DNA from: Actinomycetes bacterium
Lineage (GTDB): Bacteria; Actinomycetota; Acidimicrobiia; Acidimicrobiales; RAAP-2
DNA length: 51,049 nt
Reading direction: 5' to 3'
NCBI GenBank assembly: GCA_021779855.1
Contig: JAJXZW010000014.1
Span: 1-51,049, forward strand
Positions 1 to 51,049 of the stretch are shown piece by piece; within the stretch, counting starts at the first letter, position 1, and each line of letters opens with the position of its first letter. The translations under genes and the position numbers were made by a program. Under the pieces are notes generated by a model. That model was not told the origin of the DNA. It was given only the letters and a program-made list of their open reading frames with translations, and ran no database searches.

Positions 1-1
1 C

Positions 2-118
2 CACTCCGCCGCGGACCTGCGGCGGATCCAGCGCAGCCTCAACGGGCGTCCGCGCGCGACCCTCGGCTATATGACACCATCGGAGAAGTTCGCCGAGCTC
101 GTTGCGCTCACCGGTTGA
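2..118 (+). CDS. IS30-family transposase, C-terminal fragment (partial at window edge)
   Basis: The last 38 codons of an open frame entering from the left. The peptide contains LNGRPRATLGYMTPSEKF, the conserved C-terminal signature of IS30-family DDE transposases, and ends at the TGA at 116-118. The rest of the gene, including the catalytic DDE residues, lies outside the window, so completeness cannot be judged. The right inverted repeat of the IS would be expected within roughly 50 bp downstream but could not be identified without the left end. It may be an insertion inside or at the border of the integrative element that follows. Confidence 0.75.
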   Translation, partial: HSAADLRRIQRSLNGRPRATLGYMTPSEKFAELVALTG

Positions 119-195
119 GACCGCCCAGAGTCCAGGTGTGTATTCAAGAAGTGCGTTGGGAGTCGAAGTCGTTGTTTCACGTGACTTGCGAGACG

Positions 196-201
196 TATCT
201 T
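196..201 (+). promoter_or_regulatory. -10 hexamer TATCTT, leaderless-type
   Basis: TATCTT is followed by exactly 6 nt and an ATG at 208. The spacing matches the leaderless promoters seen elsewhere in the window. No convincing -35 element is visible. Confidence 0.45.
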
Positions 202-207
202 GTCCGC

Positions 208-294
208 ATGAATCCTCAGTCCGCCTTCGTTGATCTCAGACATCTCGTGGCCGAAGTCTCAGTCGAAAGTGATGGCGGCAATGCCGAGGCTTGA
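208..294 (+). CDS. Possible 28-codon leader ORF overlapping the DUF6941 gene
   Basis: An ATG placed 6 nt after TATCTT opens a 28-codon frame (begins MNPQSAFVDL) ending at TGA 292-294, inside the beginning of the DUF6941 gene in another frame. It has no recognisable domain. It could be a translated leader ORF coupling to the next gene, or the ATG could merely mark the transcription start. Support is only the promoter spacing. Confidence 0.25.
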   Translation: MNPQSAFVDLRHLVAEVSVESDGGNAEA

Positions 295-694
295 AGCGGC
301 CCTTTTGGCGGACAACGCGCAGGACTACGGAGGCAAGGTCTCGATCTTGGGCGGGTTCGTGTCGATGCTCAACGTGCCGGGTATCCCGTTCGCCTACGTC
401 GTGCAATTTGTGGGAAGGGTCTCGTTCAGCCGCGAAGATCTGGAAGTTCCTCACCACGTTCAAGTATCAGTGACCGACGATGGCGCCAATGCAATCTTCA
501 CCGCGAACTTGGAATTGCCGCCTGCCCCAGGTGTGCAGGATGGTGTATTCGTTGAAAAGGGACAGAACCTACTGGTGCCGCTCCTTCTGAACATTGAGGC
601 ACCAGGGATATATGTAGTTGTCCTTGAAGTGGACGGAGAGGAGTTGGCGCAGCTGCCTCTCCAGGTCGCAGTGCGAGCCGTTCCCGGGCCGTGA
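272..694 (+). CDS. DUF6941 family protein
   Basis: About 140 residues. The N-terminus (MPRLEAALLADNAQDYGGKVSILGG...) followed by alternating beta-type segments with P-rich turns resembles the DUF6941 family, whose members are small proteins of unknown function in actinobacteria and often lie in accessory DNA. I chose ATG 272 because conservation begins here; ATG 281 (MPRLEAALL) is equally possible, and the frame is open from TTG 230. There are no membrane segments, signal peptide or catalytic motifs. The last codons overlap the next gene by 4 nt (GTGA), so it is probably co-transcribed with the DUF4258/DUF2283 pair. Function unknown. Confidence 0.7.
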   Translation: MAAMPRLEAALLADNAQDYGGKVSILGGFVSMLNVPGIPFAYVVQFVGRVSFSREDLEVPHHVQVSVTDDGANAIFTANLELPPAPGVQDGVFVEKGQNLLVPLLLNIEAPGIYVVVLEVDGEELAQLPLQVAVRAVPGP

Positions 695-921
695 AGTTTC
701 GCTATTCAAAGCATGCTCAAAGGAGGATGTTGGAGCGTGGGATCAGCGAGGCGGACGTTACGCGCGCCTACGCTACCAAGAAAAATCCTCCGGGACCAGG
801 AGATAATGGTGCGCTGGTGTGGACGGGATTGGCGACGAACCGGCAATCGCTCAGTCTCGTATGCTCAGAGGAGACTGACGAGAGTGTCTTTGTGGTGACT
901 CTCTACTGGACTGACCGATAA
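691..921 (+). CDS. DUF4258 family protein (RelE-like toxin candidate)
   Basis: 76 residues beginning MKFRYSKHAQRRMLERGIS, the typical DUF4258 opening (aromatic, S-x-HA-x-x-RM-x-x-R-GI-S), followed by a variable middle and a C-terminal beta strand (VFVVTLYWTDR). DUF4258 proteins are small, structurally close to the RelE/ParE fold, and are frequently encoded next to DUF2283 proteins, as here with a 10-bp gap. The GTG start at 691 overlaps the preceding stop (GTGA). A toxin role is inferred from family and context; no catalytic residues can be assigned by eye. Confidence 0.75.
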   Translation: MKFRYSKHAQRRMLERGISEADVTRAYATKKNPPGPGDNGALVWTGLATNRQSLSLVCSEETDESVFVVTLYWTDR

Positions 922-931
922 GGACGAAGAA

Positions 932-1258
932 ATGCGATTCGAGTGGGATCTGGATGTTGACGCCCTCTACGTGCGCGTTGTCGATCAGGCGGTCGCGAAG
1001 CAAAGAGGCACCGCCCCACTCATCGCAGACCTCTCTGGGTCAGGTGAGGTGGTTGGCGTCGAGGTGCTTTTCCCTGTTCCTTTGGATGTCGTGGGGCGTT
1101 TTCTTGATGAGTTGGGCCTTCCCGCCGACCTGAGGGAGGGGATTGGGATGGCTCTAAATGAAGGGAATCTTCACGCACTCGCTAAGAGGCGCGGAGGCGA
1201 GCCGGCGACCAGGGGCGATGAGAGATCGCGGACCGAGCTGGTGTCGACAACTTGCTAG
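932..1258 (+). CDS. DUF2283 family protein (candidate partner of DUF4258)
   Basis: 108 residues; ATG 932. The first 50 contain the DUF2283 pattern: WDLDVDALYVRVVDQ, then a strand ending in DLSGSGEVVGVEVLFP, corresponding to the usual D-x-D-ALYIRL ... D-G-x-VVGIEIL. Family domains are about 50-60 residues; this one has an extra charged 50-residue tail. DUF2283 genes are commonly paired with DUF4258 genes in mobile DNA, so an antitoxin or neutralising partner role is plausible but not shown. Only 10 bp separate it from the DUF4258 gene. Confidence 0.75.
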   Translation: MRFEWDLDVDALYVRVVDQAVAKQRGTAPLIADLSGSGEVVGVEVLFPVPLDVVGRFLDELGLPADLREGIGMALNEGNLHALAKRRGGEPATRGDERSRTELVSTTC

Positions 1259-1279
1259 TCTCAGACTGAGAGAGTCTCA
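1259..1279. promoter_or_regulatory. Operator-like alternating inverted repeats
   Basis: TCTCAG-A-CTGAGA (1259-1271) is a perfect inverted repeat, and its right arm is reused in TGAGA-GAG-TCTCA (1267-1279). It lies just upstream of the -10 box of the HTH-like gene at 1295, over the expected -35 region. A very similar palindrome occurs at 1822-1836, and a further half-site CTGAGACAT is at 1314-1322. Confidence 0.5.
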
Positions 1280-1282
1280 AGT

Positions 1283-1288
1283 TATAGT
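1283..1288 (+). promoter_or_regulatory. -10 hexamer TATAGT, leaderless-type
   Basis: TATAGT is followed by 6 nt and the GTG start at 1295. The operator-like repeat 1259-1279 covers the region where a -35 box would lie, consistent with a regulated promoter. Confidence 0.55.
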
Positions 1289-1294
1289 CGGGGA

Positions 1295-1660
1295 GTGGCC
1301 CGCCGACTTCGACCTGAGACATGGGCGGAGCGCGGGTTCAAAAATGCGGGGATCCTGACTACCGCGCGCGCACTCAAGTTCGCCATGGGCTGGGGCCTGT
1401 TCACGGCCAGTGAGGGTCGAGAGCCAGAGAACATTGAGGAATACGCCGAGATAATGGGCGAGAGCCGCGCCACGGCCTACCGAGATCAGCAGGCCTTCCG
1501 CCAGGCCTACCCTGACGAGGAGTCCCCGACTCGCATGAACCGGGTCTCAGGCGCCCAGGAGCGCTACAACGAGGCCTTCCGCAAGCTCCACGACGTCCCC
1601 AAGGCCTATCGCCAGATCCAGCCGGTCCAGTACCTGCTCGGGGGATCCCCCGCCTCCTGA
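1295..1660 (+). CDS. Small HTH-like protein, function unknown
   Basis: 121 residues from GTG 1295 (leaderless arrangement). The segment IEEYAEIMGESRATAYRDQQAFRQAYP (about residues 49-75) looks like a helix-turn-helix in which EYAEIMGESRATAYRDQ forms the turn and recognition helix. No family is recognised by eye. The N-terminus is basic (ARRLRPETWAER), and the C-terminal third is charged and helical. It sits directly upstream of the Rep gene and between two copies of the same palindromic sequence, so it is a candidate repressor or copy-control protein of the element. That role is inference. Confidence 0.6.
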   Translation: MARRLRPETWAERGFKNAGILTTARALKFAMGWGLFTASEGREPENIEEYAEIMGESRATAYRDQQAFRQAYPDEESPTRMNRVSGAQERYNEAFRKLHDVPKAYRQIQPVQYLLGGSPAS

Positions 1661-1674
1661 GAGGGAAGGGGGGA

Positions 1675-1730
1675 GGCGCCCGGCGGGCCGGGGGTGCCCC
1701 TCACCCCCTGAGGGGCAACCCGGCGCCCGG
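1675..1730. repeat. GC-rich hairpin cluster, candidate replication or control structure
   Basis: Within the 154-bp gap between the HTH-like gene and rep lies a perfect 9-bp inverted repeat, TGCCCCTCA / TGAGGGGCA with a 5-nt loop (1695-1717). It is flanked by GGCGCC blocks at 1675-1680 and 1723-1728 that could extend it imperfectly. Placement immediately upstream of an HUH Rep gene makes a double-strand origin or a transcription-control hairpin possible. Confidence 0.4.
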
Positions 1731-1740
1731 ACGACCTCGC

Positions 1741-1760
1741 CCCGCCCTCAGGGCGGGTTT
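1741..1760 (+). terminator. Candidate intrinsic terminator
   Basis: CCCGCCC-TCA-GGGCGGG (7-bp perfect stem, 3-nt loop) is followed by TTT. It ends the transcription unit of the HTH-like gene just before the rep promoter. Confidence 0.5.
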
Positions 1761-1777
1761 CGCCTGTTCTCTCGCTG

Positions 1778-1806
1778 TTGACACGAATCCCGCAGCATGG
1801 TCTAGT
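1778..1806 (+). promoter_or_regulatory. rep promoter: TTGACA-17-TCTAGT
   Basis: A consensus -35 (TTGACA, 1778-1783), a 17-nt spacer and a -10-like TCTAGT (1801-1806). The Rep start codon is 8 nt further on, so the transcript would be leaderless or nearly so. Confidence 0.75.
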
Positions 1807-1814
1807 CTTGGGGT

Positions 1815-2699
1815 ATGGGAATCTCAGAATCTGAGACATACAGAACACGGGATGGGCCCTGGACGGGCTCACGCGGTGTCCCTTCACTTGATAGGGAAAC
1901 GAAACTCCCCGTGAGGGCTAGTTCAGAGGATCGTTTCTCCTTCATCTTGTACCCCGGCGTGGGCGAGGTGGTGGCGACCAGGGTCGTGAAGGAGCCTCGT
2001 TCGGGATCCCTTCGGAGTGCTGAGCCGGATGTGGAACGCTCCCACAGGAGCGCGGCGCAGCGGGCCAAGACGAAGGTTCGTCGGTACGCCCTCCACAATG
2101 GCCTGCGTTGGATGTGGACCCTCACGTACGCGGAGGCCACGTTTGACCCTGATGTTGTCGCTCGCGACGTCGAGCGGTTCTTGGCTCGGGTGGTCGCTCA
2201 TCGTGGGGGCGAACGCTTTCCGTATGTTCGGGTCTTCGAGTGGCACAAGTCGGGCCACGGGATCCACGTTCATATGGGTGTGCCGTTCTGGTTCGATCAC
2301 GCTGATCTCGGGGCCCTGTGGGGTAAGGGCTTCGTGTGGACGTCCGACATGAAGCCCAGGGGTACTGCCGCGGAGATCGGGTTCGAGAAGGCCGCCCAGT
2401 ACCTGACGAAGTACGTGGGAAAGGCGTTCGCCGTGGCTCAGGGCGGGAGACATCGCTACGAGTGCGCTCAGGGGTTCCCAGTGACGTCGTATCGCTTCCG
2501 GGCGAGGTCGATGGATGATGGAGCGGCAGCTGTTCGTGAGGCGTTCCCCAGAGGAATCCGTCGAGTCTGGAAGTCCTGGGAGCAGAAGGATTGGGAGGGC
2601 CCTGACGTGCTTCTCGTGGCCTACGACGGGCCGGCCGGGGGACCGGGGTGGGAGAGGCTCAAGGCGGGCCTTGAGGCGTATCAGGAGATTGGCCAGTGA
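1815..2699 (+). CDS. HUH-endonuclease replication initiator (Rep)
   Basis: 294 residues from ATG 1815, directly after its promoter. It shows the three rolling-circle Rep motifs in order: motif 1 WTLTY (residues 101-105), motif 2 HVH (151-153, in SGHGIHVHMGV) with the two metal-binding histidines, and motif 3 YLTKY (196-200) with candidate nucleophilic tyrosines Y196 and Y200 and lysine 199. It would nick one strand at the double-strand origin and stay covalently attached to the 5' end. The first 90 residues are basic and poorly conserved; no helicase domain is present. The last codons overlap the excisionase start (GTGA). The palindrome 1822-1836 lies inside its first codons, suggesting tight repression. 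Confidence 0.85.
   Translation: MGISESETYRTRDGPWTGSRGVPSLDRETKLPVRASSEDRFSFILYPGVGEVVATRVVKEPRSGSLRSAEPDVERSHRSAAQRAKTKVRRYALHNGLRWMWTLTYAEATFDPDVVARDVERFLARVVAHRGGERFPYVRVFEWHKSGHGIHVHMGVPFWFDHADLGALWGKGFVWTSDMKPRGTAAEIGFEKAAQYLTKYVGKAFAVAQGGRHRYECAQGFPVTSYRFRARSMDDGAAAVREAFPRGIRRVWKSWEQKDWEGPDVLLVAYDGPAGGPGWERLKAGLEAYQEIGQ
1822..1836. promoter_or_regulatory. Palindromic operator-like site at the rep start
   Basis: TCTCAGA-A-TCTGAGA is a perfect 7-bp inverted repeat with 1-nt spacer, lying about 5-20 nt downstream of the predicted rep transcription start. It shares TCTCAGA and CTGAGACAT with the sites around 1259-1322, so one DNA-binding protein probably recognises both regions. Confidence 0.5.
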
Positions 2700-2908
2700 T
2701 CGTGGACCTGGCGGCCCTACCGCTCCCGCAGCTCGTCTCCCCTGAGGTAGCGGCAACGTACCTCGGGATAAGCGCGTACACGGTCCGTCAAAGGCTGAAG
2801 CGGGGAGAAATCCCCGGGAAGAAGCACGGCTCGCGGTGGCTCATTCGCGTCCAAGATCTGGCGGACTACGTAAGGCCCAACAATCGGGGTGAGGAGCCGC
2901 AGCCGTAA
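2696..2908 (+). CDS. xis: Excisionase-type DNA-binding protein (winged HTH)
   Basis: 70 residues from GTG 2696, overlapping the rep stop. The core LVSPEVAATYLGISAYTVRQRLKRGEIPGKKHGSRWLIRVQDLADYV (residues about 13-59) is a MerR/excisionase-type winged helix of the HTH_17 group: the S-x-x-E-AA-x-YL-G-x-S helix, the TVRQRLKRGEIP recognition helix, and a basic wing. Such proteins bend DNA at the attachment site and direct integrases toward excision. The rep-xis order is that of pSAM2-like elements; the integrase is separated from it here by a nuclease gene and is convergent. Confidence 0.8.
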   Translation: MIVDLAALPLPQLVSPEVAATYLGISAYTVRQRLKRGEIPGKKHGSRWLIRVQDLADYVRPNNRGEEPQP

Positions 2909-2951
2909 CGGCTGGGTTCCTCGGGTTCGGCGGCGAGGCAGATGGTCGACT

Positions 2952-2957
2952 TATCAT
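2952..2957 (+). promoter_or_regulatory. -10 hexamer TATCAT, leaderless-type
   Basis: TATCAT is followed by 6 nt and a GTG at 2964, the same spacing as other leaderless genes here. It argues that the nuclease gene starts at 2964, downstream of the earlier in-frame GTG 2889 that overlaps xis. Confidence 0.45.
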
Positions 2958-2963
2958 CCGTCA

Positions 2964-3998
2964 GTGGTCTTGGCTCCGGGACGCACTAACACGTGGTGGC
3001 TCCTCGACTCGGCCGAAGACGTCTGGATGGAGTCAACCGACCGATCCGACCTCGGGAGAAATCTCCTTGCCCCGATTTCCTCGTCAGCTGGCCACAAGCT
3101 CGTGGAATTTGTGAGACCAGGGGATCTGGTTCTCCACTACTACCAACCCACCCGCCAAATCGTCGCGTACTCAATCGCCGAAGCGCTCCCGTTTGAGTCG
3201 GAGGTCCGTTGGCCGGATAGGGATGCCTCCCCTGCGCAGCCTGCGTACGAGGTTCCTCTGGCGCACTTCCAGTTCCTGGAGCAGCCAGTGTCGCTGGAGG
3301 AGATTCGCGCGAAGGAGTCCGACATCCGACGGATACGCGAGGCGCTCGTAAGCCTGACGCACGGTGGGCCGATGTACTTGCCGTTCGAGCTGTCCGAAAA
3401 GAGGCCGCTGAGACCAGCGCAGGGTGCCTATCTGACCAAGATGCCTCGGGCCGTCTTCGACTTGTTTCCCGAGCTCGATGAAGCGAGGGGACTCCAGGAA
3501 GCAGTTCTGACTCTGCCGGGCCATCCGAAGAGTGGGACCACGGCGCCGCCGCCGCGACCTCCAGTGGGGAGGCCTACTAAGACGGGCAGACAGTCGGACG
3601 TTCGCAAGAAGGATGCCGCCGAGAGGTACGCCATGGAGCGGGCTACGCACTTTCTCGCAGAGCTGGGCTACACGGTGCGAGACGTGAGTAACCAGGCATC
3701 GCTCGGCTATGACCTCTACGCGGTGCGGGATGGAGACGACGTTGGCTGTGAGGTGAAAGGCAGTATCGGCGACCGGATCGCGGTGGACGTCCAGGCGTCC
3801 GAGGTCGACTTTGCCCGGGAAGTGCGCGGGCCCACGCGATCGCTCCTCTACGTCGTCGACAAGATCCAGCTGGAGGAGCGCGGTGGTGAGATTCGGGGCG
3901 TAGATGGGCGGGAGAGGCCCTACTGGGACTGGCGGCCCTCGGATAGGGCAATCACCCCAACCGCCTACCGGTTCATGCTTCCGCTTCGCGAGGGCTAG
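2964..3998 (+). CDS. EVE-like / DUF3883 (NOV_C) fusion, predicted modification-dependent nuclease
   Basis: 344 residues from GTG 2964; the frame is open from 2889. Residues about 9-110 look like an EVE/PUA-type fold (NTWWLLDSAEDVW, then VRPGDLVLHYYQ and IVAYSIAEA), a class of modules that bind modified bases. After a proline-rich linker (about 192-205), residues about 218-320 match DUF3883/NOV_C, a PD-(D/E)xK nuclease-like domain: GYD with D250 and C-E-V-K with E263 and K265. Such pairings fit modification-dependent (type IV-like) restriction enzymes acting on phage DNA with altered bases. It sits between xis and int as cargo; its 3' end overlaps the convergent integrase gene by 26 bp. Nuclease function is inferred from domains. 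Confidence 0.75.
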   Translation: MVLAPGRTNTWWLLDSAEDVWMESTDRSDLGRNLLAPISSSAGHKLVEFVRPGDLVLHYYQPTRQIVAYSIAEALPFESEVRWPDRDASPAQPAYEVPLAHFQFLEQPVSLEEIRAKESDIRRIREALVSLTHGGPMYLPFELSEKRPLRPAQGAYLTKMPRAVFDLFPELDEARGLQEAVLTLPGHPKSGTTAPPPRPPVGRPTKTGRQSDVRKKDAAERYAMERATHFLAELGYTVRDVSNQASLGYDLYAVRDGDDVGCEVKGSIGDRIAVDVQASEVDFAREVRGPTRSLLYVVDKIQLEERGGEIRGVDGRERPYWDWRPSDRAITPTAYRFMLPLREG

Positions 3999-5145
3999 GG
4001 GCCCTCAGGGATCGGGATAGCACCTCGGAGGCGGCACGCTGGCGGTCGAGTGTGGGGTGCGCGTAGGTACGGAGGGTTAGTGCGGGATCGGCGTGACCAA
4101 GGAAGTCGGCCGTATCGCGCGCGGAGACTCCCGCGGCGAGTAGCTCTGTAGCGGCGAGATGCCTCAGGGAGTGGAGGTGAATCCCTGGGAGCGCCAGAGC
4201 GTCGGCTGCCCTCCTGACCTCGCGAGACACGAGGTCGAGGCTGATCGGCCGCGATCCGTCCGGGACCCCAGAGAAGATGAAGGAATCGGCGCCGAGGTGA
4301 ACCCCCCAGTCAATGGCGAGCGTTCGCCGACTGTCGCGCCACACCTTCAGCCACGCCACGACCTCGTCAACCAGGTGAATTTGTCGGCTGCGCCCAGTCT
4401 TGGTCGACTTGACCCCGACGTGCCCGCTCGACGAGTAGGCGCTGGCGTCGATTGTCAGAGACGGTCCTTTGATTGACGACCAGCGGAGTGCCGCCACCTC
4501 CCCGCGTCGGCATCCGGTGACGGCAGCGAGGAACACGAACGCGCCGACCACCTCGTTTCGTGATTGGCAGAGTGAGATGAGGCGCTGGACGTCCTCGGGG
4601 GAGGGGATGTCTAGGGGCTTTGGCGTGGCCCGGGGGAGGGTGGTTCGTGCGGAAACGTTCTGGGTGATCCAGTCCCAGCGAATGGCCTGGTTGAGAGCAG
4701 CGGATATGACGTTGTGGACGTTGCGAATGGTGCGTGGGCTCTTTCCGTCCTTCGACAGGGAGGTGTAGAGCGAGTCGAGGTGGTAGACGCTTAGCTTGCC
4801 GATCTTGATGCCGCCGAGCGTGGGTTCTATGTGCGTCGTGATGAGGCTTCGGTAGCCGTTCAGCGTGGTTGGGGACCGCCCGCGATCCTCCTGGAAGCGC
4901 ATCCACTCCGAGAGAAGTTGGCTGAGGGTCGCCGTGGAGTCGTTGGGCGCGTCCTCCCGCGAGGCGAGAATGCGTCGGGCTTCCTTCTCCGCTTCGGTCT
5001 TCGTCTTCGCCGTGAGGGTTACGGCGCGTCGCTGGGGTCTTCCCGTGACAGGGTCAGGTCCAGCGCTGTATCGGTAGAACCATCGGCCGCTCCCTTTGGG
5101 TCGTTCGATCAGGGAGCCTGTACCATGTGGGCGCCGCTTGGCCAT
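3973..5145 (-). CDS. int: Tyrosine recombinase integrase
   Basis: 390 residues, full length for phage/ICE integrases. N-terminal arm-binding region (1-65, basic with SGRWFYRYSAG), SAM-like core-binding domain (about 72-165) and catalytic domain (about 178-385). The catalytic set is complete: R213 (TGCRRGE), K249, H325 and R328 (HSLRH), H351 (LGHADP) and Y361 (LRTYAHP). The ATG at 5145 is 49 bp from tRNA-Arg, and TAGGGT sits 6 nt upstream, so a leaderless transcript is likely. It would catalyse integration and, with the excisionase, excision of the element. It is convergent with the nuclease gene, unlike pSAM2 where int follows xis. Confidence 0.9.
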   Translation of the reverse strand: MAKRRPHGTGSLIERPKGSGRWFYRYSAGPDPVTGRPQRRAVTLTAKTKTEAEKEARRILASREDAPNDSTATLSQLLSEWMRFQEDRGRSPTTLNGYRSLITTHIEPTLGGIKIGKLSVYHLDSLYTSLSKDGKSPRTIRNVHNVISAALNQAIRWDWITQNVSARTTLPRATPKPLDIPSPEDVQRLISLCQSRNEVVGAFVFLAAVTGCRRGEVAALRWSSIKGPSLTIDASAYSSSGHVGVKSTKTGRSRQIHLVDEVVAWLKVWRDSRRTLAIDWGVHLGADSFIFSGVPDGSRPISLDLVSREVRRAADALALPGIHLHSLRHLAATELLAAGVSARDTADFLGHADPALTLRTYAHPTLDRQRAASEVLSRSLRAPSPREAEA

Positions 5146-5151
5146 ACCGGG

Positions 5152-5157
5152 ACCCTA
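5152..5157 (-). promoter_or_regulatory. -10 hexamer TAGGGT for int, leaderless-type
   Basis: On the minus strand TAGGGT is separated by 6 nt from the int ATG. The direct repeat at 5166-5184 lies just upstream, where integrase or a regulator could occlude the promoter. Confidence 0.4.
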
Positions 5158-5165
5158 GCCCTAAC

Positions 5166-5184
5166 TTGGATCACGATTGGATCA
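5166..5184. repeat. TTGGATCA direct repeat, possible integrase arm or operator site
   Basis: TTGGATCA occurs at 5166-5173 and 5177-5184, spaced 11 bp, one helical turn, in the 49-bp gap between int and the tRNA. Arm-type integrase sites or an int operator would be expected here. The function is inference. Confidence 0.4.
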
Positions 5185-5194
5185 AAGGCACGGA

Positions 5195-5266
5195 GCCCCC
5201 GTAGCTCAGGGGATAGAGCATCGGTTTCCTAAACCGTGTGCGCAGGTTCGAATCCTGCCGGGGGCG
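5195..5266 (+). tRNA. tRNA-Arg (anticodon CCT)
   Basis: A full cloverleaf: acceptor GCCCCCG (5195-5201) pairs with CGGGGGC (5259-5265) plus discriminator G; D-arm GCTC/GAGC; anticodon stem TCGGT/ACCGT with loop TTCCTAA, giving anticodon CCT; T-arm GCAGG-TTCGAAT-CCTGC (5242-5258). CCA is not encoded. It is the insertion landmark for the integrase. The element lies on its 5' side, so the intact tRNA 3' end faces the chromosome; no second copy of its end is visible in the window. Confidence 0.95.
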
Positions 5267-5276
5267 CGAAGGAGCA

Positions 5277-5337
5277 CGGGTGACGACACCCGCTAGGACC
5301 TGGACGTGCTTGCGCCCGGCCCGCCCAAGAGCGGGCC
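5277..5337 (+). terminator. Two small hairpins after tRNA-Arg
   Basis: CGGGTG-ACGA-CACCCG (5277-5292) and GGCCCGC-CCAAGA-GCGGGCC (5318-5337) are perfect stems in the gap before the next gene. Neither has a T tract, so a terminator role for the tRNA transcript is only possible. Confidence 0.35.
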
Positions 5338-5347
5338 TCACCAGGAG

Positions 5348-5353
5348 CATAAT
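5348..5353 (+). promoter_or_regulatory. -10 hexamer CATAAT, leaderless-type
   Basis: CATAAT is followed by GGGCCC (6 nt) and the ATG of the 2-hydroxyacid dehydrogenase at 5360. Confidence 0.5.
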
Positions 5354-5359
5354 GGGCCC

Positions 5360-6526
5360 ATGGTCGAGCGCAGTTTGAACCTCGTGCCGGCGTCGGTGAT
5401 GGACTACCGCACCCTGGCGCGACGTCGGCTGCCCCGCCAGGTCTTCGACTACCTCGACGGCGGTGCCTTCGCGGAGTCGACCATGGCCGCCAACGTCGCC
5501 GACCTCGCTGCGCTGCACTTCCGCCAGCGGGTCCTGCGCGACGTCTCGGCGCGCACGATGTCGACGACCGTATTGGGACAGCCCTTGTCGATGCCGGTGC
5601 TACTCGCGCCTGTCGGATTCGGCGGACTCATGGCCCGACGGGCAGAGGCCCAGGCCGCGCGGGCCGCGGCCGCGGCGGGGGTGGCCTTCTGCGAGTCGAC
5701 ACTCTCGGTGTGCGACCTCGAGGAGGTCACCGCGGCCAGTGGTGCCGCGCCGTGGTTCCAACTCTACGTCATGAAGGACCGCGGTGTCGCCGAGGCGTTG
5801 ATGGCCCGCGCCGCTGCCGTCGAGGTGCCGGTGCTCGTGCTCACGGTGGACCTGCCGGTGGTGGGCCAGCGCTACCGTGACGCGCGCAACGGCGTCTCAG
5901 GTCGTCCCGGACGGCTCGGGTCGCTGCGCCGAGCACTCGACGTCGCGGCCCACCCGATGTGGGTGCGTGACGTGGCCCTCTCGGGCCGGCCCCTCACCTT
6001 CGGCAACCTGGCGGCCGTGATGGGGGCGGCTGCCGTCCCGAGCGACTTCCAGTCGTGGGTGGCCCGCCAGTTCGACCCCACGGTCACCTGGTCCGACATC
6101 GACTGGGTCCGCGCCCACTGGTCGGGGCCCCTCGTCCTCAAGGGCATCCTCGACCCCGACGACGCCCGCGAGGCCGTGGCTCGCGGCGTGGACGGCCTCG
6201 TCGTCTCCAACCACGGAGGACGTCAACTCGATTCGGTACCCTCGACGATCGAGGCGCTGCCACGGATCGTCGAGGCCGTCGATGGGCGAGCCGAGGTCCT
6301 CATGGACGGCGGGGTGCGTAGCGGCCTCGACGTGATGAAGGCGCTGGCCCGCGGGGCGCGCGCCGTCATGGTCGGGCGGGCCTGGGCCTACGCCGTGGCC
6401 GGCCGCGGCGAGCGTGGCGTCGCGCACGTGCTGCGCGTGATGCGCGAGGAGATCGCCGTGACGATGGGCCTCACAGGACTCTCCGACTTGGCCGAGGTCT
6501 CACCCGAGTCGCTCGTCGAGGGCTGA
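5360..6526 (+). CDS. lldD: FMN-dependent alpha-hydroxy acid dehydrogenase (lactate dehydrogenase-like)
   Basis: 388 residues, usual length for the family. A TIM-barrel flavoenzyme that oxidises 2-hydroxy acids such as L-lactate. Seen: FDYLDGGAFAE near the N-terminus, LLAPVGFGGL (81-90), WFQLYV (132-137), the catalytic lysine in LVLKGI (K261), and the active-site VVSNHGGRQLD with H285 and R288, followed by the FMN phosphate-binding DGGVRSG and VMVGRAWAY. I chose ATG 5360 because it follows a -10 box by 6 nt; an upstream in-frame GTG at 5306 would add non-conserved residues. Substrate (lactate, glycolate or other) is not determinable. It is convergent with the por operon, 39 bp away. Confidence 0.85.
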   Translation: MVERSLNLVPASVMDYRTLARRRLPRQVFDYLDGGAFAESTMAANVADLAALHFRQRVLRDVSARTMSTTVLGQPLSMPVLLAPVGFGGLMARRAEAQAARAAAAAGVAFCESTLSVCDLEEVTAASGAAPWFQLYVMKDRGVAEALMARAAAVEVPVLVLTVDLPVVGQRYRDARNGVSGRPGRLGSLRRALDVAAHPMWVRDVALSGRPLTFGNLAAVMGAAAVPSDFQSWVARQFDPTVTWSDIDWVRAHWSGPLVLKGILDPDDAREAVARGVDGLVVSNHGGRQLDSVPSTIEALPRIVEAVDGRAEVLMDGGVRSGLDVMKALARGARAVMVGRAWAYAVAGRGERGVAHVLRVMREEIAVTMGLTGLSDLAEVSPESLVEG

Positions 6527-6565
6527 CGCGCCGCGAGGGTGTCGGCCGGTCCCCGTGGACCCCTC

Positions 6566-8191
6566 TCAGATCCTCTCGGGGACCATCTCGATCGCCCCGC
6601 AGGGGCACTCCGCGACGCAGATCCCGCACCCCTTGCAGTAGTCGTAGTCGATCTCGTAGCGGTCACCGCCGCCCAGCTTGATCACCGCGTTGTCGGGGCA
6701 GACGCCGAAGCAGTTGTCGCACTCGAAGCAGTTGCCGCACGACAGGCAGCGCCGCGCCTCGAACAGCGCGTTGTCCTCGGTGAGACCACCGATGACCTCT
6801 TCGAAGTTGGTCTGGCGCCGGATGCGTTCGAGCTCGGGCCGCTCGGTGCGTGGGGCGTCCGCGTAGTACCAGGTGTTGAGCCGCTCGAACGCGGCGAGGG
6901 GGTGGCGCTCGGGGCGCTCGAAGGACTGGCCGCCGAGGTAGGCGTCGATGCCCTTGGCCGCGCGCTTGCCGTGGCCGACGGCGACGGTGGCCGTGCGGTC
7001 CGAGGGCGCGACGTCCCCGCCGGCGAAGACGCCGGGCACGTCGGTCATCATCGACTCGCCGACGGGCACCACGCCATCGGCCACGTGGACCTCGCTGCCC
7101 TCGAGGAGCGAGAGGTCGGTGTCCTGGCCGAGCGCCAGCACCAGGGCGTCGGCGTCGAGCTCCTCGAGCTCGCCGGTGGGCTCGGGGAACCCCTCGGCGT
7201 TGAGCGCCATCTTCTCGATGAGGAGGCGCTCGCCCTCGAAGCGCTCGATGGTCGAGAGCCAGCGCACCGTGACGCCCTCGCCCAGGGCCTGCTCGACCTC
7301 CTCGGCGTGGGCCGGCATCTTGGCGCGGTTGCGGCGGTACACGATGGTCGCGTCGGTCGCCCCGAGCCGACGCGCGGTGCGCGCGGCGTCCAGCGCGGTG
7401 TCGCCGCCGCCGTAGACCACGACGCGCCGGCCGAGCAGGGGCGGGTCGTCCTCGGCCACCCGGTGCAGGAACGTGACGGCGTCGACCACTTTGGCGGAGT
7501 CGCCGGCCGGGATCGAGACGCGCCGGCCGAGCTGGGCGCCCACGGCGAGGAAGACGGCGTCGGCGGAGAACTCGTCGCGCGCGGCGGCGATGTCCTCGAC
7601 CGAGCGGCCGGTCACGACCTCGACGCCCATCTCGAGGACGCGCTCGATCTCGGCGTCGAGGACCGCGCGCGGCAGGCGGTAGGCCGGGATGCCGTAGCGC
7701 ATCATGCCCCCGAGCCGCGCCGCCCCGTCGACCAGGGTCACGGCGTGGCCCGCGCGGCGCAGGTGGTAGGTGGCCGACAGGCCGGCCGGCCCGGCCCCCA
7801 CCACGAGGACCCGGCGCCCGGAGTCGGGCCCGGGCTCGCCCAGGCGCCAGCCGCGCGCGATGGCCGTGTCGCCGAGGAACCGCTCGACGGCGTTGATACC
7901 GACGGCCTCGTCGACTCGCACGCGGTTGCACGCGGTCTCGCAGGGGTGGAAGCAGACCCGGCCCATGATCGCCGGCAGCGGGTTCTCCTCGACCAGGGTC
8001 CGCCAGGCGGTCTCGTAGTCGCCCGACTCGGCGTGGTAGAGCCAGCGCTGGATGTTCTCGCCCGCAGGGCAGGCGTCGTTGCACGGAGGCAGGCGGTCGA
8101 CGTAGACGGGCCGCTCCACGCGCCAGGAGCCGGTGTGGTTGGCCCGGCTCGAGCCGACGGGCAGGGTGATCGCGAAGGGCCGGTCCATCAC
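6566..8191 (-). CDS. porD: GltD-like NAD(P)/FAD oxidoreductase with C-terminal 2[4Fe-4S] ferredoxin, por-operon subunit
   Basis: 541 residues. The N-terminus has the GltD-type cysteine motif (PPCNDACPAGENIQ and FHPCETACNR), then an FAD-binding VVGAGPAGLSA (about 130), and a second Rossmann motif VVVYGGGDTALDAA. The C-terminal 60 residues form a bacterial ferredoxin (CLSCGNCFECDNCFGVCP and CKGCGICVAECPCGA). Such fusions act as delta/electron-transfer subunits in pyruvate/2-oxoisovalerate:ferredoxin oxidoreductases, linking the ferredoxin pool to NAD(P)H. GTG 8191 overlaps the porB stop (GTGA); ATG 8188 is the next codon. Last gene of the operon. Confidence 0.8.
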   Translation of the reverse strand: MMDRPFAITLPVGSSRANHTGSWRVERPVYVDRLPPCNDACPAGENIQRWLYHAESGDYETAWRTLVEENPLPAIMGRVCFHPCETACNRVRVDEAVGINAVERFLGDTAIARGWRLGEPGPDSGRRVLVVGAGPAGLSATYHLRRAGHAVTLVDGAARLGGMMRYGIPAYRLPRAVLDAEIERVLEMGVEVVTGRSVEDIAAARDEFSADAVFLAVGAQLGRRVSIPAGDSAKVVDAVTFLHRVAEDDPPLLGRRVVVYGGGDTALDAARTARRLGATDATIVYRRNRAKMPAHAEEVEQALGEGVTVRWLSTIERFEGERLLIEKMALNAEGFPEPTGELEELDADALVLALGQDTDLSLLEGSEVHVADGVVPVGESMMTDVPGVFAGGDVAPSDRTATVAVGHGKRAAKGIDAYLGGQSFERPERHPLAAFERLNTWYYADAPRTERPELERIRRQTNFEEVIGGLTEDNALFEARRCLSCGNCFECDNCFGVCPDNAVIKLGGGDRYEIDYDYCKGCGICVAECPCGAIEMVPERI

Positions 8192-9186
8192 TCCTCCTCC
8201 GGGGCGAGCCCGTAGCGCTCGACGTTCGCGTCGGCGAGGGCCTGGAGCCGGGCGACCAGGTCGGGCCGGCCCTCCCCAGCGAAGAGGTGGGCGAAGCGCC
8301 GCTGGGGCCGCAGGTACTCCTCCACCCCCACGCGCCGGCGGATCCGCCGCACGCCGGTGACCACACCGTGCTCGGCCTCGAAGACGGGGAAGAACCCGCT
8401 CTCGGCGGCGAGGCGCGCGAGGCGCACGGTGTCGGCCGACGCGGCCCCCCAGCCGAGCGGGCAGGGGACGAGCACGTGCAGGTAGCGCGCCCCCCGGAAC
8501 GTCATGGCGCGCTCGACCTTGCGCTCCAGGTCGTGGAGGTCCGCGACGGTCGCCGTGGCCACGTAGGGGATGTCGTGGGCCATCGCGATGCGCGGCAGGT
8601 CCTTGCCCTGGCCGAAGACGTTGCCCGGCTCCGGACCGCGTGCCTCGCTGGTGGCGGTGCGGGCCGTGGGGGGCGTCGCCGCCGATCGCTGGACGCCGGT
8701 GTTCATGTAGCCCTCGTTGTCGTAGCAGATGAAGAGCACGTCGTCGTTGCGCTCGAACATCCCCGAGAGCGCCCCGAAACCGATATCGACGGTGCCGCCG
8801 TCGCCGGCCTGGCCGACGACGCGCACGTCGTCACGACCCTTGGCGCGCATCGCCGCGGCGACGCCGGTGGCGACGGCCGGGGCGTTGCCGAAGAGCGAGT
8901 GCAGCCACGCGATGCGCCAGGAGGTCTCGGGGAACGGGGTCGAGAAGACCTCGAGGCAGCCCGTGGCGTTCACCGCGACGAGTCGGCCGCCGGTGGCGCG
9001 CATCGCCGCGTCGAGCGCGTAGCGGGCGCCGAGCGCCTCGCCGCACCCCTGGCAGGCCCGGTGGCCCGCGTCGAGCGAGTTCGTCCGCTCCTGGCTCGCC
9101 TGGACGGTCCGGTCGGCGTCCGAGAGCAGCCGGTTGCCGACGGCGAAGCTGCCGACCTGGTAGAAGTGCACGCGGGTCTCGGTCAT
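8188..9186 (-). CDS. porB: 2-oxoacid:ferredoxin oxidoreductase, beta (TPP-binding) subunit
   Basis: 332 residues. The beta subunit binds thiamine pyrophosphate and a [4Fe-4S] cluster. Seen: CQGCGEA near residue 45, the TPP motif GDGGTVDIGFGALSGMFERNDDVLFICYDNEGYMNTG, and a distal conserved HVLVPCPLGW. The motif order and the NTGVQRS signature indicate the pyruvate/2-oxoisovalerate type rather than the short KorB type. Substrate (pyruvate or branched 2-oxoacid) cannot be fixed from sequence alone. Its ATG overlaps the porA stop (ATGA) and its stop overlaps porD, so translation is coupled along the operon. Confidence 0.85.
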   Translation of the reverse strand: MTETRVHFYQVGSFAVGNRLLSDADRTVQASQERTNSLDAGHRACQGCGEALGARYALDAAMRATGGRLVAVNATGCLEVFSTPFPETSWRIAWLHSLFGNAPAVATGVAAAMRAKGRDDVRVVGQAGDGGTVDIGFGALSGMFERNDDVLFICYDNEGYMNTGVQRSAATPPTARTATSEARGPEPGNVFGQGKDLPRIAMAHDIPYVATATVADLHDLERKVERAMTFRGARYLHVLVPCPLGWGAASADTVRLARLAAESGFFPVFEAEHGVVTGVRRIRRRVGVEEYLRPQRRFAHLFAGEGRPDLVARLQALADANVERYGLAPEEE

Positions 9187-10433
9187 CGGTGGGCCCCCCC
9201 GGCGGCGACGTCGCGCAGCACGTTCTCGGCGAAGGGCCCCGACCGGCGCGAGGCGGCCATGCGCGCGCGCTCGCGCGCGACGACGTCCTCGTCGAGGTTG
9301 AGGAAGCTCAGTCGGGGCAGGGTGCCCCGGGCCGAGCGCTCGATGATTCCCTCGACGTCGCGCCGGGTGATGGGGCGCCCGCCGAGGCCGGCGACGACGG
9401 TGGCGAGGTCGGGGCCCGAGGCCGGCGAGGCCGTCGCGACGTCGGTCGCGAGCACCCCGCCCATGCCCAGGCTGAAGGCCTTCTCCACGACGATGACCCG
9501 GCGGGCCCGGCGGAGGGCGTCGGCCACCGCCGCGACGGGGAAGGGCCGGAACGCGGCCACCCCGAGAACCCCGACGCGCTCGCCCGCCTCGCGCCGGGCG
9601 TCGACCGCGTCCTTGATGGTGCCGAGCACCGAGCCCATCGCGACGATCACTGTGTCGGCGTCCTCGAGGCGGTAGGGGTGCACGAGCCCCCCGCTCGCGC
9701 GCCCGGTGAGGGCGGCGAACTCCTCGGCCACGCTCGGGATCAGCTCGAGCGCGTCGAGCTGGCGCAGGTGGGCGAGGTAGCGGACCTCCTCGAAGGCCTC
9801 GGGCCCGACCATCGCCCCGATCGAGACCGGGTCGTCGGGGTCGAGGACCTGACGGGGCTCGTAGGGCGGGAGGAAGGAGTCGACGACGGCCTGGTCGACG
9901 AGATCCACGGCCTCCACGGCGTGGGTGAGGATGAACCCGTCCATGCAGACCATCACCGGCACCGAGAGGGCCTCGGCCAGTCGGAAGGCCTGGACGTGCA
10001 GGTCGGCGGCCTCCTGGTTCGTCTCGGCGAAGAGCTGGATCCAGCCGGCGTCGCGTACGGCCATGGCGTCGCTGTGGTCGTTCCAGATGTTGATGGGCGC
10101 ACCGATAGCTCGGTTCGCGAGGGTCATCACGACGGGCAGGCCCAGGCCCGCCGCGTTGTAGACGGCCTCGATCATGAACAGCAGGCCCTGGCTGGCCGTG
10201 GCGGTGTAGGAGCGGGCCCCCGCGGCCGACGCACCTATCGAGACCGACATGGCCGCGTACTCCGACTCGACGTTGATGAACTCGCACGGGGCGAGCCGGC
10301 CGTCCTTCACCATCGCCCCGATGGCCTCGATGATGTGGGTCTGGGGTGAGATCGGGTAGGCGCACACGACCTCGGGCCGGCAGCGCGCCACGGTCTCGGC
10401 GATGGCGCGCGAGCCCTCAAGCTGTTGGAGCAC
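9183..10433 (-). CDS. porA: 2-oxoacid:ferredoxin oxidoreductase, alpha subunit
   Basis: 416 residues from GTG 10433. The pyrimidine-binding domain begins GSRAIAETVARCRPEVVCAYPISPQTHIIEAI, contains FINVESEYAAMSVSIGASAAGARSYTATASQGL (the usual SE-AA-GAS-AG-R-TAT-S-GL pattern) and later VIVAMGSVLGTIKDAVD of domain II. Together with porB it forms the catalytic core that decarboxylates a 2-oxoacid to acyl-CoA and reduces ferredoxin. The frame is open to 10559, but the chosen GTG overlaps porG by 17 nt and places the conserved N-terminus correctly. Confidence 0.85.
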   Translation of the reverse strand: MLQQLEGSRAIAETVARCRPEVVCAYPISPQTHIIEAIGAMVKDGRLAPCEFINVESEYAAMSVSIGASAAGARSYTATASQGLLFMIEAVYNAAGLGLPVVMTLANRAIGAPINIWNDHSDAMAVRDAGWIQLFAETNQEAADLHVQAFRLAEALSVPVMVCMDGFILTHAVEAVDLVDQAVVDSFLPPYEPRQVLDPDDPVSIGAMVGPEAFEEVRYLAHLRQLDALELIPSVAEEFAALTGRASGGLVHPYRLEDADTVIVAMGSVLGTIKDAVDARREAGERVGVLGVAAFRPFPVAAVADALRRARRVIVVEKAFSLGMGGVLATDVATASPASGPDLATVVAGLGGRPITRRDVEGIIERSARGTLPRLSFLNLDEDVVARERARMAASRRSGPFAENVLRDVAAGGAHR

Positions 10434-11004
10434 GGTGGGCCTCCTCGAGGTCGGTGACGAGGTCGAAGGCGGCGCCGGCGGCCGCGACGTTGCGCTCGGC
10501 CACCTCGGGGGTGAAGCGGTGGCGCAGCGCCCTCGCCAGGGCCTCGAGCGGCACCTCACCGGTGAGCGCGCAGAAGGCCCCGAGCAGGGGCACGTTGGGC
10601 ACGGCGCGCCCCACGTGGGCGAGGGCCAGCTCGGTCGCCGGGCATCCGGCGACGTGCCCGTCCGGCAGGGCCTCGACGCGGCCGTCGAGGCCGAGCTCGT
10701 CGAGGGGCAACGAGGTGTTCACGAGCACGTAGCCCGACGGGCTGAGGCCACCGAAGAGGTCGACGTGGTGCACGAGGGTGACGTCTTGGACGATGACGGC
10801 GTCGGGCGCGTCGATCGGCTCGCGCGTGCGGATCTCGTGGTCGTCGATCCGGCAGTAGGAGACGACCGGGGCCCCGGTGCGCTCGGAGCCGAAGCTGGGG
10901 AAGGCCTGGGCGTGACGGCCCTGGTCGAAGGCGGCGACGGCGAGCAGCTCGGCCGCGGTCACGACGCCCTGGCCCCCGCGACCGTGAATCCGCACCTGGA
11001 ACAT
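10417..11004 (-). CDS. porG: 2-oxoacid:ferredoxin oxidoreductase, gamma subunit
   Basis: 195 residues from ATG 11004. It starts MFQVRIHGRGGQGVVTAAELLA, the family signature (GxGGQG), with FPSFGSERTGAPV, DAVIVQDVTL and LVNTSLPL following. The gamma domain helps close the CoA/acyl site in the PFOR/VOR complex. It is the first gene of the operon porG-A-B-D, preceded by a purine-rich stretch (GCGAGGCGAGGC) that can serve as ribosome binding site. The gene order gamma-alpha-beta-delta places a ferredoxin-dependent enzyme in an otherwise aerobic-looking neighbourhood (P450, CtaG). Confidence 0.85.
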   Translation of the reverse strand: MFQVRIHGRGGQGVVTAAELLAVAAFDQGRHAQAFPSFGSERTGAPVVSYCRIDDHEIRTREPIDAPDAVIVQDVTLVHHVDLFGGLSPSGYVLVNTSLPLDELGLDGRVEALPDGHVAGCPATELALAHVGRAVPNVPLLGAFCALTGEVPLEALARALRHRFTPEVAERNVAAAGAAFDLVTDLEEAHRAPTA

Positions 11005-11149
11005 GCCTCGCCTCGCTTCCGTCCCCGGGGTGACCGTACCGTGGCCGCGGCCCGGGCCGTCGGGGCCTTTGGTCCTTAGTGACCTTCGTCCCGCCCGCCG
11101 GGGCCGGCGTCGTTGACGGTCCCCGGGGCGCGTGGGAGTATCTCTCGCG

Positions 11150-11503
11150 GTGGAGAACCCCGACCTGCGCCTCTCGGACGGCGAGCGCGAGAGCGTGGCC
11201 TCGCGCCTGCGCGACGCTGCGTCCGAGGGGCGCCTCGACGTGGCGGAGTTCGGCCAGCGACTCGACACCCTCTTTCGTGCGAAAACCCACGGCGAGGTGG
11301 CCGCGCTCACGTCCGACCTCCCGGTCCCGGCGCCGCCCGCGCCGACACGGGCCCACCGCGCCCATCGCCACCTGCGCCGCTTCGTGGGCTCGGTGGGCAC
11401 GCTCTGAGGGATCTGGGCGGTGATCCTGGTGACGAGCGGGGGCGTCCAGGGCTGGTGGCCCCTGTGGGTCACCGTCCCCTGGGCGATCGCGGAGTTCGTC
11501 TGA
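11150..11503 (+). pseudogene. DUF1707 membrane protein interrupted by an in-frame TGA
   Basis: From GTG 11150 the frame encodes a canonical DUF1707 domain (LRLSDGERESVASRLRDAASEGRL, then EFGQRLDTLFRAKTHGEVAALTSDLP). It reaches a TGA at 11405-11407, but the same frame continues for 31 more codons (IWAVILVTSGG then WWPLWVTVPWAIAEF) to TGA 11501. That tail is exactly the two-helix membrane segment usual after DUF1707. So an intact protein of about 117 residues seems to have acquired one stop codon. Options are a real nonsense mutation, a sequencing error (TGG to TGA), or readthrough. If only the first part is made, it is an 85-residue soluble protein lacking its membrane anchor. TTGACG (11113-11118) is a possible -35. 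Confidence 0.65.
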
Positions 11504-12084
11504 GCCGCGCGGGCGCCCCCGGGGACCTCTCGGTCCGGCTCCTCGACGCGTCCACCTGGGACGTCTTCGCCGAGCTCGTCGAGCGCAACAACGGCATCTA
11601 CGGGGGATGCTGGTGCGTCGCGTTCCACACCGCCTACCGTCGCGGCATCACCGAACCCCGCACCCTGAAAGAGGAGCTGGTGCGCTCGGACCGGGCCCAC
11701 GCGGCCCTCATCGTCGACGGCGACGGGCTCGCCCAGGGGTGGTGCCAGTACGGGGGCCCCGACGAGATCGCCCTGCGCCACCAGCGCGTGTACCTCCAGG
11801 ACCCGCCCCCGCCGGCGCGCTGGCGGATCGCCTGCATCTTCGTGGACAGGGCCCATCGCGGCCAGGGCGTGGCGCGCCGCGCCCTCGAGGGTGCCCTCGA
11901 CCAGATCGCCGCCGGCGGCGGGGGCCTCGTCGAGGCGATCCCCGAGACCGTCGCGGGCCGGGAGGCCCAGGGCCGGTTCCTCTTCAGCGCGACGGTCGAG
12001 CTCTTCGAGCAGTACGGCTTCTCCCGGGGTCGCCAGGTCGGCAAGCACGCCTGGGTCGTGAGCCGGGTCGTCGAGCCGACCTAG
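11500..12084 (+). CDS. GNAT family N-acetyltransferase
   Basis: About 194 residues. Conserved GNAT features: ...AHAALIVDGDGLAQGWCQYGGP (strands 2-3), WRIACIFVDRAHRGQGVARRALEGAL (strand 4 plus the acetyl-CoA loop R-G-Q-G-V-A), and LFEQYGFSRGRQVGKHAWVV at the C-terminus. It opens with NNGIYGGCWCVAFH, a cysteine-rich variant seen in uncharacterised actinobacterial GNATs. Start is unclear: in-frame GTGs at 11455 and 11464 exist, but a CTG at 11500 overlaps the preceding TGA (CTGA) and has GGAG 5 nt upstream. Substrate unknown. Confidence 0.75.
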   Translation: MSRAGAPGDLSVRLLDASTWDVFAELVERNNGIYGGCWCVAFHTAYRRGITEPRTLKEELVRSDRAHAALIVDGDGLAQGWCQYGGPDEIALRHQRVYLQDPPPPARWRIACIFVDRAHRGQGVARRALEGALDQIAAGGGGLVEAIPETVAGREAQGRFLFSATVELFEQYGFSRGRQVGKHAWVVSRVVEPT

Positions 12085-12099
12085 GGGAGAGTGGAGGAC

Positions 12100-12579
12100 G
12101 TGACACAAGGAGAGCTGCGCGAGATGGGGCCCGATCGGCTAGCCGAGTGGCTGCCCGGGATGTGGGAGGACTACCGGGACTCGATCGTCGCCGCCGGCTT
12201 CTCCGAGGAGGCGGCCGCGGCCAACGTGGCGCGCAACCGGGCGGCCCTCATGAGCGACGAAGGCCTCACCGAGGGGAACCACGTGTTCGACGTCCTCGTC
12301 GAGGGCCGTCCCGTGGGGGTCCTGTGGATCGGCCGACCCTCGGGCGACGGCGACGGTGGGGGCGAGTACTACGTCTACGACGTCGAGGTCGACGAGGCCG
12401 AGCGCGGGCGGGGCTACGGGCGCCTCGCCATGGGGCTGGCTGAGGAGTGGGTGCGCGCGGCCGGCGGCTCGAGGATCGGGCTCAACGTCTGGGGCAACAA
12501 CGTGGTCGCCCGCTCGCTCTACGTCTCGCTCGGCTACCGCGAGCTCGCCGTCACGATGGCCAAGGACCTCGACGGCTGA
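12100..12579 (+). CDS. GNAT family N-acetyltransferase
   Basis: About 159 residues. It contains YYVYDVEVDEAERGRGYGRLAMGLAEEWVRAAGGSRIGLNVWGNNVVARSLYVSLGYRELAVTMAKDL, the complete acetyl-CoA site (V-x-x-x-x-RGRGYGR) plus the N-x-x-A-x-x-LY-x-x-LGY motif. The N-terminus (LAEWLPGMWEDYRDSIVAAGFS) is typical of small-molecule or toxin-type acetyltransferases. GTG 12100 has GGGGAG about 10 nt upstream; GTG 12091 is an alternative. Second of three consecutive acetyltransferase genes on this strand; no evidence ties their substrates together. Confidence 0.8.
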   Translation: MTQGELREMGPDRLAEWLPGMWEDYRDSIVAAGFSEEAAAANVARNRAALMSDEGLTEGNHVFDVLVEGRPVGVLWIGRPSGDGDGGGEYYVYDVEVDEAERGRGYGRLAMGLAEEWVRAAGGSRIGLNVWGNNVVARSLYVSLGYRELAVTMAKDLDG

Positions 12580-12584
12580 GCCCG

Positions 12585-13244
12585 ATGCACGAGGAGCGCC
12601 CCCACCTCGACGCGACCCTCGTCGGGGCCCACGTCACGGTCGCGCCGCTGCGGCCCGACGACGCCGAGGGCCTCGCGGCCGCCGCCGCCCTCGATCGCTC
12701 CAGCTATCGCTACACCGTCGTGCCCGACGGGAGGGAGGGGGCGCGGGCCTACGTGGCCGACCTGCTCGAGGAGCGCCGGCGCGCCGAGACGGTCCCCTTC
12801 GTCCTGCGCCGCGGCGGCTCGGTGGTGGGCGCGACGCGCTACATGAGTCTCCGCTGGTACTTCGGGCGCGCCTACCCCGACCTCGTGGAGGTCGGTGGGA
12901 CGTGGCTATCGGCCGACGCCCAGCGCACCGGGGTGAACACCGAGGCGAAGCTCCTGCTGCTCACCCACGCCTTCGACGTCTACGGGGTGGCCAAGGTGGA
13001 CCTGAAGACCGACGCGCGTAACGAGCGATCCATCGCGGCCATGGAGCGCCTCGGCCTGGTCCGCGAGGGGACGGTGGCCCGGGCCCACCCCTCGCTGGTG
13101 GGCGGTGAGGAGGGACGCCTGCGCGACTCCGCGCTCTTCGGGGTCACCCGGGAGGACTGGCCGCGCGTGCGCGCGCGGATCGTGGGACTGCTCGAGGGAA
13201 GGAGCCTCAGCGACGCCCCAGACGCTCCTCGAGCAGCGCGCTGA
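12585..13244 (+). CDS. GNAT family N-acetyltransferase (RimJ/RimL-like)
   Basis: 219 residues from ATG 12585. It follows the RimJ/RimL pattern: VTVAPLRPDDAEGLAAAAAL at the start, a long central strand VVGATRYMSLRWYFG, then VEVGGTWLSADAQRTGVNTEAKLLLLTHAFDVYGVAKVDLKTDARNERSIAAMERLGLVREGTVARAHPS. The acetyl-CoA loop is the divergent Q-R-T-G-V-N form, common in proteins of this group that acetylate N-termini or amino compounds. It lies 5 bp after the previous acetyltransferase gene and overlaps the convergent NERD-like gene by 38 bp. Confidence 0.8.
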   Translation: MHEERPHLDATLVGAHVTVAPLRPDDAEGLAAAAALDRSSYRYTVVPDGREGARAYVADLLEERRRAETVPFVLRRGGSVVGATRYMSLRWYFGRAYPDLVEVGGTWLSADAQRTGVNTEAKLLLLTHAFDVYGVAKVDLKTDARNERSIAAMERLGLVREGTVARAHPSLVGGEEGRLRDSALFGVTREDWPRVRARIVGLLEGRSLSDAPDAPRAAR

Positions 13245-13938
13245 GTCGCTCCACCGCGGCGGGCTCTAGCGGTCCCGCCGCGTTGATCCGCGCGACGAGC
13301 AGGCGCGGTGGGCCGATCCAGACGTCGCCGTGGCGGAAGGGGCGGTTGAGGACGAGGCTCGGCAGCGACGCGAGGTTCCAGTCGCCCAGGGTGATCGCGA
13401 GCGCCGGCTCGACCGGCGTGGCCGAACCGATGAGCGTGGCGAGGCTCTCGGCGAGCGCGGCCACGGCCTCGGCCTCGGTGGTGCGGTCGACGCCGCCGAC
13501 GAGCAGCCGGTGCCGGCCGTTGGAGGTGGGGGTGGGCCGGTACTCGACGCGCCCCGCCCACTCGCGCGACTCGACCGCCCAGACCCCCGACCGGGCGACG
13601 ACGACGTGGCCGATCGGCCGTCCGTCGGGCGCGGCGCGGCCAGCCAGGACGCGGCTGCCCTCGGCGAGGAGCTCGGCGAGGGCCCGGTCGGTCGCCTGCT
13701 CGGGCGCCTCGAGCCCCGGGGCCGCCTCGCGCCGGGGGCCCCGGGGAGCGCCCGAGGGGCCCGGCCGGGGGGGCTCGGTGGCGAGGGCGTCCTCGGGGAG
13801 CCGCCCCTCGCCCGGGCCGCACGCGAGGCAGCGGACAACGCCGGCGCCGTCGAGCCAGGCCTCGTGGAGGTGGTCGAGGCGAGACCCGCACGCGGTGCAC
13901 ACCCCACCCCAGATCGTCGGCTTGCGGACCCACCCCAC
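13207..13938 (-). CDS. NERD-like domain protein with N-terminal zinc finger
   Basis: 243 residues from GTG 13938. The N-terminus carries two CxxC pairs (C14/C17 and C37/C40), probably a zinc ribbon. After a proline-rich linker (about 56-75) follows a nuclease-related (NERD) type region: GRPIGHVVVARSGVWAVESREWAGRVEYRP, matching the family pattern of a hidden-strand G-V-[WF]-[AV]-[VI]-[ED]-[ST]-[RK]. The usual catalytic D/E-x-K is reduced here to ESRE, so nuclease activity is doubtful. The C-terminus (SLPSLVLNRPFRHGDVWIGPPRLLVARI) completes the fold. Role unknown. TAGCGT lies 8 nt upstream of the start. Confidence 0.6.
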   Translation of the reverse strand: MGWVRKPTIWGGVCTACGSRLDHLHEAWLDGAGVVRCLACGPGEGRLPEDALATEPPRPGPSGAPRGPRREAAPGLEAPEQATDRALAELLAEGSRVLAGRAAPDGRPIGHVVVARSGVWAVESREWAGRVEYRPTPTSNGRHRLLVGGVDRTTEAEAVAALAESLATLIGSATPVEPALAITLGDWNLASLPSLVLNRPFRHGDVWIGPPRLLVARINAAGPLEPAAVERLSALLEERLGRR

Positions 13939-14034
13939 GGGTGACCACGCTAGGTGGCCGCCCGCGGGCGCCTGTGAGGCTAGAGGTCACGAGAGGCCCG
14001 CGAATGTCTGCCCCCGGGGAAGTTCGTAGGGTCG

Positions 14035-14487
14035 TTACGACTCCGGGTCGACCGGCTCGAGCACGACGAGGGGGATCTCGCGCGCGGCGCGGCGCCGGTA
14101 GGCCCCGTAGGGGCGATAGCGCGCGACGACCCGCGGCCACACCCCGGCGGCCTCGTCGGGCCCCGCGATCCGGGCCCGCATCGGCCGGCGCACGCCCTCG
14201 AGGGTGACGGCGACCTCGGGTTGGGCGACGACGTTCCTGAGCCACTGGGGGTCCCGGTCGTCGCCGCCCTTGGAGGCGACCACGACCAGGGTGTCGCCGT
14301 CGCGCACCGGCACGGTGAGGTGCGTCGTGCGCGCCCGCCCCGTGCGCACCCCGGTCGTGTGCAGCTCGATCACGTCCATGCCGAGGGCCCGGCGTCCGAG
14401 GCGCCCTCGGCTGAGACGGACGACGCCCCCGTGGAACCGGTTGAGCATCCGGAACCCCTCGTCGCGGAGGCGAGCGGGCACGCGCAC
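14035..14487 (-). CDS. Deazaflavin (F420)-dependent nitroreductase family protein
   Basis: 150 residues from GTG 14487. It matches the Ddn/nitroreductase-quinone reductase family: MDVIELHTTGVRTGRARTTHLTVPVRDGDTLVVVASKGGDDRDPQWLRNVVAQPEVAVTLEG, with the K-G-G-x-x-x-x-P-x-W-x-x-N core that binds coenzyme F420. Members use reduced F420 to reduce quinones or nitro compounds, implying that the organism makes F420. It forms a divergent pair with the gene at 14532; the 44-bp gap contains a -10 box for each gene, both 6 nt from the start codon. Confidence 0.85.
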   Translation of the reverse strand: MRVPARLRDEGFRMLNRFHGGVVRLSRGRLGRRALGMDVIELHTTGVRTGRARTTHLTVPVRDGDTLVVVASKGGDDRDPQWLRNVVAQPEVAVTLEGVRRPMRARIAGPDEAAGVWPRVVARYRPYGAYRRRAAREIPLVVLEPVDPES

Positions 14488-14493
14488 GCGCCG

Positions 14494-14499
14494 ACCCTA
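14494..14499 (-). promoter_or_regulatory. -10 hexamer TAGGGT, leaderless-type (divergent pair, left gene)
   Basis: TAGGGT on the minus strand is followed by CGGCGC and the GTG at 14487. Confidence 0.5.
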
Positions 14500-14519
14500 C
14501 CAACCACCCTGGTACGGCG

Positions 14520-14525
14520 TAGGCT
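14520..14525 (+). promoter_or_regulatory. -10 hexamer TAGGCT, leaderless-type (divergent pair, right gene)
   Basis: TAGGCT is followed by CCGGCC and the GTG at 14532. The two divergent -10 boxes are only 20 bp apart. Confidence 0.5.
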
Positions 14526-14531
14526 CCGGCC

Positions 14532-14882
14532 GTGGCCGACACGTACGCCGATCCGCGCGTCGAGTGCACCGCGAGCGCGGTGCGGATCCACGCCTACTAC
14601 TTCCCCGGGGGCACGAAGTCGATCGCCTACGGGTCGATCCGTGGCGTGACCCGGGTCGACCTCGGTCTCGCCCGGGGCCGGGCGCGGATCTGGGGGACGG
14701 CGAATCCCCGCTACTGGGCCAACCTCGACCCCGGCCGCCCGCGCAAGAAGGTGGGCTTCGTGCTCGACCTCGGCCGGGCCGTGCGGCCCCTCGTCACCCC
14801 GGACGACCCCGCGGCCTTCGAGGCGGCACTGCGCGCGCACACCTCGATCGAGCCGACCGAGGGCACCGCACCGGTCATCTAG
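14532..14882 (+). CDS. Conserved hypothetical protein, possible PH-like domain
   Basis: 116 residues from GTG 14532. Alternating short strands (VECTASAVRIHAYYFPGGTKSIAYGSIRGVTRVDLGLARGRARIWGT) and a final helix (DPAAFEAALRAH) resemble bacterial PH-like domains, with a conserved-looking W-G-x-x-x-x-R-Y-W-x-N. There is no signal peptide or membrane helix. Similar small proteins in actinobacteria are uncharacterised. The stop overlaps the convergent membrane-protein gene by 4 nt. Confidence 0.55.
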   Translation: MADTYADPRVECTASAVRIHAYYFPGGTKSIAYGSIRGVTRVDLGLARGRARIWGTANPRYWANLDPGRPRKKVGFVLDLGRAVRPLVTPDDPAAFEAALRAHTSIEPTEGTAPVI

Positions 14883-15445
14883 GCCGCGTCGGCCACGCCG
14901 ACCCGCTGGGCGAGGACGGTCGCCTCCACGCTGAAGGCGACGCTCGTCGCGACCTGGGCGAGAAAGAGCAGGTGCCACGCGCCGATGAGGGTGAGGAGGC
15001 CCACCGCGAGGCCCCCGAGGTGCAGCGCGAGCACGGGCGCCAGGCGCCGCTCGTGCGCGAGGGCCACCACGCCGAGAGCGAACGAGACGACCATGGTGAC
15101 GATCCCGGTGGCGTCGTGGAGGTCCTTCAGGCCCGGGTCGACGTGGTAGGGGAAGGTCGTCACGAGGGCCGCGCCGTAGCAGAGGGCGCACGCGACGAAG
15201 GCGCCGGCGTAGGGGCGGTGAACGCGCAGCGCGGCCCGGGCCAGACCGATGACCGAGCCGACGAAGGCGACGCTGTAGGGAACGACCGTGGTGGCGTGGA
15301 CCCCGAAGTTGCTCACCCCGACCTCGCTGGCCTTGAGCACCAGGTGGGGGGCGAGGGCCACGCAGACGAGCAGGCCCCCGACGAAGGCCGACTGTCCCCA
15401 GACGACCGACCGGGCGGCCGTCGTGAGCCGGTGGGGGCGGGCCAT
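14879..15445 (-). CDS. Multi-pass membrane protein, DUF998-like
   Basis: 188 residues with about six hydrophobic helices (for example GQSAFVGGLLVCVALAPHLV, VVPYSVAFVGSVIGLARAAL, AGAFVACALCYGAALVTTFPYH, IVTMVVSFALGVVALA). The arrangement and the central TFPYHVDPGLKDLHDATGI recall the DUF998 group of membrane proteins of unknown function. ATG 15445 with TAGCCT 7 nt upstream. No catalytic residues are evident and the genomic neighbours do not point to a role. Confidence 0.6.
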   Translation of the reverse strand: MARPHRLTTAARSVVWGQSAFVGGLLVCVALAPHLVLKASEVGVSNFGVHATTVVPYSVAFVGSVIGLARAALRVHRPYAGAFVACALCYGAALVTTFPYHVDPGLKDLHDATGIVTMVVSFALGVVALAHERRLAPVLALHLGGLAVGLLTLIGAWHLLFLAQVATSVAFSVEATVLAQRVGVADAA

Positions 15446-15486
15446 CGGGGTCAGGCTAGGCGTGCGGGGTCAACGGGGCCGGACGC

Positions 15487-15492
15487 TAGGGT
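15487..15492 (+). promoter_or_regulatory. -10 hexamer TAGGGT upstream of the Grx-TrxR gene
   Basis: TAGGGT lies 32 nt upstream of the GTG at 15525, and AAGGAGG is at 15513-15519. Unlike most genes here, this gene would have a leader and a clear ribosome binding site. Confidence 0.4.
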
Positions 15493-15524
15493 GGCGTCCC
15501 AATCACCGGGCCAAGGAGGGCCAC

Positions 15525-16733
15525 GTGGACGTCGCGAGTGAGTCGATCACCGTCATCGGGGCGAACTGGTGCCCGGACTGTCGGCGCGCGAAGGCCTTCC
15601 TCGGCGAACAGCGGGTGCCCTTCGAGTGGGTCGACCTCGAAGTGCGTCCCGAGATGACGGCCGTCGTCGAGAGCTACAACCACGGCGCGCGCGTGATCCC
15701 GACCATCGTCTTCCCCGACGGGTCCTACCTCTCCGAGCCGAGCAACGACGAGCTGGCCGACAAGCTGGGTCTCGCGCGCTCGGCGCGCTCGACCCACTAC
15801 GACCTCGTCGTGGTGGGCGGGGGACCGACCGGGCTCACCGCCGCGATCTACGCCGCGCGAGAGAACGAGCGCGTGCTCATCGTCGAGAAGTCGGCCGTGG
15901 GGGGCCAGGCCGGGATCACCGAGCGGCTCGACAACTACCCGGGCTTCCCTGACGGGGTCGCCGGCCACGAGCTCGCCGAGCGGATGCGTCGCCAGGCCGA
16001 GCGCTACGGGGTCGAGATCCTCCAGGCCGTCGCGGTGGCCTCGATCGCCCCCGACGGGCGCGAGCTGGCGGTGGCGACCTCGACCGGCGACGTCTGCCGG
16101 GCCCCGGCGGCGCTGGTGGCGACGGGTTCGCTGTACCGGCGCACGGGGGCCGACGGCGAGGCCGACCTCATCGGCGCCGGCATCCACTTCTGCGCGACCT
16201 GCGACGGCCCGTTCTACCGCGGCGTCGACGAGGTCGTCGTGGTCGGCGGGGGCAACAGCGGGCTCGAGGAGGGCCTCTTCCTCACCCAGTTCGCCCAGCA
16301 CGTGACCGTGGTCGAGTTCACCGAGAGCCTGGCCGCGAGCCGGTTGCTGCAGGATAAGGTGCGCGCGCACCCCCGGATGACCGTCGTGACCAACACGGCG
16401 GTCGCCGGCTTCGTCGCGGGCGAGACGCACAAGCTCAAGAGCGTCGTGCTCGAGGACCGCGCGACCGGCGCCCGGCGCGACCACCCGGCCTCGGGGGCCT
16501 TCGTCTTCATCGGGCTCGACCCGAACACGTCGTTCCTCGCCGGCGCGATCGACCTCGACGAGCGGGGCTTCGTGGTGACCGACGAGCAGTTCCGCACCTC
16601 GATGCCGGGCGTCTTCGCGGCGGGCGACGTGCGTCGGGGCTCGACCAAACAGCTGGCCTCCGCGGTGGGCGAGGGGGCGGCCGCGGCGATCCAGATCCGC
16701 TACCACCTCGACAAGGTCGAGGCCGCCCGCTAG
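15525..16733 (+). CDS. Glutaredoxin-thioredoxin reductase fusion protein
   Basis: 402 residues from GTG 15525, preceded by AAGGAGG. Residues 1-85 form a glutaredoxin-like thioredoxin fold with C16-P-D-C19 and the cis-proline loop RVIPTIVF. Residues 92-402 are a low-molecular-weight thioredoxin reductase: FAD motif VVVGGGPTGLTAA (95-107), redox pair CATC (223-226), NADPH motif GGGNSG (241-246) and the C-terminal FAD motif GVFAAGDVRRGSTKQLASAVGEGA. The fusion would pass electrons from NADPH through the flavoenzyme to an attached dithiol domain. Fusions of this type are known in actinobacteria; the final substrate is unknown. Its stop overlaps the convergent gene by 4 nt. Confidence 0.85.
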   Translation: MDVASESITVIGANWCPDCRRAKAFLGEQRVPFEWVDLEVRPEMTAVVESYNHGARVIPTIVFPDGSYLSEPSNDELADKLGLARSARSTHYDLVVVGGGPTGLTAAIYAARENERVLIVEKSAVGGQAGITERLDNYPGFPDGVAGHELAERMRRQAERYGVEILQAVAVASIAPDGRELAVATSTGDVCRAPAALVATGSLYRRTGADGEADLIGAGIHFCATCDGPFYRGVDEVVVVGGGNSGLEEGLFLTQFAQHVTVVEFTESLAASRLLQDKVRAHPRMTVVTNTAVAGFVAGETHKLKSVVLEDRATGARRDHPASGAFVFIGLDPNTSFLAGAIDLDERGFVVTDEQFRTSMPGVFAAGDVRRGSTKQLASAVGEGAAAAIQIRYHLDKVEAAR

Positions 16734-17452
16734 GCCAGTTCCAGCTCGACGGTCGTCCCGGCGGGCCACTGCTCGCGGTGCGCGGCGTTGAGGCGCCACA
16801 CGCTCGCGCGTCCCTCGACGCGCCACGCGCTCGGACCGCCTACGAGGGCCGTCTCCTCGTCGATGCCGAGCACGGTGACGGCGTCCTCGCGGGGCAGGAC
16901 CATCCGGGTGAGGAAGTCCGGGACCCACCGGCCGAAGGCGTCGAAGTGGGGGATCACCCCGAGCCGGCCGAACAGGGAGAGGCCGGCCGTCGAGGCGCGC
17001 TGCGGGTGGCGGATCGAGGGGATCCACGCCCCGAGCGCCATGGCGCCGGCGCTGCAGCCGGCGAGCGCCGCGCCGTCGCGCCAGGCTGCTTGGATGGCTC
17101 GCCAGACCAGGGTGTCGCGCAGCGTGTCGGCGAGGAAGGTGGGGTCGCCGCCCGACAGGTAGACGAGCCCGGCACCCTCGACGAGCGCCGCCATGGCCGG
17201 GTCCTGGGCGTCGGCGCGGCTCGCCACGGGCACGATCACGGCCTCGACGCCGAGGCGCTCGGCCTGGGCCCGTCCGAGGTCGTGCCAGTGCGCGACGACC
17301 TCGGGGCCGTCGGGCACGGCGGCGGTGGCGAGCTGCACGTAGCGCGCGGGCCGGCCCTCGAGCAGGCCGCCCTCCACGGCGGCCATCTGGGGCAGGTACT
17401 CGCCCGAGCCGACGAGGGCGACGGGTCCCGGCGCTGCGTTCGACTCGGTCAC
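16730..17452 (-). CDS. Peptidase S51 / cyanophycinase-like protein
   Basis: 240 residues from GTG 17452, with GGGAGGGG upstream as ribosome binding site. It has the class I glutamine-amidotransferase-like fold of family S51: VALVGSGEYLPQM, VYLSGGDPTFLADTL (the GG-[DN] oxyanion loop), the nucleophile elbow GCSAGAMALG, a conserved PHFDAFGRW, and VLGIDEETALV (catalytic Glu/His region). S51 members include cyanophycinase and alpha-aspartyl dipeptidase. No cyanophycin synthetase gene is seen in the window, so a dipeptidase or unknown peptidase is equally possible. Placed between convergent trxB-like and divergent membrane phosphatase genes. Confidence 0.75.
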   Translation of the reverse strand: MTESNAAPGPVALVGSGEYLPQMAAVEGGLLEGRPARYVQLATAAVPDGPEVVAHWHDLGRAQAERLGVEAVIVPVASRADAQDPAMAALVEGAGLVYLSGGDPTFLADTLRDTLVWRAIQAAWRDGAALAGCSAGAMALGAWIPSIRHPQRASTAGLSLFGRLGVIPHFDAFGRWVPDFLTRMVLPREDAVTVLGIDEETALVGGPSAWRVEGRASVWRLNAAHREQWPAGTTVELELA

Positions 17453-17484
17453 GTCCCCTCCCGACGTCACGCTAGGGCGGCGGG

Positions 17485-17964
17485 TCAGCCGTAGGCGCGG
17501 GCGTTGCGCCGGTTCACGACGGCGAGCACCAGGTAGTAGCCGACGACGGCGCCGACGAGCCCGAAGACGAGCCCCCCGGCGATGTCGAGCGGCGAGTGGA
17601 TGTGCGCGGCGACGCGCGCCCAGCTCACGAGGAGGGCGTTGACGAAGAGCACGATGGCGAGGCGCTTCGACCACGCCCACAGGACGAAGGCCAGGAAGAA
17701 GGTGAGCAGCGCGTGGTCCGAGGGGAAGCCGTTGTCGGCGGCGTGGGGGATGATCGGGGTAATGTGGTCGCGGACGAAGGGCCGCGTGTCGTAGAAGACC
17801 TTGCCGCCGATCAGCATGAGGGCCCCGCCGACCGCGCCGCCCACCACGAGGGTGGCCGCGAGCGTGATCTTGGTCGAACGCGAACCGAGCAGCCAGTAGA
17901 GCGCCACGAGCACCACGCTGATGACGAAGAAGTACTCGCCCACGAGGCGGATGACCGTGTGCAC
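17485..17964 (-). CDS. PAP2-family membrane phosphatase
   Basis: 159 residues from GTG 17964, with TAGACT 7 nt upstream. Four to five membrane helices. The three PAP2 motifs are complete: K-x6-RP (GKVFYDTRPF), PSDH (GFPSDHALL), and the third motif in SWARVAAHIHSPLDIAGG, where R and H are present. Likely role: membrane lipid pyrophosphate phosphatase such as undecaprenyl-diphosphatase, recycling the cell-wall lipid carrier at the outer face of the membrane; phosphatidic acid phosphatase is the alternative. Confidence 0.8.
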   Translation of the reverse strand: MHTVIRLVGEYFFVISVVLVALYWLLGSRSTKITLAATLVVGGAVGGALMLIGGKVFYDTRPFVRDHITPIIPHAADNGFPSDHALLTFFLAFVLWAWSKRLAIVLFVNALLVSWARVAAHIHSPLDIAGGLVFGLVGAVVGYYLVLAVVNRRNARAYG

Positions 17965-18010
17965 CCCGTGGAGTCTAGGGCCGGGCCTGAGCCGAGGCCG
18001 GCCGCCTGGC

Positions 18011-18016
18011 TAGCCT
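18011..18016 (+). promoter_or_regulatory. -10 hexamer TAGCCT, leaderless-type
   Basis: TAGCCT is followed by CGAGGG and the GTG at 18023. Confidence 0.5.
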
Positions 18017-18022
18017 CGAGGG

Positions 18023-18373
18023 GTGCGACGGTGGTGGTGGCTCCTCGATCTCGTGGTGGTCCTCGCGTTCGTGGCGATCGGGCGGGCCTCGCACCACCAC
18101 GGCGAAACGGTGAAGGGCCTCGTCGCCACGGCCTGGCCGTTCGTGCTCGGGCTGGGTGCGGGGTGGCTGGTGGTCGCCGTGCGCGGACGCACCGGGGAGC
18201 GCGTCGCCGACGGCGCCCTGGTGCTCGTCACGATGGTCGTGGTCGGGATGACCCTGCGGGTGCTCGTCGGCCAGGGGACGGCCGCGGCCTTCGTCGTCGT
18301 CACGCTCGCCTTCAACGGGGTCTTCATGCTCGGCGGGCGCGCCCTCTGGCCCCGCGTGGCGCGACAGGCCTAG
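18023..18373 (+). CDS. DUF3054 family membrane protein
   Basis: 116 residues, four predicted helices. The sequence pattern LLDLVVVLAFVAIGRASHHHGETVKGLVATAWPFVLGLGAGWLVV, then VVVGMTLRVLVGQGTAAAFVVVTLAFNGVFMLGGR matches DUF3054, a family confined largely to actinobacteria and haloarchaea and without known function. The conserved GRxSH, TAWPF and GxxLRxxxGQGTA blocks are all present. Leaderless start at GTG 18023. No operon partner is evident, though a sugar kinase follows 43 bp later. Confidence 0.85.
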   Translation: MRRWWWLLDLVVVLAFVAIGRASHHHGETVKGLVATAWPFVLGLGAGWLVVAVRGRTGERVADGALVLVTMVVVGMTLRVLVGQGTAAAFVVVTLAFNGVFMLGGRALWPRVARQA

Positions 18374-18416
18374 TACCGACCCGAACGGCGCGGTCGGCCT
18401 CGGTAGGGTGGGTCCG

Positions 18417-19343
18417 ATGCCGACGACCGGGCCGCGGCTGCTGTGTTGCGACACCGTGCTGGTCGACGTCGTGCTCGCGGTCTCGAGGATCCCCGAGCGC
18501 GCCGGGGACGTGCGCGCCGCCGACCAGCTGGTCACCACCGGCGGGGGGTTCAACGCGATGTCGGCCGCCGCGCGCTTCGGCCAGCGCGTCGTGTACGCCG
18601 GGCTCCTCGGCACGGGACCCTTCGCCGACCTGGCCGCGGCCGACCTCGCCCGGGAGGGGATCGCGGCGCCGCTCGAGCGCCCGGGGGATCTCGACACCGG
18701 GATCTGCGTCGTGCTCGTCGAGCCCGACGGCGAGCGCACCTTCGTCACGGCCGCCGGCGCCGAGGGCCGGCTGCGCCGTCGCGACCTCGTCGCCCTGGGC
18801 GCCGCGGCCGGCGACGTCGTGCTCGTTTCGGGCTACAACGTGATGTACCCCGGCGAGGCCGAGGTCTACCTCGACTGGCTCGCGACGCTCGACGAGGGGG
18901 TCGGGGTCGCGTTCGACCCGGCGACGCGTATCGCCGACGTGCCCGCGGCCCACCTCGAGGCCGCCCTGGCGCGCGCCGACTGGCTCCTGTGCAACGCGAG
19001 CGAGGCGCGGGCCCTCTCGGGCGAGGCCGACCCCATGGTCGCCGCCTCGTCGCTCGCTCGCCCGGGCCTCGCGATCGTGGTGCGCGACGGGCCCCGCGGC
19101 TGCGTCGTCGCCCTGCGACCCGGCGGCGCCGTCGCCGTCGAGGGCGTCGCGGTCGAGGCCCTCGACACCAACGGGGCCGGCGACGTCCACAACGGGGTCT
19201 TCCTCGCCGAGCTGGTCGCCGGCTCCCCGCCCGCCACCGCCGCGCGGTGGGCGAACGCCGCCGCGGCCGTGGCCGTCACCCGACGCGGCCCGGCGACCGG
19301 TCCCACGAGGGCCGAGGTGGAGAGGCTCCTCGGGGCGGGCTAG
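18417..19343 (+). CDS. PfkB-family carbohydrate kinase
   Basis: 308 residues from ATG 18417 (TAGGGT lies 7 nt upstream; an in-frame GTG at 18408 overlaps that box and is excluded). Ribokinase-fold features: DTVLVDVVLAVSRIP at the start, substrate-binding GGGFNAMSAAARFG, and the C-terminal ATP/catalytic loop DTNGAGDVHNGVF with the catalytic Asp. The substrate cannot be named; DTNGAGD replaces the commoner DTTGAGD. The stop overlaps the convergent hydrolase gene by 4 nt. Confidence 0.8.
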   Translation: MPTTGPRLLCCDTVLVDVVLAVSRIPERAGDVRAADQLVTTGGGFNAMSAAARFGQRVVYAGLLGTGPFADLAAADLAREGIAAPLERPGDLDTGICVVLVEPDGERTFVTAAGAEGRLRRRDLVALGAAAGDVVLVSGYNVMYPGEAEVYLDWLATLDEGVGVAFDPATRIADVPAAHLEAALARADWLLCNASEARALSGEADPMVAASSLARPGLAIVVRDGPRGCVVALRPGGAVAVEGVAVEALDTNGAGDVHNGVFLAELVAGSPPATAARWANAAAAVAVTRRGPATGPTRAEVERLLGAG

Positions 19344-20242
19344 CGGTCGTGGGCGGCGAGGAACGCGCCCACGACCTCCATGTAGCGCGAGCGCTCCTCG
19401 ACGAAGGGCATGTGGCTCGACTCCTCGAACACCTCCCAGCGCACGTCGGGGATCGCGTCGAAGAAGGGCTGGACGACGAGGGGGGTGGCCTCGTCGTGAC
19501 GCCCCGAGACGAGCAGGGTCGGCACGTCGATGAGTCCCGCGCGCTCGACGATCGACCAGTCGCGCAGGGTGCCCAGGCAGTGGAACTCGTTCGGGCCGTT
19601 CATCGTGTGGTAGACGGTCGGGTCCTGGCCGATCTGGTCGAAGGAGTGCTGCACCTCGGGCGGGTAGGGGCGGACCCGGCAGACGTGGCGGCCGTAGTAA
19701 GCCTCCGTCGCGGCCAGGTACTCGGGGTCGTCGTAGGTCCCGTCCGCCTCGTGGCGCTCGAGGGCCTCGCGGACCCCGTCGGGCAGCAGTGCGCGCAGGC
19801 CGTCGGCGGCCTCGCTCCACAGCGCCATCGACGCCGGCGAGTTGGAGATCACCAGCGAGCGCAGCCCGGCGGGCCGGCGCACCGCGTGCTCGGCCGCGAG
19901 CATCCCGCCCCAGGACTGGCCGAGGAGGTGGTAGCCCTCGGCGAGCCCGAGCCGGCCGAGGAGGTTGTCGAGCTCGTCGAGGAAGAGCTCGACGGTCCAG
20001 AAGTCGCCACCCCGGTCGGGCAGGTGGGTCGACCGGCCGCAGCCGAGCTGGTCGTAGTGGACGACGGCCCGATCTCCCGCGGCGAGGTCGGTCAGGCTGA
20101 GGATGTAGTCGTGGCTCGCGCCGGGGCCGCCGTGCAGGGTGACGAGCGGGGTCCGCGCGCCCGAGACTTCGCCGGTCACCTGGTACCACGTCGACCAGCC
20201 CCGGAAGTCGAGCGTGCCGGTGGTCGTGGGCAGGTCGGGCAC
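19340..20242 (-). CDS. Proline iminopeptidase-like alpha/beta hydrolase
   Basis: 300 residues from GTG 20242. Alpha/beta hydrolase of the proline-specific peptidase (S33) type: oxyanion motif LHGGPGASHDY, YDQLGCGRST, nucleophile elbow GQSWGGMLA, a cap with GPNEFHCLGTLRDWS, Asp in SGRHDEATP and catalytic His in EESSHMPFVEE. It would remove N-terminal proline from peptides or act on amides. TATACT lies exactly 6 nt upstream of the GTG, so it appears to have its own leaderless promoter inside the 3' part of trmO. Confidence 0.85.
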   Translation of the reverse strand: MPDLPTTTGTLDFRGWSTWYQVTGEVSGARTPLVTLHGGPGASHDYILSLTDLAAGDRAVVHYDQLGCGRSTHLPDRGGDFWTVELFLDELDNLLGRLGLAEGYHLLGQSWGGMLAAEHAVRRPAGLRSLVISNSPASMALWSEAADGLRALLPDGVREALERHEADGTYDDPEYLAATEAYYGRHVCRVRPYPPEVQHSFDQIGQDPTVYHTMNGPNEFHCLGTLRDWSIVERAGLIDVPTLLVSGRHDEATPLVVQPFFDAIPDVRWEVFEESSHMPFVEERSRYMEVVGAFLAAHDR

Positions 20243-20248
20243 GGGCGA

Positions 20249-20254
20249 AGTATA
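20249..20254 (-). promoter_or_regulatory. -10 hexamer TATACT, leaderless-type
   Basis: On the minus strand TATACT is followed by TCGCCC and the GTG of the hydrolase at 20242. Confidence 0.5.
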
Positions 20255-20258
20255 GGGA

Positions 20259-20729
20259 GCCGGTCGGCGCCTCGTAGTAGTCGACGCCGAGATCGTCGCT
20301 CCAGCGCGGGGCCCGCAGCGCCCCGCGCGGGCCGAGCCACGCGTAGACCGGCTTGATGTCGAGGACCGGGGTCCCCTCGACGAGGTCGAGGCCCTCGACC
20401 AGGAGCTCCCGCGGTGCGACGCGCACGATCCGCGCGACCGAGACCAGCAGGCGGTTCGGCCGGTCCTTGTTGCGCTGGGCGAAGACCCCCACCTCGGGCC
20501 ACGCGGGGTTGCCCCGGGGACGTCGGCGCCAGGGCGCCGGGGGGACGTCGCTCGCCCGGTCGGCGAGGGCGACGACCTCGACGTGGGAGAAGTCCTCGAG
20601 GCCCGCCAGGGCGTCGTCGGGGACCTCGGGGGCGAGCTCGAGGGTGGCGCGGACCTCGCCCCACCCGTCGTCGGCGACTTCGGTCCGGCCGCCCGTGACC
20701 CGGGCGACGGGGCGCCGCTCGTAGGGCAC
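20259..20729 (-). CDS. trmO: TrmO/TsaA-family tRNA methyltransferase (own stop codon missing)
   Basis: The conserved TrmO region is about 157 residues: YERRPVARVTG, LAGLEDFSHVEVVALADRA, VGVFAQRNKDRPNRLLVSVARI and LDLVEGTPVLDIKPVYAWLGP. TrmO uses S-adenosylmethionine to methylate N6-threonylcarbamoyladenosine in tRNA. GTG 20729 fits a leaderless start (TAGGGT 7 nt upstream). Coordinates end where similarity ends; in this frame no stop occurs until 18324, which would add more than 640 residues overlapping the whole hydrolase and kinase genes. Another frame stops at 20176. A frameshift or stop loss near 20260 is the simplest reading. Confidence 0.7.
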
Positions 20730-20788
20730 GCCCGTCACCCTAGGCCCGGGTCCCGGGCGGGGCCTGGGTAACGTGCTCTGCGGGAACC

Positions 20789-21379
20789 ATGGCCGAGCTC
20801 ACCTTCACCTACGGCACGATGGCGGCCGGCAAGTCGACCCTGGCGCTGCAGCTGTGCTGGCAGCTGCGCCAGGGGCGCGACGACGTGGCCCTGTGGACCT
20901 TCGGCGACCGCAGCGCCGAGGGCATGGTCACCAGCCGCATCGGCATCGAGGCGGCGGCCGAGGCCGTCGCTCCCGGCGCGAGCCTGGAGGCGCCCATCGC
21001 CGAGCTCCTGGGCCGGGGCGTCGCGGTCCTCGTGATCGACGAGGCCCAGTTCGCCACGGTCGACCAGGTGGATGACCTCGCCGTGCTGGTGGACGAGCAC
21101 GGGGTCGACGTGCACGCCTTCGGGCTGGCGGCCGACTTCCTCCTCAACGTCTTCCCGGCCTCGGCCCGGCTCATCGCGATCGCCGACTGGGCCCACGAGC
21201 TCCCGCTCACCTCGACCTGCTGGTGCGGTCAGAAGGGGCGCTGCAACGCCCGCGTCGTCGACGGGGTCGTCGCGCGCGAGGGCTCCCAGTTCGTCACCGG
21301 CGACGTGGCGACGGGGGCCGTGCACTACCAGGTGCTGTGCCGCACCCACTACCGGCGCGGCGAGCTCGGCCCGGGCTGA
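20789..21379 (+). CDS. tdk: Thymidine kinase (type II)
   Basis: 196 residues from ATG 20789. Cytosolic enzyme that phosphorylates thymidine with ATP in the salvage pathway. Seen: P-loop GTMAAGKS (9-16), Walker B VLVIDEAQF (80-88), the lasso-domain zinc ligands CWCGQKGRCNARVV and a late CRTHY, and GSQFVTGD before the C-terminus. Full family length. A -10-like TAACGT lies 14 nt upstream of the start. It is followed by a small zinc-ribbon gene on the same strand. Confidence 0.9.
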   Translation: MAELTFTYGTMAAGKSTLALQLCWQLRQGRDDVALWTFGDRSAEGMVTSRIGIEAAAEAVAPGASLEAPIAELLGRGVAVLVIDEAQFATVDQVDDLAVLVDEHGVDVHAFGLAADFLLNVFPASARLIAIADWAHELPLTSTCWCGQKGRCNARVVDGVVAREGSQFVTGDVATGAVHYQVLCRTHYRRGELGPG

Positions 21380-21408
21380 GCATCCGCGGCTCCGCCGCGC
21401 CGACCTGG

Positions 21409-21414
21409 CACACT
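21409..21414 (+). promoter_or_regulatory. -10 hexamer CACACT, leaderless-type
   Basis: CACACT is followed by TCCCCG and the GTG of the zinc-ribbon gene at 21421. Confidence 0.4.
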
Positions 21415-21420
21415 TCCCCG

Positions 21421-21573
21421 GTGACCGCCGAGGACCGCTCACCCGAACCCGAGGCCGGCGCGAGCCGCTTCGCGGTCTTCGCCGAGTGCCCGCACTGCGG
21501 CGGCGCGCTCGCCCCCGAGCACGCCCACTACCGCTGTGGCTCGTGCGGCTGGCGCGACTCCTGCTGCGACTAG
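21421..21573 (+). CDS. 50-residue zinc-ribbon protein
   Basis: 50 residues from GTG 21421. The C-terminal half, ECPHCGGALAPEHAHYRCGSCGWRDSCCD, has two CxxC knuckles spaced for a zinc ribbon and ends in a cysteine pair. The N-terminal half is acidic and unstructured. The upstream frame is open toward the tdk gene, but the leaderless promoter spacing supports a start at 21421. Function unknown; similar micro-proteins often bind nucleic acid or act as adaptors. Confidence 0.6.
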   Translation: MTAEDRSPEPEAGASRFAVFAECPHCGGALAPEHAHYRCGSCGWRDSCCD

Positions 21574-21596
21574 GCGACGCGCCGACTTCCAGAACT

Positions 21597-21651
21597 TTTC
21601 ACCTGGCCCGTCCTTGGGCTTCACGAGGCGTTTACCTCCACTTCCTAAGTT
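21597..21651 (+). promoter_or_regulatory. PHO-box-like repeats and -10 upstream of pstS
   Basis: TTTCACC (21597), CTTCACG (21619) and GTTTACC (21630) lie in 11-bp phase (22 and 11 bp apart), resembling the GTTCACC direct repeats bound by PhoP/PhoB response regulators. TAAGTT (21646-21651) is a -10 candidate, with the repeats over the -35 region as expected for an activated promoter. Confidence 0.65.
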
Positions 21652-21722
21652 GCCCGCGGCACAGCGTTCGAGAGTCGAAACGTCGCGTCAATGAGCAACA
21701 GACCTTAGGAGGAAAGCTCAGG

Positions 21723-22928
21723 ATGAAGACCCTACTGAGATCACTGACGGCGGGCGCCCTCGCCGTGGGCGGCCTTCTGTCGATCGCGTCGCTCCCCGCG
21801 AGCGCCGCGCCCAAGAAGATCGTCACCTGCTTCAGGCTCGAGAGCAACGTGGTGCACACCCACCGGTTCCGCGGGACGTGCGCCAAGGGGTGGACGAAGA
21901 AGCGGCCGACGCCCAATCCGATCGCCTCGGTCAAGGTCGAGAACCCGGCCCAGGCCAACCTCACCGAGACCGGCTCGACGCTCTTGTACCCGCTGTGGAA
22001 CATCTGGGCGCCGGCCTACCAGGCCGAGTTCCCCCAGGTCAGCCTCACCACGGGCGGCACCGGCTCGGGCACGGGAATCGCTGACGCCGCGAGCGGCACG
22101 GTGAACATCGGCTCGTCCGACGCCTACCTCTCCTCCACCCAGCTCTCGGCGACGCCGAACCTGCTGAACATCCCGTTGGGGATCTCGTACCAGATGATCG
22201 AGTACAACATCCCCGGGGTCACCGCCCACCTCAACCTCAACGGCTCGGTCATCGCCGGGATCTACACCGGCCAGATCACCAAGTGGAACGACTCGGCGAT
22301 CGCCGCGCTGAACCCTAAGGTCAACCTGCCCGCCACCCCCATCGTGGCGCTGCACCGCTCGGACGGCTCGGGTGACACCTTCATCTTCACGTCCTACCTG
22401 TCGGACACCAACCCGGCGTGGGCGTCGAAGTACAGCTACGGCACGACCGTCTCGTGGCCGGCGATCCCCAACGCGCTCGGCGAGAACGGCAACGGTGGCA
22501 TGGTCTCGGCCTGCAAGGCGACCGTGGGCTGCATCGCCTACGTCGGCATCAGCTACCTCTCCTCGGTGCTGGGCAACGGCCAGGCCTACGCGGCGCTGCA
22601 GAACGGACTCGGCCAGTACGTGCTGCCCTCCGTGACGTCGGCCGCGGCCGAGGCGGCGGGCTTCCAGGCCCAGACCCCGGCCAACGGGACCATCTCGATG
22701 ATCGACGGCAAGATCAAGGGTGGCTACCCGATCGTGAACTACGAGTACGCGATCGTGAACAAGCAGCAGTCCTCGTCCTCGGTCGCCCAGGCCGTGCGCT
22801 CCCTGCTCGAATGGTGCATCGACCCGTCCTACGGCCAGAGCGAGCAGTACCTGGGCCAGGTGGACTTCGTGACCCTGCCCCTCAAGGTGATCGTCCAGTC
22901 GTACAACCAGATCAAGCAGATCAAGTAG
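21723..22928 (+). CDS. pstS: Phosphate ABC transporter substrate-binding protein PstS
   Basis: 401 residues from ATG 21723, with AGGAGG 10 nt upstream. Signal peptide 1-28 (SLTAGALAVGGLLSIASLPASA) without a lipobox cysteine, so it is predicted to be secreted rather than lipid-anchored. An 80-residue N-terminal insert with CFRLESNVVHTHRFRGTCAKGW precedes the PstS fold. Phosphate-binding segments seen: TETGSTLLYPL, TTGGTGSGTGIADA, IGSSDAYL, HRSDGSGDTFIFTSYL and GNGGMVSACKATVGCIAYVG. It delivers orthophosphate to PstCA. First gene of pstS-pstC-pstA and preceded by PHO-box-like repeats. Confidence 0.9.
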   Translation: MKTLLRSLTAGALAVGGLLSIASLPASAAPKKIVTCFRLESNVVHTHRFRGTCAKGWTKKRPTPNPIASVKVENPAQANLTETGSTLLYPLWNIWAPAYQAEFPQVSLTTGGTGSGTGIADAASGTVNIGSSDAYLSSTQLSATPNLLNIPLGISYQMIEYNIPGVTAHLNLNGSVIAGIYTGQITKWNDSAIAALNPKVNLPATPIVALHRSDGSGDTFIFTSYLSDTNPAWASKYSYGTTVSWPAIPNALGENGNGGMVSACKATVGCIAYVGISYLSSVLGNGQAYAALQNGLGQYVLPSVTSAAAEAAGFQAQTPANGTISMIDGKIKGGYPIVNYEYAIVNKQQSSSSVAQAVRSLLEWCIDPSYGQSEQYLGQVDFVTLPLKVIVQSYNQIKQIK

Positions 22929-22940
22929 TTGACGCCGCCG

Positions 22941-24017
22941 ATGGGTGACGAGACCGTCTCGCCGACCGCCGGTGCGCCCCCCGCCCGCCGAGCCTTCGCG
23001 GCTCGGCGGGCGGGGCTGCTCACGCGCGGGGGCGAGGAGAGCCTGTGGCGCTGGAGCGCCCGGGTGGCCTCGGTCATCCCGCTCGCCGGTCTCGCCTTCG
23101 TCCTCGCCGTCCTCGCCGTGAAGGCCTGGCCGGCGATCAAGGTGAACGGGCCCGGATTCCTCTCGCGCTCGAGCTGGGTCCCCGGGAGCACCTACGCCAA
23201 CCCCGTCGTCACCAACGGCGTCTCGCACCCGGCCGGGGCGAGCTACGGGGCCTGGCCCCTGATTGCCGGGACGCTCCAGACCTCGGTGATCGCCCTCATC
23301 GTCGCCCTGCCCATCTCGATCGGCACGGCCTTCGCCCTCACCGAGCGCCTCCCGCCGTGGCTAGCCCGGCCCCTCTCGTTCTTCGTCGAGGTCCTGGCGG
23401 GCATCCCAAGTGTGATCATCGGGCTGTGGGGCGTGCTCACCCTCGGGCCGTTCCTCGCCGCCCACGTCTACCCCCTCATCGCGAATCACGTGCCCGACGT
23501 CCCGGTGCTGCGCTACTTCCGCGGGCCCACCGGCTACGGCGAGGGCCTGTTGACCTCGGGCCTCGTGCTGGGGCTGATGATCGTGCCGATCATCGCCTCG
23601 ACGACCCGCGACCTCTTCCTCCAGGTGCCCCCGCTGCCCAAGGAGGGCGCCGAGGCTCTCGGGATGACCGAGGCCGAGGTCGCCCGGCGCGTCACGATCC
23701 CCTGGGTGCGCTCGGGGATCATCGGCGCCACCGTGCTCGGCCTCGGGCGCGCCCTCGGCGAGACGATCGCCGTGGCCATGATCTCGGGCTCGGTCCTCGG
23801 CGTCGTGTCGCCGAACATCTTCGGGACGATGACGACCGTGGCGGCGACCATCGTGAGCCAGCTCGACTCGGCCGCCACCGACGGGACCGGCTTCGCGATC
23901 TCGACCCTCGCCGAGGCCGGCCTCGTGCTGGCGGTCATCTCGGTCGTGGTGAACGTGGTGGCCCGGGTCATCGTCAACAAGTCGTCGCGCCACGTGGCGC
24001 CCGTGGGTCGGGGCTGA
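22941..24017 (+). CDS. pstC: Phosphate ABC transporter permease PstC
   Basis: 358 residues from ATG 22941 (a TTG at 22929 directly after the pstS stop is possible). Six membrane helices are visible, starting with [19 protein letters not shown]. The cytoplasmic EAA loop is [32 protein letters not shown] periplasmic segment [38 protein letters not shown] is typical. The first 25 codons contain a strong hairpin (see 22979-23015). Together with PstA it forms the channel of the high-affinity phosphate importer. Confidence 0.88.
22979..23015 (+). repeat. 16-bp hairpin at the pstS-pstC junction
   Basis: CCCCGCCCGCCGAGCC (22979-22994) and its perfect reverse complement (23000-23015) are separated by TTCGC. 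The stem lies about 50 nt after the pstS stop, within the first codons of pstC. It could protect the 3' end of a pstS mRNA or reduce readthrough into pstC, giving more binding protein than permease. Confidence 0.6.
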
Positions 24018-24019
24018 GC

Positions 24020-24910
24020 GTGGCCGACGTCACCGCCGCCTACCCCCCGACCCGGGGCCGACGGGTCCGCGAGGTGGTGTTCCGCACCCTCTCGGCGGCC
24101 GCCCTCCTCTTCGTCATCGGCCCCTCGGTCTGGCTCATCGCCGACGTGGTCGTGCGGGCCGTGCCCCACTGGCGCTGGGACGTGCTCACCACCGTGCCGC
24201 TGGGCACCGGGGGCGGCCTCGAGAACGCCGTCCTCGGCACGCTCGTCATCATGGTGGGCGTCCTTCTCATCGCGGGCACCGTCGGCGTTCTCTCGGGTAT
24301 CCACTTCGCCGAGCTGGCGCGCCCGCGGCGCAGCGGCCGGGCCGGGGGCACGGTGCTGCGCACCGCGACCGAGGTCCTCTCGGGCTTCCCCTCGATCGTC
24401 CTCGGCTACGTCGGCTACGTCGCGCTCTGCGTGGGCCTGCACTGGGGCTTCTCGCTGCTGCCCGCCCTCATCGTGCTCTCGCTGATGGTCACGCCCTATA
24501 TCGCGAAGTCCACCGAGTCGGCCCTGCGCCAGGTCCCCACCAGCTACCGCGAGGGCGCCGAGGCCCTCGGGATGTCGACGGGCTACGCGCTGCGCAAGGT
24601 CGTCATCAAGAGCGCCCTGCCCGGGATCGTCACCGGGCTCCTCATCGCCCTGGCGATCGCGGTCGGTGAGACGGCCCCGCTCATCTACACCGCCGGCATC
24701 ACCAATACCCTGCCGTCGGCGTCGCTGATCCACCAGCCGATCGCGTACCTCACCTACTACGTGTGGACCGACTACAACCAGCCGATCAAGTCCACCCAGT
24801 ACCTGTCCTTCGACGCGGCCCTCATCTTGATCGTGCTGGTGCTGGTGCTGCTCGTGGTCTCGCGCGTCCTGGTGAACCGGACCCAGCGCCACGCCGAGGG
24901 CCGGCGCTAG
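24020..24910 (+). CDS. pstA: Phosphate ABC transporter permease PstA
   Basis: 296 residues from GTG 24020, 2 nt after the pstC stop. Six hydrophobic helices, first LSAAALLFVIGPSVWLIADVVV. The EAA loop reads [33 protein letters not shown], and the PstA-specific IAVGETAPLIYTAG is present. It partners PstC in the membrane. The ATPase gene does not follow; instead pstB faces it on the other strand with a shared bidirectional terminator in the 63-bp gap. Confidence 0.88.
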   Translation: MADVTAAYPPTRGRRVREVVFRTLSAAALLFVIGPSVWLIADVVVRAVPHWRWDVLTTVPLGTGGGLENAVLGTLVIMVGVLLIAGTVGVLSGIHFAELARPRRSGRAGGTVLRTATEVLSGFPSIVLGYVGYVALCVGLHWGFSLLPALIVLSLMVTPYIAKSTESALRQVPTSYREGAEALGMSTGYALRKVVIKSALPGIVTGLLIALAIAVGETAPLIYTAGITNTLPSASLIHQPIAYLTYYVWTDYNQPIKSTQYLSFDAALILIVLVLVLLVVSRVLVNRTQRHAEGRR

Positions 24911-24948
24911 TCGATCCGGCTGGCGGGACCCCGAGCGGTGCCGGTACC

Positions 24949-24972
24949 GGCCCCGGGTGGTTCTCCGGGGCC
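24949..24972. terminator. Bidirectional hairpin between pstA and pstB
   Basis: GGCCCCGG (24949-24956) and CCGGGGCC (24965-24972) form a perfect 8-bp stem with an 8-nt loop between two convergent genes. No T tract is visible. Confidence 0.55.
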
Positions 24973-24973
24973 C

Positions 24974-25810
24974 TCAGCCCATCAGGCCGTTGACGTAGCG
25001 CTCGGTGTCGGGCTGGCGGGGCGAGGCGAAGAGCGCCCCGGTCGGTCCGTGCTCGACGAGGCGCCCGTCGTAGAAGAACATCGTGCTGTCCGAGACCCGC
25101 CGGGCCTGGCCCAGGTTGTGGGTCACCACGACGATGGTGAGCGCGGGGGTCATCGCGCGCATGAGGTTCTCCACCGCCTCGGTCGAGAGCGGGTCGAGGG
25201 CCGAGGTCGGCTCGTCGAGCAGGAGGACCTCCGGGCCGACGGCGAGCGCGCGCGCCAGGCACAAGAGCTGCTGCTGGCCCCCGGAGAGCCGGTAGGGCGA
25301 GTCGTTGAGGCGGTCCTTCACCGCGTCCCAGAGGCCCACCTCGCGCAGGCGCGTCTCGGCGACCACGTCGAGCTGCTTGCCCCGGGCGATGCGGTGCGCG
25401 CGCACGCCCGCGACCACGTTGTCCTTGATGGACATGGGGAAGGGGTTGGGGCGCTGGAAGAGCATGCCGATCCGCCGGCGGACGGTCAGCAGGTCCTGGC
25501 CGCGGGCCCAGATGCTCTCGCCCTCGAGCAGGACGTCCCCCTCGTGGCGGAAGCCGTGGACCTTGTCGTTCATCCGGTTGAGTGTGCGCAGGAAAGTCGA
25601 CTTGCCCGAGCCGGTGGGGCCGATGAGGGCGGTGATCGTGCCCCGGGGGAAGGCCACGTCGACGTCGCTCAGGATGGCCTTCGCCCCGAAGCGCAGCGTC
25701 AGCCGCTCGGCGGCCAGGACGTCGCGGGGGCGCTGGCGGTCGGGGTCGATCCGCGACAGGACCGCGTTGACGCTCTCGGTGGTGGCCGTCGGCTGCCCTG
25801 ACTCTTCCAT
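24974..25810 (-). CDS. pstB: Phosphate ABC transporter ATPase PstB
   Basis: 278 residues from ATG 25810, with AGGAAGG upstream. Walker A GPTGSGKST (about 64-72), Q-loop MLFQRPNPFPMSI (typical of PstB), signature LSGGQQQLLCLARAL, Walker B VLLLDEPTSALDP and switch VVVTHNLGQA. It powers phosphate import through PstCA. It is convergent to pstSCA rather than the last gene of that operon, and has its own PHO-box-like repeats. No phoU gene accompanies it in the window. Confidence 0.9.
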   Translation of the reverse strand: MEESGQPTATTESVNAVLSRIDPDRQRPRDVLAAERLTLRFGAKAILSDVDVAFPRGTITALIGPTGSGKSTFLRTLNRMNDKVHGFRHEGDVLLEGESIWARGQDLLTVRRRIGMLFQRPNPFPMSIKDNVVAGVRAHRIARGKQLDVVAETRLREVGLWDAVKDRLNDSPYRLSGGQQQLLCLARALAVGPEVLLLDEPTSALDPLSTEAVENLMRAMTPALTIVVVTHNLGQARRVSDSTMFFYDGRLVEHGPTGALFASPRQPDTERYVNGLMG

Positions 25811-25841
25811 GGCGTGCCTTCCTGTTGGGGCGGACGGCCTC

Positions 25842-25896
25842 AGCGTAGGGAGCGGGGGTTACCCGACCGTGAACACGCGGCGACCCGAGCGTGATT
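25842..25896 (-). promoter_or_regulatory. PHO-box-like repeats and -10 upstream of pstB
   Basis: Read on the minus strand, AATCACG, GGTCGCC, GTTCACG and GGTAACC start every 11 bp (plus-strand 25890-25896, 25879-25885, 25868-25874, 25857-25863). TACGCT (25842-25847) follows as a -10. GTTCACG and GGTAACC are the best matches to the GTTCACC repeat. Confidence 0.55.
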
Positions 25897-26017
25897 TGCT
25901 CGGTGTCGCTCGGGCGCGCCCCCTGGTCGAGTCGGCGTTCCGGCCGGTTGCCGGTGCCCCGGGCGCCCCACCCCGTCGCCCGCACCCGGTCCGTTATCCT
26001 GGCCGCGAGGAGGGCAC

Positions 26018-27418
26018 GTGGCCAACGAGCTCTGGCGGGAGTCGGCGACCGCGCTGGCCCAGCGCATCCGCGCGCGCGAGGTCTCCTCGCGCGAGGTCGT
26101 CGAGGCCCACCTCTCGCGCATCGAGGCGGTGAACGCCACGGTCAACGCGGTCGTCGAGGTGCGCGCCGAGGCGGCCCTGGCCGAGGCGGCCCGGGCCGAC
26201 GAGGCGACCGCCGCCGGCGGGGCCCTCGGGCCCCTGCACGGGGTCCCCTTCACGACCAAGGTCTGCGTCGACGTGGCCGGCTACGCGAGCGACGAGGGGA
26301 CGGCGGCCCTGGCCGACCGGGTGGCCACCGAGGACGCCCCGATCGTCGAGCGGTTGCGTGCGGCCGGCGCGGTGATGCTCGCGCGCACCAACATGCCCGA
26401 CCTGGGCCTGCGCATGAACACCGAGTCCTCGCTCCACGGCGCGACCCACAACCCCTGGCGCCACGGCTACACCGTCGGCGGCTCCTCGGGTGGGGAGGGC
26501 GCGGCCCTGGCGACGGGGATGTCGCCCCTCGGGGTCGGCAGCGACATCGGGGGATCGCTGCGCAGCCCGGCCTTCTGCTGCGGGGTCGCCTCGATCAAGC
26601 CGAGCCGGGGCCGGATCGCCCGGGGCAACGCCAGTGCCCCCGGGGAGATCCCGTTCTTCGAGCAGTGGATGCTCGTCGACGGGGTGCTGGCGCGCCGGGT
26701 GGCCGACGTGCGCCGCGGCCTCGAGGTCACGATGGGACGTCACCGTCGCGACCCCCAGTCGCTCGACGTGCCCCTGCACGGCCCGCCGGCCGCGCGCCGG
26801 GTCGCCCTGGTGCCCGAGCCGGGTGGCGGCTCGACCCACCCGGGGGTGGCGGCGGCCGTGCGGCGGGCCGGCGAGGTGCTCGCGGCGGCCGGCTACCAGG
26901 TCGAGGAGCGCGAGCCCCCGCGCCTGGTCGACGCGTACTGGTCGTGGACCGAGCTCATGATGAGCGGCCTGTCGGTCTACGGGGACGTGACCTGGCCGCT
27001 GCTCGGTGACGACGCCCGCCGGTTCCTGGAGCTCACGACCGTCGAGCTGCCGGCCCCGAGCGCCGCGTCCCTCGCCGAGGCCGACGAGCGCCGCTACGCG
27101 GTGGCGCGCGCGTGGCGCGAGTTCCTGCTCGAGTGGCCCCTCGTCGTCGGGCCGACCTGGACCCGGCCGCCCTTCGCCCACGGCTTCGACGTGGCCGACC
27201 AGGACTCGGCCTACGCCGTGGTGGAGGCGGTGCGCTTCACCGTGCCGGCGAACGTGCTCGGCCTGCCGGCGGCGTGCGCGCCCTGCGGACTCGTCGAGGG
27301 GACCCCCGTCGGGGTCCAGGTGATGGGCGACCTCCTGCGCGAGGACCTGTGCCTGGACGCGGCCGAGGTGGTCGAGCGCGAGCTCGCGGTCGCGACCCCG
27401 GTCGATCCCGTCGCGTGA
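26018..27418 (+). CDS. Amidase signature family protein
   Basis: 466 residues from GTG 26018, with GAGGAGGG as ribosome binding site and TATCCT as -10 at 25995-26000. The Ser-cisSer-Lys triad of the amidase signature family is present: K81 (PFTTKVCVD), S156/S157 (GGSSGGEGAALATG) and S180 (GSDIGGSLRSPA). It hydrolyses an amide bond of unknown substrate; it is not evidently GatA because no gatB/gatC is nearby and the C-terminal region is short. The stop overlaps the following GNAT start (GTGA), suggesting a two-gene operon. Confidence 0.85.
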   Translation: MANELWRESATALAQRIRAREVSSREVVEAHLSRIEAVNATVNAVVEVRAEAALAEAARADEATAAGGALGPLHGVPFTTKVCVDVAGYASDEGTAALADRVATEDAPIVERLRAAGAVMLARTNMPDLGLRMNTESSLHGATHNPWRHGYTVGGSSGGEGAALATGMSPLGVGSDIGGSLRSPAFCCGVASIKPSRGRIARGNASAPGEIPFFEQWMLVDGVLARRVADVRRGLEVTMGRHRRDPQSLDVPLHGPPAARRVALVPEPGGGSTHPGVAAAVRRAGEVLAAAGYQVEEREPPRLVDAYWSWTELMMSGLSVYGDVTWPLLGDDARRFLELTTVELPAPSAASLAEADERRYAVARAWREFLLEWPLVVGPTWTRPPFAHGFDVADQDSAYAVVEAVRFTVPANVLGLPAACAPCGLVEGTPVGVQVMGDLLREDLCLDAAEVVERELAVATPVDPVA

Positions 27419-27861
27419 GCCTCGAGGTCCGCCCCCTCGCGCGCGGCGAGGTCGCCGCGGCCGTCGCGGTGATGCTCGGGGGCAGCCTCGATCCCTCCAC
27501 CGAGCGGCCCGGTGACGTCGACGCCTACTGGCGGGCCGCCGAGGAGACGGCCGCGCGCGGCGGCGCGGTGCTGGTCGCCCTCGAGGGCGGCCCGGTCGTG
27601 GGCCTCTGCCAGGTGATGGTGCTGCGCCACTTCCAGCACGCCGGCGGGCTCTGCGCGGAGCTCGAGAGCGTCTTCGTGCGCGAGGACCGGCGCGGCCACG
27701 GCGTCGGCGGAGCGCTCCTCGAGGCGGCCGAGGCGCTCGCGCGCGAGCGCGGCTGCTACCGGGTCCAGCTCACGAGCAACCTGGTGCGCGTCGACGCCCA
27801 CCGCTTCTACGAGGCCCACGGCTACCGGGCCACGCACCGCGGGTACAAGAAGGCGCTCTAG
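27415..27861 (+). CDS. GNAT family N-acetyltransferase
   Basis: 148 residues from GTG 27415. Complete GNAT fold: VALEGGPVVGLCQVMVL, CAELESVFVREDRRGHGVGGALLEAAEALARERGCYRVQLTSNLVRVDAHRFYEAHGYRATHRGYKK, with the R-R-G-H-G-V-G acetyl-CoA loop and the final F-Y-E-x-H-G-Y. Co-transcribed with the amidase; an amide-releasing enzyme plus an acetyltransferase may act on the same amine, which is speculation. Its stop overlaps the convergent carbonic anhydrase gene by 4 nt. Confidence 0.85.
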   Translation: MSLEVRPLARGEVAAAVAVMLGGSLDPSTERPGDVDAYWRAAEETAARGGAVLVALEGGPVVGLCQVMVLRHFQHAGGLCAELESVFVREDRRGHGVGGALLEAAEALARERGCYRVQLTSNLVRVDAHRFYEAHGYRATHRGYKKAL

Positions 27862-28349
27862 TCGGCGACCTCGACGAGGCGGCCCGAGTCGACGTCGAAG
27901 ACGAAGCCCCGCACCTCGCGCGAGCGCAGCAGCGGGTGGGCCCGCAGCGCGGCGACGGTCGCCCGCACGTCGGCCTCGACGTCGGCGAAGGCCCCGAGGG
28001 CGAAGGGGAGGGGCCGGCCGAGCGCGGTCTCGAGCCGGTCGCGCACGACCCCCTCGTCGGGGTGCTCGAGGCCGCAGCGGCTGTGGTGGACGACCATGAC
28101 GTCCTCGGTCCCGAGGAGCTGCTGGCTCAGCATCAGGGAGCGCACGGCGTCCTCGGTCGCCAGCCCGCCGGCGTTGCGGATGAGGTGGGCGTCGCCCAGC
28201 TCGAGCCCGAGCGCCCCGAACAGGTCGAGCCGGGAGTCCATGCAGGTCAGCACGGCGAGTCGACGCTGGGGCTCGGTGGCGAGGGCGCGGTGCCCGTGGG
28301 CCGAGACGTAGGCGTCGTTCGCGGCGAGCACGTCGTCGATGGCGGTCAC
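27858..28349 (-). CDS. Beta-class carbonic anhydrase
   Basis: 163 residues from GTG 28349; TAGGCT lies 7 nt upstream. Zinc ligands C36, H89 and C92 and the Asp-Arg dyad D38/R40 are all present (TCMDSR, VHHSRCG), with LIRNAGG in between. It interconverts CO2 and bicarbonate in the cytoplasm. The protein is of the short plant/bacterial beta type related to Rv1284-like enzymes. No carboxylase gene adjoins it. Confidence 0.88.
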   Translation of the reverse strand: MTAIDDVLAANDAYVSAHGHRALATEPQRRLAVLTCMDSRLDLFGALGLELGDAHLIRNAGGLATEDAVRSLMLSQQLLGTEDVMVVHHSRCGLEHPDEGVVRDRLETALGRPLPFALGAFADVEADVRATVAALRAHPLLRSREVRGFVFDVDSGRLVEVAD

Positions 28350-28399
28350 GGCGAGGAGCCTAGGGGCGGGCCGCGGGTACGCTGCGCACGGAGGTGGAC

Positions 28400-28750
28400 A
28401 TGGAGCACATCGGTGAGGTGCGAGACGAGTTGCGCGAGCCCGCGAGGGCCCTGCGCCAGATGATCCCCGACGTCCTGCAGGGCTACGCCCAGATGCACCG
28501 GGCGGTCATGAGCGACGGCGCGCTGAGCGTCGCCCAGAAGGAGCTGGTCGCCCTGGCCATCGCCGCGACGCGCGAGTGCGACGGGTGCGTGGGCTCGCAC
28601 GCGCGCGGCGCGGCGCGCTCGGGGGTCACCCGCGAGCAGGTCGCCGAGGCGATGGGCGTCGTGATCATGATGAACGGCGGGCCGGGCACGGTGTGGGGCC
28701 CGCGGGCCCTGCGCAGCTTCGACGAGGCCCTGGCCGAGCGGACCGACTAG
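28400..28750 (+). CDS. Carboxymuconolactone decarboxylase / AhpD-like protein
   Basis: 116 residues from ATG 28400, with GGAGG 5 nt upstream. The helical AhpD-like fold is recognisable by SVAQKELVALAIAATRECDGCVGSHARGAARSGVTREQVAEAMGVVIMMNGGPGTVWG: an E-x(n)-C-x-x-C-x-x-x-H redox centre (CDGCVGSH). Such proteins act as alkylhydroperoxidases or decarboxylases. The CxxC and His make a peroxidase-like role more likely than a decarboxylase. Its stop overlaps the convergent P450 gene. Confidence 0.85.
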   Translation: MEHIGEVRDELREPARALRQMIPDVLQGYAQMHRAVMSDGALSVAQKELVALAIAATRECDGCVGSHARGAARSGVTREQVAEAMGVVIMMNGGPGTVWGPRALRSFDEALAERTD

Positions 28751-30012
28751 AGGTCGTAGGGCAGGCTCACGACGCCGTTGATGAAGTTTGACTGGAGCTT
28801 CACCGGCTCCGCGGTGGCGTGGATCGCCGGCACGCGCGCCAGCAGCTCGCGCCACATGACGGTGATCTCGCGGCGCGCGAGGTGCGCGCCGAGGCAGAAG
28901 TGGGGCCCCGGCGCCCCGAAGCCGTAGTGGTCGTTGGGGGTGCGCCCGACGTCGAAGACGAAGGGGTCGTCGAAGACGTCCTCGTCGCGGTTGGCCGAGT
29001 TGTAGAAGAGGACGACCTTGTCGCCGGCGGACAGCTCGACGCCGCCGAGCGTGTAGTCGGTGGCGAGGGTGCGGCGCATCCAGATCACCGGCGAGGCCCA
29101 GCGCACCATCTCGTCGGCCATGGTCCCGTTCAGCCCGGGGAAGTCCTCGAGGAGCCGACGGCGCTGGTCGGGGTGGTCGGAGAGGGCCACGAGCGAGTGG
29201 GCGAGCGCTGTGCGGGTCGTCTCGTTGCCGGCGGCCAGTAGCAGCACGAAGAACGACGCGAGCTCTTGCTGGGTGAGCTTCTCGGACTCGATCTCCGCGT
29301 TCACGAGCGCGCTCGTGAGGTCGTCGACGGGCTGGTCGACGCGGTACTTGCCGAGCTCTGTCATCAGCGTGGTGAGCGTGGCCCCCGCCTCGAGGAAGGC
29401 GAGGATCGGGTCGGCGCCCTCGGGGATGAAGGCCGGGTCGCCGTTGGAGAGGATGACGTTCGAGCACGAGAGCACGGTGGGGTACTCGCTCGGGGGCACG
29501 CCCATCATCGTGCAGATGATCTCCAGGGGGAAGGGGGCCGCGAGGTCGGTGATGAAGTCGCCGGTGCCCGAGCGGCGCGCCCGCTCGATGATCTCGTCGG
29601 CCAGGCGCTCGATGGACTCCTCGACGGCGCGCACCGTGCGCGGGTTGAAGGCGTTGGCGACGATCCGGCGCAGCCGGGCGTGGCGGGGGTTGTCGGTCGA
29701 GATCATCCCGGAGAAGTACTCGACCATCTCGGGGGGCAGGTCGAGCAGGCTCACCGCGCCCGGGCCCGAGAGGAAGACCTGGGGGGTGCGCGAGACCTCG
29801 GCGAGGTCGCGGTGGCGGGTCAGCGCCCAGTAGCCGTTGCCCCGGGGCATCTCGATCGCCGAGCCCTCGAGGAGGGGGTCCTCGAAGTGGGCGATCGGCC
29901 GCTCGCGGCGCAGCGTCGCGAAGGCCCCCTCGCGCTCGGGGTAGGGCCGGCGCCAGAACTCCATGTCGGACAGGTCGATCTGCTCGAGGGCCAGGACCTC
30001 GGTGGGCTCCAT
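28747..30012 (-). CDS. Cytochrome P450
   Basis: 421 residues from ATG 30012 (TACCAT 6 nt upstream). Complete P450: I-helix AGNETTRT (261-268), E-x-x-R as EMVR (301-304), and the heme-binding loop FGAPGPHFCLG with ligand C373. The sequence style (VIWMRRTLATDYTLGG after the E-x-x-R, FVFDVGRTPNDHYGFG) is that of the mycobacterial CYP124/125/142-like group, which oxidise sterol or branched lipid side chains; this assignment is inference. The adjacent SDR and acyl-CoA dehydrogenase genes fit lipid catabolism. Confidence 0.88.
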   Translation of the reverse strand: MEPTEVLALEQIDLSDMEFWRRPYPEREGAFATLRRERPIAHFEDPLLEGSAIEMPRGNGYWALTRHRDLAEVSRTPQVFLSGPGAVSLLDLPPEMVEYFSGMISTDNPRHARLRRIVANAFNPRTVRAVEESIERLADEIIERARRSGTGDFITDLAAPFPLEIICTMMGVPPSEYPTVLSCSNVILSNGDPAFIPEGADPILAFLEAGATLTTLMTELGKYRVDQPVDDLTSALVNAEIESEKLTQQELASFFVLLLAAGNETTRTALAHSLVALSDHPDQRRRLLEDFPGLNGTMADEMVRWASPVIWMRRTLATDYTLGGVELSAGDKVVLFYNSANRDEDVFDDPFVFDVGRTPNDHYGFGAPGPHFCLGAHLARREITVMWRELLARVPAIHATAEPVKLQSNFINGVVSLPYDL

Positions 30013-30018
30013 CGGGCC

Positions 30019-30024
30019 ATGGTA
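30019..30024 (-). promoter_or_regulatory. -10 hexamer TACCAT, leaderless-type (P450)
   Basis: On the minus strand TACCAT is followed by GGCCCG and the ATG at 30012. Confidence 0.5.
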
Positions 30025-30065
30025 ACGACGCGGCGGGGCGGGGGCACGCCGCGCGCGACGCACGG

Positions 30066-30071
30066 CAGACT
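30066..30071 (+). promoter_or_regulatory. -10 hexamer CAGACT, leaderless-type (NifU-like)
   Basis: CAGACT is followed by GGGGGG and the GTG at 30078. It is divergent from the P450 promoter 42 bp away. Confidence 0.4.
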
Positions 30072-30077
30072 GGGGGG

Positions 30078-30413
30078 GTGAGCCTCTCTGACGCCGAACG
30101 CCTGAGCCGCCTGCGCGCGCTCGAGTCGCTGATGGACCTGATGCGCCCGGCCGTCCAGGCGGACGGGGGCGACCTCGTGCTCGTCTCGGCCGACGTCGAG
30201 AGCGGCGTGGTGGAGGTGGAGCTGCGCGGCGCGTGCTCGAGCTGCGCGATCTCCTCGGACACCCTCCAGGGCGGCGTGACCCGGATCCTCACCGACCGGC
30301 TGGCCTGGGTGACCGAGGTCCGCGGCGTGGTCGACGACTCGATGGACCCGGAGGACTCGATGATGCTGGGCACCGGGGCCTACGTGCCCCGCTACCGCGA
30401 GCGCTCGATCTAG
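30078..30413 (+). CDS. NifU-like C-terminal (Nfu) domain protein
   Basis: 111 residues from GTG 30078. The Nfu domain spans about 15-85: LMDLMRPAVQADGGDLVLVSADVESGVVEVELRGACSSCAISSDTLQGGVTRILTDRL, with the CSSC cluster-binding motif. It can carry a [4Fe-4S] cluster for transfer to apoproteins. The C-terminal tail (DPEDSMMLGTGAYVPRYRERSI) is an extension. It stands between a P450 and an SDR gene; convergent overlap of 4 nt with the SDR gene. Confidence 0.85.
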   Translation: MSLSDAERLSRLRALESLMDLMRPAVQADGGDLVLVSADVESGVVEVELRGACSSCAISSDTLQGGVTRILTDRLAWVTEVRGVVDDSMDPEDSMMLGTGAYVPRYRERSI

Positions 30414-31321
30414 AGCGCGAGCTCGACCCCGGTCAGGGCGCCGAGCGCCTCGGCCAGCCGCTCGCCCAGGCCCTCGCTCGTCGCCCGGCGCGGCGGGCGC
30501 ACCAGGGTCGCGGGCCCGACGAGACCCCAGGGTCCGGCCGGGCCGTAGTAGGCGCCGTTGCCCGCCTCGGGGCTGGTGAGCGCGACGAGCAGGGGCTCGG
30601 CGCCCCAGTCGACCTCCTGGTGGGGGAGCCACCGGGCCTCGAGCAGGCTGCGCCGCGGTCGCGGGCGCCCGACGCTGGACCCCGCGCTGAAGAGCCCGGT
30701 GCGCACGTAGCCCGGGTGCGCGGCGAGCGAGGCGAGGTCCACGCCCGCCGCCCCGGCCCGCGCGGCCAGCCACAGCGCGAGCACCAGGTCGGCCAGCTTG
30801 GACTGGGCGTAGGCGCGGAAGGGCCGGTACCGGCGCGTGGCCTGGAGGTCGTCGAGGTCGAGGCGGCCCACGTGGGCCGCGCTCGAGCTCATCCACCCGA
30901 CCCGGGCGCCCCCGGCACCGGTGAGCAGGGGGACCAGGCGCGCGGTGAGGGCGTAGTGGCCGGCGACGTTGGTGGCGAACTGCAGCTCCAGGCCGTCGAC
31001 GGTCTCGGTCCGCCGGCGCGGGCGCATCACGCCGGCGTTGTTCGCGAGCAGGTGGAGCGGCCGGCCCTCGTCGAGCAGCCCCCCGGCGAAGCGCGCCACC
31101 GAGGCGAGGTCGGCCAGGTCGAGCGCGCGCACCTCGAGCCGCGCCTCGGGGTGGGCCCCGCGGATGAGCGCCGCGGCGCGCTCGCCGCGCTCGGGCGAGC
31201 GCACCGCGAGCACGACCTCGGCCCCGGCGCCGGCCAGGCGCCGGGCGACCTCGAGGCCCAGCCCGCCGCTCGCGCCGGTGACGACCGCGCGCCGTCCGCC
31301 CTGGGGGGGTACCTCGTACAC
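30410..31321 (-). CDS. Short-chain dehydrogenase/reductase
   Basis: 303 residues from GTG 31321, 4 nt after the acyl-CoA dehydrogenase stop. Classical SDR: cofactor motif TGASGGLG (about 15-22), LLANNAGVM, catalytic serine region WMSSSAAHVG and Y-x-x-x-K as YAQSK. The insertion between strand 5 and the catalytic Tyr and the long C-terminus resemble retinol dehydrogenase/WWOX-like SDRs. NADP use is suggested by VRSPERG after strand 2. Probably in one operon with the upstream acyl-CoA dehydrogenase. Confidence 0.85.
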   Translation of the reverse strand: MYEVPPQGGRRAVVTGASGGLGLEVARRLAGAGAEVVLAVRSPERGERAAALIRGAHPEARLEVRALDLADLASVARFAGGLLDEGRPLHLLANNAGVMRPRRRTETVDGLELQFATNVAGHYALTARLVPLLTGAGGARVGWMSSSAAHVGRLDLDDLQATRRYRPFRAYAQSKLADLVLALWLAARAGAAGVDLASLAAHPGYVRTGLFSAGSSVGRPRPRRSLLEARWLPHQEVDWGAEPLLVALTSPEAGNGAYYGPAGPWGLVGPATLVRPPRRATSEGLGERLAEALGALTGVELAL

Positions 31322-31325
31322 CGGG

Positions 31326-32549
31326 TCAGGCGGCCGGGGGTTCCTTGGGCAGGCCCAGGACGCGCTCGCCGACGATGTTGCGCTGGATCTCGGCGGTGCC
31401 GCCCCAGATCGTCTCGGAGCGGGAGAAGAAGAACGAGCCCTGGAGCTCGCTGACCGGATAGTCGGCCCGGCCCCGTCGGGGGGCGGCCCCGGTGCCGGGG
31501 TCGCTCGAACCGGTGAGCACCTGGCCGGCCATGCCCAGGATGTCGATCGCGAGGTTCGTGACCTCGCGGTGGGCCTCGGACCAGAACATCTTGTTGCACG
31601 CCCCGAGCCGGGCCGCCTCGTGGGTGCCGCGCAGGCCGTCGGTGAGCGAGCGGTAGCCGTTGACCTCCATGATCTTGACCTTGGACCACGCGCGCACCAG
31701 GGCGTCGCGCACCCGGCGGTCCTCGGCGCGCCCGACGCGCCGGGTCTCGGCGACGATCGACTCCCACTCGCGCAGGAACCGGCGGTAGCTCGTCGTCGCC
31801 GACGAGCCCCGCTCGAAGCCGAGGGTGGTCATGGCCACCTTCCAGCCGTTGTTCACCCCGCCGACCACGTTCTGCGCGGGACAGCGGGCGTCGGTGAAGA
31901 AGACCTCGTTGAACTCGGCCGTGCCGTCGACCTGGGTGATCGGGCGCACCTCGATCCCGGGCTGGTGCATCGGCACGAGCAGGTAGCTGATCCCGGCGTG
32001 CTTGGGGGCGGCGGGGTCGGTCCGGGTGAGCAGGAACACGAAGTCGGCGTGTTGGGCCTGGGTCGTCCAGACCTTCTGGCCGTTGATGACCCACTCGTCG
32101 CCGTCGAGGGTGGCCGAGGTCGCGAGGCTCGCGAGGTCGCTGCCGGCGTCGGGCTCGGAGAAGCCCTGGCACCAGGCGATCTCCCCGCGCAGGATGCCGG
32201 GGATGAAGCGGGCCTTCTGCTCCTCGGTGCCCCACTGCAACAGGGTCGGCCCGACCAGGGTGTCCCCGAAGAAGTCGGCCCGCATGGGGGCGTTGGCGCG
32301 GGCGAACTCCTCGTTCACAACGACCTGGCGCATGAGGTCGAGGCCCTTGCCGCCGTACTCGGCCGGCCAGCCGGCGCAGATCCACCCCCCCGCGTAGAGC
32401 CTCTCGATCCAGGCGGCGACGAAGGCCCGGCGCTCGTCGGGGGTCATCGAGAAGCCCGGCTCGAACCAGCCCGCGGGGAGGTTCTCCTCCAGCCAGGCCC
32501 GGACCTCCGCGCGGTAGGCCTCGGCCTCGGGGGGGTAGGTGAGATCCAT
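31326..32549 (-). CDS. Acyl-CoA dehydrogenase
   Basis: 407 residues from ATG 32549 (TACGCT 6 nt upstream). Flavoprotein that introduces a double bond into acyl-CoA. Seen: WCQGFSEPDAGSDLASLATSATLDGDEWVINGQKVWTTQAQHADFVFLLTRTDP (FAD/substrate-binding middle domain), and IWGGTAEIQRNIVGERVLGLP at the C-terminus. In place of the canonical catalytic Glu the C-terminal residues ETIWGGTAEIQ indicate the FadE-type subgroup common in actinobacterial sterol and long-chain acyl degradation. Substrate unknown. Confidence 0.88.
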   Translation of the reverse strand: MDLTYPPEAEAYRAEVRAWLEENLPAGWFEPGFSMTPDERRAFVAAWIERLYAGGWICAGWPAEYGGKGLDLMRQVVVNEEFARANAPMRADFFGDTLVGPTLLQWGTEEQKARFIPGILRGEIAWCQGFSEPDAGSDLASLATSATLDGDEWVINGQKVWTTQAQHADFVFLLTRTDPAAPKHAGISYLLVPMHQPGIEVRPITQVDGTAEFNEVFFTDARCPAQNVVGGVNNGWKVAMTTLGFERGSSATTSYRRFLREWESIVAETRRVGRAEDRRVRDALVRAWSKVKIMEVNGYRSLTDGLRGTHEAARLGACNKMFWSEAHREVTNLAIDILGMAGQVLTGSSDPGTGAAPRRGRADYPVSELQGSFFFSRSETIWGGTAEIQRNIVGERVLGLPKEPPAA

Positions 32550-32555
32550 GGGAGA

Positions 32556-32561
32556 AGCGTA
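32556..32561 (-). promoter_or_regulatory. -10 hexamer TACGCT, leaderless-type
   Basis: On the minus strand TACGCT is followed by TCTCCC and the ATG of the acyl-CoA dehydrogenase at 32549. Confidence 0.5.
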
Positions 32562-32618
32562 CCCAGCCCCCCAGCCCCCGGCGGAGCCATTTGTGCCCTG
32601 GTCGGGCGGTGGGCGAGA

Positions 32619-34016
32619 ATGGTGGACCGCCGACGAAAGCGACCCGTGCCCCGCTCCTTGCGCCAGACCATCGACGAGACCCGCGCGTCGTGGGAGCGCA
32701 GCCGGCGCCTCAGCGTCCCCGAGCCGGTCCCGGCCCGGCCCCCCGCCCCGGGCGGACTGCGGGTGGCCTACCTGCTCTACCGGGGCAACCCCCAGTGCGG
32801 GGGCCAGGGCGTCTACACCCGGCACCTCACCCGCGAGCTGGTGGCGCTCGGTCACAGCGTCGAGGTCTTCTCGGGCCCGCCGTGGCCGATCCTCGACGAG
32901 GGGGTGGGCTTCACCCCGGTGCGCTCGCTCGACCTCTACCGCGACCCCGACCCCTTCCGGATCCCCCACCCGCGCGAGTTCACCTCGCTCGCCGACCTGG
33001 CCGAGTTCGCGGTCATGCTCAGCGCCGGCTTCGGCGAGCCCCTGGCCTTCTCCTGGCGGGTCGCCGCGCTGCTCCGGGGCCGGCGCCGCGACTTCGACAT
33101 CGTCCACGACGACCAGTGCATCGGCTCGGGGATCCTCGCCCTGCACCGTCGCGGCTGGCCCCTGCTCGAGACGCTGCACCACCCCATCACCGTCGACCGC
33201 TCGATCGCCCTCGACCACGCGTCCGGCTGGCGCCAGCGGCTCACGACCCGCCGGTGGTTCGGCTTCTTGCGCATGCAGACGCGGGTCGCGCGACGCCTCC
33301 CGGCGATCCTCACGGTCTCGCACAACTCGCGCGCGGACATCCACGACCAGCTCGGCGTCGCGCTCGATCGCGTCACGGTGGTGCCGGTGGGGGTCGACCA
33401 CACCGTGTTCCGGCCGCACCAGGACGTCGTGAAGCGCCCCGGCCGCCTCATGGTCACGACGAGCTCCGACGTGCCCATGAAGGGTCTCGTCCCCCTGCTG
33501 GAGGCCGTCGCCAAGCTGCGCGTCGAGCGGCCCCTCGAGCTGGTGGTCATCGGCCGGCCCCGGCCCGGCGGGCGGGTCGCCACGGCGCTCGCGCGCCTCG
33601 GCCTCGAGGACCTCGTGACGACGGTCTCGGGCGTGAGCGACGAGGCGCTGGCCCGGCTCTACGGCGAGGCCGAGGTGGCGATCGTGCCCAGCCTCTACGA
33701 GGGCTTCTCCCTGCCGGCCATCGAGGCGATGGCCTGCGCGGTTCCGGTCGTGGCCACGACCGGGGGGGCCCTGCCCGAGGTGGTGGGCCCCGACGGCGAG
33801 GCCGCCCTGCTCGTCGAGCCCAACGACCCCGACGCCCTCGTCGGGGCGATCCGCCGGCTCCTCGACGACCCGTCGCTGCGCGCCGCGATGGGCGCGCGGG
33901 GCCGGGCACGGGTGATGGCCCGCTTCACCTGGCAGGTGACCGCCCGGGGGACGGCGGCCTGCTACGACGCGATCCTGCGTGGCGCGCCGCTGCCCGAGTC
34001 GATGGTCTTCGACTGA
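32619..34016 (+). CDS. GT4-family glycosyltransferase
   Basis: About 465 residues. GT-B enzyme with N-terminal acceptor domain (LRVAYLLYRGNPQCGGQGVYTRHLTRELVALGHSVEVFSG, G-G-x-G loop) and C-terminal donor domain including VVPVGVDHTVF, LMVTTSSDVPMKGLVPLLEA and the E-x7-E motif in VPSLYEGFSLPAIEAMACAVPVVATTGGALPE. It transfers a sugar from a nucleotide donor to an unknown acceptor. Start uncertain: ATG 32619 is given, GTG 32646 is an alternative; TTGTGC (32591) and GAGAAT (32615) are a possible promoter with 18-nt spacer, which would favour 32646. First of a three-gene coupled operon. Confidence 0.85.
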   Translation: MVDRRRKRPVPRSLRQTIDETRASWERSRRLSVPEPVPARPPAPGGLRVAYLLYRGNPQCGGQGVYTRHLTRELVALGHSVEVFSGPPWPILDEGVGFTPVRSLDLYRDPDPFRIPHPREFTSLADLAEFAVMLSAGFGEPLAFSWRVAALLRGRRRDFDIVHDDQCIGSGILALHRRGWPLLETLHHPITVDRSIALDHASGWRQRLTTRRWFGFLRMQTRVARRLPAILTVSHNSRADIHDQLGVALDRVTVVPVGVDHTVFRPHQDVVKRPGRLMVTTSSDVPMKGLVPLLEAVAKLRVERPLELVVIGRPRPGGRVATALARLGLEDLVTTVSGVSDEALARLYGEAEVAIVPSLYEGFSLPAIEAMACAVPVVATTGGALPEVVGPDGEAALLVEPNDPDALVGAIRRLLDDPSLRAAMGARGRARVMARFTWQVTARGTAACYDAILRGAPLPESMVFD

Positions 34017-34729
34017 TGCTGACCGCCCGCTACGACCGGCTCGGCCTGCGCCCCGGCGACGCGGTGCTCGACCTCGGCTGCGGCTTCGGGCGCCACGCCT
34101 TCGAGGCGGCCCGCCGCGGGGCCAGCGTGGTGGCCCTCGACGCCGGGCGCGCCGAGGTCGACGGCGTGCTCGCGACCTTCGTCGCGATGGCCGAGGCCGG
34201 CGAGCTCGTCGCGGGCTCGGCCCACGCGGCGGTCGTCCAGGGCGACGCCCTGGCGCTGCCCTTCCCCGACGGGGCCTTCGACCGGGTGATCTGCTCGGAG
34301 GTGCTCGAGCACATCCCCGACGACCGCGCGGCGATGGCCGAGCTCGCCCGCGTGCTGCGTCCCGGGGGCACCATGGCGATCACCGTCCCGCGCTTCTTCC
34401 CCGAGCTCGTGAACTGGGCGCTCTCGGACGAGTACCACAACGTGCCCGGCGGCCACGTGCGGATCTACCGGCGCGCGGTGCTCCTCGAGCGCCTCGGGGG
34501 CGCCGGCCTCGTGCCCTACGCCCGCCACCACGCCCACGGGCTGCACAGCCCGTACTGGTGGCTCAAGTGCCTGGTGGGAACGTCGAACGAGGACCACCCG
34601 GCCGTCAAGGCCTACCACCGCCTCCTCGTGTGGGACATCACGAAGCGGCCCCCCCTCACCCGGGCCGCCGAGGCCGTGCTGTCGCCGGTCATGGGCAAGT
34701 CCCTCGTCTACTACCTGCGCAAGCCGTGA
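34016..34729 (+). CDS. Class I SAM-dependent methyltransferase
   Basis: 237 residues; the ATG overlaps the preceding TGA (TGATG). SAM-binding motif I AVLDLGCGFGRHAFEAARRGASVVALD, post-I ALALPFPDGAFDRVICSEVLEHIPDDRAAMAELARVLRPGG, the Methyltransf_11 pattern. The C-terminal part is long and aromatic (HHAHGLHSPYWWLKCLVGTSNEDHPAVKAYHRLLVWDI), unlike quinone methyltransferases, suggesting a sugar or lipid-linked substrate together with the neighbouring glycosyltransferase. Confidence 0.85.
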   Translation: MLTARYDRLGLRPGDAVLDLGCGFGRHAFEAARRGASVVALDAGRAEVDGVLATFVAMAEAGELVAGSAHAAVVQGDALALPFPDGAFDRVICSEVLEHIPDDRAAMAELARVLRPGGTMAITVPRFFPELVNWALSDEYHNVPGGHVRIYRRAVLLERLGGAGLVPYARHHAHGLHSPYWWLKCLVGTSNEDHPAVKAYHRLLVWDITKRPPLTRAAEAVLSPVMGKSLVYYLRKP

Positions 34730-35808
34730 CCACGACCGACGCCCTCTTCGCGGTGCCCGGCGTCCTGAGCGCCGAGGAGCTCGCGCGCACCGCGCGCTTC
34801 GTCGCCGACTGCCAGGCGCCCGACGGCCAGATCCCCTGGTACCCGGGGGGCCACTGCGACCCCTGGAACCACGTCGAGGCCGCGATGGCCCTCACCGTCG
34901 CCGGCCACCACGAGGCGGCGCGCGCCGCCTACCGGTGGCTCGCGCGCGCCCAGCTGGGCGACGGCAGCTGGTTCAACTACTACCTCGGCGAGCGCGTGCG
35001 CGACGCCCGGCTCGACACCAACGTCTGCGCCTACGTCGCGGTGGGGGTGTTCCACCACCTCCTCGCGACCGGTGACGAGGCGCTCGCCGCCGAGCTCTGG
35101 CCCACGATCGAGCGGGCCGTCGACTTCGTGCTGGCCCACCAGCGTCCCGACGGCACGGTCACGTGGTCCCGCGACGCCCAGGGCCGCAGCGAGGGCTACG
35201 CCCTGCTCGCGGGGTCGTCGTCGGTCTTCCTCTCGGTGCGCTGCGCGGCGACGCTCGCGCGCGCGCTCGGGCGCGAGCGGCCCGACTGGCTCGTGGCGGC
35301 CGGGCGGCTCGGCCACGCGATCGCCCACCACCCGGGCGCCTTCGCGCCGAAGAACGAGTTCGCCATGGACTGGTACTACCCGGTCCTCGGCGGCGCGCTC
35401 ACCGGTGAGCGCGCCGCCGAGCGACTCGAGGGAGGCGCGGAGCGCCACGTCCTGGAGGGCCTCGGGGTGCGCTGCGTGTCGACCAACGACTGGGTGACCG
35501 CGGCCGAGACGGCGGAGTGCGCGCTGGCCCTCGACGCGACCGGCGCGACGAACCGCGCGCTCGAGCTCCTCGCCCTCACCTCGCGCCACCGGCGCGAGGA
35601 CGGCGCCTACTGGACGGGCCTCGCCTACCCCGGGGCGGTCACCTTCCCCCACCGCGAGGTCACCACCTACACCGCGGCGGCGGTGCTGCTCGCCGCCGAC
35701 GCCCTCACCTCGCGTACCGGCGCCGCGGGGCTCTTCCGCCACGACGAGTCCCCCCTCGCGCCGGTCGAGGACCTCGCCGAGCCCGGCTGCGCCGCCCGAC
35801 GCGCCTAG
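34726..35808 (+). CDS. Alpha/alpha-toroid protein (prenyltransferase/squalene cyclase-like fold)
   Basis: 360 residues from GTG 34726, overlapping the preceding stop (GTGA). Repeated helical hairpins with Q-x-x-DG-x-x-W-type turns: FVADCQAPDGQIPWYPGGHCDPWNHVEAAMAL, WLARAQLGDGSWFNYYLG, VLAHQRPDGTVTW and HRREDGAYWTGLAYPG. This resembles alpha/alpha-toroid proteins annotated as prenyltransferases or cyclases, but the DxDD of cyclases and the zinc site of prenyltransferases are not evident. Conserved D/H/W residues in the turns suggest glycan or lipid binding. Probably acts in the same pathway as the glycosyltransferase and methyltransferase. Confidence 0.7.
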   Translation: MTTTDALFAVPGVLSAEELARTARFVADCQAPDGQIPWYPGGHCDPWNHVEAAMALTVAGHHEAARAAYRWLARAQLGDGSWFNYYLGERVRDARLDTNVCAYVAVGVFHHLLATGDEALAAELWPTIERAVDFVLAHQRPDGTVTWSRDAQGRSEGYALLAGSSSVFLSVRCAATLARALGRERPDWLVAAGRLGHAIAHHPGAFAPKNEFAMDWYYPVLGGALTGERAAERLEGGAERHVLEGLGVRCVSTNDWVTAAETAECALALDATGATNRALELLALTSRHRREDGAYWTGLAYPGAVTFPHREVTTYTAAAVLLAADALTSRTGAAGLFRHDESPLAPVEDLAEPGCAARRA

Positions 35809-36437
35809 CCCGGGGCGAGGAGGACCCGGAGGGAGCCGACGGCCGCGCGCTCGACGAAGCCCGAGCGGAGCGCGTCGAGGTAGATCTCGTAGGGCGGGCG
35901 GCCGCCGTCGGCGGGGTCGGGGAAGACGTCGTGGATGAGGAGGAGCCCCCCGGGGACGACCTTGGGGGTCCAGGAGCGATGGTCGGCCCAGGCGACGGCC
36001 TCCCCGTGGCCCCCGTCGATGAAGAGCAGGTCGAGGGGCTGGGCCAGGTGGCGCGCGACGAGGGCGGACTCGCCGACGATCCCGACGACGCTGGCCTCGA
36101 GCCCGGCGTCGGCGATGGTGCGCTGCCAGTGGGGGAGGGTGTTGACCCGCCCGTCGCGCGGGTCGACGAGCTCGGGGTCGAAGTGCTCCCAGCCCGGCTG
36201 GGTCTCCTCGCTGCCGCGGTGGTGGTCGAGCGAGTAGAGGAGCGACCCCGTGGCCTCGGCGGCGAGCCCGAGGTAGAGCGCGGACTTGCCGCACCACGCG
36301 CCGACCTCGAGCCAGGTCCCCCCGGGGCGCGCGCGGCCGAGTCGCTCGGCGTGCTCGGCCAGGGCGAGGCCCTCGTCCTCGGGCATGAAGCCCTTGGTGG
36401 CGCGGGCCCGCGCGAGGAGGTCGTCGCGCCGGCTCAC
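35805..36437 (-). CDS. SAM-dependent methyltransferase (Methyltransf_24 type)
   Basis: 210 residues from GTG 36437. Rossmann methyltransferase with motif I GGTWLEVGAWCGKSALYLG, LLYSLDHHRGSEE, a metal-type motif LDLLFIDGGHGEAVAWADHRSWTPKVVPGGLLLIHDVF (D-x-x-x-x-D-G-x-H) typical of CmcI/TylF-like enzymes. The substrate may be a sugar hydroxyl. It converges on the alpha-toroid gene (4-nt overlap), so it sits beside the GT4/methyltransferase cluster, while its start overlaps the GDT1-like gene stop (GTGA), so it is transcribed with pepN and the transporter. Confidence 0.8.
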   Translation of the reverse strand: MSRRDDLLARARATKGFMPEDEGLALAEHAERLGRARPGGTWLEVGAWCGKSALYLGLAAEATGSLLYSLDHHRGSEETQPGWEHFDPELVDPRDGRVNTLPHWQRTIADAGLEASVVGIVGESALVARHLAQPLDLLFIDGGHGEAVAWADHRSWTPKVVPGGLLLIHDVFPDPADGGRPPYEIYLDALRSGFVERAAVGSLRVLLAPG

Positions 36438-37024
36438 CGCACCGCCTGGACGAGCGAGTAGATCCCGAAGCCCAGAAAGACGAGCCCGCCGAGCCGGCGG
36501 ATCCGGGTCAGGGGCACGCGGCGCTCGAGGGCGCGGCCCCCGTAGGCGCCGGCGAAGGCCACGGCCACCAGGGCGATCGACGAGGCGAGGAAGACCCCGA
36601 CGGGCGAGTGGGTGTGGGCGGTGAAGGTGAGGGCCTGGACCTGGGTGAGGTCGCCGAACTCGGCGAGGAAGATCACCCCGAACGCGGTGGCGGCCTCGCG
36701 CAACGCCCCGTCACGGCGCTCTCGGACCCCCTCGGCCTCGCCGGCCGCCTCGGCCGCCTCCCCCCTCGAGATGAGCAGGTAGAGCGCGCCGCCGAGGAAC
36801 AGGACGGTCACCACGATCTCTCGCGCGCGCGTGGGCAAGAGGGTGACCAGGCCGCCGGCGGTGACGGCGATGGCCATCTGGACGACGAAGGCCGCCGACG
36901 CGCCGGACGCCACCGGGAGGGGCCGGCTGCGCGCGGCCATCACGATGGTCGCGATCATCGTCTTGTCGGGCAGCTCCAGCAACAGCATCGCCGCGGCGAC
37001 GGCGAGGAAGGTGCCCGGGGTCAC
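36434..37024 (-). CDS. GDT1/TMEM165 (UPF0016) family cation transporter
   Basis: 196 residues, six helices. The two family signatures are E-L-P-D-K-T (residues 17-22, ELPDKTMIATIV) and E-F-G-D-L-T-Q (about 121-127), spaced symmetrically by a charged cytoplasmic loop rich in E and A. Family members export or take up Mn2+ and Ca2+. Here P replaces the usual G in the first E-x-G-D-K motif and L replaces K/R in the second. Starts 5 nt after the pepN stop, so probably in one operon with it. Confidence 0.85.
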   Translation of the reverse strand: MTPGTFLAVAAAMLLLELPDKTMIATIVMAARSRPLPVASGASAAFVVQMAIAVTAGGLVTLLPTRAREIVVTVLFLGGALYLLISRGEAAEAAGEAEGVRERRDGALREAATAFGVIFLAEFGDLTQVQALTFTAHTHSPVGVFLASSIALVAVAFAGAYGGRALERRVPLTRIRRLGGLVFLGFGIYSLVQAVR

Positions 37025-37028
37025 CGCG

Positions 37029-39533
37029 CTAGAACTGGCGCCGTATCGCCTCGGCGAAGGCCACCCCGACCCACATGCGCTCGACCAGCTGGGGCACCGT
37101 CGCCGGGTAGCCGCCGACGACCGGGTGGGCGAGATGGAAGGCGGCGACCTCCTCGGCGAAGGCCCGGTCGGCGACGAAGGTCGGGATGCTCATCGCCATG
37201 CGGGCGTGCATGTTCGCCGGGAACCGCTTGACCCCGTCGTCCCAGCGGCCGGTCATGTAGCGCCACACCGCCGGACCCGTGGTGGGGTTGGCGGTGAGGG
37301 CGGCGAGCACGATCGCACCGTCCTGGGCGCGGAACTCGTCGAAGGCGCGCCGGGCCGCGTCGAGGGCGACGCGCTCCTCGGAGAAGCCGCCCAGGGTGAG
37401 CAGGTAGCGCATCTCCTCCTGGGGGGTGGGGGCGGAGGCGGAGCGCTCGAGGAACGTCTCGTAGTCGCCCGGCCGGTCGAGCGACGCGACGATGCGCAGC
37501 AGGGTGGCCGCGAGGTCGCCCTCGAGGTCGTTGGCCTCGAAGCGGCGCGCCGCCTCGGCCTGGATGGCCCCGTCCTGGCACAGGCCGCCGAGGATCCGGA
37601 TGAGGGCCGCGCGCATGCGCGGGGTGAGCTCGTCCTCGCCCGCGACCGGGTCCCAGCCCAGCCGGGCGAAGTGGGGCTCGACGACCGCGCGGACCTGGGC
37701 GACGAAGTCGGCCCGCTGGTCCTCGCGCAGCGCTCGGCGGGTCATGTCGAGGGCCGAGGCGACCGCCTCCCACGAGGTGGCGTCGACCTGGTCGCCCAGG
37801 GACGAGATGACGAGGCGGTACTGGTCCCAGGTCGACCGGCCGGCGAAGAGGGCGGCCCAGCTGTCGTCGACGAGGGTGGTCCGCTCGAGGTCGTCGAGGG
37901 AGGGGACGTGCGGGGCGAGGGCCGAGAGCTCGGCCTGTCCGTAGCGGGTGCGGAAGCAGCCCCACCCGCCGGCGTTGGCGACGACCGGGGGCGCGTCGAC
38001 GACCGCGATCGGGGCCTCGGCGAGCAGGTGGCGACTCCACGCCCCGCCGGCGACCGAGCGGGTCGCTATCGGCACGAGCCAGTGGTCGCCGATCCGGCTG
38101 TCGGCGGTCCGAGGGGCGTAGCTGAAGGGCTGCTGGGTGAGGGTCCCGTCCGCGTAGGTCACGAGCGGGTGGCCGCCCTGGAGGATCCAGGTGTTCATCA
38201 CCTGGCGCACCGGCTGGCCCGAGGCGCCCTCGAGGGCGTCCCAGAGGTCGGTCGTGGTGGCGTTGGCGTACCGGTGCTGGGCGACGTAGGCGCGGATCCC
38301 GTCGCGGAAGGTCTCGGCGCCGAGGTACTGCTCGAGCATGCGCAGCACCGACGCGCCCTTCTCGTAGGTGAGCACGTCGAACATGCCCTGGGTGTCGTCG
38401 GGCGAGACCACCTCGTACTCGATCGGCCGGGTCGAGGAGAGGCCGTCGATCGACAGGGCCAGGTCGCGCATGACGTTCTGGCCGGGCCAGGTCTTCCACG
38501 CGGGACGGAAGGCGTCGGTGCACAGTAACTGCATGAAGGTGGCGAAGGCCTCGTTGAGCCAGATCCCCTCCCACCACTCCATGGTCACGAGGTTGCCGAA
38601 CCACTGGTGGGCGAGCTCGTGGTGGACGACCTCCACCACGCGCTCCCGCTCGGCGTGCGACGCCGTCGCGGGGTCGACCAGCAGGGCCGTCTCGCGGTAG
38701 GTGACGCACCCCAGGTTCTCCATGGCGCCGTTGGCGAAGTCGGGGATGGCGATCATGTCGAGCTTGTCCCCGGGGTAGGGCGTGCCGAAGTAGTCGGCGA
38801 ACCAGCGCAGGCAGAACTCACCGGCCTCGAGGGCCAGCTCGCCCAGGTGGACCTTGCCCTTGGGGGCGACGACGCGCAGGGGCACCCCGTCGACGTCACG
38901 CGTGCGCGACTCCTCGAAGGGCCCGATGACCCACGCGACGAGGTAGGTCGACATCGCCATCGTGGGGGCGAAGGCGAGGGCCCGTTGGCCGTTGCCGAGG
39001 TCGACGTCGCTCGTGACCGGTGAATTGGAGTAGGCGGACAGGTGAGCGGGGATGGTCAGGTTGACCTGGTAGGTGGCCTTGAAGACGGGCTCGTCCCAGC
39101 AGGGGAAGGCCCGGCGGGCGTCGGAGTGCTCGAACTGGGTCGTGCCGATGACCTGGGCGACGCCGTCGGCGTCGACGTAGGTCGAGCGGTAGAAGCCGTC
39201 CAGCCCGTCGCGGATGGCGCCGGTGTAGGCGATCTCCAGGGTGGCCGGCCCGACGGGCAGGGGCTCGTCGAAGGTGAAGGTGGCGGTCTCGTACGTCTCG
39301 TCCAAGCGCAGCGCGCTCGAGCGCCGTGACGCCTCGCCCGAGCGCACGGTGGCCGGGTCGAGGGCCAGCTCGGCGGCGTGCAGCGTGAGCTCGGAGGTCG
39401 CGGTGGCGACGGTCACGTCGACCTCGACCCGGCCCACGAAGGTGAACGTCTCGAAGTCGGGGGTGATGAAGATGCGGTAGGCGGAGGGGACGACGTCGCG
39501 ACCCAGGCGGTAGGGATTCTTCGTTGTGCTCAC
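37029..39533 (-). CDS. pepN: M1-family aminopeptidase (PepN-like)
   Basis: 834 residues from GTG 39533. Zinc metallopeptidase: GAMEN exopeptidase motif (269-273), HExxH as H305-E306-L307-A308-H309 and third ligand E328 (HHELAHQWFGNLVTMEWWEGIWLNEAF). The N-terminal beta domain and the C-terminal ERAP1-type helical domain (GCFRTRYGQAELSALAPH...) are present. Cytoplasmic removal of N-terminal residues from peptides. TAGGGT lies 8 nt upstream; the 39-bp divergent gap to the kinase gene holds both promoters. First gene of pepN-GDT1-methyltransferase. Confidence 0.9.
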   Translation of the reverse strand: MSTTKNPYRLGRDVVPSAYRIFITPDFETFTFVGRVEVDVTVATATSELTLHAAELALDPATVRSGEASRRSSALRLDETYETATFTFDEPLPVGPATLEIAYTGAIRDGLDGFYRSTYVDADGVAQVIGTTQFEHSDARRAFPCWDEPVFKATYQVNLTIPAHLSAYSNSPVTSDVDLGNGQRALAFAPTMAMSTYLVAWVIGPFEESRTRDVDGVPLRVVAPKGKVHLGELALEAGEFCLRWFADYFGTPYPGDKLDMIAIPDFANGAMENLGCVTYRETALLVDPATASHAERERVVEVVHHELAHQWFGNLVTMEWWEGIWLNEAFATFMQLLCTDAFRPAWKTWPGQNVMRDLALSIDGLSSTRPIEYEVVSPDDTQGMFDVLTYEKGASVLRMLEQYLGAETFRDGIRAYVAQHRYANATTTDLWDALEGASGQPVRQVMNTWILQGGHPLVTYADGTLTQQPFSYAPRTADSRIGDHWLVPIATRSVAGGAWSRHLLAEAPIAVVDAPPVVANAGGWGCFRTRYGQAELSALAPHVPSLDDLERTTLVDDSWAALFAGRSTWDQYRLVISSLGDQVDATSWEAVASALDMTRRALREDQRADFVAQVRAVVEPHFARLGWDPVAGEDELTPRMRAALIRILGGLCQDGAIQAEAARRFEANDLEGDLAATLLRIVASLDRPGDYETFLERSASAPTPQEEMRYLLTLGGFSEERVALDAARRAFDEFRAQDGAIVLAALTANPTTGPAVWRYMTGRWDDGVKRFPANMHARMAMSIPTFVADRAFAEEVAAFHLAHPVVGGYPATVPQLVERMWVGVAFAEAIRRQF

Positions 39534-39541
39534 GGGTGGCC

Positions 39542-39566
39542 ACCCTATTGCCAAATCCTCTACGCT
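39542..39566. promoter_or_regulatory. Divergent -10 boxes for pepN and the kinase gene
   Basis: Minus strand TAGGGT (39542-39547) is 8 nt before the pepN GTG; plus strand TACGCT (39561-39566) is 6 nt before the GTG at 39573. Both genes appear leaderless or nearly so. Confidence 0.5.
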
Positions 39567-39572
39567 CGCCAG

Positions 39573-40610
39573 GTGACGTCGACGCCCACGCCGGTCTCGC
39601 TGCGCCAGAAGCCGGGCCCGAACCGGCTGGCCGTGACGGGCATCGGCAACGCGATGCTCGACATCATCACCCAGGACCACGACGAGGTCTACCGGTCCCT
39701 CGGGCTCACCAAGGCGGCGATGCACCTCATCGAGGAGCACCAGCTCGACACCTTCTACCGGGTGATGGGCCCGACCGTCGAGATGTCCGGCGGCTCGGTC
39801 GCGAACTCCATCGCCGGGGTGGCGGCCCTCGGGGGCACGTGCGGCTACATCGGCAAGGTCGCCGCCGACGAGTTCGGTGAGCGGTTCCGCCACGACCTCG
39901 CCTCGATGGGCGTCGAGCTCGACCTCGCGGTCGCGACCGACGGCGAGGGGGCGACGGGGCGCTGCCACGTGTTCATCTCGCCCGACGCCCAGCGCACCAT
40001 GGCCACCTACCTCGGGGCGTCGAACCGCCTGACCTCGGCCGACATCCGTGAGGACCTCATCGCCCGGTCCGAGATCACCTACGTCGAGGGCTACCTCTTC
40101 GACCTCCCGCCGGCCATGGAGTCGATCCGCAAGGTCGTCTCGATCGCCCACGAGCACGACTCGATGGTCGCTCTGTCGCTGTCGGACATGTTCTGCGTCG
40201 AGCGCCACCAGCGCGACTTCCTCGACCTCGTCACGGGCGACGTGGACGTCCTGCTCGCCAACGAGCACGAGGTCCGGGCCCTGTTCGGCCTGGAGGACCT
40301 GGGCGACGTGTTCGAGGCGCTCGACGAGCTCGGCGTGCTCGGGGTCGTGACGCGCGGCCCCCAGGGGGCCGACGTCGCGACGTTCTCGGGCGTCGTGCAC
40401 GTCCCCGCCCACGACGTGGCCCACGTGGTGGACCAGAACGGGGCGGGCGACATGTTCGCCTCGGGCTTCCTCTACGGGCTGGCCCTCGGCGCCGACCCGG
40501 TCGAGGCGGCCGAGCTGGGCTCGCTCTGCGCGGGCGAGGTGATCACCCACCTCGGCGCGCGGCCCGAGTCCGACCTCGAGCTCCTCGGGATCGAGGCCGG
40601 GCTCCTCTAG
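39573..40610 (+). CDS. Adenosine kinase-like PfkB-family kinase
   Basis: 345 residues from GTG 39573. Ribokinase fold: VTGIGNAMLDIITQ, MSGGSVANSIAGVAALGGTCGYIGKVAADEFGERFRHDL, RTMATYLGASNRLTSADI, VDVLLANEHEVRALFG and the catalytic loop VVDQNGAGDMFASGFLYGLALG. The lid strand and the GSVANS sequence match adenosine kinase-like proteins (fructokinase/adenosine kinase group) widespread in bacteria. Substrate remains unassigned. Leaderless promoter TACGCT 6 nt upstream. Confidence 0.85.
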   Translation: MTSTPTPVSLRQKPGPNRLAVTGIGNAMLDIITQDHDEVYRSLGLTKAAMHLIEEHQLDTFYRVMGPTVEMSGGSVANSIAGVAALGGTCGYIGKVAADEFGERFRHDLASMGVELDLAVATDGEGATGRCHVFISPDAQRTMATYLGASNRLTSADIREDLIARSEITYVEGYLFDLPPAMESIRKVVSIAHEHDSMVALSLSDMFCVERHQRDFLDLVTGDVDVLLANEHEVRALFGLEDLGDVFEALDELGVLGVVTRGPQGADVATFSGVVHVPAHDVAHVVDQNGAGDMFASGFLYGLALGADPVEAAELGSLCAGEVITHLGARPESDLELLGIEAGLL

Positions 40611-40653
40611 TCGTGGCCTCCGGGCACGGTGGTCACGCGGCCGGGAACGCCCC

Positions 40654-41496
40654 CTAGAGACCCTGGGCGTCGAGGATGGCGTCGAGCTCGCGGGTGCGCT
40701 GGTTCTCCCAGCGGACCCAGGAGATCGAGATCGGGATGCACGCGAGCAGCATGAGGGCGTCGCCCCCGATCCACATGATCGACCCCCCGAGGTGGATGTT
40801 CGACAGCGCCCAGGCGGACGTCGCGCCGCGCGGGGTCATCGAGGCGTAGGCGGGGAACGGGACGCTCCGGGTCATGTTGAGGGCGAGCCCGGTGAAGGTG
40901 TCGACCGGCACGGCGGCCATCACGTAGACGATCCGCAGCCCCGGGTAGAGCGTCCGGCCCCGCTCGAGGCCGAACGCGGGGCGGAAGAAGAGGTAGCCCA
41001 CGACCAAGAAGGCGACCTGCTCGAGGTGGTGGACCCACTCGTGCTCCATCATCAGGTTCATGAAGCTCGTCAGGTGGGTCGCCGGGATGAAGGCGAAGTA
41101 GAGCCCGAAGCCGACGAGGGGGTGGAACGCCAGGGTCACCGCTCGACTGTCGAGCACGCGCCGGATGACGTTGTTGCCGGCGCGGTGGGCGAGGTCGAGG
41201 GGGGCGGAGAGGGCGAAGAGGACGGCCGCGACCATGATCAGCAAGAGGTGCTGAATCATGTGCACACTGAAGTAGGCCATGTCGTAGACACCGAGCACGG
41301 ACTCGGTGGCGAGGAAGGTGACGACGACCCCGGCCATGAAGGACACGGTGCGCTCGCGGGGCCAGTCGCCCGCCCGCGCGACGCCGCGCAGGTAGAGGTA
41401 GGCCGCCGCGAGCAGCAGCAGGATCGGCAGGACACCCAGGTGCCACTCCCCGAGGTCGTGCCAGGAGAACGCGGGTGGCCGGGTCATTCCGGGCAC
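40654..41496 (-). CDS. ctaG: Cytochrome c oxidase assembly protein CtaG (caa3-type)
   Basis: 280 residues from GTG 41496 (TAGACT exactly 6 nt upstream; ATG 41487 is an alternative). Seven membrane helices. Conserved histidines occur as HDLGEWH, SVHMIQHLLLIMVAAVLFALSAPLDLA, FHPLVGFGLYF and MMEHEWVHHLEQVAFLVVGYLFF, the CtaG_Cox11-like (caa3 assembly) pattern. It assists copper insertion into cytochrome c oxidase, implying aerobic respiration. Divergent from the small membrane-protein gene at 41551. Confidence 0.88.
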   Translation of the reverse strand: MPGMTRPPAFSWHDLGEWHLGVLPILLLLAAAYLYLRGVARAGDWPRERTVSFMAGVVVTFLATESVLGVYDMAYFSVHMIQHLLLIMVAAVLFALSAPLDLAHRAGNNVIRRVLDSRAVTLAFHPLVGFGLYFAFIPATHLTSFMNLMMEHEWVHHLEQVAFLVVGYLFFRPAFGLERGRTLYPGLRIVYVMAAVPVDTFTGLALNMTRSVPFPAYASMTPRGATSAWALSNIHLGGSIMWIGGDALMLLACIPISISWVRWENQRTRELDAILDAQGL

Positions 41497-41502
41497 CGGG
41501 CC

Positions 41503-41508
41503 AGTCTA
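41503..41508 (-). promoter_or_regulatory. -10 hexamer TAGACT, leaderless-type (ctaG)
   Basis: On the minus strand TAGACT is followed by GGCCCG and the GTG at 41496. Confidence 0.5.
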
Positions 41509-41538
41509 GGAGGCCGGTGGGAGCGCCGAGCGAGTCGG

Positions 41539-41544
41539 TACACT
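41539..41544 (+). promoter_or_regulatory. -10 hexamer TACACT, leaderless-type
   Basis: TACACT is followed by GACCGC and the GTG at 41551, divergent from the ctaG promoter. Confidence 0.5.
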
Positions 41545-41550
41545 GACCGC

Positions 41551-41922
41551 GTGCGTCGGTACCTCTCAGCGCGGGCGCTCGCGTTGCACGTTGCGGTGGT
41601 CGCGTGGCTCGCCGGCTGCACGGCGGCGGACTGGTGGCAGGTCGGCCGAGCGGTCCACGGCAACCAGCTGAGCTACCTCTACGCGATCGAGTGGCCGCTG
41701 CTCGGGGTGCTCGGCGTCCTCGGCTGGTACGCGCTGCTGCACCTGGAGCGCCCGAGCGAGGACGAGCGCGAGGGCCGGCGGGCCTACGAGGCCGAGATGC
41801 GGGCCGCGGCCCAGGCGGCGCGCGACGCGTACCGCGCCGAGGAGGACCCGGCGCTCGCCGCCTACAACGACCACCTGGCCCAGCTCACGCGCCAGCCCAA
41901 GCGGCGCCTCTTCGGCCACTGA
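41551..41922 (+). CDS. Small two-helix membrane protein conserved in actinobacteria
   Basis: 123 residues from GTG 41551. It begins RRYLSARALALHVAVVAWLAGCTAADWWQVGRA, then a second helix in YLYAIEWPLLGVLGVLGWYALLHLE, followed by a charged cytoplasmic tail. The opening resembles the N-terminus of SURF1 (YLSPRWIALH...W-Q) and matches a family of uncharacterised actinobacterial membrane proteins that end in Y-A-x-x-W-P-[LF]. Its stop overlaps the DUF3817 gene (TGATG), so both are co-transcribed. A role in respiratory-chain assembly is possible given ctaG next door. Confidence 0.65.
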   Translation: MRRYLSARALALHVAVVAWLAGCTAADWWQVGRAVHGNQLSYLYAIEWPLLGVLGVLGWYALLHLERPSEDEREGRRAYEAEMRAAAQAARDAYRAEEDPALAAYNDHLAQLTRQPKRRLFGH

Positions 41923-42248
41923 TGGACGCCACGTTCCGGCGTTACCGGACCATGTCGTTCGTCACGGGGACGACGCTGCTCGTCCTCTTCGCGACCCTCG
42001 CGCTGCACACGGCCGATCTCACCCTCTGGAAGCACCTCTCCTGGTTCGTCGAGGTCGTCGGGGTGGGCCACGGCGTGGTGCTCTACCCGATCTACATGAT
42101 CATGTGCTTCAACCTGGTCATGAGGTTCCGGCTCAACTTCCTGCTGCTCGGGGGGATGCTGCTGGCCGGCTTCGTGCCGGGACTGGCCTTCTACATCGAG
42201 TACCGGATGCGCCTCAGGCTCTACCCCGAGGGACTGCCGGCCCGGTGA
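41922..42248 (+). CDS. DUF3817 family membrane protein
   Basis: 108 residues from ATG 41922, overlapping the previous stop. Three helices: FVTGTTLLVLFATLALHTADL, FVEVVGVGHGVVLYPIYMIMCFNLVMRFRL (with the DUF3817 histidine H49 and G-V-V-L-Y), and LLLGGMLLAGFVPGLAFYIEYRM. DUF3817 proteins are integral membrane proteins of unknown function, typical of actinobacteria. Next gene starts at the overlapping GTGA. Confidence 0.8.
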   Translation: MDATFRRYRTMSFVTGTTLLVLFATLALHTADLTLWKHLSWFVEVVGVGHGVVLYPIYMIMCFNLVMRFRLNFLLLGGMLLAGFVPGLAFYIEYRMRLRLYPEGLPAR

Positions 42249-43099
42249 CCGCCTGGCTGGAGCGGCGCGTCGTCGCCTTCGCCCACCAGGGGGGCTCCTT
42301 CGAGGGCCCGTCATCGACGCTCTGGGCGATGGCCCGAGCCCTCGCGGCGGGCGCGAGCGCCCTCGAGCTCGACGTGCACGCGACGCGCGACCGCCACCTC
42401 GTCGTCGGGCACGACGCCACCGTCGACCGCACGACCCCGGCCACCGGCGCGATCGGTGACCTGACCCTGGCCGAGCTGCGCGAGCTCGACAACGCCTACT
42501 GGTGGGTCGAGGGCGAGGACGTCTCGCCCGGCCGCGAGCCCGGGGCCTACCCGCTGCGCGGGCGCGCCCCCCGCGACCGCCGACTCGGGGTGGCCACCCT
42601 GGAGGAGGTCCTGGAGGCCTTCCCCGGCGTGCTCCTCAACCTCGACCTCAAGGGCACCGACCCCGAGGTCGAGCCCTACGAGGGTCTCCTCGCCGAGACC
42701 CTGCGCGCGCGCGACGCGGGCGCGCGGGTCATCGTCGCCTCGTTCCACGACCGGGCCCTCCAGCGGTTCCGGCGCCTCGCCCCCGAGGTGGCGACGTCGG
42801 CCGGGACCGAGGAGGCGACGGCCTTCTACCTCGCGCACCTCGCCGGCGAGGTGCGCCCCTGGCCCTTCGTGGCCCTGCAGGTGCCGGCCGAGCACGAGGG
42901 GATCGAGGTCGTCACGCCGGCCTTCGTGGGCGCCGCCCACCGGGCGGGCGTCGCGGTGCACGTGTGGACGCTCAACGAGCGCGAGGCGATGGTGGCGGCC
43001 CTGGCGGCGGGGGCCGACGGGGTGATCAGCGACCGGCCGACGCTGCTCGCGGCGCTGCTCGCCGAGCGGGGTGAGACGTGGGCCGGCCTCGGGACGTGA
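42245..43099 (+). CDS. Glycerophosphodiester phosphodiesterase
   Basis: 284 residues from GTG 42245. TIM-barrel GDPD: first catalytic His H14 in FAHQGGSFEGPSSTLWAM, metal ligands E41 and D43 in ALELDVHAT, second His H56 in VVGHDATVDRTT, and later LNLDLKG. It hydrolyses glycerophosphodiesters to glycerol-3-phosphate and an alcohol. No signal peptide, so cytoplasmic. The first motif is HQGG rather than the usual HRG, a substitution at the conserved Arg that deserves attention. Last gene of the 41551-43099 operon. Confidence 0.82.
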   Translation: MTAWLERRVVAFAHQGGSFEGPSSTLWAMARALAAGASALELDVHATRDRHLVVGHDATVDRTTPATGAIGDLTLAELRELDNAYWWVEGEDVSPGREPGAYPLRGRAPRDRRLGVATLEEVLEAFPGVLLNLDLKGTDPEVEPYEGLLAETLRARDAGARVIVASFHDRALQRFRRLAPEVATSAGTEEATAFYLAHLAGEVRPWPFVALQVPAEHEGIEVVTPAFVGAAHRAGVAVHVWTLNEREAMVAALAAGADGVISDRPTLLAALLAERGETWAGLGT

Positions 43100-43183
43100 C
43101 TAGCCGCGCCCGCAGTTCGGCTTCTTGCCGTGGTTGGCCTTCTTCTTCGCGCGCAGCTTGCGCTTCACCGTCCGCTTCGACAT
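43100..43183 (-). CDS. Ribosomal protein bL37-like micro-protein
   Basis: 27 residues: MSKRTVKRKLRAKKKANHG then KKPNCGRG. The basic sequence with K-K-A-N-H-G-K-K-P-N matches the small bL37 protein found on the large subunit of mycobacterial ribosomes (typical ending KANHGKRPN). Start ATG 43183; TACCAT lies 8 nt upstream. It abuts the end of the phosphodiesterase gene on the other strand. Assignment rests on the signature only, but charge and length fit very well. Confidence 0.8.
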   Translation of the reverse strand: MSKRTVKRKLRAKKKANHGKKPNCGRG

Positions 43184-43235
43184 AGGGGACAATGGTAGTC
43201 GGCCGCGTCGGACGCGAGCCACTCGAAGGAGGCCC

Positions 43236-44087
43236 GTGGACGCCAAACCCGCCAGCGGCCGGCTCGTCGTGGTCGCCACCCCGCTCGGGAACCTGGGCGA
43301 CCTGAGCGAGCGGGCTCTCGCGGTGCTCGCGGGCGCGGACGCCCTCTACTGCGAGGACACCCGGCGCACCCGCCAGCTGCTCGCGGCCCGCCACATCGAC
43401 GCGGCCGGGCGCCTCGAGTCGCTCCACGAGCACAACGAGGCCCAGCGCGCCGCCGAGGTCGTCGCGCGCGTCGCCCGGGGCGAGGTCGTCGCCCTCGTGA
43501 GCGACGCCGGGACCCCGCTCGTCTCGGACCCCGGCGCGCGCGTCGTCGCCGCGGTGGCCGAGGCCGGGCTCGTGGTCACGACCGCGCCCGGGCCCTCGGC
43601 GGTCGTGGCGGCCCTGAGCGTCAGCGGGCTCGCCGCGGAGCGCTTCTGCTTCGAGGGGTTCTTCCCCCGGCGGGCCACGGAGCAGCGCGCCCGCCTCGAG
43701 GAGTGGGCCCGCGAGCCCCGCGCGGTCGTCTTCTTCGAATCGCCCCGGCGCCTCGGGGCGACGCTGCAGGCTCTGGCCGCGCGCTTCCCCGACCGGCCCG
43801 CCGCGGTGGTGCGCGAGCTCACCAAGCTCTACGAGGAGGTGGCGCGCGGGTCGCTCGCCGAGCTCGCCGCGCGCTTCGCGGGCGAGGTCCGCGGCGAGGT
43901 CGTCGTCGTGCTCGCCGGCGCCGACGCCCCCGCGCCGCCGAGCCGCGACGCGCTCGCCGACGCGCTCGGTGCGGCGCTCGCGCGCGGCGCGAGCACGCGC
44001 GAGGCCGTCGAGGAGGTCGCCGGCGCCCTCGGCGTCGCGCGCCGCGAGGTCTACGACGTCGCGCTCTCGCTCCGACGGCGGCCCTAG
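43236..44087 (+). CDS. rsmI: 16S rRNA (cytidine-1402-2'-O)-methyltransferase RsmI
   Basis: 283 residues from GTG 43236, with AAGGAGG upstream. Tetrapyrrole methylase-fold enzyme: LVVVATPLGNLGDLSERALAVLAGADALYCEDTRRTRQLL, LHEHNE, VALVSDAGTPLVSDPGARVV, and APGPSAVVAALSVSGL, the complete RsmI pattern. It methylates the ribose of C1402 in 16S rRNA. It begins the conserved run rsmI-metG-tatD-X-rsmA-ispE, all on the plus strand. Confidence 0.92.
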   Translation: MDAKPASGRLVVVATPLGNLGDLSERALAVLAGADALYCEDTRRTRQLLAARHIDAAGRLESLHEHNEAQRAAEVVARVARGEVVALVSDAGTPLVSDPGARVVAAVAEAGLVVTTAPGPSAVVAALSVSGLAAERFCFEGFFPRRATEQRARLEEWAREPRAVVFFESPRRLGATLQALAARFPDRPAAVVRELTKLYEEVARGSLAELAARFAGEVRGEVVVVLAGADAPAPPSRDALADALGAALARGASTREAVEEVAGALGVARREVYDVALSLRRRP

Positions 44088-44097
44088 GGGGGCTCAC

Positions 44098-44103
44098 TAA
44101 CCT
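44098..44103 (+). promoter_or_regulatory. -10 hexamer TAACCT, leaderless-type (metG)
   Basis: TAACCT is followed by CTTGCC and the ATG at 44110. Confidence 0.45.
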
Positions 44104-44109
44104 CTTGCC

Positions 44110-45642
44110 ATGGGCCGCTTCTACCTGACCACCCCCATCTACTACGTCAACGACGCCCCTCACGTGGGCACGGCCTACACGACGGTCAACGCCGACGCGA
44201 TCGCGCGCTGGCACCGTCTCTGCGGCGACGACACGATGTTCCTCACCGGCACCGACGAACACGGCCAGAAGATGGCCGAGGCGGCCGAACGCAACGGCGT
44301 GACCCCCCAGGTCTGGACGGACCGGACCTCGGCGCGCTTCAAGGAGGCCTGGGCGGCCCTCGACGTCGCCTACGACGACTTCCTGCGCACCACCGAGCCC
44401 CGCCACTACCGGACGGTCCAGACCTTCCTGGCCCGCATCTACGACAACGGGTTCATCTACAAGGACGTCTACAAGGGCCTCTACTGCATCAGCTGCGAGG
44501 ACTACTACACCCTCGAGGCGAGCGACCACGGGGCCTGCCCGGTGCACCACCGGGCGCTCGTGGAGATGGAGGAGGAGAACTGGTTCTTCCGCCTGTCGGC
44601 CTTCGAGGACCGGCTCCTCGACTACTACGACCTCCACCCGGGCTTCGTCACCCCCGAGACCAAGCGCAACGAGGCCCGCGCCTTCATCAAGGGCGGCCTC
44701 AAGGACATCTCGATCACCCGGACCTCGATCAGCTGGGGCGTCCCGGTGCCCTGGGACGAGGGCCACGTCTTCTACGTCTGGTACGACGCGCTCATCAACT
44801 ACCTGACGGCGATCGGCTACGGGCGCGAGGACGACGAGGTCGAGCACTGGTGGCCCCACGTCCACCACCTCATCGGCAAGGAGATCCTGCGCTTCCACTG
44901 CGTCTGGTGGCCGGCCATGCTCATGGCCGCCGGCCTCGAGCCGCCCCACCACGTCCACGTGCACGGCTGGCTGCTCGTCGGCGGCGAGAAGCTCTCCAAG
45001 TCGCTCGTCGCCGCGGGCGGGGCGCGCATCCAGGACATCTCGCCGGTCGAGCTCGCGGCCCAGTTCGGCGTCGACCCGCTGCGCTACTACCTGGTGCGCG
45101 AGACGGCCCTGGGCAACGACGGCGACTTCTCCCTCGAGGGGATCGTCGCGCGCTACAACGCCGACCTCGCGAACAACCTCGGCAACCTCGTGGCGCGGGT
45201 GGCGACCGTGATCGGCTCGAAGTGCGCCGGCCTCGGTCCCGCGCCGAGTGCCGACGGGCCGCTCGCCGCCGCGGCCGGGGCGGCCGTCGCGGCCAACCGC
45301 GAGGCCTGGGCCCGCTTCGCCCCCAACCGCGGGCTCGAGGCGACCTTCGAGCTCGTGGGGGCGACCAACGCCCACCTCGAGGCCCACGAGCCCTGGAAGA
45401 TGGACCCGGGGCCCGAGGTCGAGGCGGTCATGGGCGACGCCCTCGAGGCGATCCGGGTGGTGGCGATCCTCGTCTCGCCGGTGATGCCGTCGGTCGCGGC
45501 CGAGATCTGGCGGCGCCTCGGGCTCGCCGGCCGACCCGACGACGGGCCGCTCGAGGCGAGCGCTCGCTGGGGCGCCGCGCCCTCGCCGCGCCCGGTGGCC
45601 CGCGGCGAGGCCCTCTTCCCGCGCATCCGGGACGACGCGTGA
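44110..45642 (+). CDS. metG: Methionyl-tRNA synthetase
   Basis: 510 residues from ATG 44110. Class I synthetase: HIGH-like PHVG (17-20, ND-APHVGTAYTT), zinc knuckle C126/C129 and C143/H146 in LYCISCEDYY...ACPVHH, and KMSKS-like KLSKS (294-298). Anticodon-binding helical domain at the C-terminus; no Trbp111-type dimerisation domain, so it is the short form. Charges tRNA-Met. Stop overlaps tatD (GTGA). Confidence 0.93.
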   Translation: MGRFYLTTPIYYVNDAPHVGTAYTTVNADAIARWHRLCGDDTMFLTGTDEHGQKMAEAAERNGVTPQVWTDRTSARFKEAWAALDVAYDDFLRTTEPRHYRTVQTFLARIYDNGFIYKDVYKGLYCISCEDYYTLEASDHGACPVHHRALVEMEEENWFFRLSAFEDRLLDYYDLHPGFVTPETKRNEARAFIKGGLKDISITRTSISWGVPVPWDEGHVFYVWYDALINYLTAIGYGREDDEVEHWWPHVHHLIGKEILRFHCVWWPAMLMAAGLEPPHHVHVHGWLLVGGEKLSKSLVAAGGARIQDISPVELAAQFGVDPLRYYLVRETALGNDGDFSLEGIVARYNADLANNLGNLVARVATVIGSKCAGLGPAPSADGPLAAAAGAAVAANREAWARFAPNRGLEATFELVGATNAHLEAHEPWKMDPGPEVEAVMGDALEAIRVVAILVSPVMPSVAAEIWRRLGLAGRPDDGPLEASARWGAAPSPRPVARGEALFPRIRDDA

Positions 45643-46424
45643 GCGGCTGGACCGACGCCCACTGCCACCTCCAGGACACCTTCCTCGAGGAGGGCGGCGA
45701 CGCCCTCGAGGCGGTGGTCGCGCGGGCGGTGGCCGCCGGCGTCTCTCGGGTGGTCGTGATCGGCACCGACGCGGCCACCTCGGTCGGGGCGCTCGAGGTC
45801 GCCGGGCGGGTCACGGGCCTCGAGGCCTACGCCACCGTCGGGCTCCACCCCCACCAGGCGACCGAGGACCTGGCCCCCGTGGCCGACCTCGCCCGATCGG
45901 GGGCGTCGCTCCTGGTCGGGATCGGTGAGTGCGGCCTCGACTACTACTACGAGCACAGCCCGCGCTCCGACCAGCGCCGGGCCTTCGCCGCCCAGGTCGG
46001 GCTCGCCCACGAGCTCGACCTGGCGCTCGTGGTGCACGCGCGCGACGCCTTCGACGACCTCTTCGCCGTCTTCGCCAGCGAGGGCGTCCCGGCGCGCACC
46101 GTCATCCACTGCTTCACCGGCACGCCCGAGGACGCCGAGGGGTGCCTGGAGCGGGGCTGTGACGTCTCGATCTCGGGCATCGTCACCTTCAAGAACGCCG
46201 AGGTGCTGCGCGCGGCGGCCCGCCTGGTGCCCCTCGAGCGGCTGCACGTCGAGACCGACAGCCCCTTCCTCGCCCCCGTGCCCCACCGCGGGCGGCCCAA
46301 CGAGCCCGCCTACGTGGCCGTGGTGGGGGAGTTCCTGGCCGAGCTGCGCGGCGAGGACGTGGGGGCCCTGCGCGCGGCCACCGCCGCCAACACCGCCCGC
46401 CTCTTCGGCCTGGCCCGACCGTAA
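45639..46424 (+). CDS. tatD: TatD-family deoxyribonuclease
   Basis: 261 residues from GTG 45639. Metal-dependent TIM-barrel hydrolase: DAHCHL (first two His), IGECGLDYYYEHSPRSDQRRAF (Glu ligand), HARDAFDD, IHCFTGTPEDA and ETDSPFLAPVPHRGRPNEP with the final Asp. Acts as 3'-5' DNase in repair. Located, as in mycobacteria, directly after a methionyl-tRNA synthetase gene and before a secreted cell-wall protein and rsmA. Confidence 0.92.
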   Translation: MSGWTDAHCHLQDTFLEEGGDALEAVVARAVAAGVSRVVVIGTDAATSVGALEVAGRVTGLEAYATVGLHPHQATEDLAPVADLARSGASLLVGIGECGLDYYYEHSPRSDQRRAFAAQVGLAHELDLALVVHARDAFDDLFAVFASEGVPARTVIHCFTGTPEDAEGCLERGCDVSISGIVTFKNAEVLRAAARLVPLERLHVETDSPFLAPVPHRGRPNEPAYVAVVGEFLAELRGEDVGALRAATAANTARLFGLARP

Positions 46425-46455
46425 TACCTCGTCAGAGCGCACTTTAGGCCACCGC

Positions 46456-46484
46456 TTGCCTCGGGCGGGTCCCTCTCCTAGCGT
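46456..46484 (+). promoter_or_regulatory. Promoter TTGCCT-17-TAGCGT
   Basis: A -35 TTGCCT (46456-46461), a 17-nt spacer and -10 TAGCGT (46479-46484) precede the secreted PASTA protein gene. The predicted 5' leader of about 36 nt contains a GGGGCCC-C-GGGCCCC hairpin ahead of the ribosome binding site GGAGG (46516-46520). Confidence 0.6.
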
Positions 46485-46526
46485 TGGACGGGGCCCCGGG
46501 CCCCCTGATCCAGGCGGAGGACGGGT

Positions 46527-47372
46527 CTGAGCACACACCGAGGGGGGGCGGGCGTCCGCCCCCGCCTGTCGCGCATCGCGGGAGCGGCCGTTCTGGCGCT
46601 CGCCGTGCTCGTCGGCTCCGGCGTCGCCGACGTCGGCGCCGGGGCGAGCTCCGCGCCGGCGCGCGTGCGCGTGCCCGACCTCGTCGGTCGGAGTCGGGTG
46701 CAGGTGTACCGGGTGATGCGCGCCGACCAGCTCTACTTCACGACCCGCGGGCCGGGCGCCTCGAACGACCGCTGGCGCAGCGTCGAGGCCCAGTCGCCGG
46801 CGCCGGGCACCGTGGTGGCCCGGCTCAGCCAGGTCGTCGTGCAGGTGTGGATGGTCCCCGCTCGGGGTCCGCGCCGGGTCCCCGACCTGGTCGGGCGCTC
46901 CCGGGTCCAGGTATTCCGCCTGATGAGGGCGTATCAGCTCTACTTCACGGTCCGGGGGGCCGTCGGCAGCCGCTGGGCCTTCGCCACCGCCCAGTCGCCC
47001 CGGGCGGGCACCCTCGTGCCCTGGCACGGCCAGGTGACCCTGGCCGTCGCCCTCGGCCGACCCCGTCCCCGGCCGACCGCGACCGCGACCGCGACCGTCG
47101 CCCAGCCCGTGACGGCCACAGCGACCGCGGCCAACAGCCGAGTCGGCATCGCCACCTGGTACAACTACATCCCCGGCCAGTGCGCCACCTCGTACCTCCC
47201 GAAGGGCACCACCATCACCGTCACCGATCTCGCGACCGGCAAGTCCGTCACCTGCGTCGTCACCGACCGCGAGCAGGCGGGCAGCGACCACGTGGTGGAC
47301 CTCAACCAGACGCAGTTCGCCGAGCTGGCCCCGCTGGGCCAGGGGGTCATCCGGGTCCGCGTGCTCTGGTGA
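46527..47372 (+). CDS. Secreted PASTA-PASTA-RlpA-like (double-psi beta-barrel) protein at the rpfB locus
   Basis: 281 residues if it starts at CTG 46527; the only other in-frame start is GTG 46605, inside the signal peptide. GGAGG ends 6 nt before the CTG and the CTG-started peptide has a proper signal sequence (basic n-region, IAGAAVLALAVLVG). Two PASTA repeats follow (VPDLVGRSRVQVYRVMRADQLYFTTRG and the near copy VPDLVGRSRVQVFRLMRAYQLYFTVRG), a TATATATVAQPVTATATA linker, and an RlpA-like barrel (GIATWYNYIPGQCATSYLPKGTTITVTDLATGKSVTCVVTDRE). PASTA domains bind peptidoglycan; RlpA-type domains can be lytic transglycosylases. In mycobacteria this position holds rpfB. Confidence 0.8.
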   Translation: MSTHRGGAGVRPRLSRIAGAAVLALAVLVGSGVADVGAGASSAPARVRVPDLVGRSRVQVYRVMRADQLYFTTRGPGASNDRWRSVEAQSPAPGTVVARLSQVVVQVWMVPARGPRRVPDLVGRSRVQVFRLMRAYQLYFTVRGAVGSRWAFATAQSPRAGTLVPWHGQVTLAVALGRPRPRPTATATATVAQPVTATATAANSRVGIATWYNYIPGQCATSYLPKGTTITVTDLATGKSVTCVVTDREQAGSDHVVDLNQTQFAELAPLGQGVIRVRVLW

Positions 47373-48184
47373 CCCACACCCGCGCCGAGCTGTCCAAGAT
47401 CCTCTCCGACCAGGGGCTCTCCCCCTCGAGGGCGCTGGGCCAGAACTTCGTCGTCGACCCCAACACGGTGCGGCGCATCGCCCGGCTCGCCGGGGTGGGG
47501 GCGGGCGACCTGGTGCTCGAGGTGGGGGCGGGGCTCGGCTCGCTCACCCTGGCCCTCGCCGAGACCGGGGCCGAGGTCGTCGCCCTCGAGGTCGACCGCC
47601 ACCTCATCGGCCCGCTCTCGGCGGTGGTCGAGCCCCACGGCGTGCGCGTCGTGCACGCCGACGCCCTCGAGGCCGACGTCGAGGCGCTCCTCGGGGGGCG
47701 CGCGGCGGTCGTGGTGGCGAACCTGCCCTACAACGTGGCCACCCCCGTCGTGCTCACCCTGCTCGAGCGGGCCCCCTCGGTGAGGCGCCTCCTCGTGATG
47801 GTCCAGCGCGAGGTCGCCGAGCGCCTCGCCGCCGGACCGGGCGAGGAGGCCTACGGCGCGGTGTCGGTGCGGGTCGCCTACTTCGCCCGAGCCCGGGTGG
47901 TGGGCCGGGTGCCCGCGTCGGTCTTCCTGCCCCGGCCGCGCGTCGAGTCCTCGCTCGTCGAGGTCGTGCGGCGCGAGCGCGTCGCGGTCGACCCGGCCCT
48001 CGTGGCCGAGGCCGAGCTGTTCGAGGTGGTGCGCACGGCCTTCGGCCAGCGGCGAAAGATGCTGCGCCGCTCGCTGGCCCACTGGGCCAGCGAGGGTGTC
48101 TTCGAGCGCGCCGGGGTCGATCCCACGCGCCGGCCCGAGGAGCTCTCCCTCGAGGAGTTCGCGGCGCTGGCGGCGGCGCGGTGA
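47369..48184 (+). CDS. rsmA: 16S rRNA dimethyladenosine transferase RsmA (KsgA)
   Basis: 271 residues from GTG 47369, overlapping the preceding stop. SAM-binding motif LVLEVGAGLGSLTLALAETGAEVVALEVD, N-terminal signature LGQNFVVDPNTVRRIA and catalytic N-L-P-Y-N (118-122). It dimethylates A1518 and A1519 of 16S rRNA. C-terminal helical domain with FGQRRKMLRRSL present. Followed with a 4-nt overlap by ispE, the conserved actinobacterial order. Confidence 0.93.
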   Translation: MTHTRAELSKILSDQGLSPSRALGQNFVVDPNTVRRIARLAGVGAGDLVLEVGAGLGSLTLALAETGAEVVALEVDRHLIGPLSAVVEPHGVRVVHADALEADVEALLGGRAAVVVANLPYNVATPVVLTLLERAPSVRRLLVMVQREVAERLAAGPGEEAYGAVSVRVAYFARARVVGRVPASVFLPRPRVESSLVEVVRRERVAVDPALVAEAELFEVVRTAFGQRRKMLRRSLAHWASEGVFERAGVDPTRRPEELSLEEFAALAAAR

Positions 48185-48936
48185 CCCGCCTCGAGGCCCC
48201 GGCCAAGCTGACCTGGACCCTGGAGGTGACCGGGCGGCGCGGCGACGGCCGCCACGAGCTGCGCGCCGAGATGGTCGCGCTCGCCTTCGGCGACCACCTC
48301 GAGCTCGACGAGGGCGGGAGCGGCCTGCGCGTCGTCGGCCCCTACTCGGCCGTGCCGGGCGACGGGACGAACCTCGTCGCCCGGGCCCTGGCGCTCGTGG
48401 GCCGGACCGCCGGGGTCACCCTGGTGAAGGAGGTCCCGCCCGGGGGCGGGCTGGGCGGGGGCTCGAGCGACGCCGCGGCGATCCTGCGCTGGGCCGGCGG
48501 GGTGTCGGCCGAGGCGGCGCTCAGCCTGGGCGCCGACGTGCCGTTCTGCCAGGTGGGCGGCCGCGCGCTCGTCGAGGGCGTGGGCGAGCGGGTGACCCCG
48601 CTCGACTTCGCCGCCCGCGAGGTCACCCTGGTCCTCACGGGTCTGCACCTCGCGACCGGGGCGGTCTACGCCGCCTACGACGAGCTCGTGGCCTCGGGCG
48701 GGCGGCCCGGCGGGCGCAACCACCTCGAGGGCGCGGCCCGTCGGGTCGAGCCGCGCCTGGCCACGGTGATGGACTGGCTGGGGGCGACCCTCGGCGAGCG
48801 CGTCCACCTGGCCGGCTCGGGCTCGAGCCTCTTCGTCGAGGGCCACCTCGAGCCGGGGCTCGCGACGTGGCAGGTCCCGGGCCCCGAGGGTCCCGTGAGG
48901 TTCCGCCAGACCACGACCGTGCCCCGCGGGGCGTAG
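48181..48936 (+). CDS. ispE: 4-diphosphocytidyl-2-C-methyl-D-erythritol kinase IspE (short)
   Basis: 251 residues from GTG 48181. GHMP kinase of the MEP isoprenoid pathway: APAKLTWTLEVTGRRGDGRHELRAEMV (substrate Lys K9 and the D-G-x-H-E-L motif), ATP loop PPGGGLGGGSSDAA (86-99), GADVPFC with the catalytic Asp, and late AGSGSSLFV (GSGS motif III). Shorter than the usual 280-310 residues, mainly in the C-terminal domain, but all catalytic motifs are intact. Confidence 0.88.
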   Translation: MTRLEAPAKLTWTLEVTGRRGDGRHELRAEMVALAFGDHLELDEGGSGLRVVGPYSAVPGDGTNLVARALALVGRTAGVTLVKEVPPGGGLGGGSSDAAAILRWAGGVSAEAALSLGADVPFCQVGGRALVEGVGERVTPLDFAAREVTLVLTGLHLATGAVYAAYDELVASGGRPGGRNHLEGAARRVEPRLATVMDWLGATLGERVHLAGSGSSLFVEGHLEPGLATWQVPGPEGPVRFRQTTTVPRGA

Positions 48937-48938
48937 AG

Positions 48939-49040
48939 CTACTTGCCGGCGGCGCGACGCTGGAAGCGGGTCCGCTTCAGCATCTTCTTGTGCTTCTTCT
49001 TGCGCATGCGCTTGCGGCGCTTCTTGATCAGTGAACCCAT
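48939..49040 (-). CDS. Ribosomal protein bS22-like (AURKAIP1/COX24 domain) micro-protein
   Basis: 33 residues: MGSLIKKRRKRMRKKKHKKM then LKRTRFQRRAAGK. It matches the small actinobacterial 30S protein bS22 (typical MGSVIKKRRKRM-x-KKKHRKLL-x-x-TR-x-QRR). Start ATG 49040, TAG 48939-48941. It sits divergent to the VOC gene; a -10-like TAGTGT lies 10 nt upstream of the start. Too short for normal gene callers, but the signature is unmistakable. Confidence 0.9.
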   Translation of the reverse strand: MGSLIKKRRKRMRKKKHKKMLKRTRFQRRAAGK

Positions 49041-49057
49041 GGCCCGCCGAACACTAC

Positions 49058-49063
49058 TAGGTT
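49058..49063 (+). promoter_or_regulatory. -10 hexamer TAGGTT
   Basis: TAGGTT is followed by 7 nt and a GTG at 49071 that opens a six-codon ORF ending over the VOC gene ATG. Confidence 0.45.
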
Positions 49064-49070
49064 TCGCCCG

Positions 49071-49091
49071 GTGACCCTCGAGGCGGCCTGA
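49071..49091 (+). CDS. Possible six-codon leader peptide (MTLEAA)
   Basis: GTG 49071 begins a six-codon ORF whose TGA (49089-49091) overlaps the VOC gene ATG (49091-49093) as TGATG. Ribosomes initiating at a leaderless 5' end could translate it and re-initiate on the VOC gene, which lacks a good Shine-Dalgarno sequence. The peptide itself may have no function. Confidence 0.35.
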   Translation: MTLEAA

Positions 49092-49450
49092 TGGGAGCGA
49101 GGATCGACCACGTGCAGGTGGCGATCCCGGCCGGCGCCGAGCCGGCCTGCGACCGCTTCTATCTCGAGCTGCTCGGCTTCGCGCTCGAGGAGAAGCCCCC
49201 GGCCCTCGCCGCCCGCGGCGGGCGGTGGTACCGGCGCGAGGGGGCCCGGATCCACCTCGGGGTCGACCCCGACTTCCGCCCGGCCCGCAAGGCCCACCCG
49301 GCGCTCGCCCTCGCCGACTACGACGCGGTCGTCGCCCGGCTCGAGGCGAGCGGGCACCCGACCCGGCCCGACGCCGAGGTGCCCGGGGTGGTGCGCTGCT
49401 ACGTCGAGGACCCGGTAGGCAACCGGCTCGAGCTGATCCGGGCCGGCTAG
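49091..49450 (+). CDS. VOC family (glyoxalase/dioxygenase-like) protein
   Basis: 119 residues from ATG 49091. One VOC module: IDHVQVAIPAGAEPACDRFYLELLGFALEEKPPALAARGGRWYRREGARIHLGVDPDFRPARKAHPALALADYDAVVARLEASGH, ending in CYVEDPVGNRLELIRAG. The metal-ligand pattern H (IDHVQV), H (IHLGVD) and E (RLELI) is visible, consistent with a metal-dependent lyase or dioxygenase or a resistance-type binding protein. Function unassigned. Its stop overlaps the convergent ferredoxin gene. Confidence 0.8.
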   Translation: MGARIDHVQVAIPAGAEPACDRFYLELLGFALEEKPPALAARGGRWYRREGARIHLGVDPDFRPARKAHPALALADYDAVVARLEASGHPTRPDAEVPGVVRCYVEDPVGNRLELIRAG

Positions 49451-49704
49451 CGCCGCCGTGGGGTCGGGACCGGGGACTCCACGCGCTCGATGTGCAGGGC
49501 CTGGCGCGGGCAGCCGCGCACGGCGTAGCGGGCCGAGCGCAGCGTCTGGTGGTCGGCGAGGGGGGTGGGCTCGCGCCGGATGACCGGGTAGCCCCACTCG
49601 TCGACGTCGACGAGCTCGGGGGCGAGCTCGTGGCAGTGGCCGAAGCCGTCGCACAGGACCGGGTCGACCCTCAAGACGAACTCGCCGTGGCGGATCACTC
49701 CCAT
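49447..49704 (-). CDS. Three-cysteine ferredoxin ([3Fe-4S]-type)
   Basis: 85 residues from ATG 49704. Single-cluster ferredoxin: CDGFGHC (C-x5-C) and a distal R-G-C-P, giving three cysteines. The missing second cysteine of the usual C-x2-C-x2-C is typical of the [3Fe-4S] ferredoxins that serve actinobacterial P450s. The neighbouring NuoF-like flavoprotein overlaps it and could be its NAD(P)H-dependent reductase, a partnership inferred from gene order. Confidence 0.85.
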   Translation of the reverse strand: MGVIRHGEFVLRVDPVLCDGFGHCHELAPELVDVDEWGYPVIRREPTPLADHQTLRSARYAVRGCPRQALHIERVESPVPTPRRR

Positions 49705-50960
49705 ACGAGCTCCCTCTCGTGCTCCAGGCGCGGCACCGCCACGACCGCGGTGCCGTCGCGCGCGCCGGCGCACGGCCGGCCCGACTCGTGGGCGGCCACG
49801 TCGTCGGCGAAGGTGGCGAGCGCGGTGCGCACCATGCGCACCACGCCGTCGGGGTGGCGGCACGCGCCCCGGCCCTCGATCACCCCGCAGCGCTGCTCGA
49901 GGCGACGGCGCGCGTCGCGCGCGTCGCGGCCGCCCTCGAGCAGGCGGGCCAGGTCGTGGGCGAGTGCGGGCAGCCCGAAGGCGCACGGGCCGCACTGGCG
50001 GGCGCTCTCGTTGGCCATCCAGGCCGCGATGCGCTGGGTCTCGCGGATCCCGCACGAGTCGTGGCCCACCACCACGACGATGCCGGCGCCCGCGGTGGCC
50101 CCGCGCTCGGCGAGCGAGCGCCGGTCGAAGGCGACGTCGAGGTCGCGCGCCGCGAGCCACGTCCCGCCGTAGCCGCCGAGCAGGACGGCGCGCGGGTGGG
50201 GGTCGGCCTTGGCGGCGGCGAGGATCTGGGCGAGCGGCGTGCCGAGGGCGACCTCGAGCACGGTCGGGCGCGGGACCGCGCCGCTCACCGAGACGAGGGT
50301 CGAGCCGGGCTGGTCCGTGGTGCCGACCGAGGCGAACCAGTCGGCGCCGTAGCGGGCGATGAGCCCGACGTGGCCGACGGTCTCGCAGTTGTCGAGCAGG
50401 ACGGGGTGCCGGTCGAGGCGCAGCACGCTGGGGCGCTGGCGCCGGTACTGGGGGAGGCTCTCGTTGTCGTCGAGCCAGTGCACGAGGGCCGACTCCTCGC
50501 CGGCCACGTAGCGACCGGGCGGGGTCTGCAGCTCCAGGCCGATCCCGTGGTCGGGCCGCTCGGCCAGGGCCCGGGTGACGTGCTCGATCGTCGCGGTGCG
50601 GTCGCGCGCGACCGCCACCACCACGTCGTGCGCGCCCACGGCCCGCGCCAGGGACTCGGCCCCGTCGAGGACGAGGTGGGGGTTGGTCGCGAGCAGGAGG
50701 GCGTCCTTGTGGGAGGCCGGCTCGCCCTCCATGGCGTTCACGACGACGAACTTGTGGTGACCGCGCTGGTCCCGGATGAAGCGGGCCTTGGCGCCGGTGG
50801 GGAAGGCGGCGCCGCCGCGTCCGGTGAGCCCGGCGCGCTCGAGCTCGGCGATCAGGTCGGCGCGCGCCGCGAGCTCGCCGAAGGTCGCGACGTGCTCGGC
50901 GTAGGTGGCCGGGTGGTTGGGGGTACCGGTGAGGAGTCGGGGCAGGGTGCCGGGGCGCAC
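49695..50960 (-). CDS. NuoF-like NAD(P)H/FMN iron-sulfur flavoprotein
   Basis: 421 residues from GTG 50960. It resembles the 51-kDa (NuoF) subunit of complex I: GRGGAAFPTGAKARFIRDQRG (NADH/FMN glycine loop), VVVNAMEGEPASHKDALLL, RYVAGEESALVHWLDDN and SVSGAV. The cluster motif is ESARQCGPC with a distal GAC; relative to NuoF ESCGKCTPC the first cysteine is alanine, so only three ligands are obvious. No other complex I subunits adjoin. With the overlapping ferredoxin it likely forms a small NAD(P)H:ferredoxin electron chain. The GTG overlaps an upstream stop (TAGTG). Confidence 0.8.
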   Translation of the reverse strand: MRPGTLPRLLTGTPNHPATYAEHVATFGELAARADLIAELERAGLTGRGGAAFPTGAKARFIRDQRGHHKFVVVNAMEGEPASHKDALLLATNPHLVLDGAESLARAVGAHDVVVAVARDRTATIEHVTRALAERPDHGIGLELQTPPGRYVAGEESALVHWLDDNESLPQYRRQRPSVLRLDRHPVLLDNCETVGHVGLIARYGADWFASVGTTDQPGSTLVSVSGAVPRPTVLEVALGTPLAQILAAAKADPHPRAVLLGGYGGTWLAARDLDVAFDRRSLAERGATAGAGIVVVVGHDSCGIRETQRIAAWMANESARQCGPCAFGLPALAHDLARLLEGGRDARDARRRLEQRCGVIEGRGACRHPDGVVRMVRTALATFADDVAAHESGRPCAGARDGTAVVAVPRLEHERELVWE

Positions 50961-51049
50961 TAGCGGGACCGGCGTCCGGGGCGCGGCGCCCGGGGGAAGG
51001 ACGGGGCGCCCGGCCGGGCGGCCTCGGTCCGGCCCGCGGCGGGCCGGTG
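50960..51049 (-). CDS. Possible 3' end of an upstream gene (partial)
   Basis: On the minus strand the frame ending at TAG 50960-50962 is open to the window edge (29 codons, ending RPGRRSR) and its stop overlaps the GTG of the NuoF-like gene, the usual coupling pattern in this genome. The peptide is proline/arginine-rich and gives no family hint. Confidence 0.35.
   Translation of the reverse strand, partial: HRPAAGRTEAARPGAPSFPRAPRPGRRSR

Follow-up and report, generated by a model that had tools for sequence, protein, structure and literature searches.

A two-domain protein encoded beside an integrase gene

The window, the whole stretch of 51,049 nucleotides that we analyzed, is the start of contig C42 of an Actinomycetes genome assembly. 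A stop-free frame takes in positions 2964–3998 of its forward strand and encodes a protein of 344 amino acids, which pairs an EVE-like N-terminal half with a C-terminal NOV_C (DUF3883) domain; on the evidence of the frame, Pfam, a structural model, and conservation, we consider it a candidate modification-dependent nuclease. An upstream extension of the same frame, as far as a GTG at 2889, is possible. Because the closest relative, from the same genus and 60% identical, has an ATG at the place matching 2964 (L062:8762), the GTG at 2964 is the supported start. PHROGs and NCBIfam returned no match to the protein, and PADLOC returned only TmtA (E = 0.0021). Searching the genome assembly turned up no second NOV_C gene; the same search gave matches in 3 of 14 control genomes.

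Upstream on the same strand lie genes for a rolling-circle replication initiator (1815–2699, +; Pfam REP_ORF2-G2P, 2.6e-12; PHROG 3419, 1.6e-22) and a small helix-turn-helix protein (2696–2908, +; Pfam HTH_17, 1.2e-11) that may act as an excisionase. Downstream, on the opposite strand, is the gene of a 390-residue tyrosine integrase (3973–5145, −; Pfam Phage_integrase, 2.1e-20; PHROG 1 integrase, 1.9e-73). The remaining frames encode a small, perhaps DNA-binding protein with a weak PHROG match (E = 0.059) and none in Pfam (1295–1660, +), a DUF2283 protein scoring just under the Pfam cutoff (932–1258, +; 22.4 bits against 23), a DUF4258 protein (691–921, +; Pfam, 2.2e-9), and, near the start of the window's island part, a DUF6941 protein (230–694; Pfam, 1.1e-18). 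The adjacent DUF4258 and DUF2283 genes (691–1258) are possibly a pair of the toxin-antitoxin type.

The gene is carried by an island in tRNA-Arg(CCT)

An intact tRNA-Arg(CCT) gene (5195–5267, +) forms the right junction of the island. Nucleotides 1–41 of this tRNA recur, with one mismatch, as a partial copy on contig C24 of the same genome (G000:C24:239–279, −). Positions 239–340 of C24, which include the tRNA fragment, match the flank lying 5′ of an intact tRNA copy in another genome (G033) at 88%, and positions 3324–8000 match the same flank at 92%, with most of the intervening 3 kb unmatched; on the other side, the right flank in the window matches G033, G001, and G004 from 5347 onward at 87%–89%. 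Given the tRNA copy and the flank matches on C24 and in the window, the most likely entry point of the island is the 5′ half of tRNA-Arg(CCT), and the island comprises 238 bp on C24 and window positions 1–5194, with a gap between them. Its size is at least 5.4 kb. A direct-repeat search of window positions 1–6000 did not see the island ends because the other end is on C24. The window's island part has a G+C content of 62.7%, against 73.8% for 5268–51049. The first-pass annotation had placed the gene on a small mobile element, and the tRNA copy and flank matches support this well.

Two TTGGATCA repeats lying 11 nt apart beside the tRNA (5166–5184, +), picked out by eye, are candidate integrase arm sites, and the pair is seen with identical spacing beside the tRNA fragment on C24. 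The contig may break within an IS30-like element that ends at window positions 2–115 (+). The frame there, cut by the contig start and tentatively the end of an IS30-like transposase, aligns with a portion of a long frame of this genome (45% identity, E = 0.0032) that resembles an IS30 transposase by eye; Pfam found no match in its 38 residues. After the EVE-NOV_C gene in a further genome (G1004) come an integrase remnant related to that of the window (43 residues, 49%), then transposase-like frames and tRNA-Arg(CCT). Separately, we observed that 80 bp (5268–5346) lie between tRNA-Arg and the shared stretch beginning at 5347 in the window, versus about 700–750 bp in G001 and G004.

The N-terminal half is predicted to adopt an EVE fold

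We modeled the full-length protein with AlphaFold, using the window protein together with eight relatives. The model is of moderate confidence (mean pLDDT 76, pTM 0.57), with residues 83–90 and 191–210 below 50. VIA-align, a re-ranking of Foldseek's own matches and no separate search, placed the EVE half of the modification-dependent endonuclease VcaM4I (6yex) at the top, aligned to model residues 16–187 (Z = 15.7, 143 residues aligned, 2.6 Å). Stand-alone EVE structures followed at Z of about 10–11, the next EVE entry after VcaM4I scoring 11.3, and Foldseek concurred on EVE (E = 3.6e-6). Together with a profile match and conservation, these alignments delimit an EVE (PUA-like) domain at about residues 10–188 (2991–3527, +).

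Pfam EVE (PF01878) reaches only 16.7 bits on the window protein by itself (residues 12–119; cutoff 23), and one full-length relative (L052) exceeds the cutoff at 24.3 bits. In a first family alignment of 10 members, weak EVE matches (E up to 1) appeared in 5, the best at E = 0.0078; a flagellar family, flgK_1st_1, the matches of which we take to be chance, hit 4 of the 10 at E = 0.0009, better than the best EVE match. Searched against solved structures, the single protein sequence gave no match, and the 10-member profile reached VcaM4I at E = 0.062, after an unrelated antibody chain at 0.056. A 12-member profile placed VcaM4I first, with E = 3.3e-4 for the whole chain and 0.0049 for the matched stretch. 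The first-pass annotation had read an EVE/PUA-like pattern in this half, proposing structure prediction and Foldseek as the check and the absence of such a barrel as grounds for abandoning the idea. The predicted structure contains the barrel, matched by both the VcaM4I and the stand-alone EVE domains, and the pattern stands on structure and on the 12-member profile, while the window protein itself stays under the Pfam cutoff.

The base pocket of VcaM4I is described as being formed by P24, W82, and Y130, with Q128 filling the gap (PMC7897488). In our family, P37, W83, and Y156 are invariant in all 12 full-length members and Q153 is present in 11. VcaM4I P24 is in register with P37 in two profile alignments; for Q128 and Y130, the pairing with Q153 and Y156 is confined to another stretch of the 10-member profile alignment, one that by itself is not significant. 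W83 may correspond to VcaM4I W82, an assignment that we keep tentative because the spacings differ (46–55 residues from the proline here versus 58 there; 68–77 from the tryptophan to the glutamine versus 46). For the other VcaM4I base contacts, Q10, T11, and E15, we found no clear match in the EVE half.

The C-terminal half is a PD-(D/E)xK-like domain with invariant residues

NOV_C (PF13020) was detected by Pfam above its cutoff (24.5 bits at residues 219–287; cutoff 22.1), and it was present in 10 of 10 members of the first family alignment. With the model and fold matches, we assign a PD-(D/E)xK-like nuclease domain to about residues 206–344 (3579–3995, +). In the full-length model, residues 209–344 superimpose on the effector nuclease of SPARDA and on the archaeal resolvase Hjc at Z of about 11 (VIA-align). 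Modeled alone with 23 relatives (pLDDT 90.9), the domain gave the same two neighbors (SPARDA nuclease, Z = 10.1; Hjc, 10.0), followed at lower scores by NhoI (8.2), DpnI (7.4), R.SwaI (6.8), HincII (6.2), and EcoRV (6.2). Foldseek returned nothing under E = 0.001 for the domain alone, an Hjc being best at 1.4e-3; in a viral structure library, one match fell under that value, an unnamed 141-residue protein (6.7e-4). Searched against solved structures, the NOV_C profile matched Hjc only, at a non-significant E of 0.11, with Hjc D33, E46, and K48, presumably its catalytic residues, standing opposite D250, E263, and K265.

The codons of these residues occupy 3711–3713, 3750–3752, and 3756–3758 (all +). 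D250 is placed by the model just ahead of one strand and E263 and K265 in the next; the half combines a PD-(D/E)xK core fold with the D...ExK residues. All three, as well as E220, are invariant in the alignment of 12 full-length members. Their equivalents are also invariant in 24 of 24 NOV_C domains, a chosen set of 12 from the EVE family and 12 others, and in all of the 27 NOV_C proteins that have other N-termini. The two sets overlap by 12 proteins. The 27 were obtained by searches with the EVE-NOV_C family and are not a random sample; they omit three loci in which the motif script found no frame (L009, L044, L047), one with masked letters (L056), one matched over its N-terminal part only (L053), one that is cut short (L032), a near copy of L037 (L038), and two at the same places as L008 and L006 (L041 and L043). 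The first-pass annotation had named a D...E-x-K core of DUF3883/NOV_C and numbered its residues D250, E263, and K265; the Pfam match, fold, and invariance bear out the core, and the numbering is correct.

The same nuclease domain is joined to other readers

In a relative from Actinophytocola gossypii (L015), an extra domain precedes the two halves of the family and matches solved chains of the sulfur-binding type (7ccd, 5zmo, and others; E = 1.2e-21); Pfam finds NOV_C only, and no EVE, in this protein. Another protein (L042) consists of the N-terminal part of an McrA chain (5zmm, E = 1.1e-21) joined to NOV_C, and L039 and L008 resemble it. We take the chains 5zmm, 5zmo, 7cc9, 7ccd, and 7ccj to be domains of ScoMcrA and SprMcrA; published abstracts describe such structures. 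Among the 27 NOV_C proteins (E up to 0.01), MrcB_N is fused to the domain in 8, Helicase_C in 2, and an EVE match is present in 1. Since it is also joined to Helicase_C, NOV_C is not tied to base readers. A possible SRA-like N-terminus in L010 yielded no solved relative and is not counted among the readers.

A nuclease that stays constant while its reader changes provides the best support for a type IV restriction reading, and stronger support than genomic context does. The first-pass annotation had proposed this reading, and the EVE fold, the PD-(D/E)xK fold, and the reader fusions all speak for it, with restriction itself a prediction. In the models, the two predicted folds would make up the reader-plus-nuclease layout of type IV restriction.

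A predicted single-protein, modification-dependent nuclease

We think it likely that the protein is a type IV (modification-dependent) nuclease acting as a single protein and that its gene serves defense on the island, cleavage and phage defense being predicted activities. The EVE barrel would scan DNA and flip out a modified base, as in VcaM4I. The flipped base is predicted most likely to be a cytosine with a C5 group, held in a pocket lined by P37, Y156, and perhaps W83, with Q153 filling the gap. Base binding would then bring or release the C-terminal NOV_C domain, a putative metal-dependent nuclease of the PD-(D/E)xK type, and D250, E263, K265, and probably E220 would serve it in cutting the DNA. 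A methyltransferase partner would be unnecessary, provided that the mark is absent from the DNA of the host. As cargo of an integrative island in tRNA-Arg(CCT) that also encodes the integrase, the HTH protein, and the rolling-circle initiator, the nuclease may protect both host and island from phages and other elements with modified DNA.

Gene neighborhoods and alternative readings

We compared the neighborhoods of 16 loci by blastp (E = 1e-6), with genes taken from a simple script and not from a gene caller. Every locus has the gene itself (in broken form in L019 and L021), and among the matches listed other groups occur in at most 3 of the 16, which counts for stand-alone action. On the window's island part, none of the eight frames tested is a helicase or a methyltransferase. 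The family's genomic context had been put forward earlier as a check on a defense role: known or candidate defense genes do lie within about 4 kb in 4 of the 16 loci, a count picked by eye with no background control. Neighbors include Cas3 and Cas8e (L016), a SIR2 protein of the candidate defense family PDC-S65 (L021), an AAA protein with restriction-type PADLOC matches (L014), and DrmA, DrmB, a DruE-like helicase, and UvrD-type helicases (L061). A recombinase-like frame close to the gene in L060 gave no PADLOC match.

One locus counts against the single-protein reading. In L061 (9260–18920), frames for a 2,124-residue DruE-like helicase, a UvrD-type helicase, and the EVE-NOV_C protein follow one another on a single strand, separated by about 1 bp and about 30 bp (starts by the simple script), the gene of interest standing third; DrmA and DrmB are on the opposite strand. 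This arrangement suggests a multi-gene, possibly combined, defense system. A UvrD-HRDC helicase frame also lies upstream of the gene in the closest relative (L062). The protein might accordingly be a subunit and not a whole enzyme, supplying reader and nuclease to a helicase, DruE-like or UvrD, whose gene lies at another place, in the manner of Druantia- or DISARM-like systems. With no helicase among the tested island frames and no widely shared neighbor among the matches listed, we consider such a role unlikely for the window protein.

Less probable still is a target of RNA or of any nucleic acid, with the EVE domain sensing modified or foreign nucleic acid and NOV_C cutting RNA or host DNA unselectively, in an abortive infection like that of the SPARDA nuclease. 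Structurally, that nuclease ranks with the nearest matches (Z = 11.0 and 10.1); the NOV_C fusions to DNA-sulfur and McrA/McrB-type readers nevertheless point to DNA, and the EVE half is nearest to that of a DNA-cutting enzyme. We give very little credence to a service for the island itself, in junction resolution or in nicking during rolling-circle replication or integration: the resemblance to Hjc would then be functional and the gene does sit between those of the HTH protein and the integrase, but the blastp comparison ties no other window gene to a relative's neighbor among the matches listed, tblastn in L062, the one relative locus tested, did not find the initiator or the HTH protein beside the gene and found the integrase only as a remnant, and a role of this kind does not fit with modified-base readers being joined to that nuclease.

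Beyond the single-protein nuclease that we prefer for the window, we lean, with less assurance, toward a wider proposal. NOV_C may be a general nuclease that is exchanged among type IV restriction proteins of a group as yet without a name, in which one conserved effector of 140 residues is mounted on modified-DNA readers of three kinds or more (EVE, sulfur-binding/ScoMcrA-type, and MrcB_N). It would usually be encoded as a single gene, be wired to a DruE-like helicase in some genomes, and, in the window's genus, travel on short islands whose attachment site is the 5′ half of tRNA-Arg(CCT).

Relation to known systems

VcaM4I, an EVE-HNH modification-dependent endonuclease (PMC7897488), is like the window protein in being a short two-domain protein with an N-terminal EVE domain of the same fold. 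P24 is matched, and Q128 and Y130 are matched in a weak stretch; W82 and the Q10, T11, and E15 contacts have no clear counterpart here. The nuclease differs, being HNH in VcaM4I and PD-(D/E)xK-like NOV_C in our protein. EVE-PD(D/E)xK fusions, which share the general layout of the window protein, appear in Bell, Wolf, and Koonin (2020; PMC7641849) as putative type IV enzymes and predicted modification-dependent nucleases; the words DUF3883, Mrr, and vein do not occur in the main text of that paper.

The type IV enzymes ScoMcrA and SprMcrA contain a sulfur-binding domain, and relatives of our protein carry that domain or the N-terminal part on NOV_C. Those enzymes use an HNH nuclease, and a sulfur-binding domain was not found in our protein. 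The closest solved folds of the NOV_C half (Z of about 10–11), the effector nuclease of SPARDA and Hjc of archaea, have other partners and other tasks; the D, E, and K of Hjc are in register, with sequence likeness that is not significant.

DUF3883 is called a novel REase domain in a table of PMC3710099, where it occurs on SNF2 helicases in restriction-like operons: the domain is the same by name, and its partner there is a helicase and not a base reader. PMC10609329 places DUF3883 "presumably" among type II restriction gene groups, and class 1 helicases of DISARM are reported to carry an EVE-like domain (PMC12458937). The main texts of further defense and type IV papers that we word-searched do not contain DUF3883, and our literature search, which took in main texts, largely from outside the subscription journals, found seven papers that mention DUF3883 and none that combines it with "EVE domain". 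Both the parts and the logic are therefore already in print, EVE-PD(D/E)xK enzymes and DUF3883 as a nuclease domain both having been published; the EVE and NOV_C pair was not found in the literature searched, and the pairing is little studied.

If our reading is true, DUF3883/NOV_C, a widespread domain of uncertain role, gains a job as the cutting part of many modification-dependent defense proteins, and its several natural readers offer a ready set for finding the modified bases that each of them sees. Enzymes of this kind are of use in mapping DNA modification, and they help to account for phages altering or losing particular modifications.

Distribution of the family

Other members of the 12-member alignment are 28%–60% identical to the window protein. 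A scan of genome contigs yielded ten loci, in Micromonospora, Cellulomonas, Actinophytocola, four Nonomuraea, Rhodococcus, Demequina, and Agromyces. In 3 of these 10 (L019, L020, and L021), the frame is broken or cut short; they were left out of the family alignments, L019 and L021 being kept among the 16 loci compared. Three close relatives of L016 (L011, L017, and L018) were dropped from one family alignment. Profile searches gave matches in 23 of the 394 genomes searched from one class, with 4 full-length cases (E = 1e-8), and in 8 of 296 genomes of the window's class, with 3 full-length cases including the window's own gene (E = 1e-6). Among 100 genomes of the same genus or order, one match was found besides the gene itself (residues 207–305, E = 2.4e-4). 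In one genome of the window's class (G932), L053 contains the N-terminal half of the family only, at profile positions 5–129 in a frame of 231 residues.

Plasmid records gave nine matches, of which one is full length, in an 11.9-Mb Nonomuraea record labeled as a plasmid. Phage records contained no match to the EVE-NOV_C protein. Viral contigs gave none when searched with the single protein and three when searched with the family alignment, all aligned over the NOV_C part only. One of these three contigs (IMGVR_UViG_3300017963_007645) encodes, at L025 8080–9465, a protein outside the window's family that has NOV_C and a sub-cutoff EVE match (18.5 bits).

Other probable islands at tRNA-Arg(CCT) in the genus

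Four further loci of the same genus contain stretches of about 2–4 kb bounded by copies of the tRNA 5′ half (L128 1538–8654, L129 1709–3444, L130 1544–3689, and L132 797–4803). Each stretch has tRNA-Arg(CCT) or its 5′-half copy at one end and another 5′-half copy at the other. Their contents vary: a HipA and HTH pair in L130, AbiEi/AbiEii and Fic in L132, Fic alone in L129, and, in L128, an integrase and a TPR protein followed by a second stretch with LMWPc and SBF proteins. Neither the Pfam-tested frames nor tblastn with the window's integrase revealed an integrase in L129, L130, or L132. The site looks like a genus-wide attachment site for small, partly integrase-less islands with toxin or defense cargo. 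At L128 5885–5989, a piece of 35 residues, which shares 57% identity with the beginning of the integrase in the window, adjoins a 5′-half tRNA copy and is a remnant of a related island.
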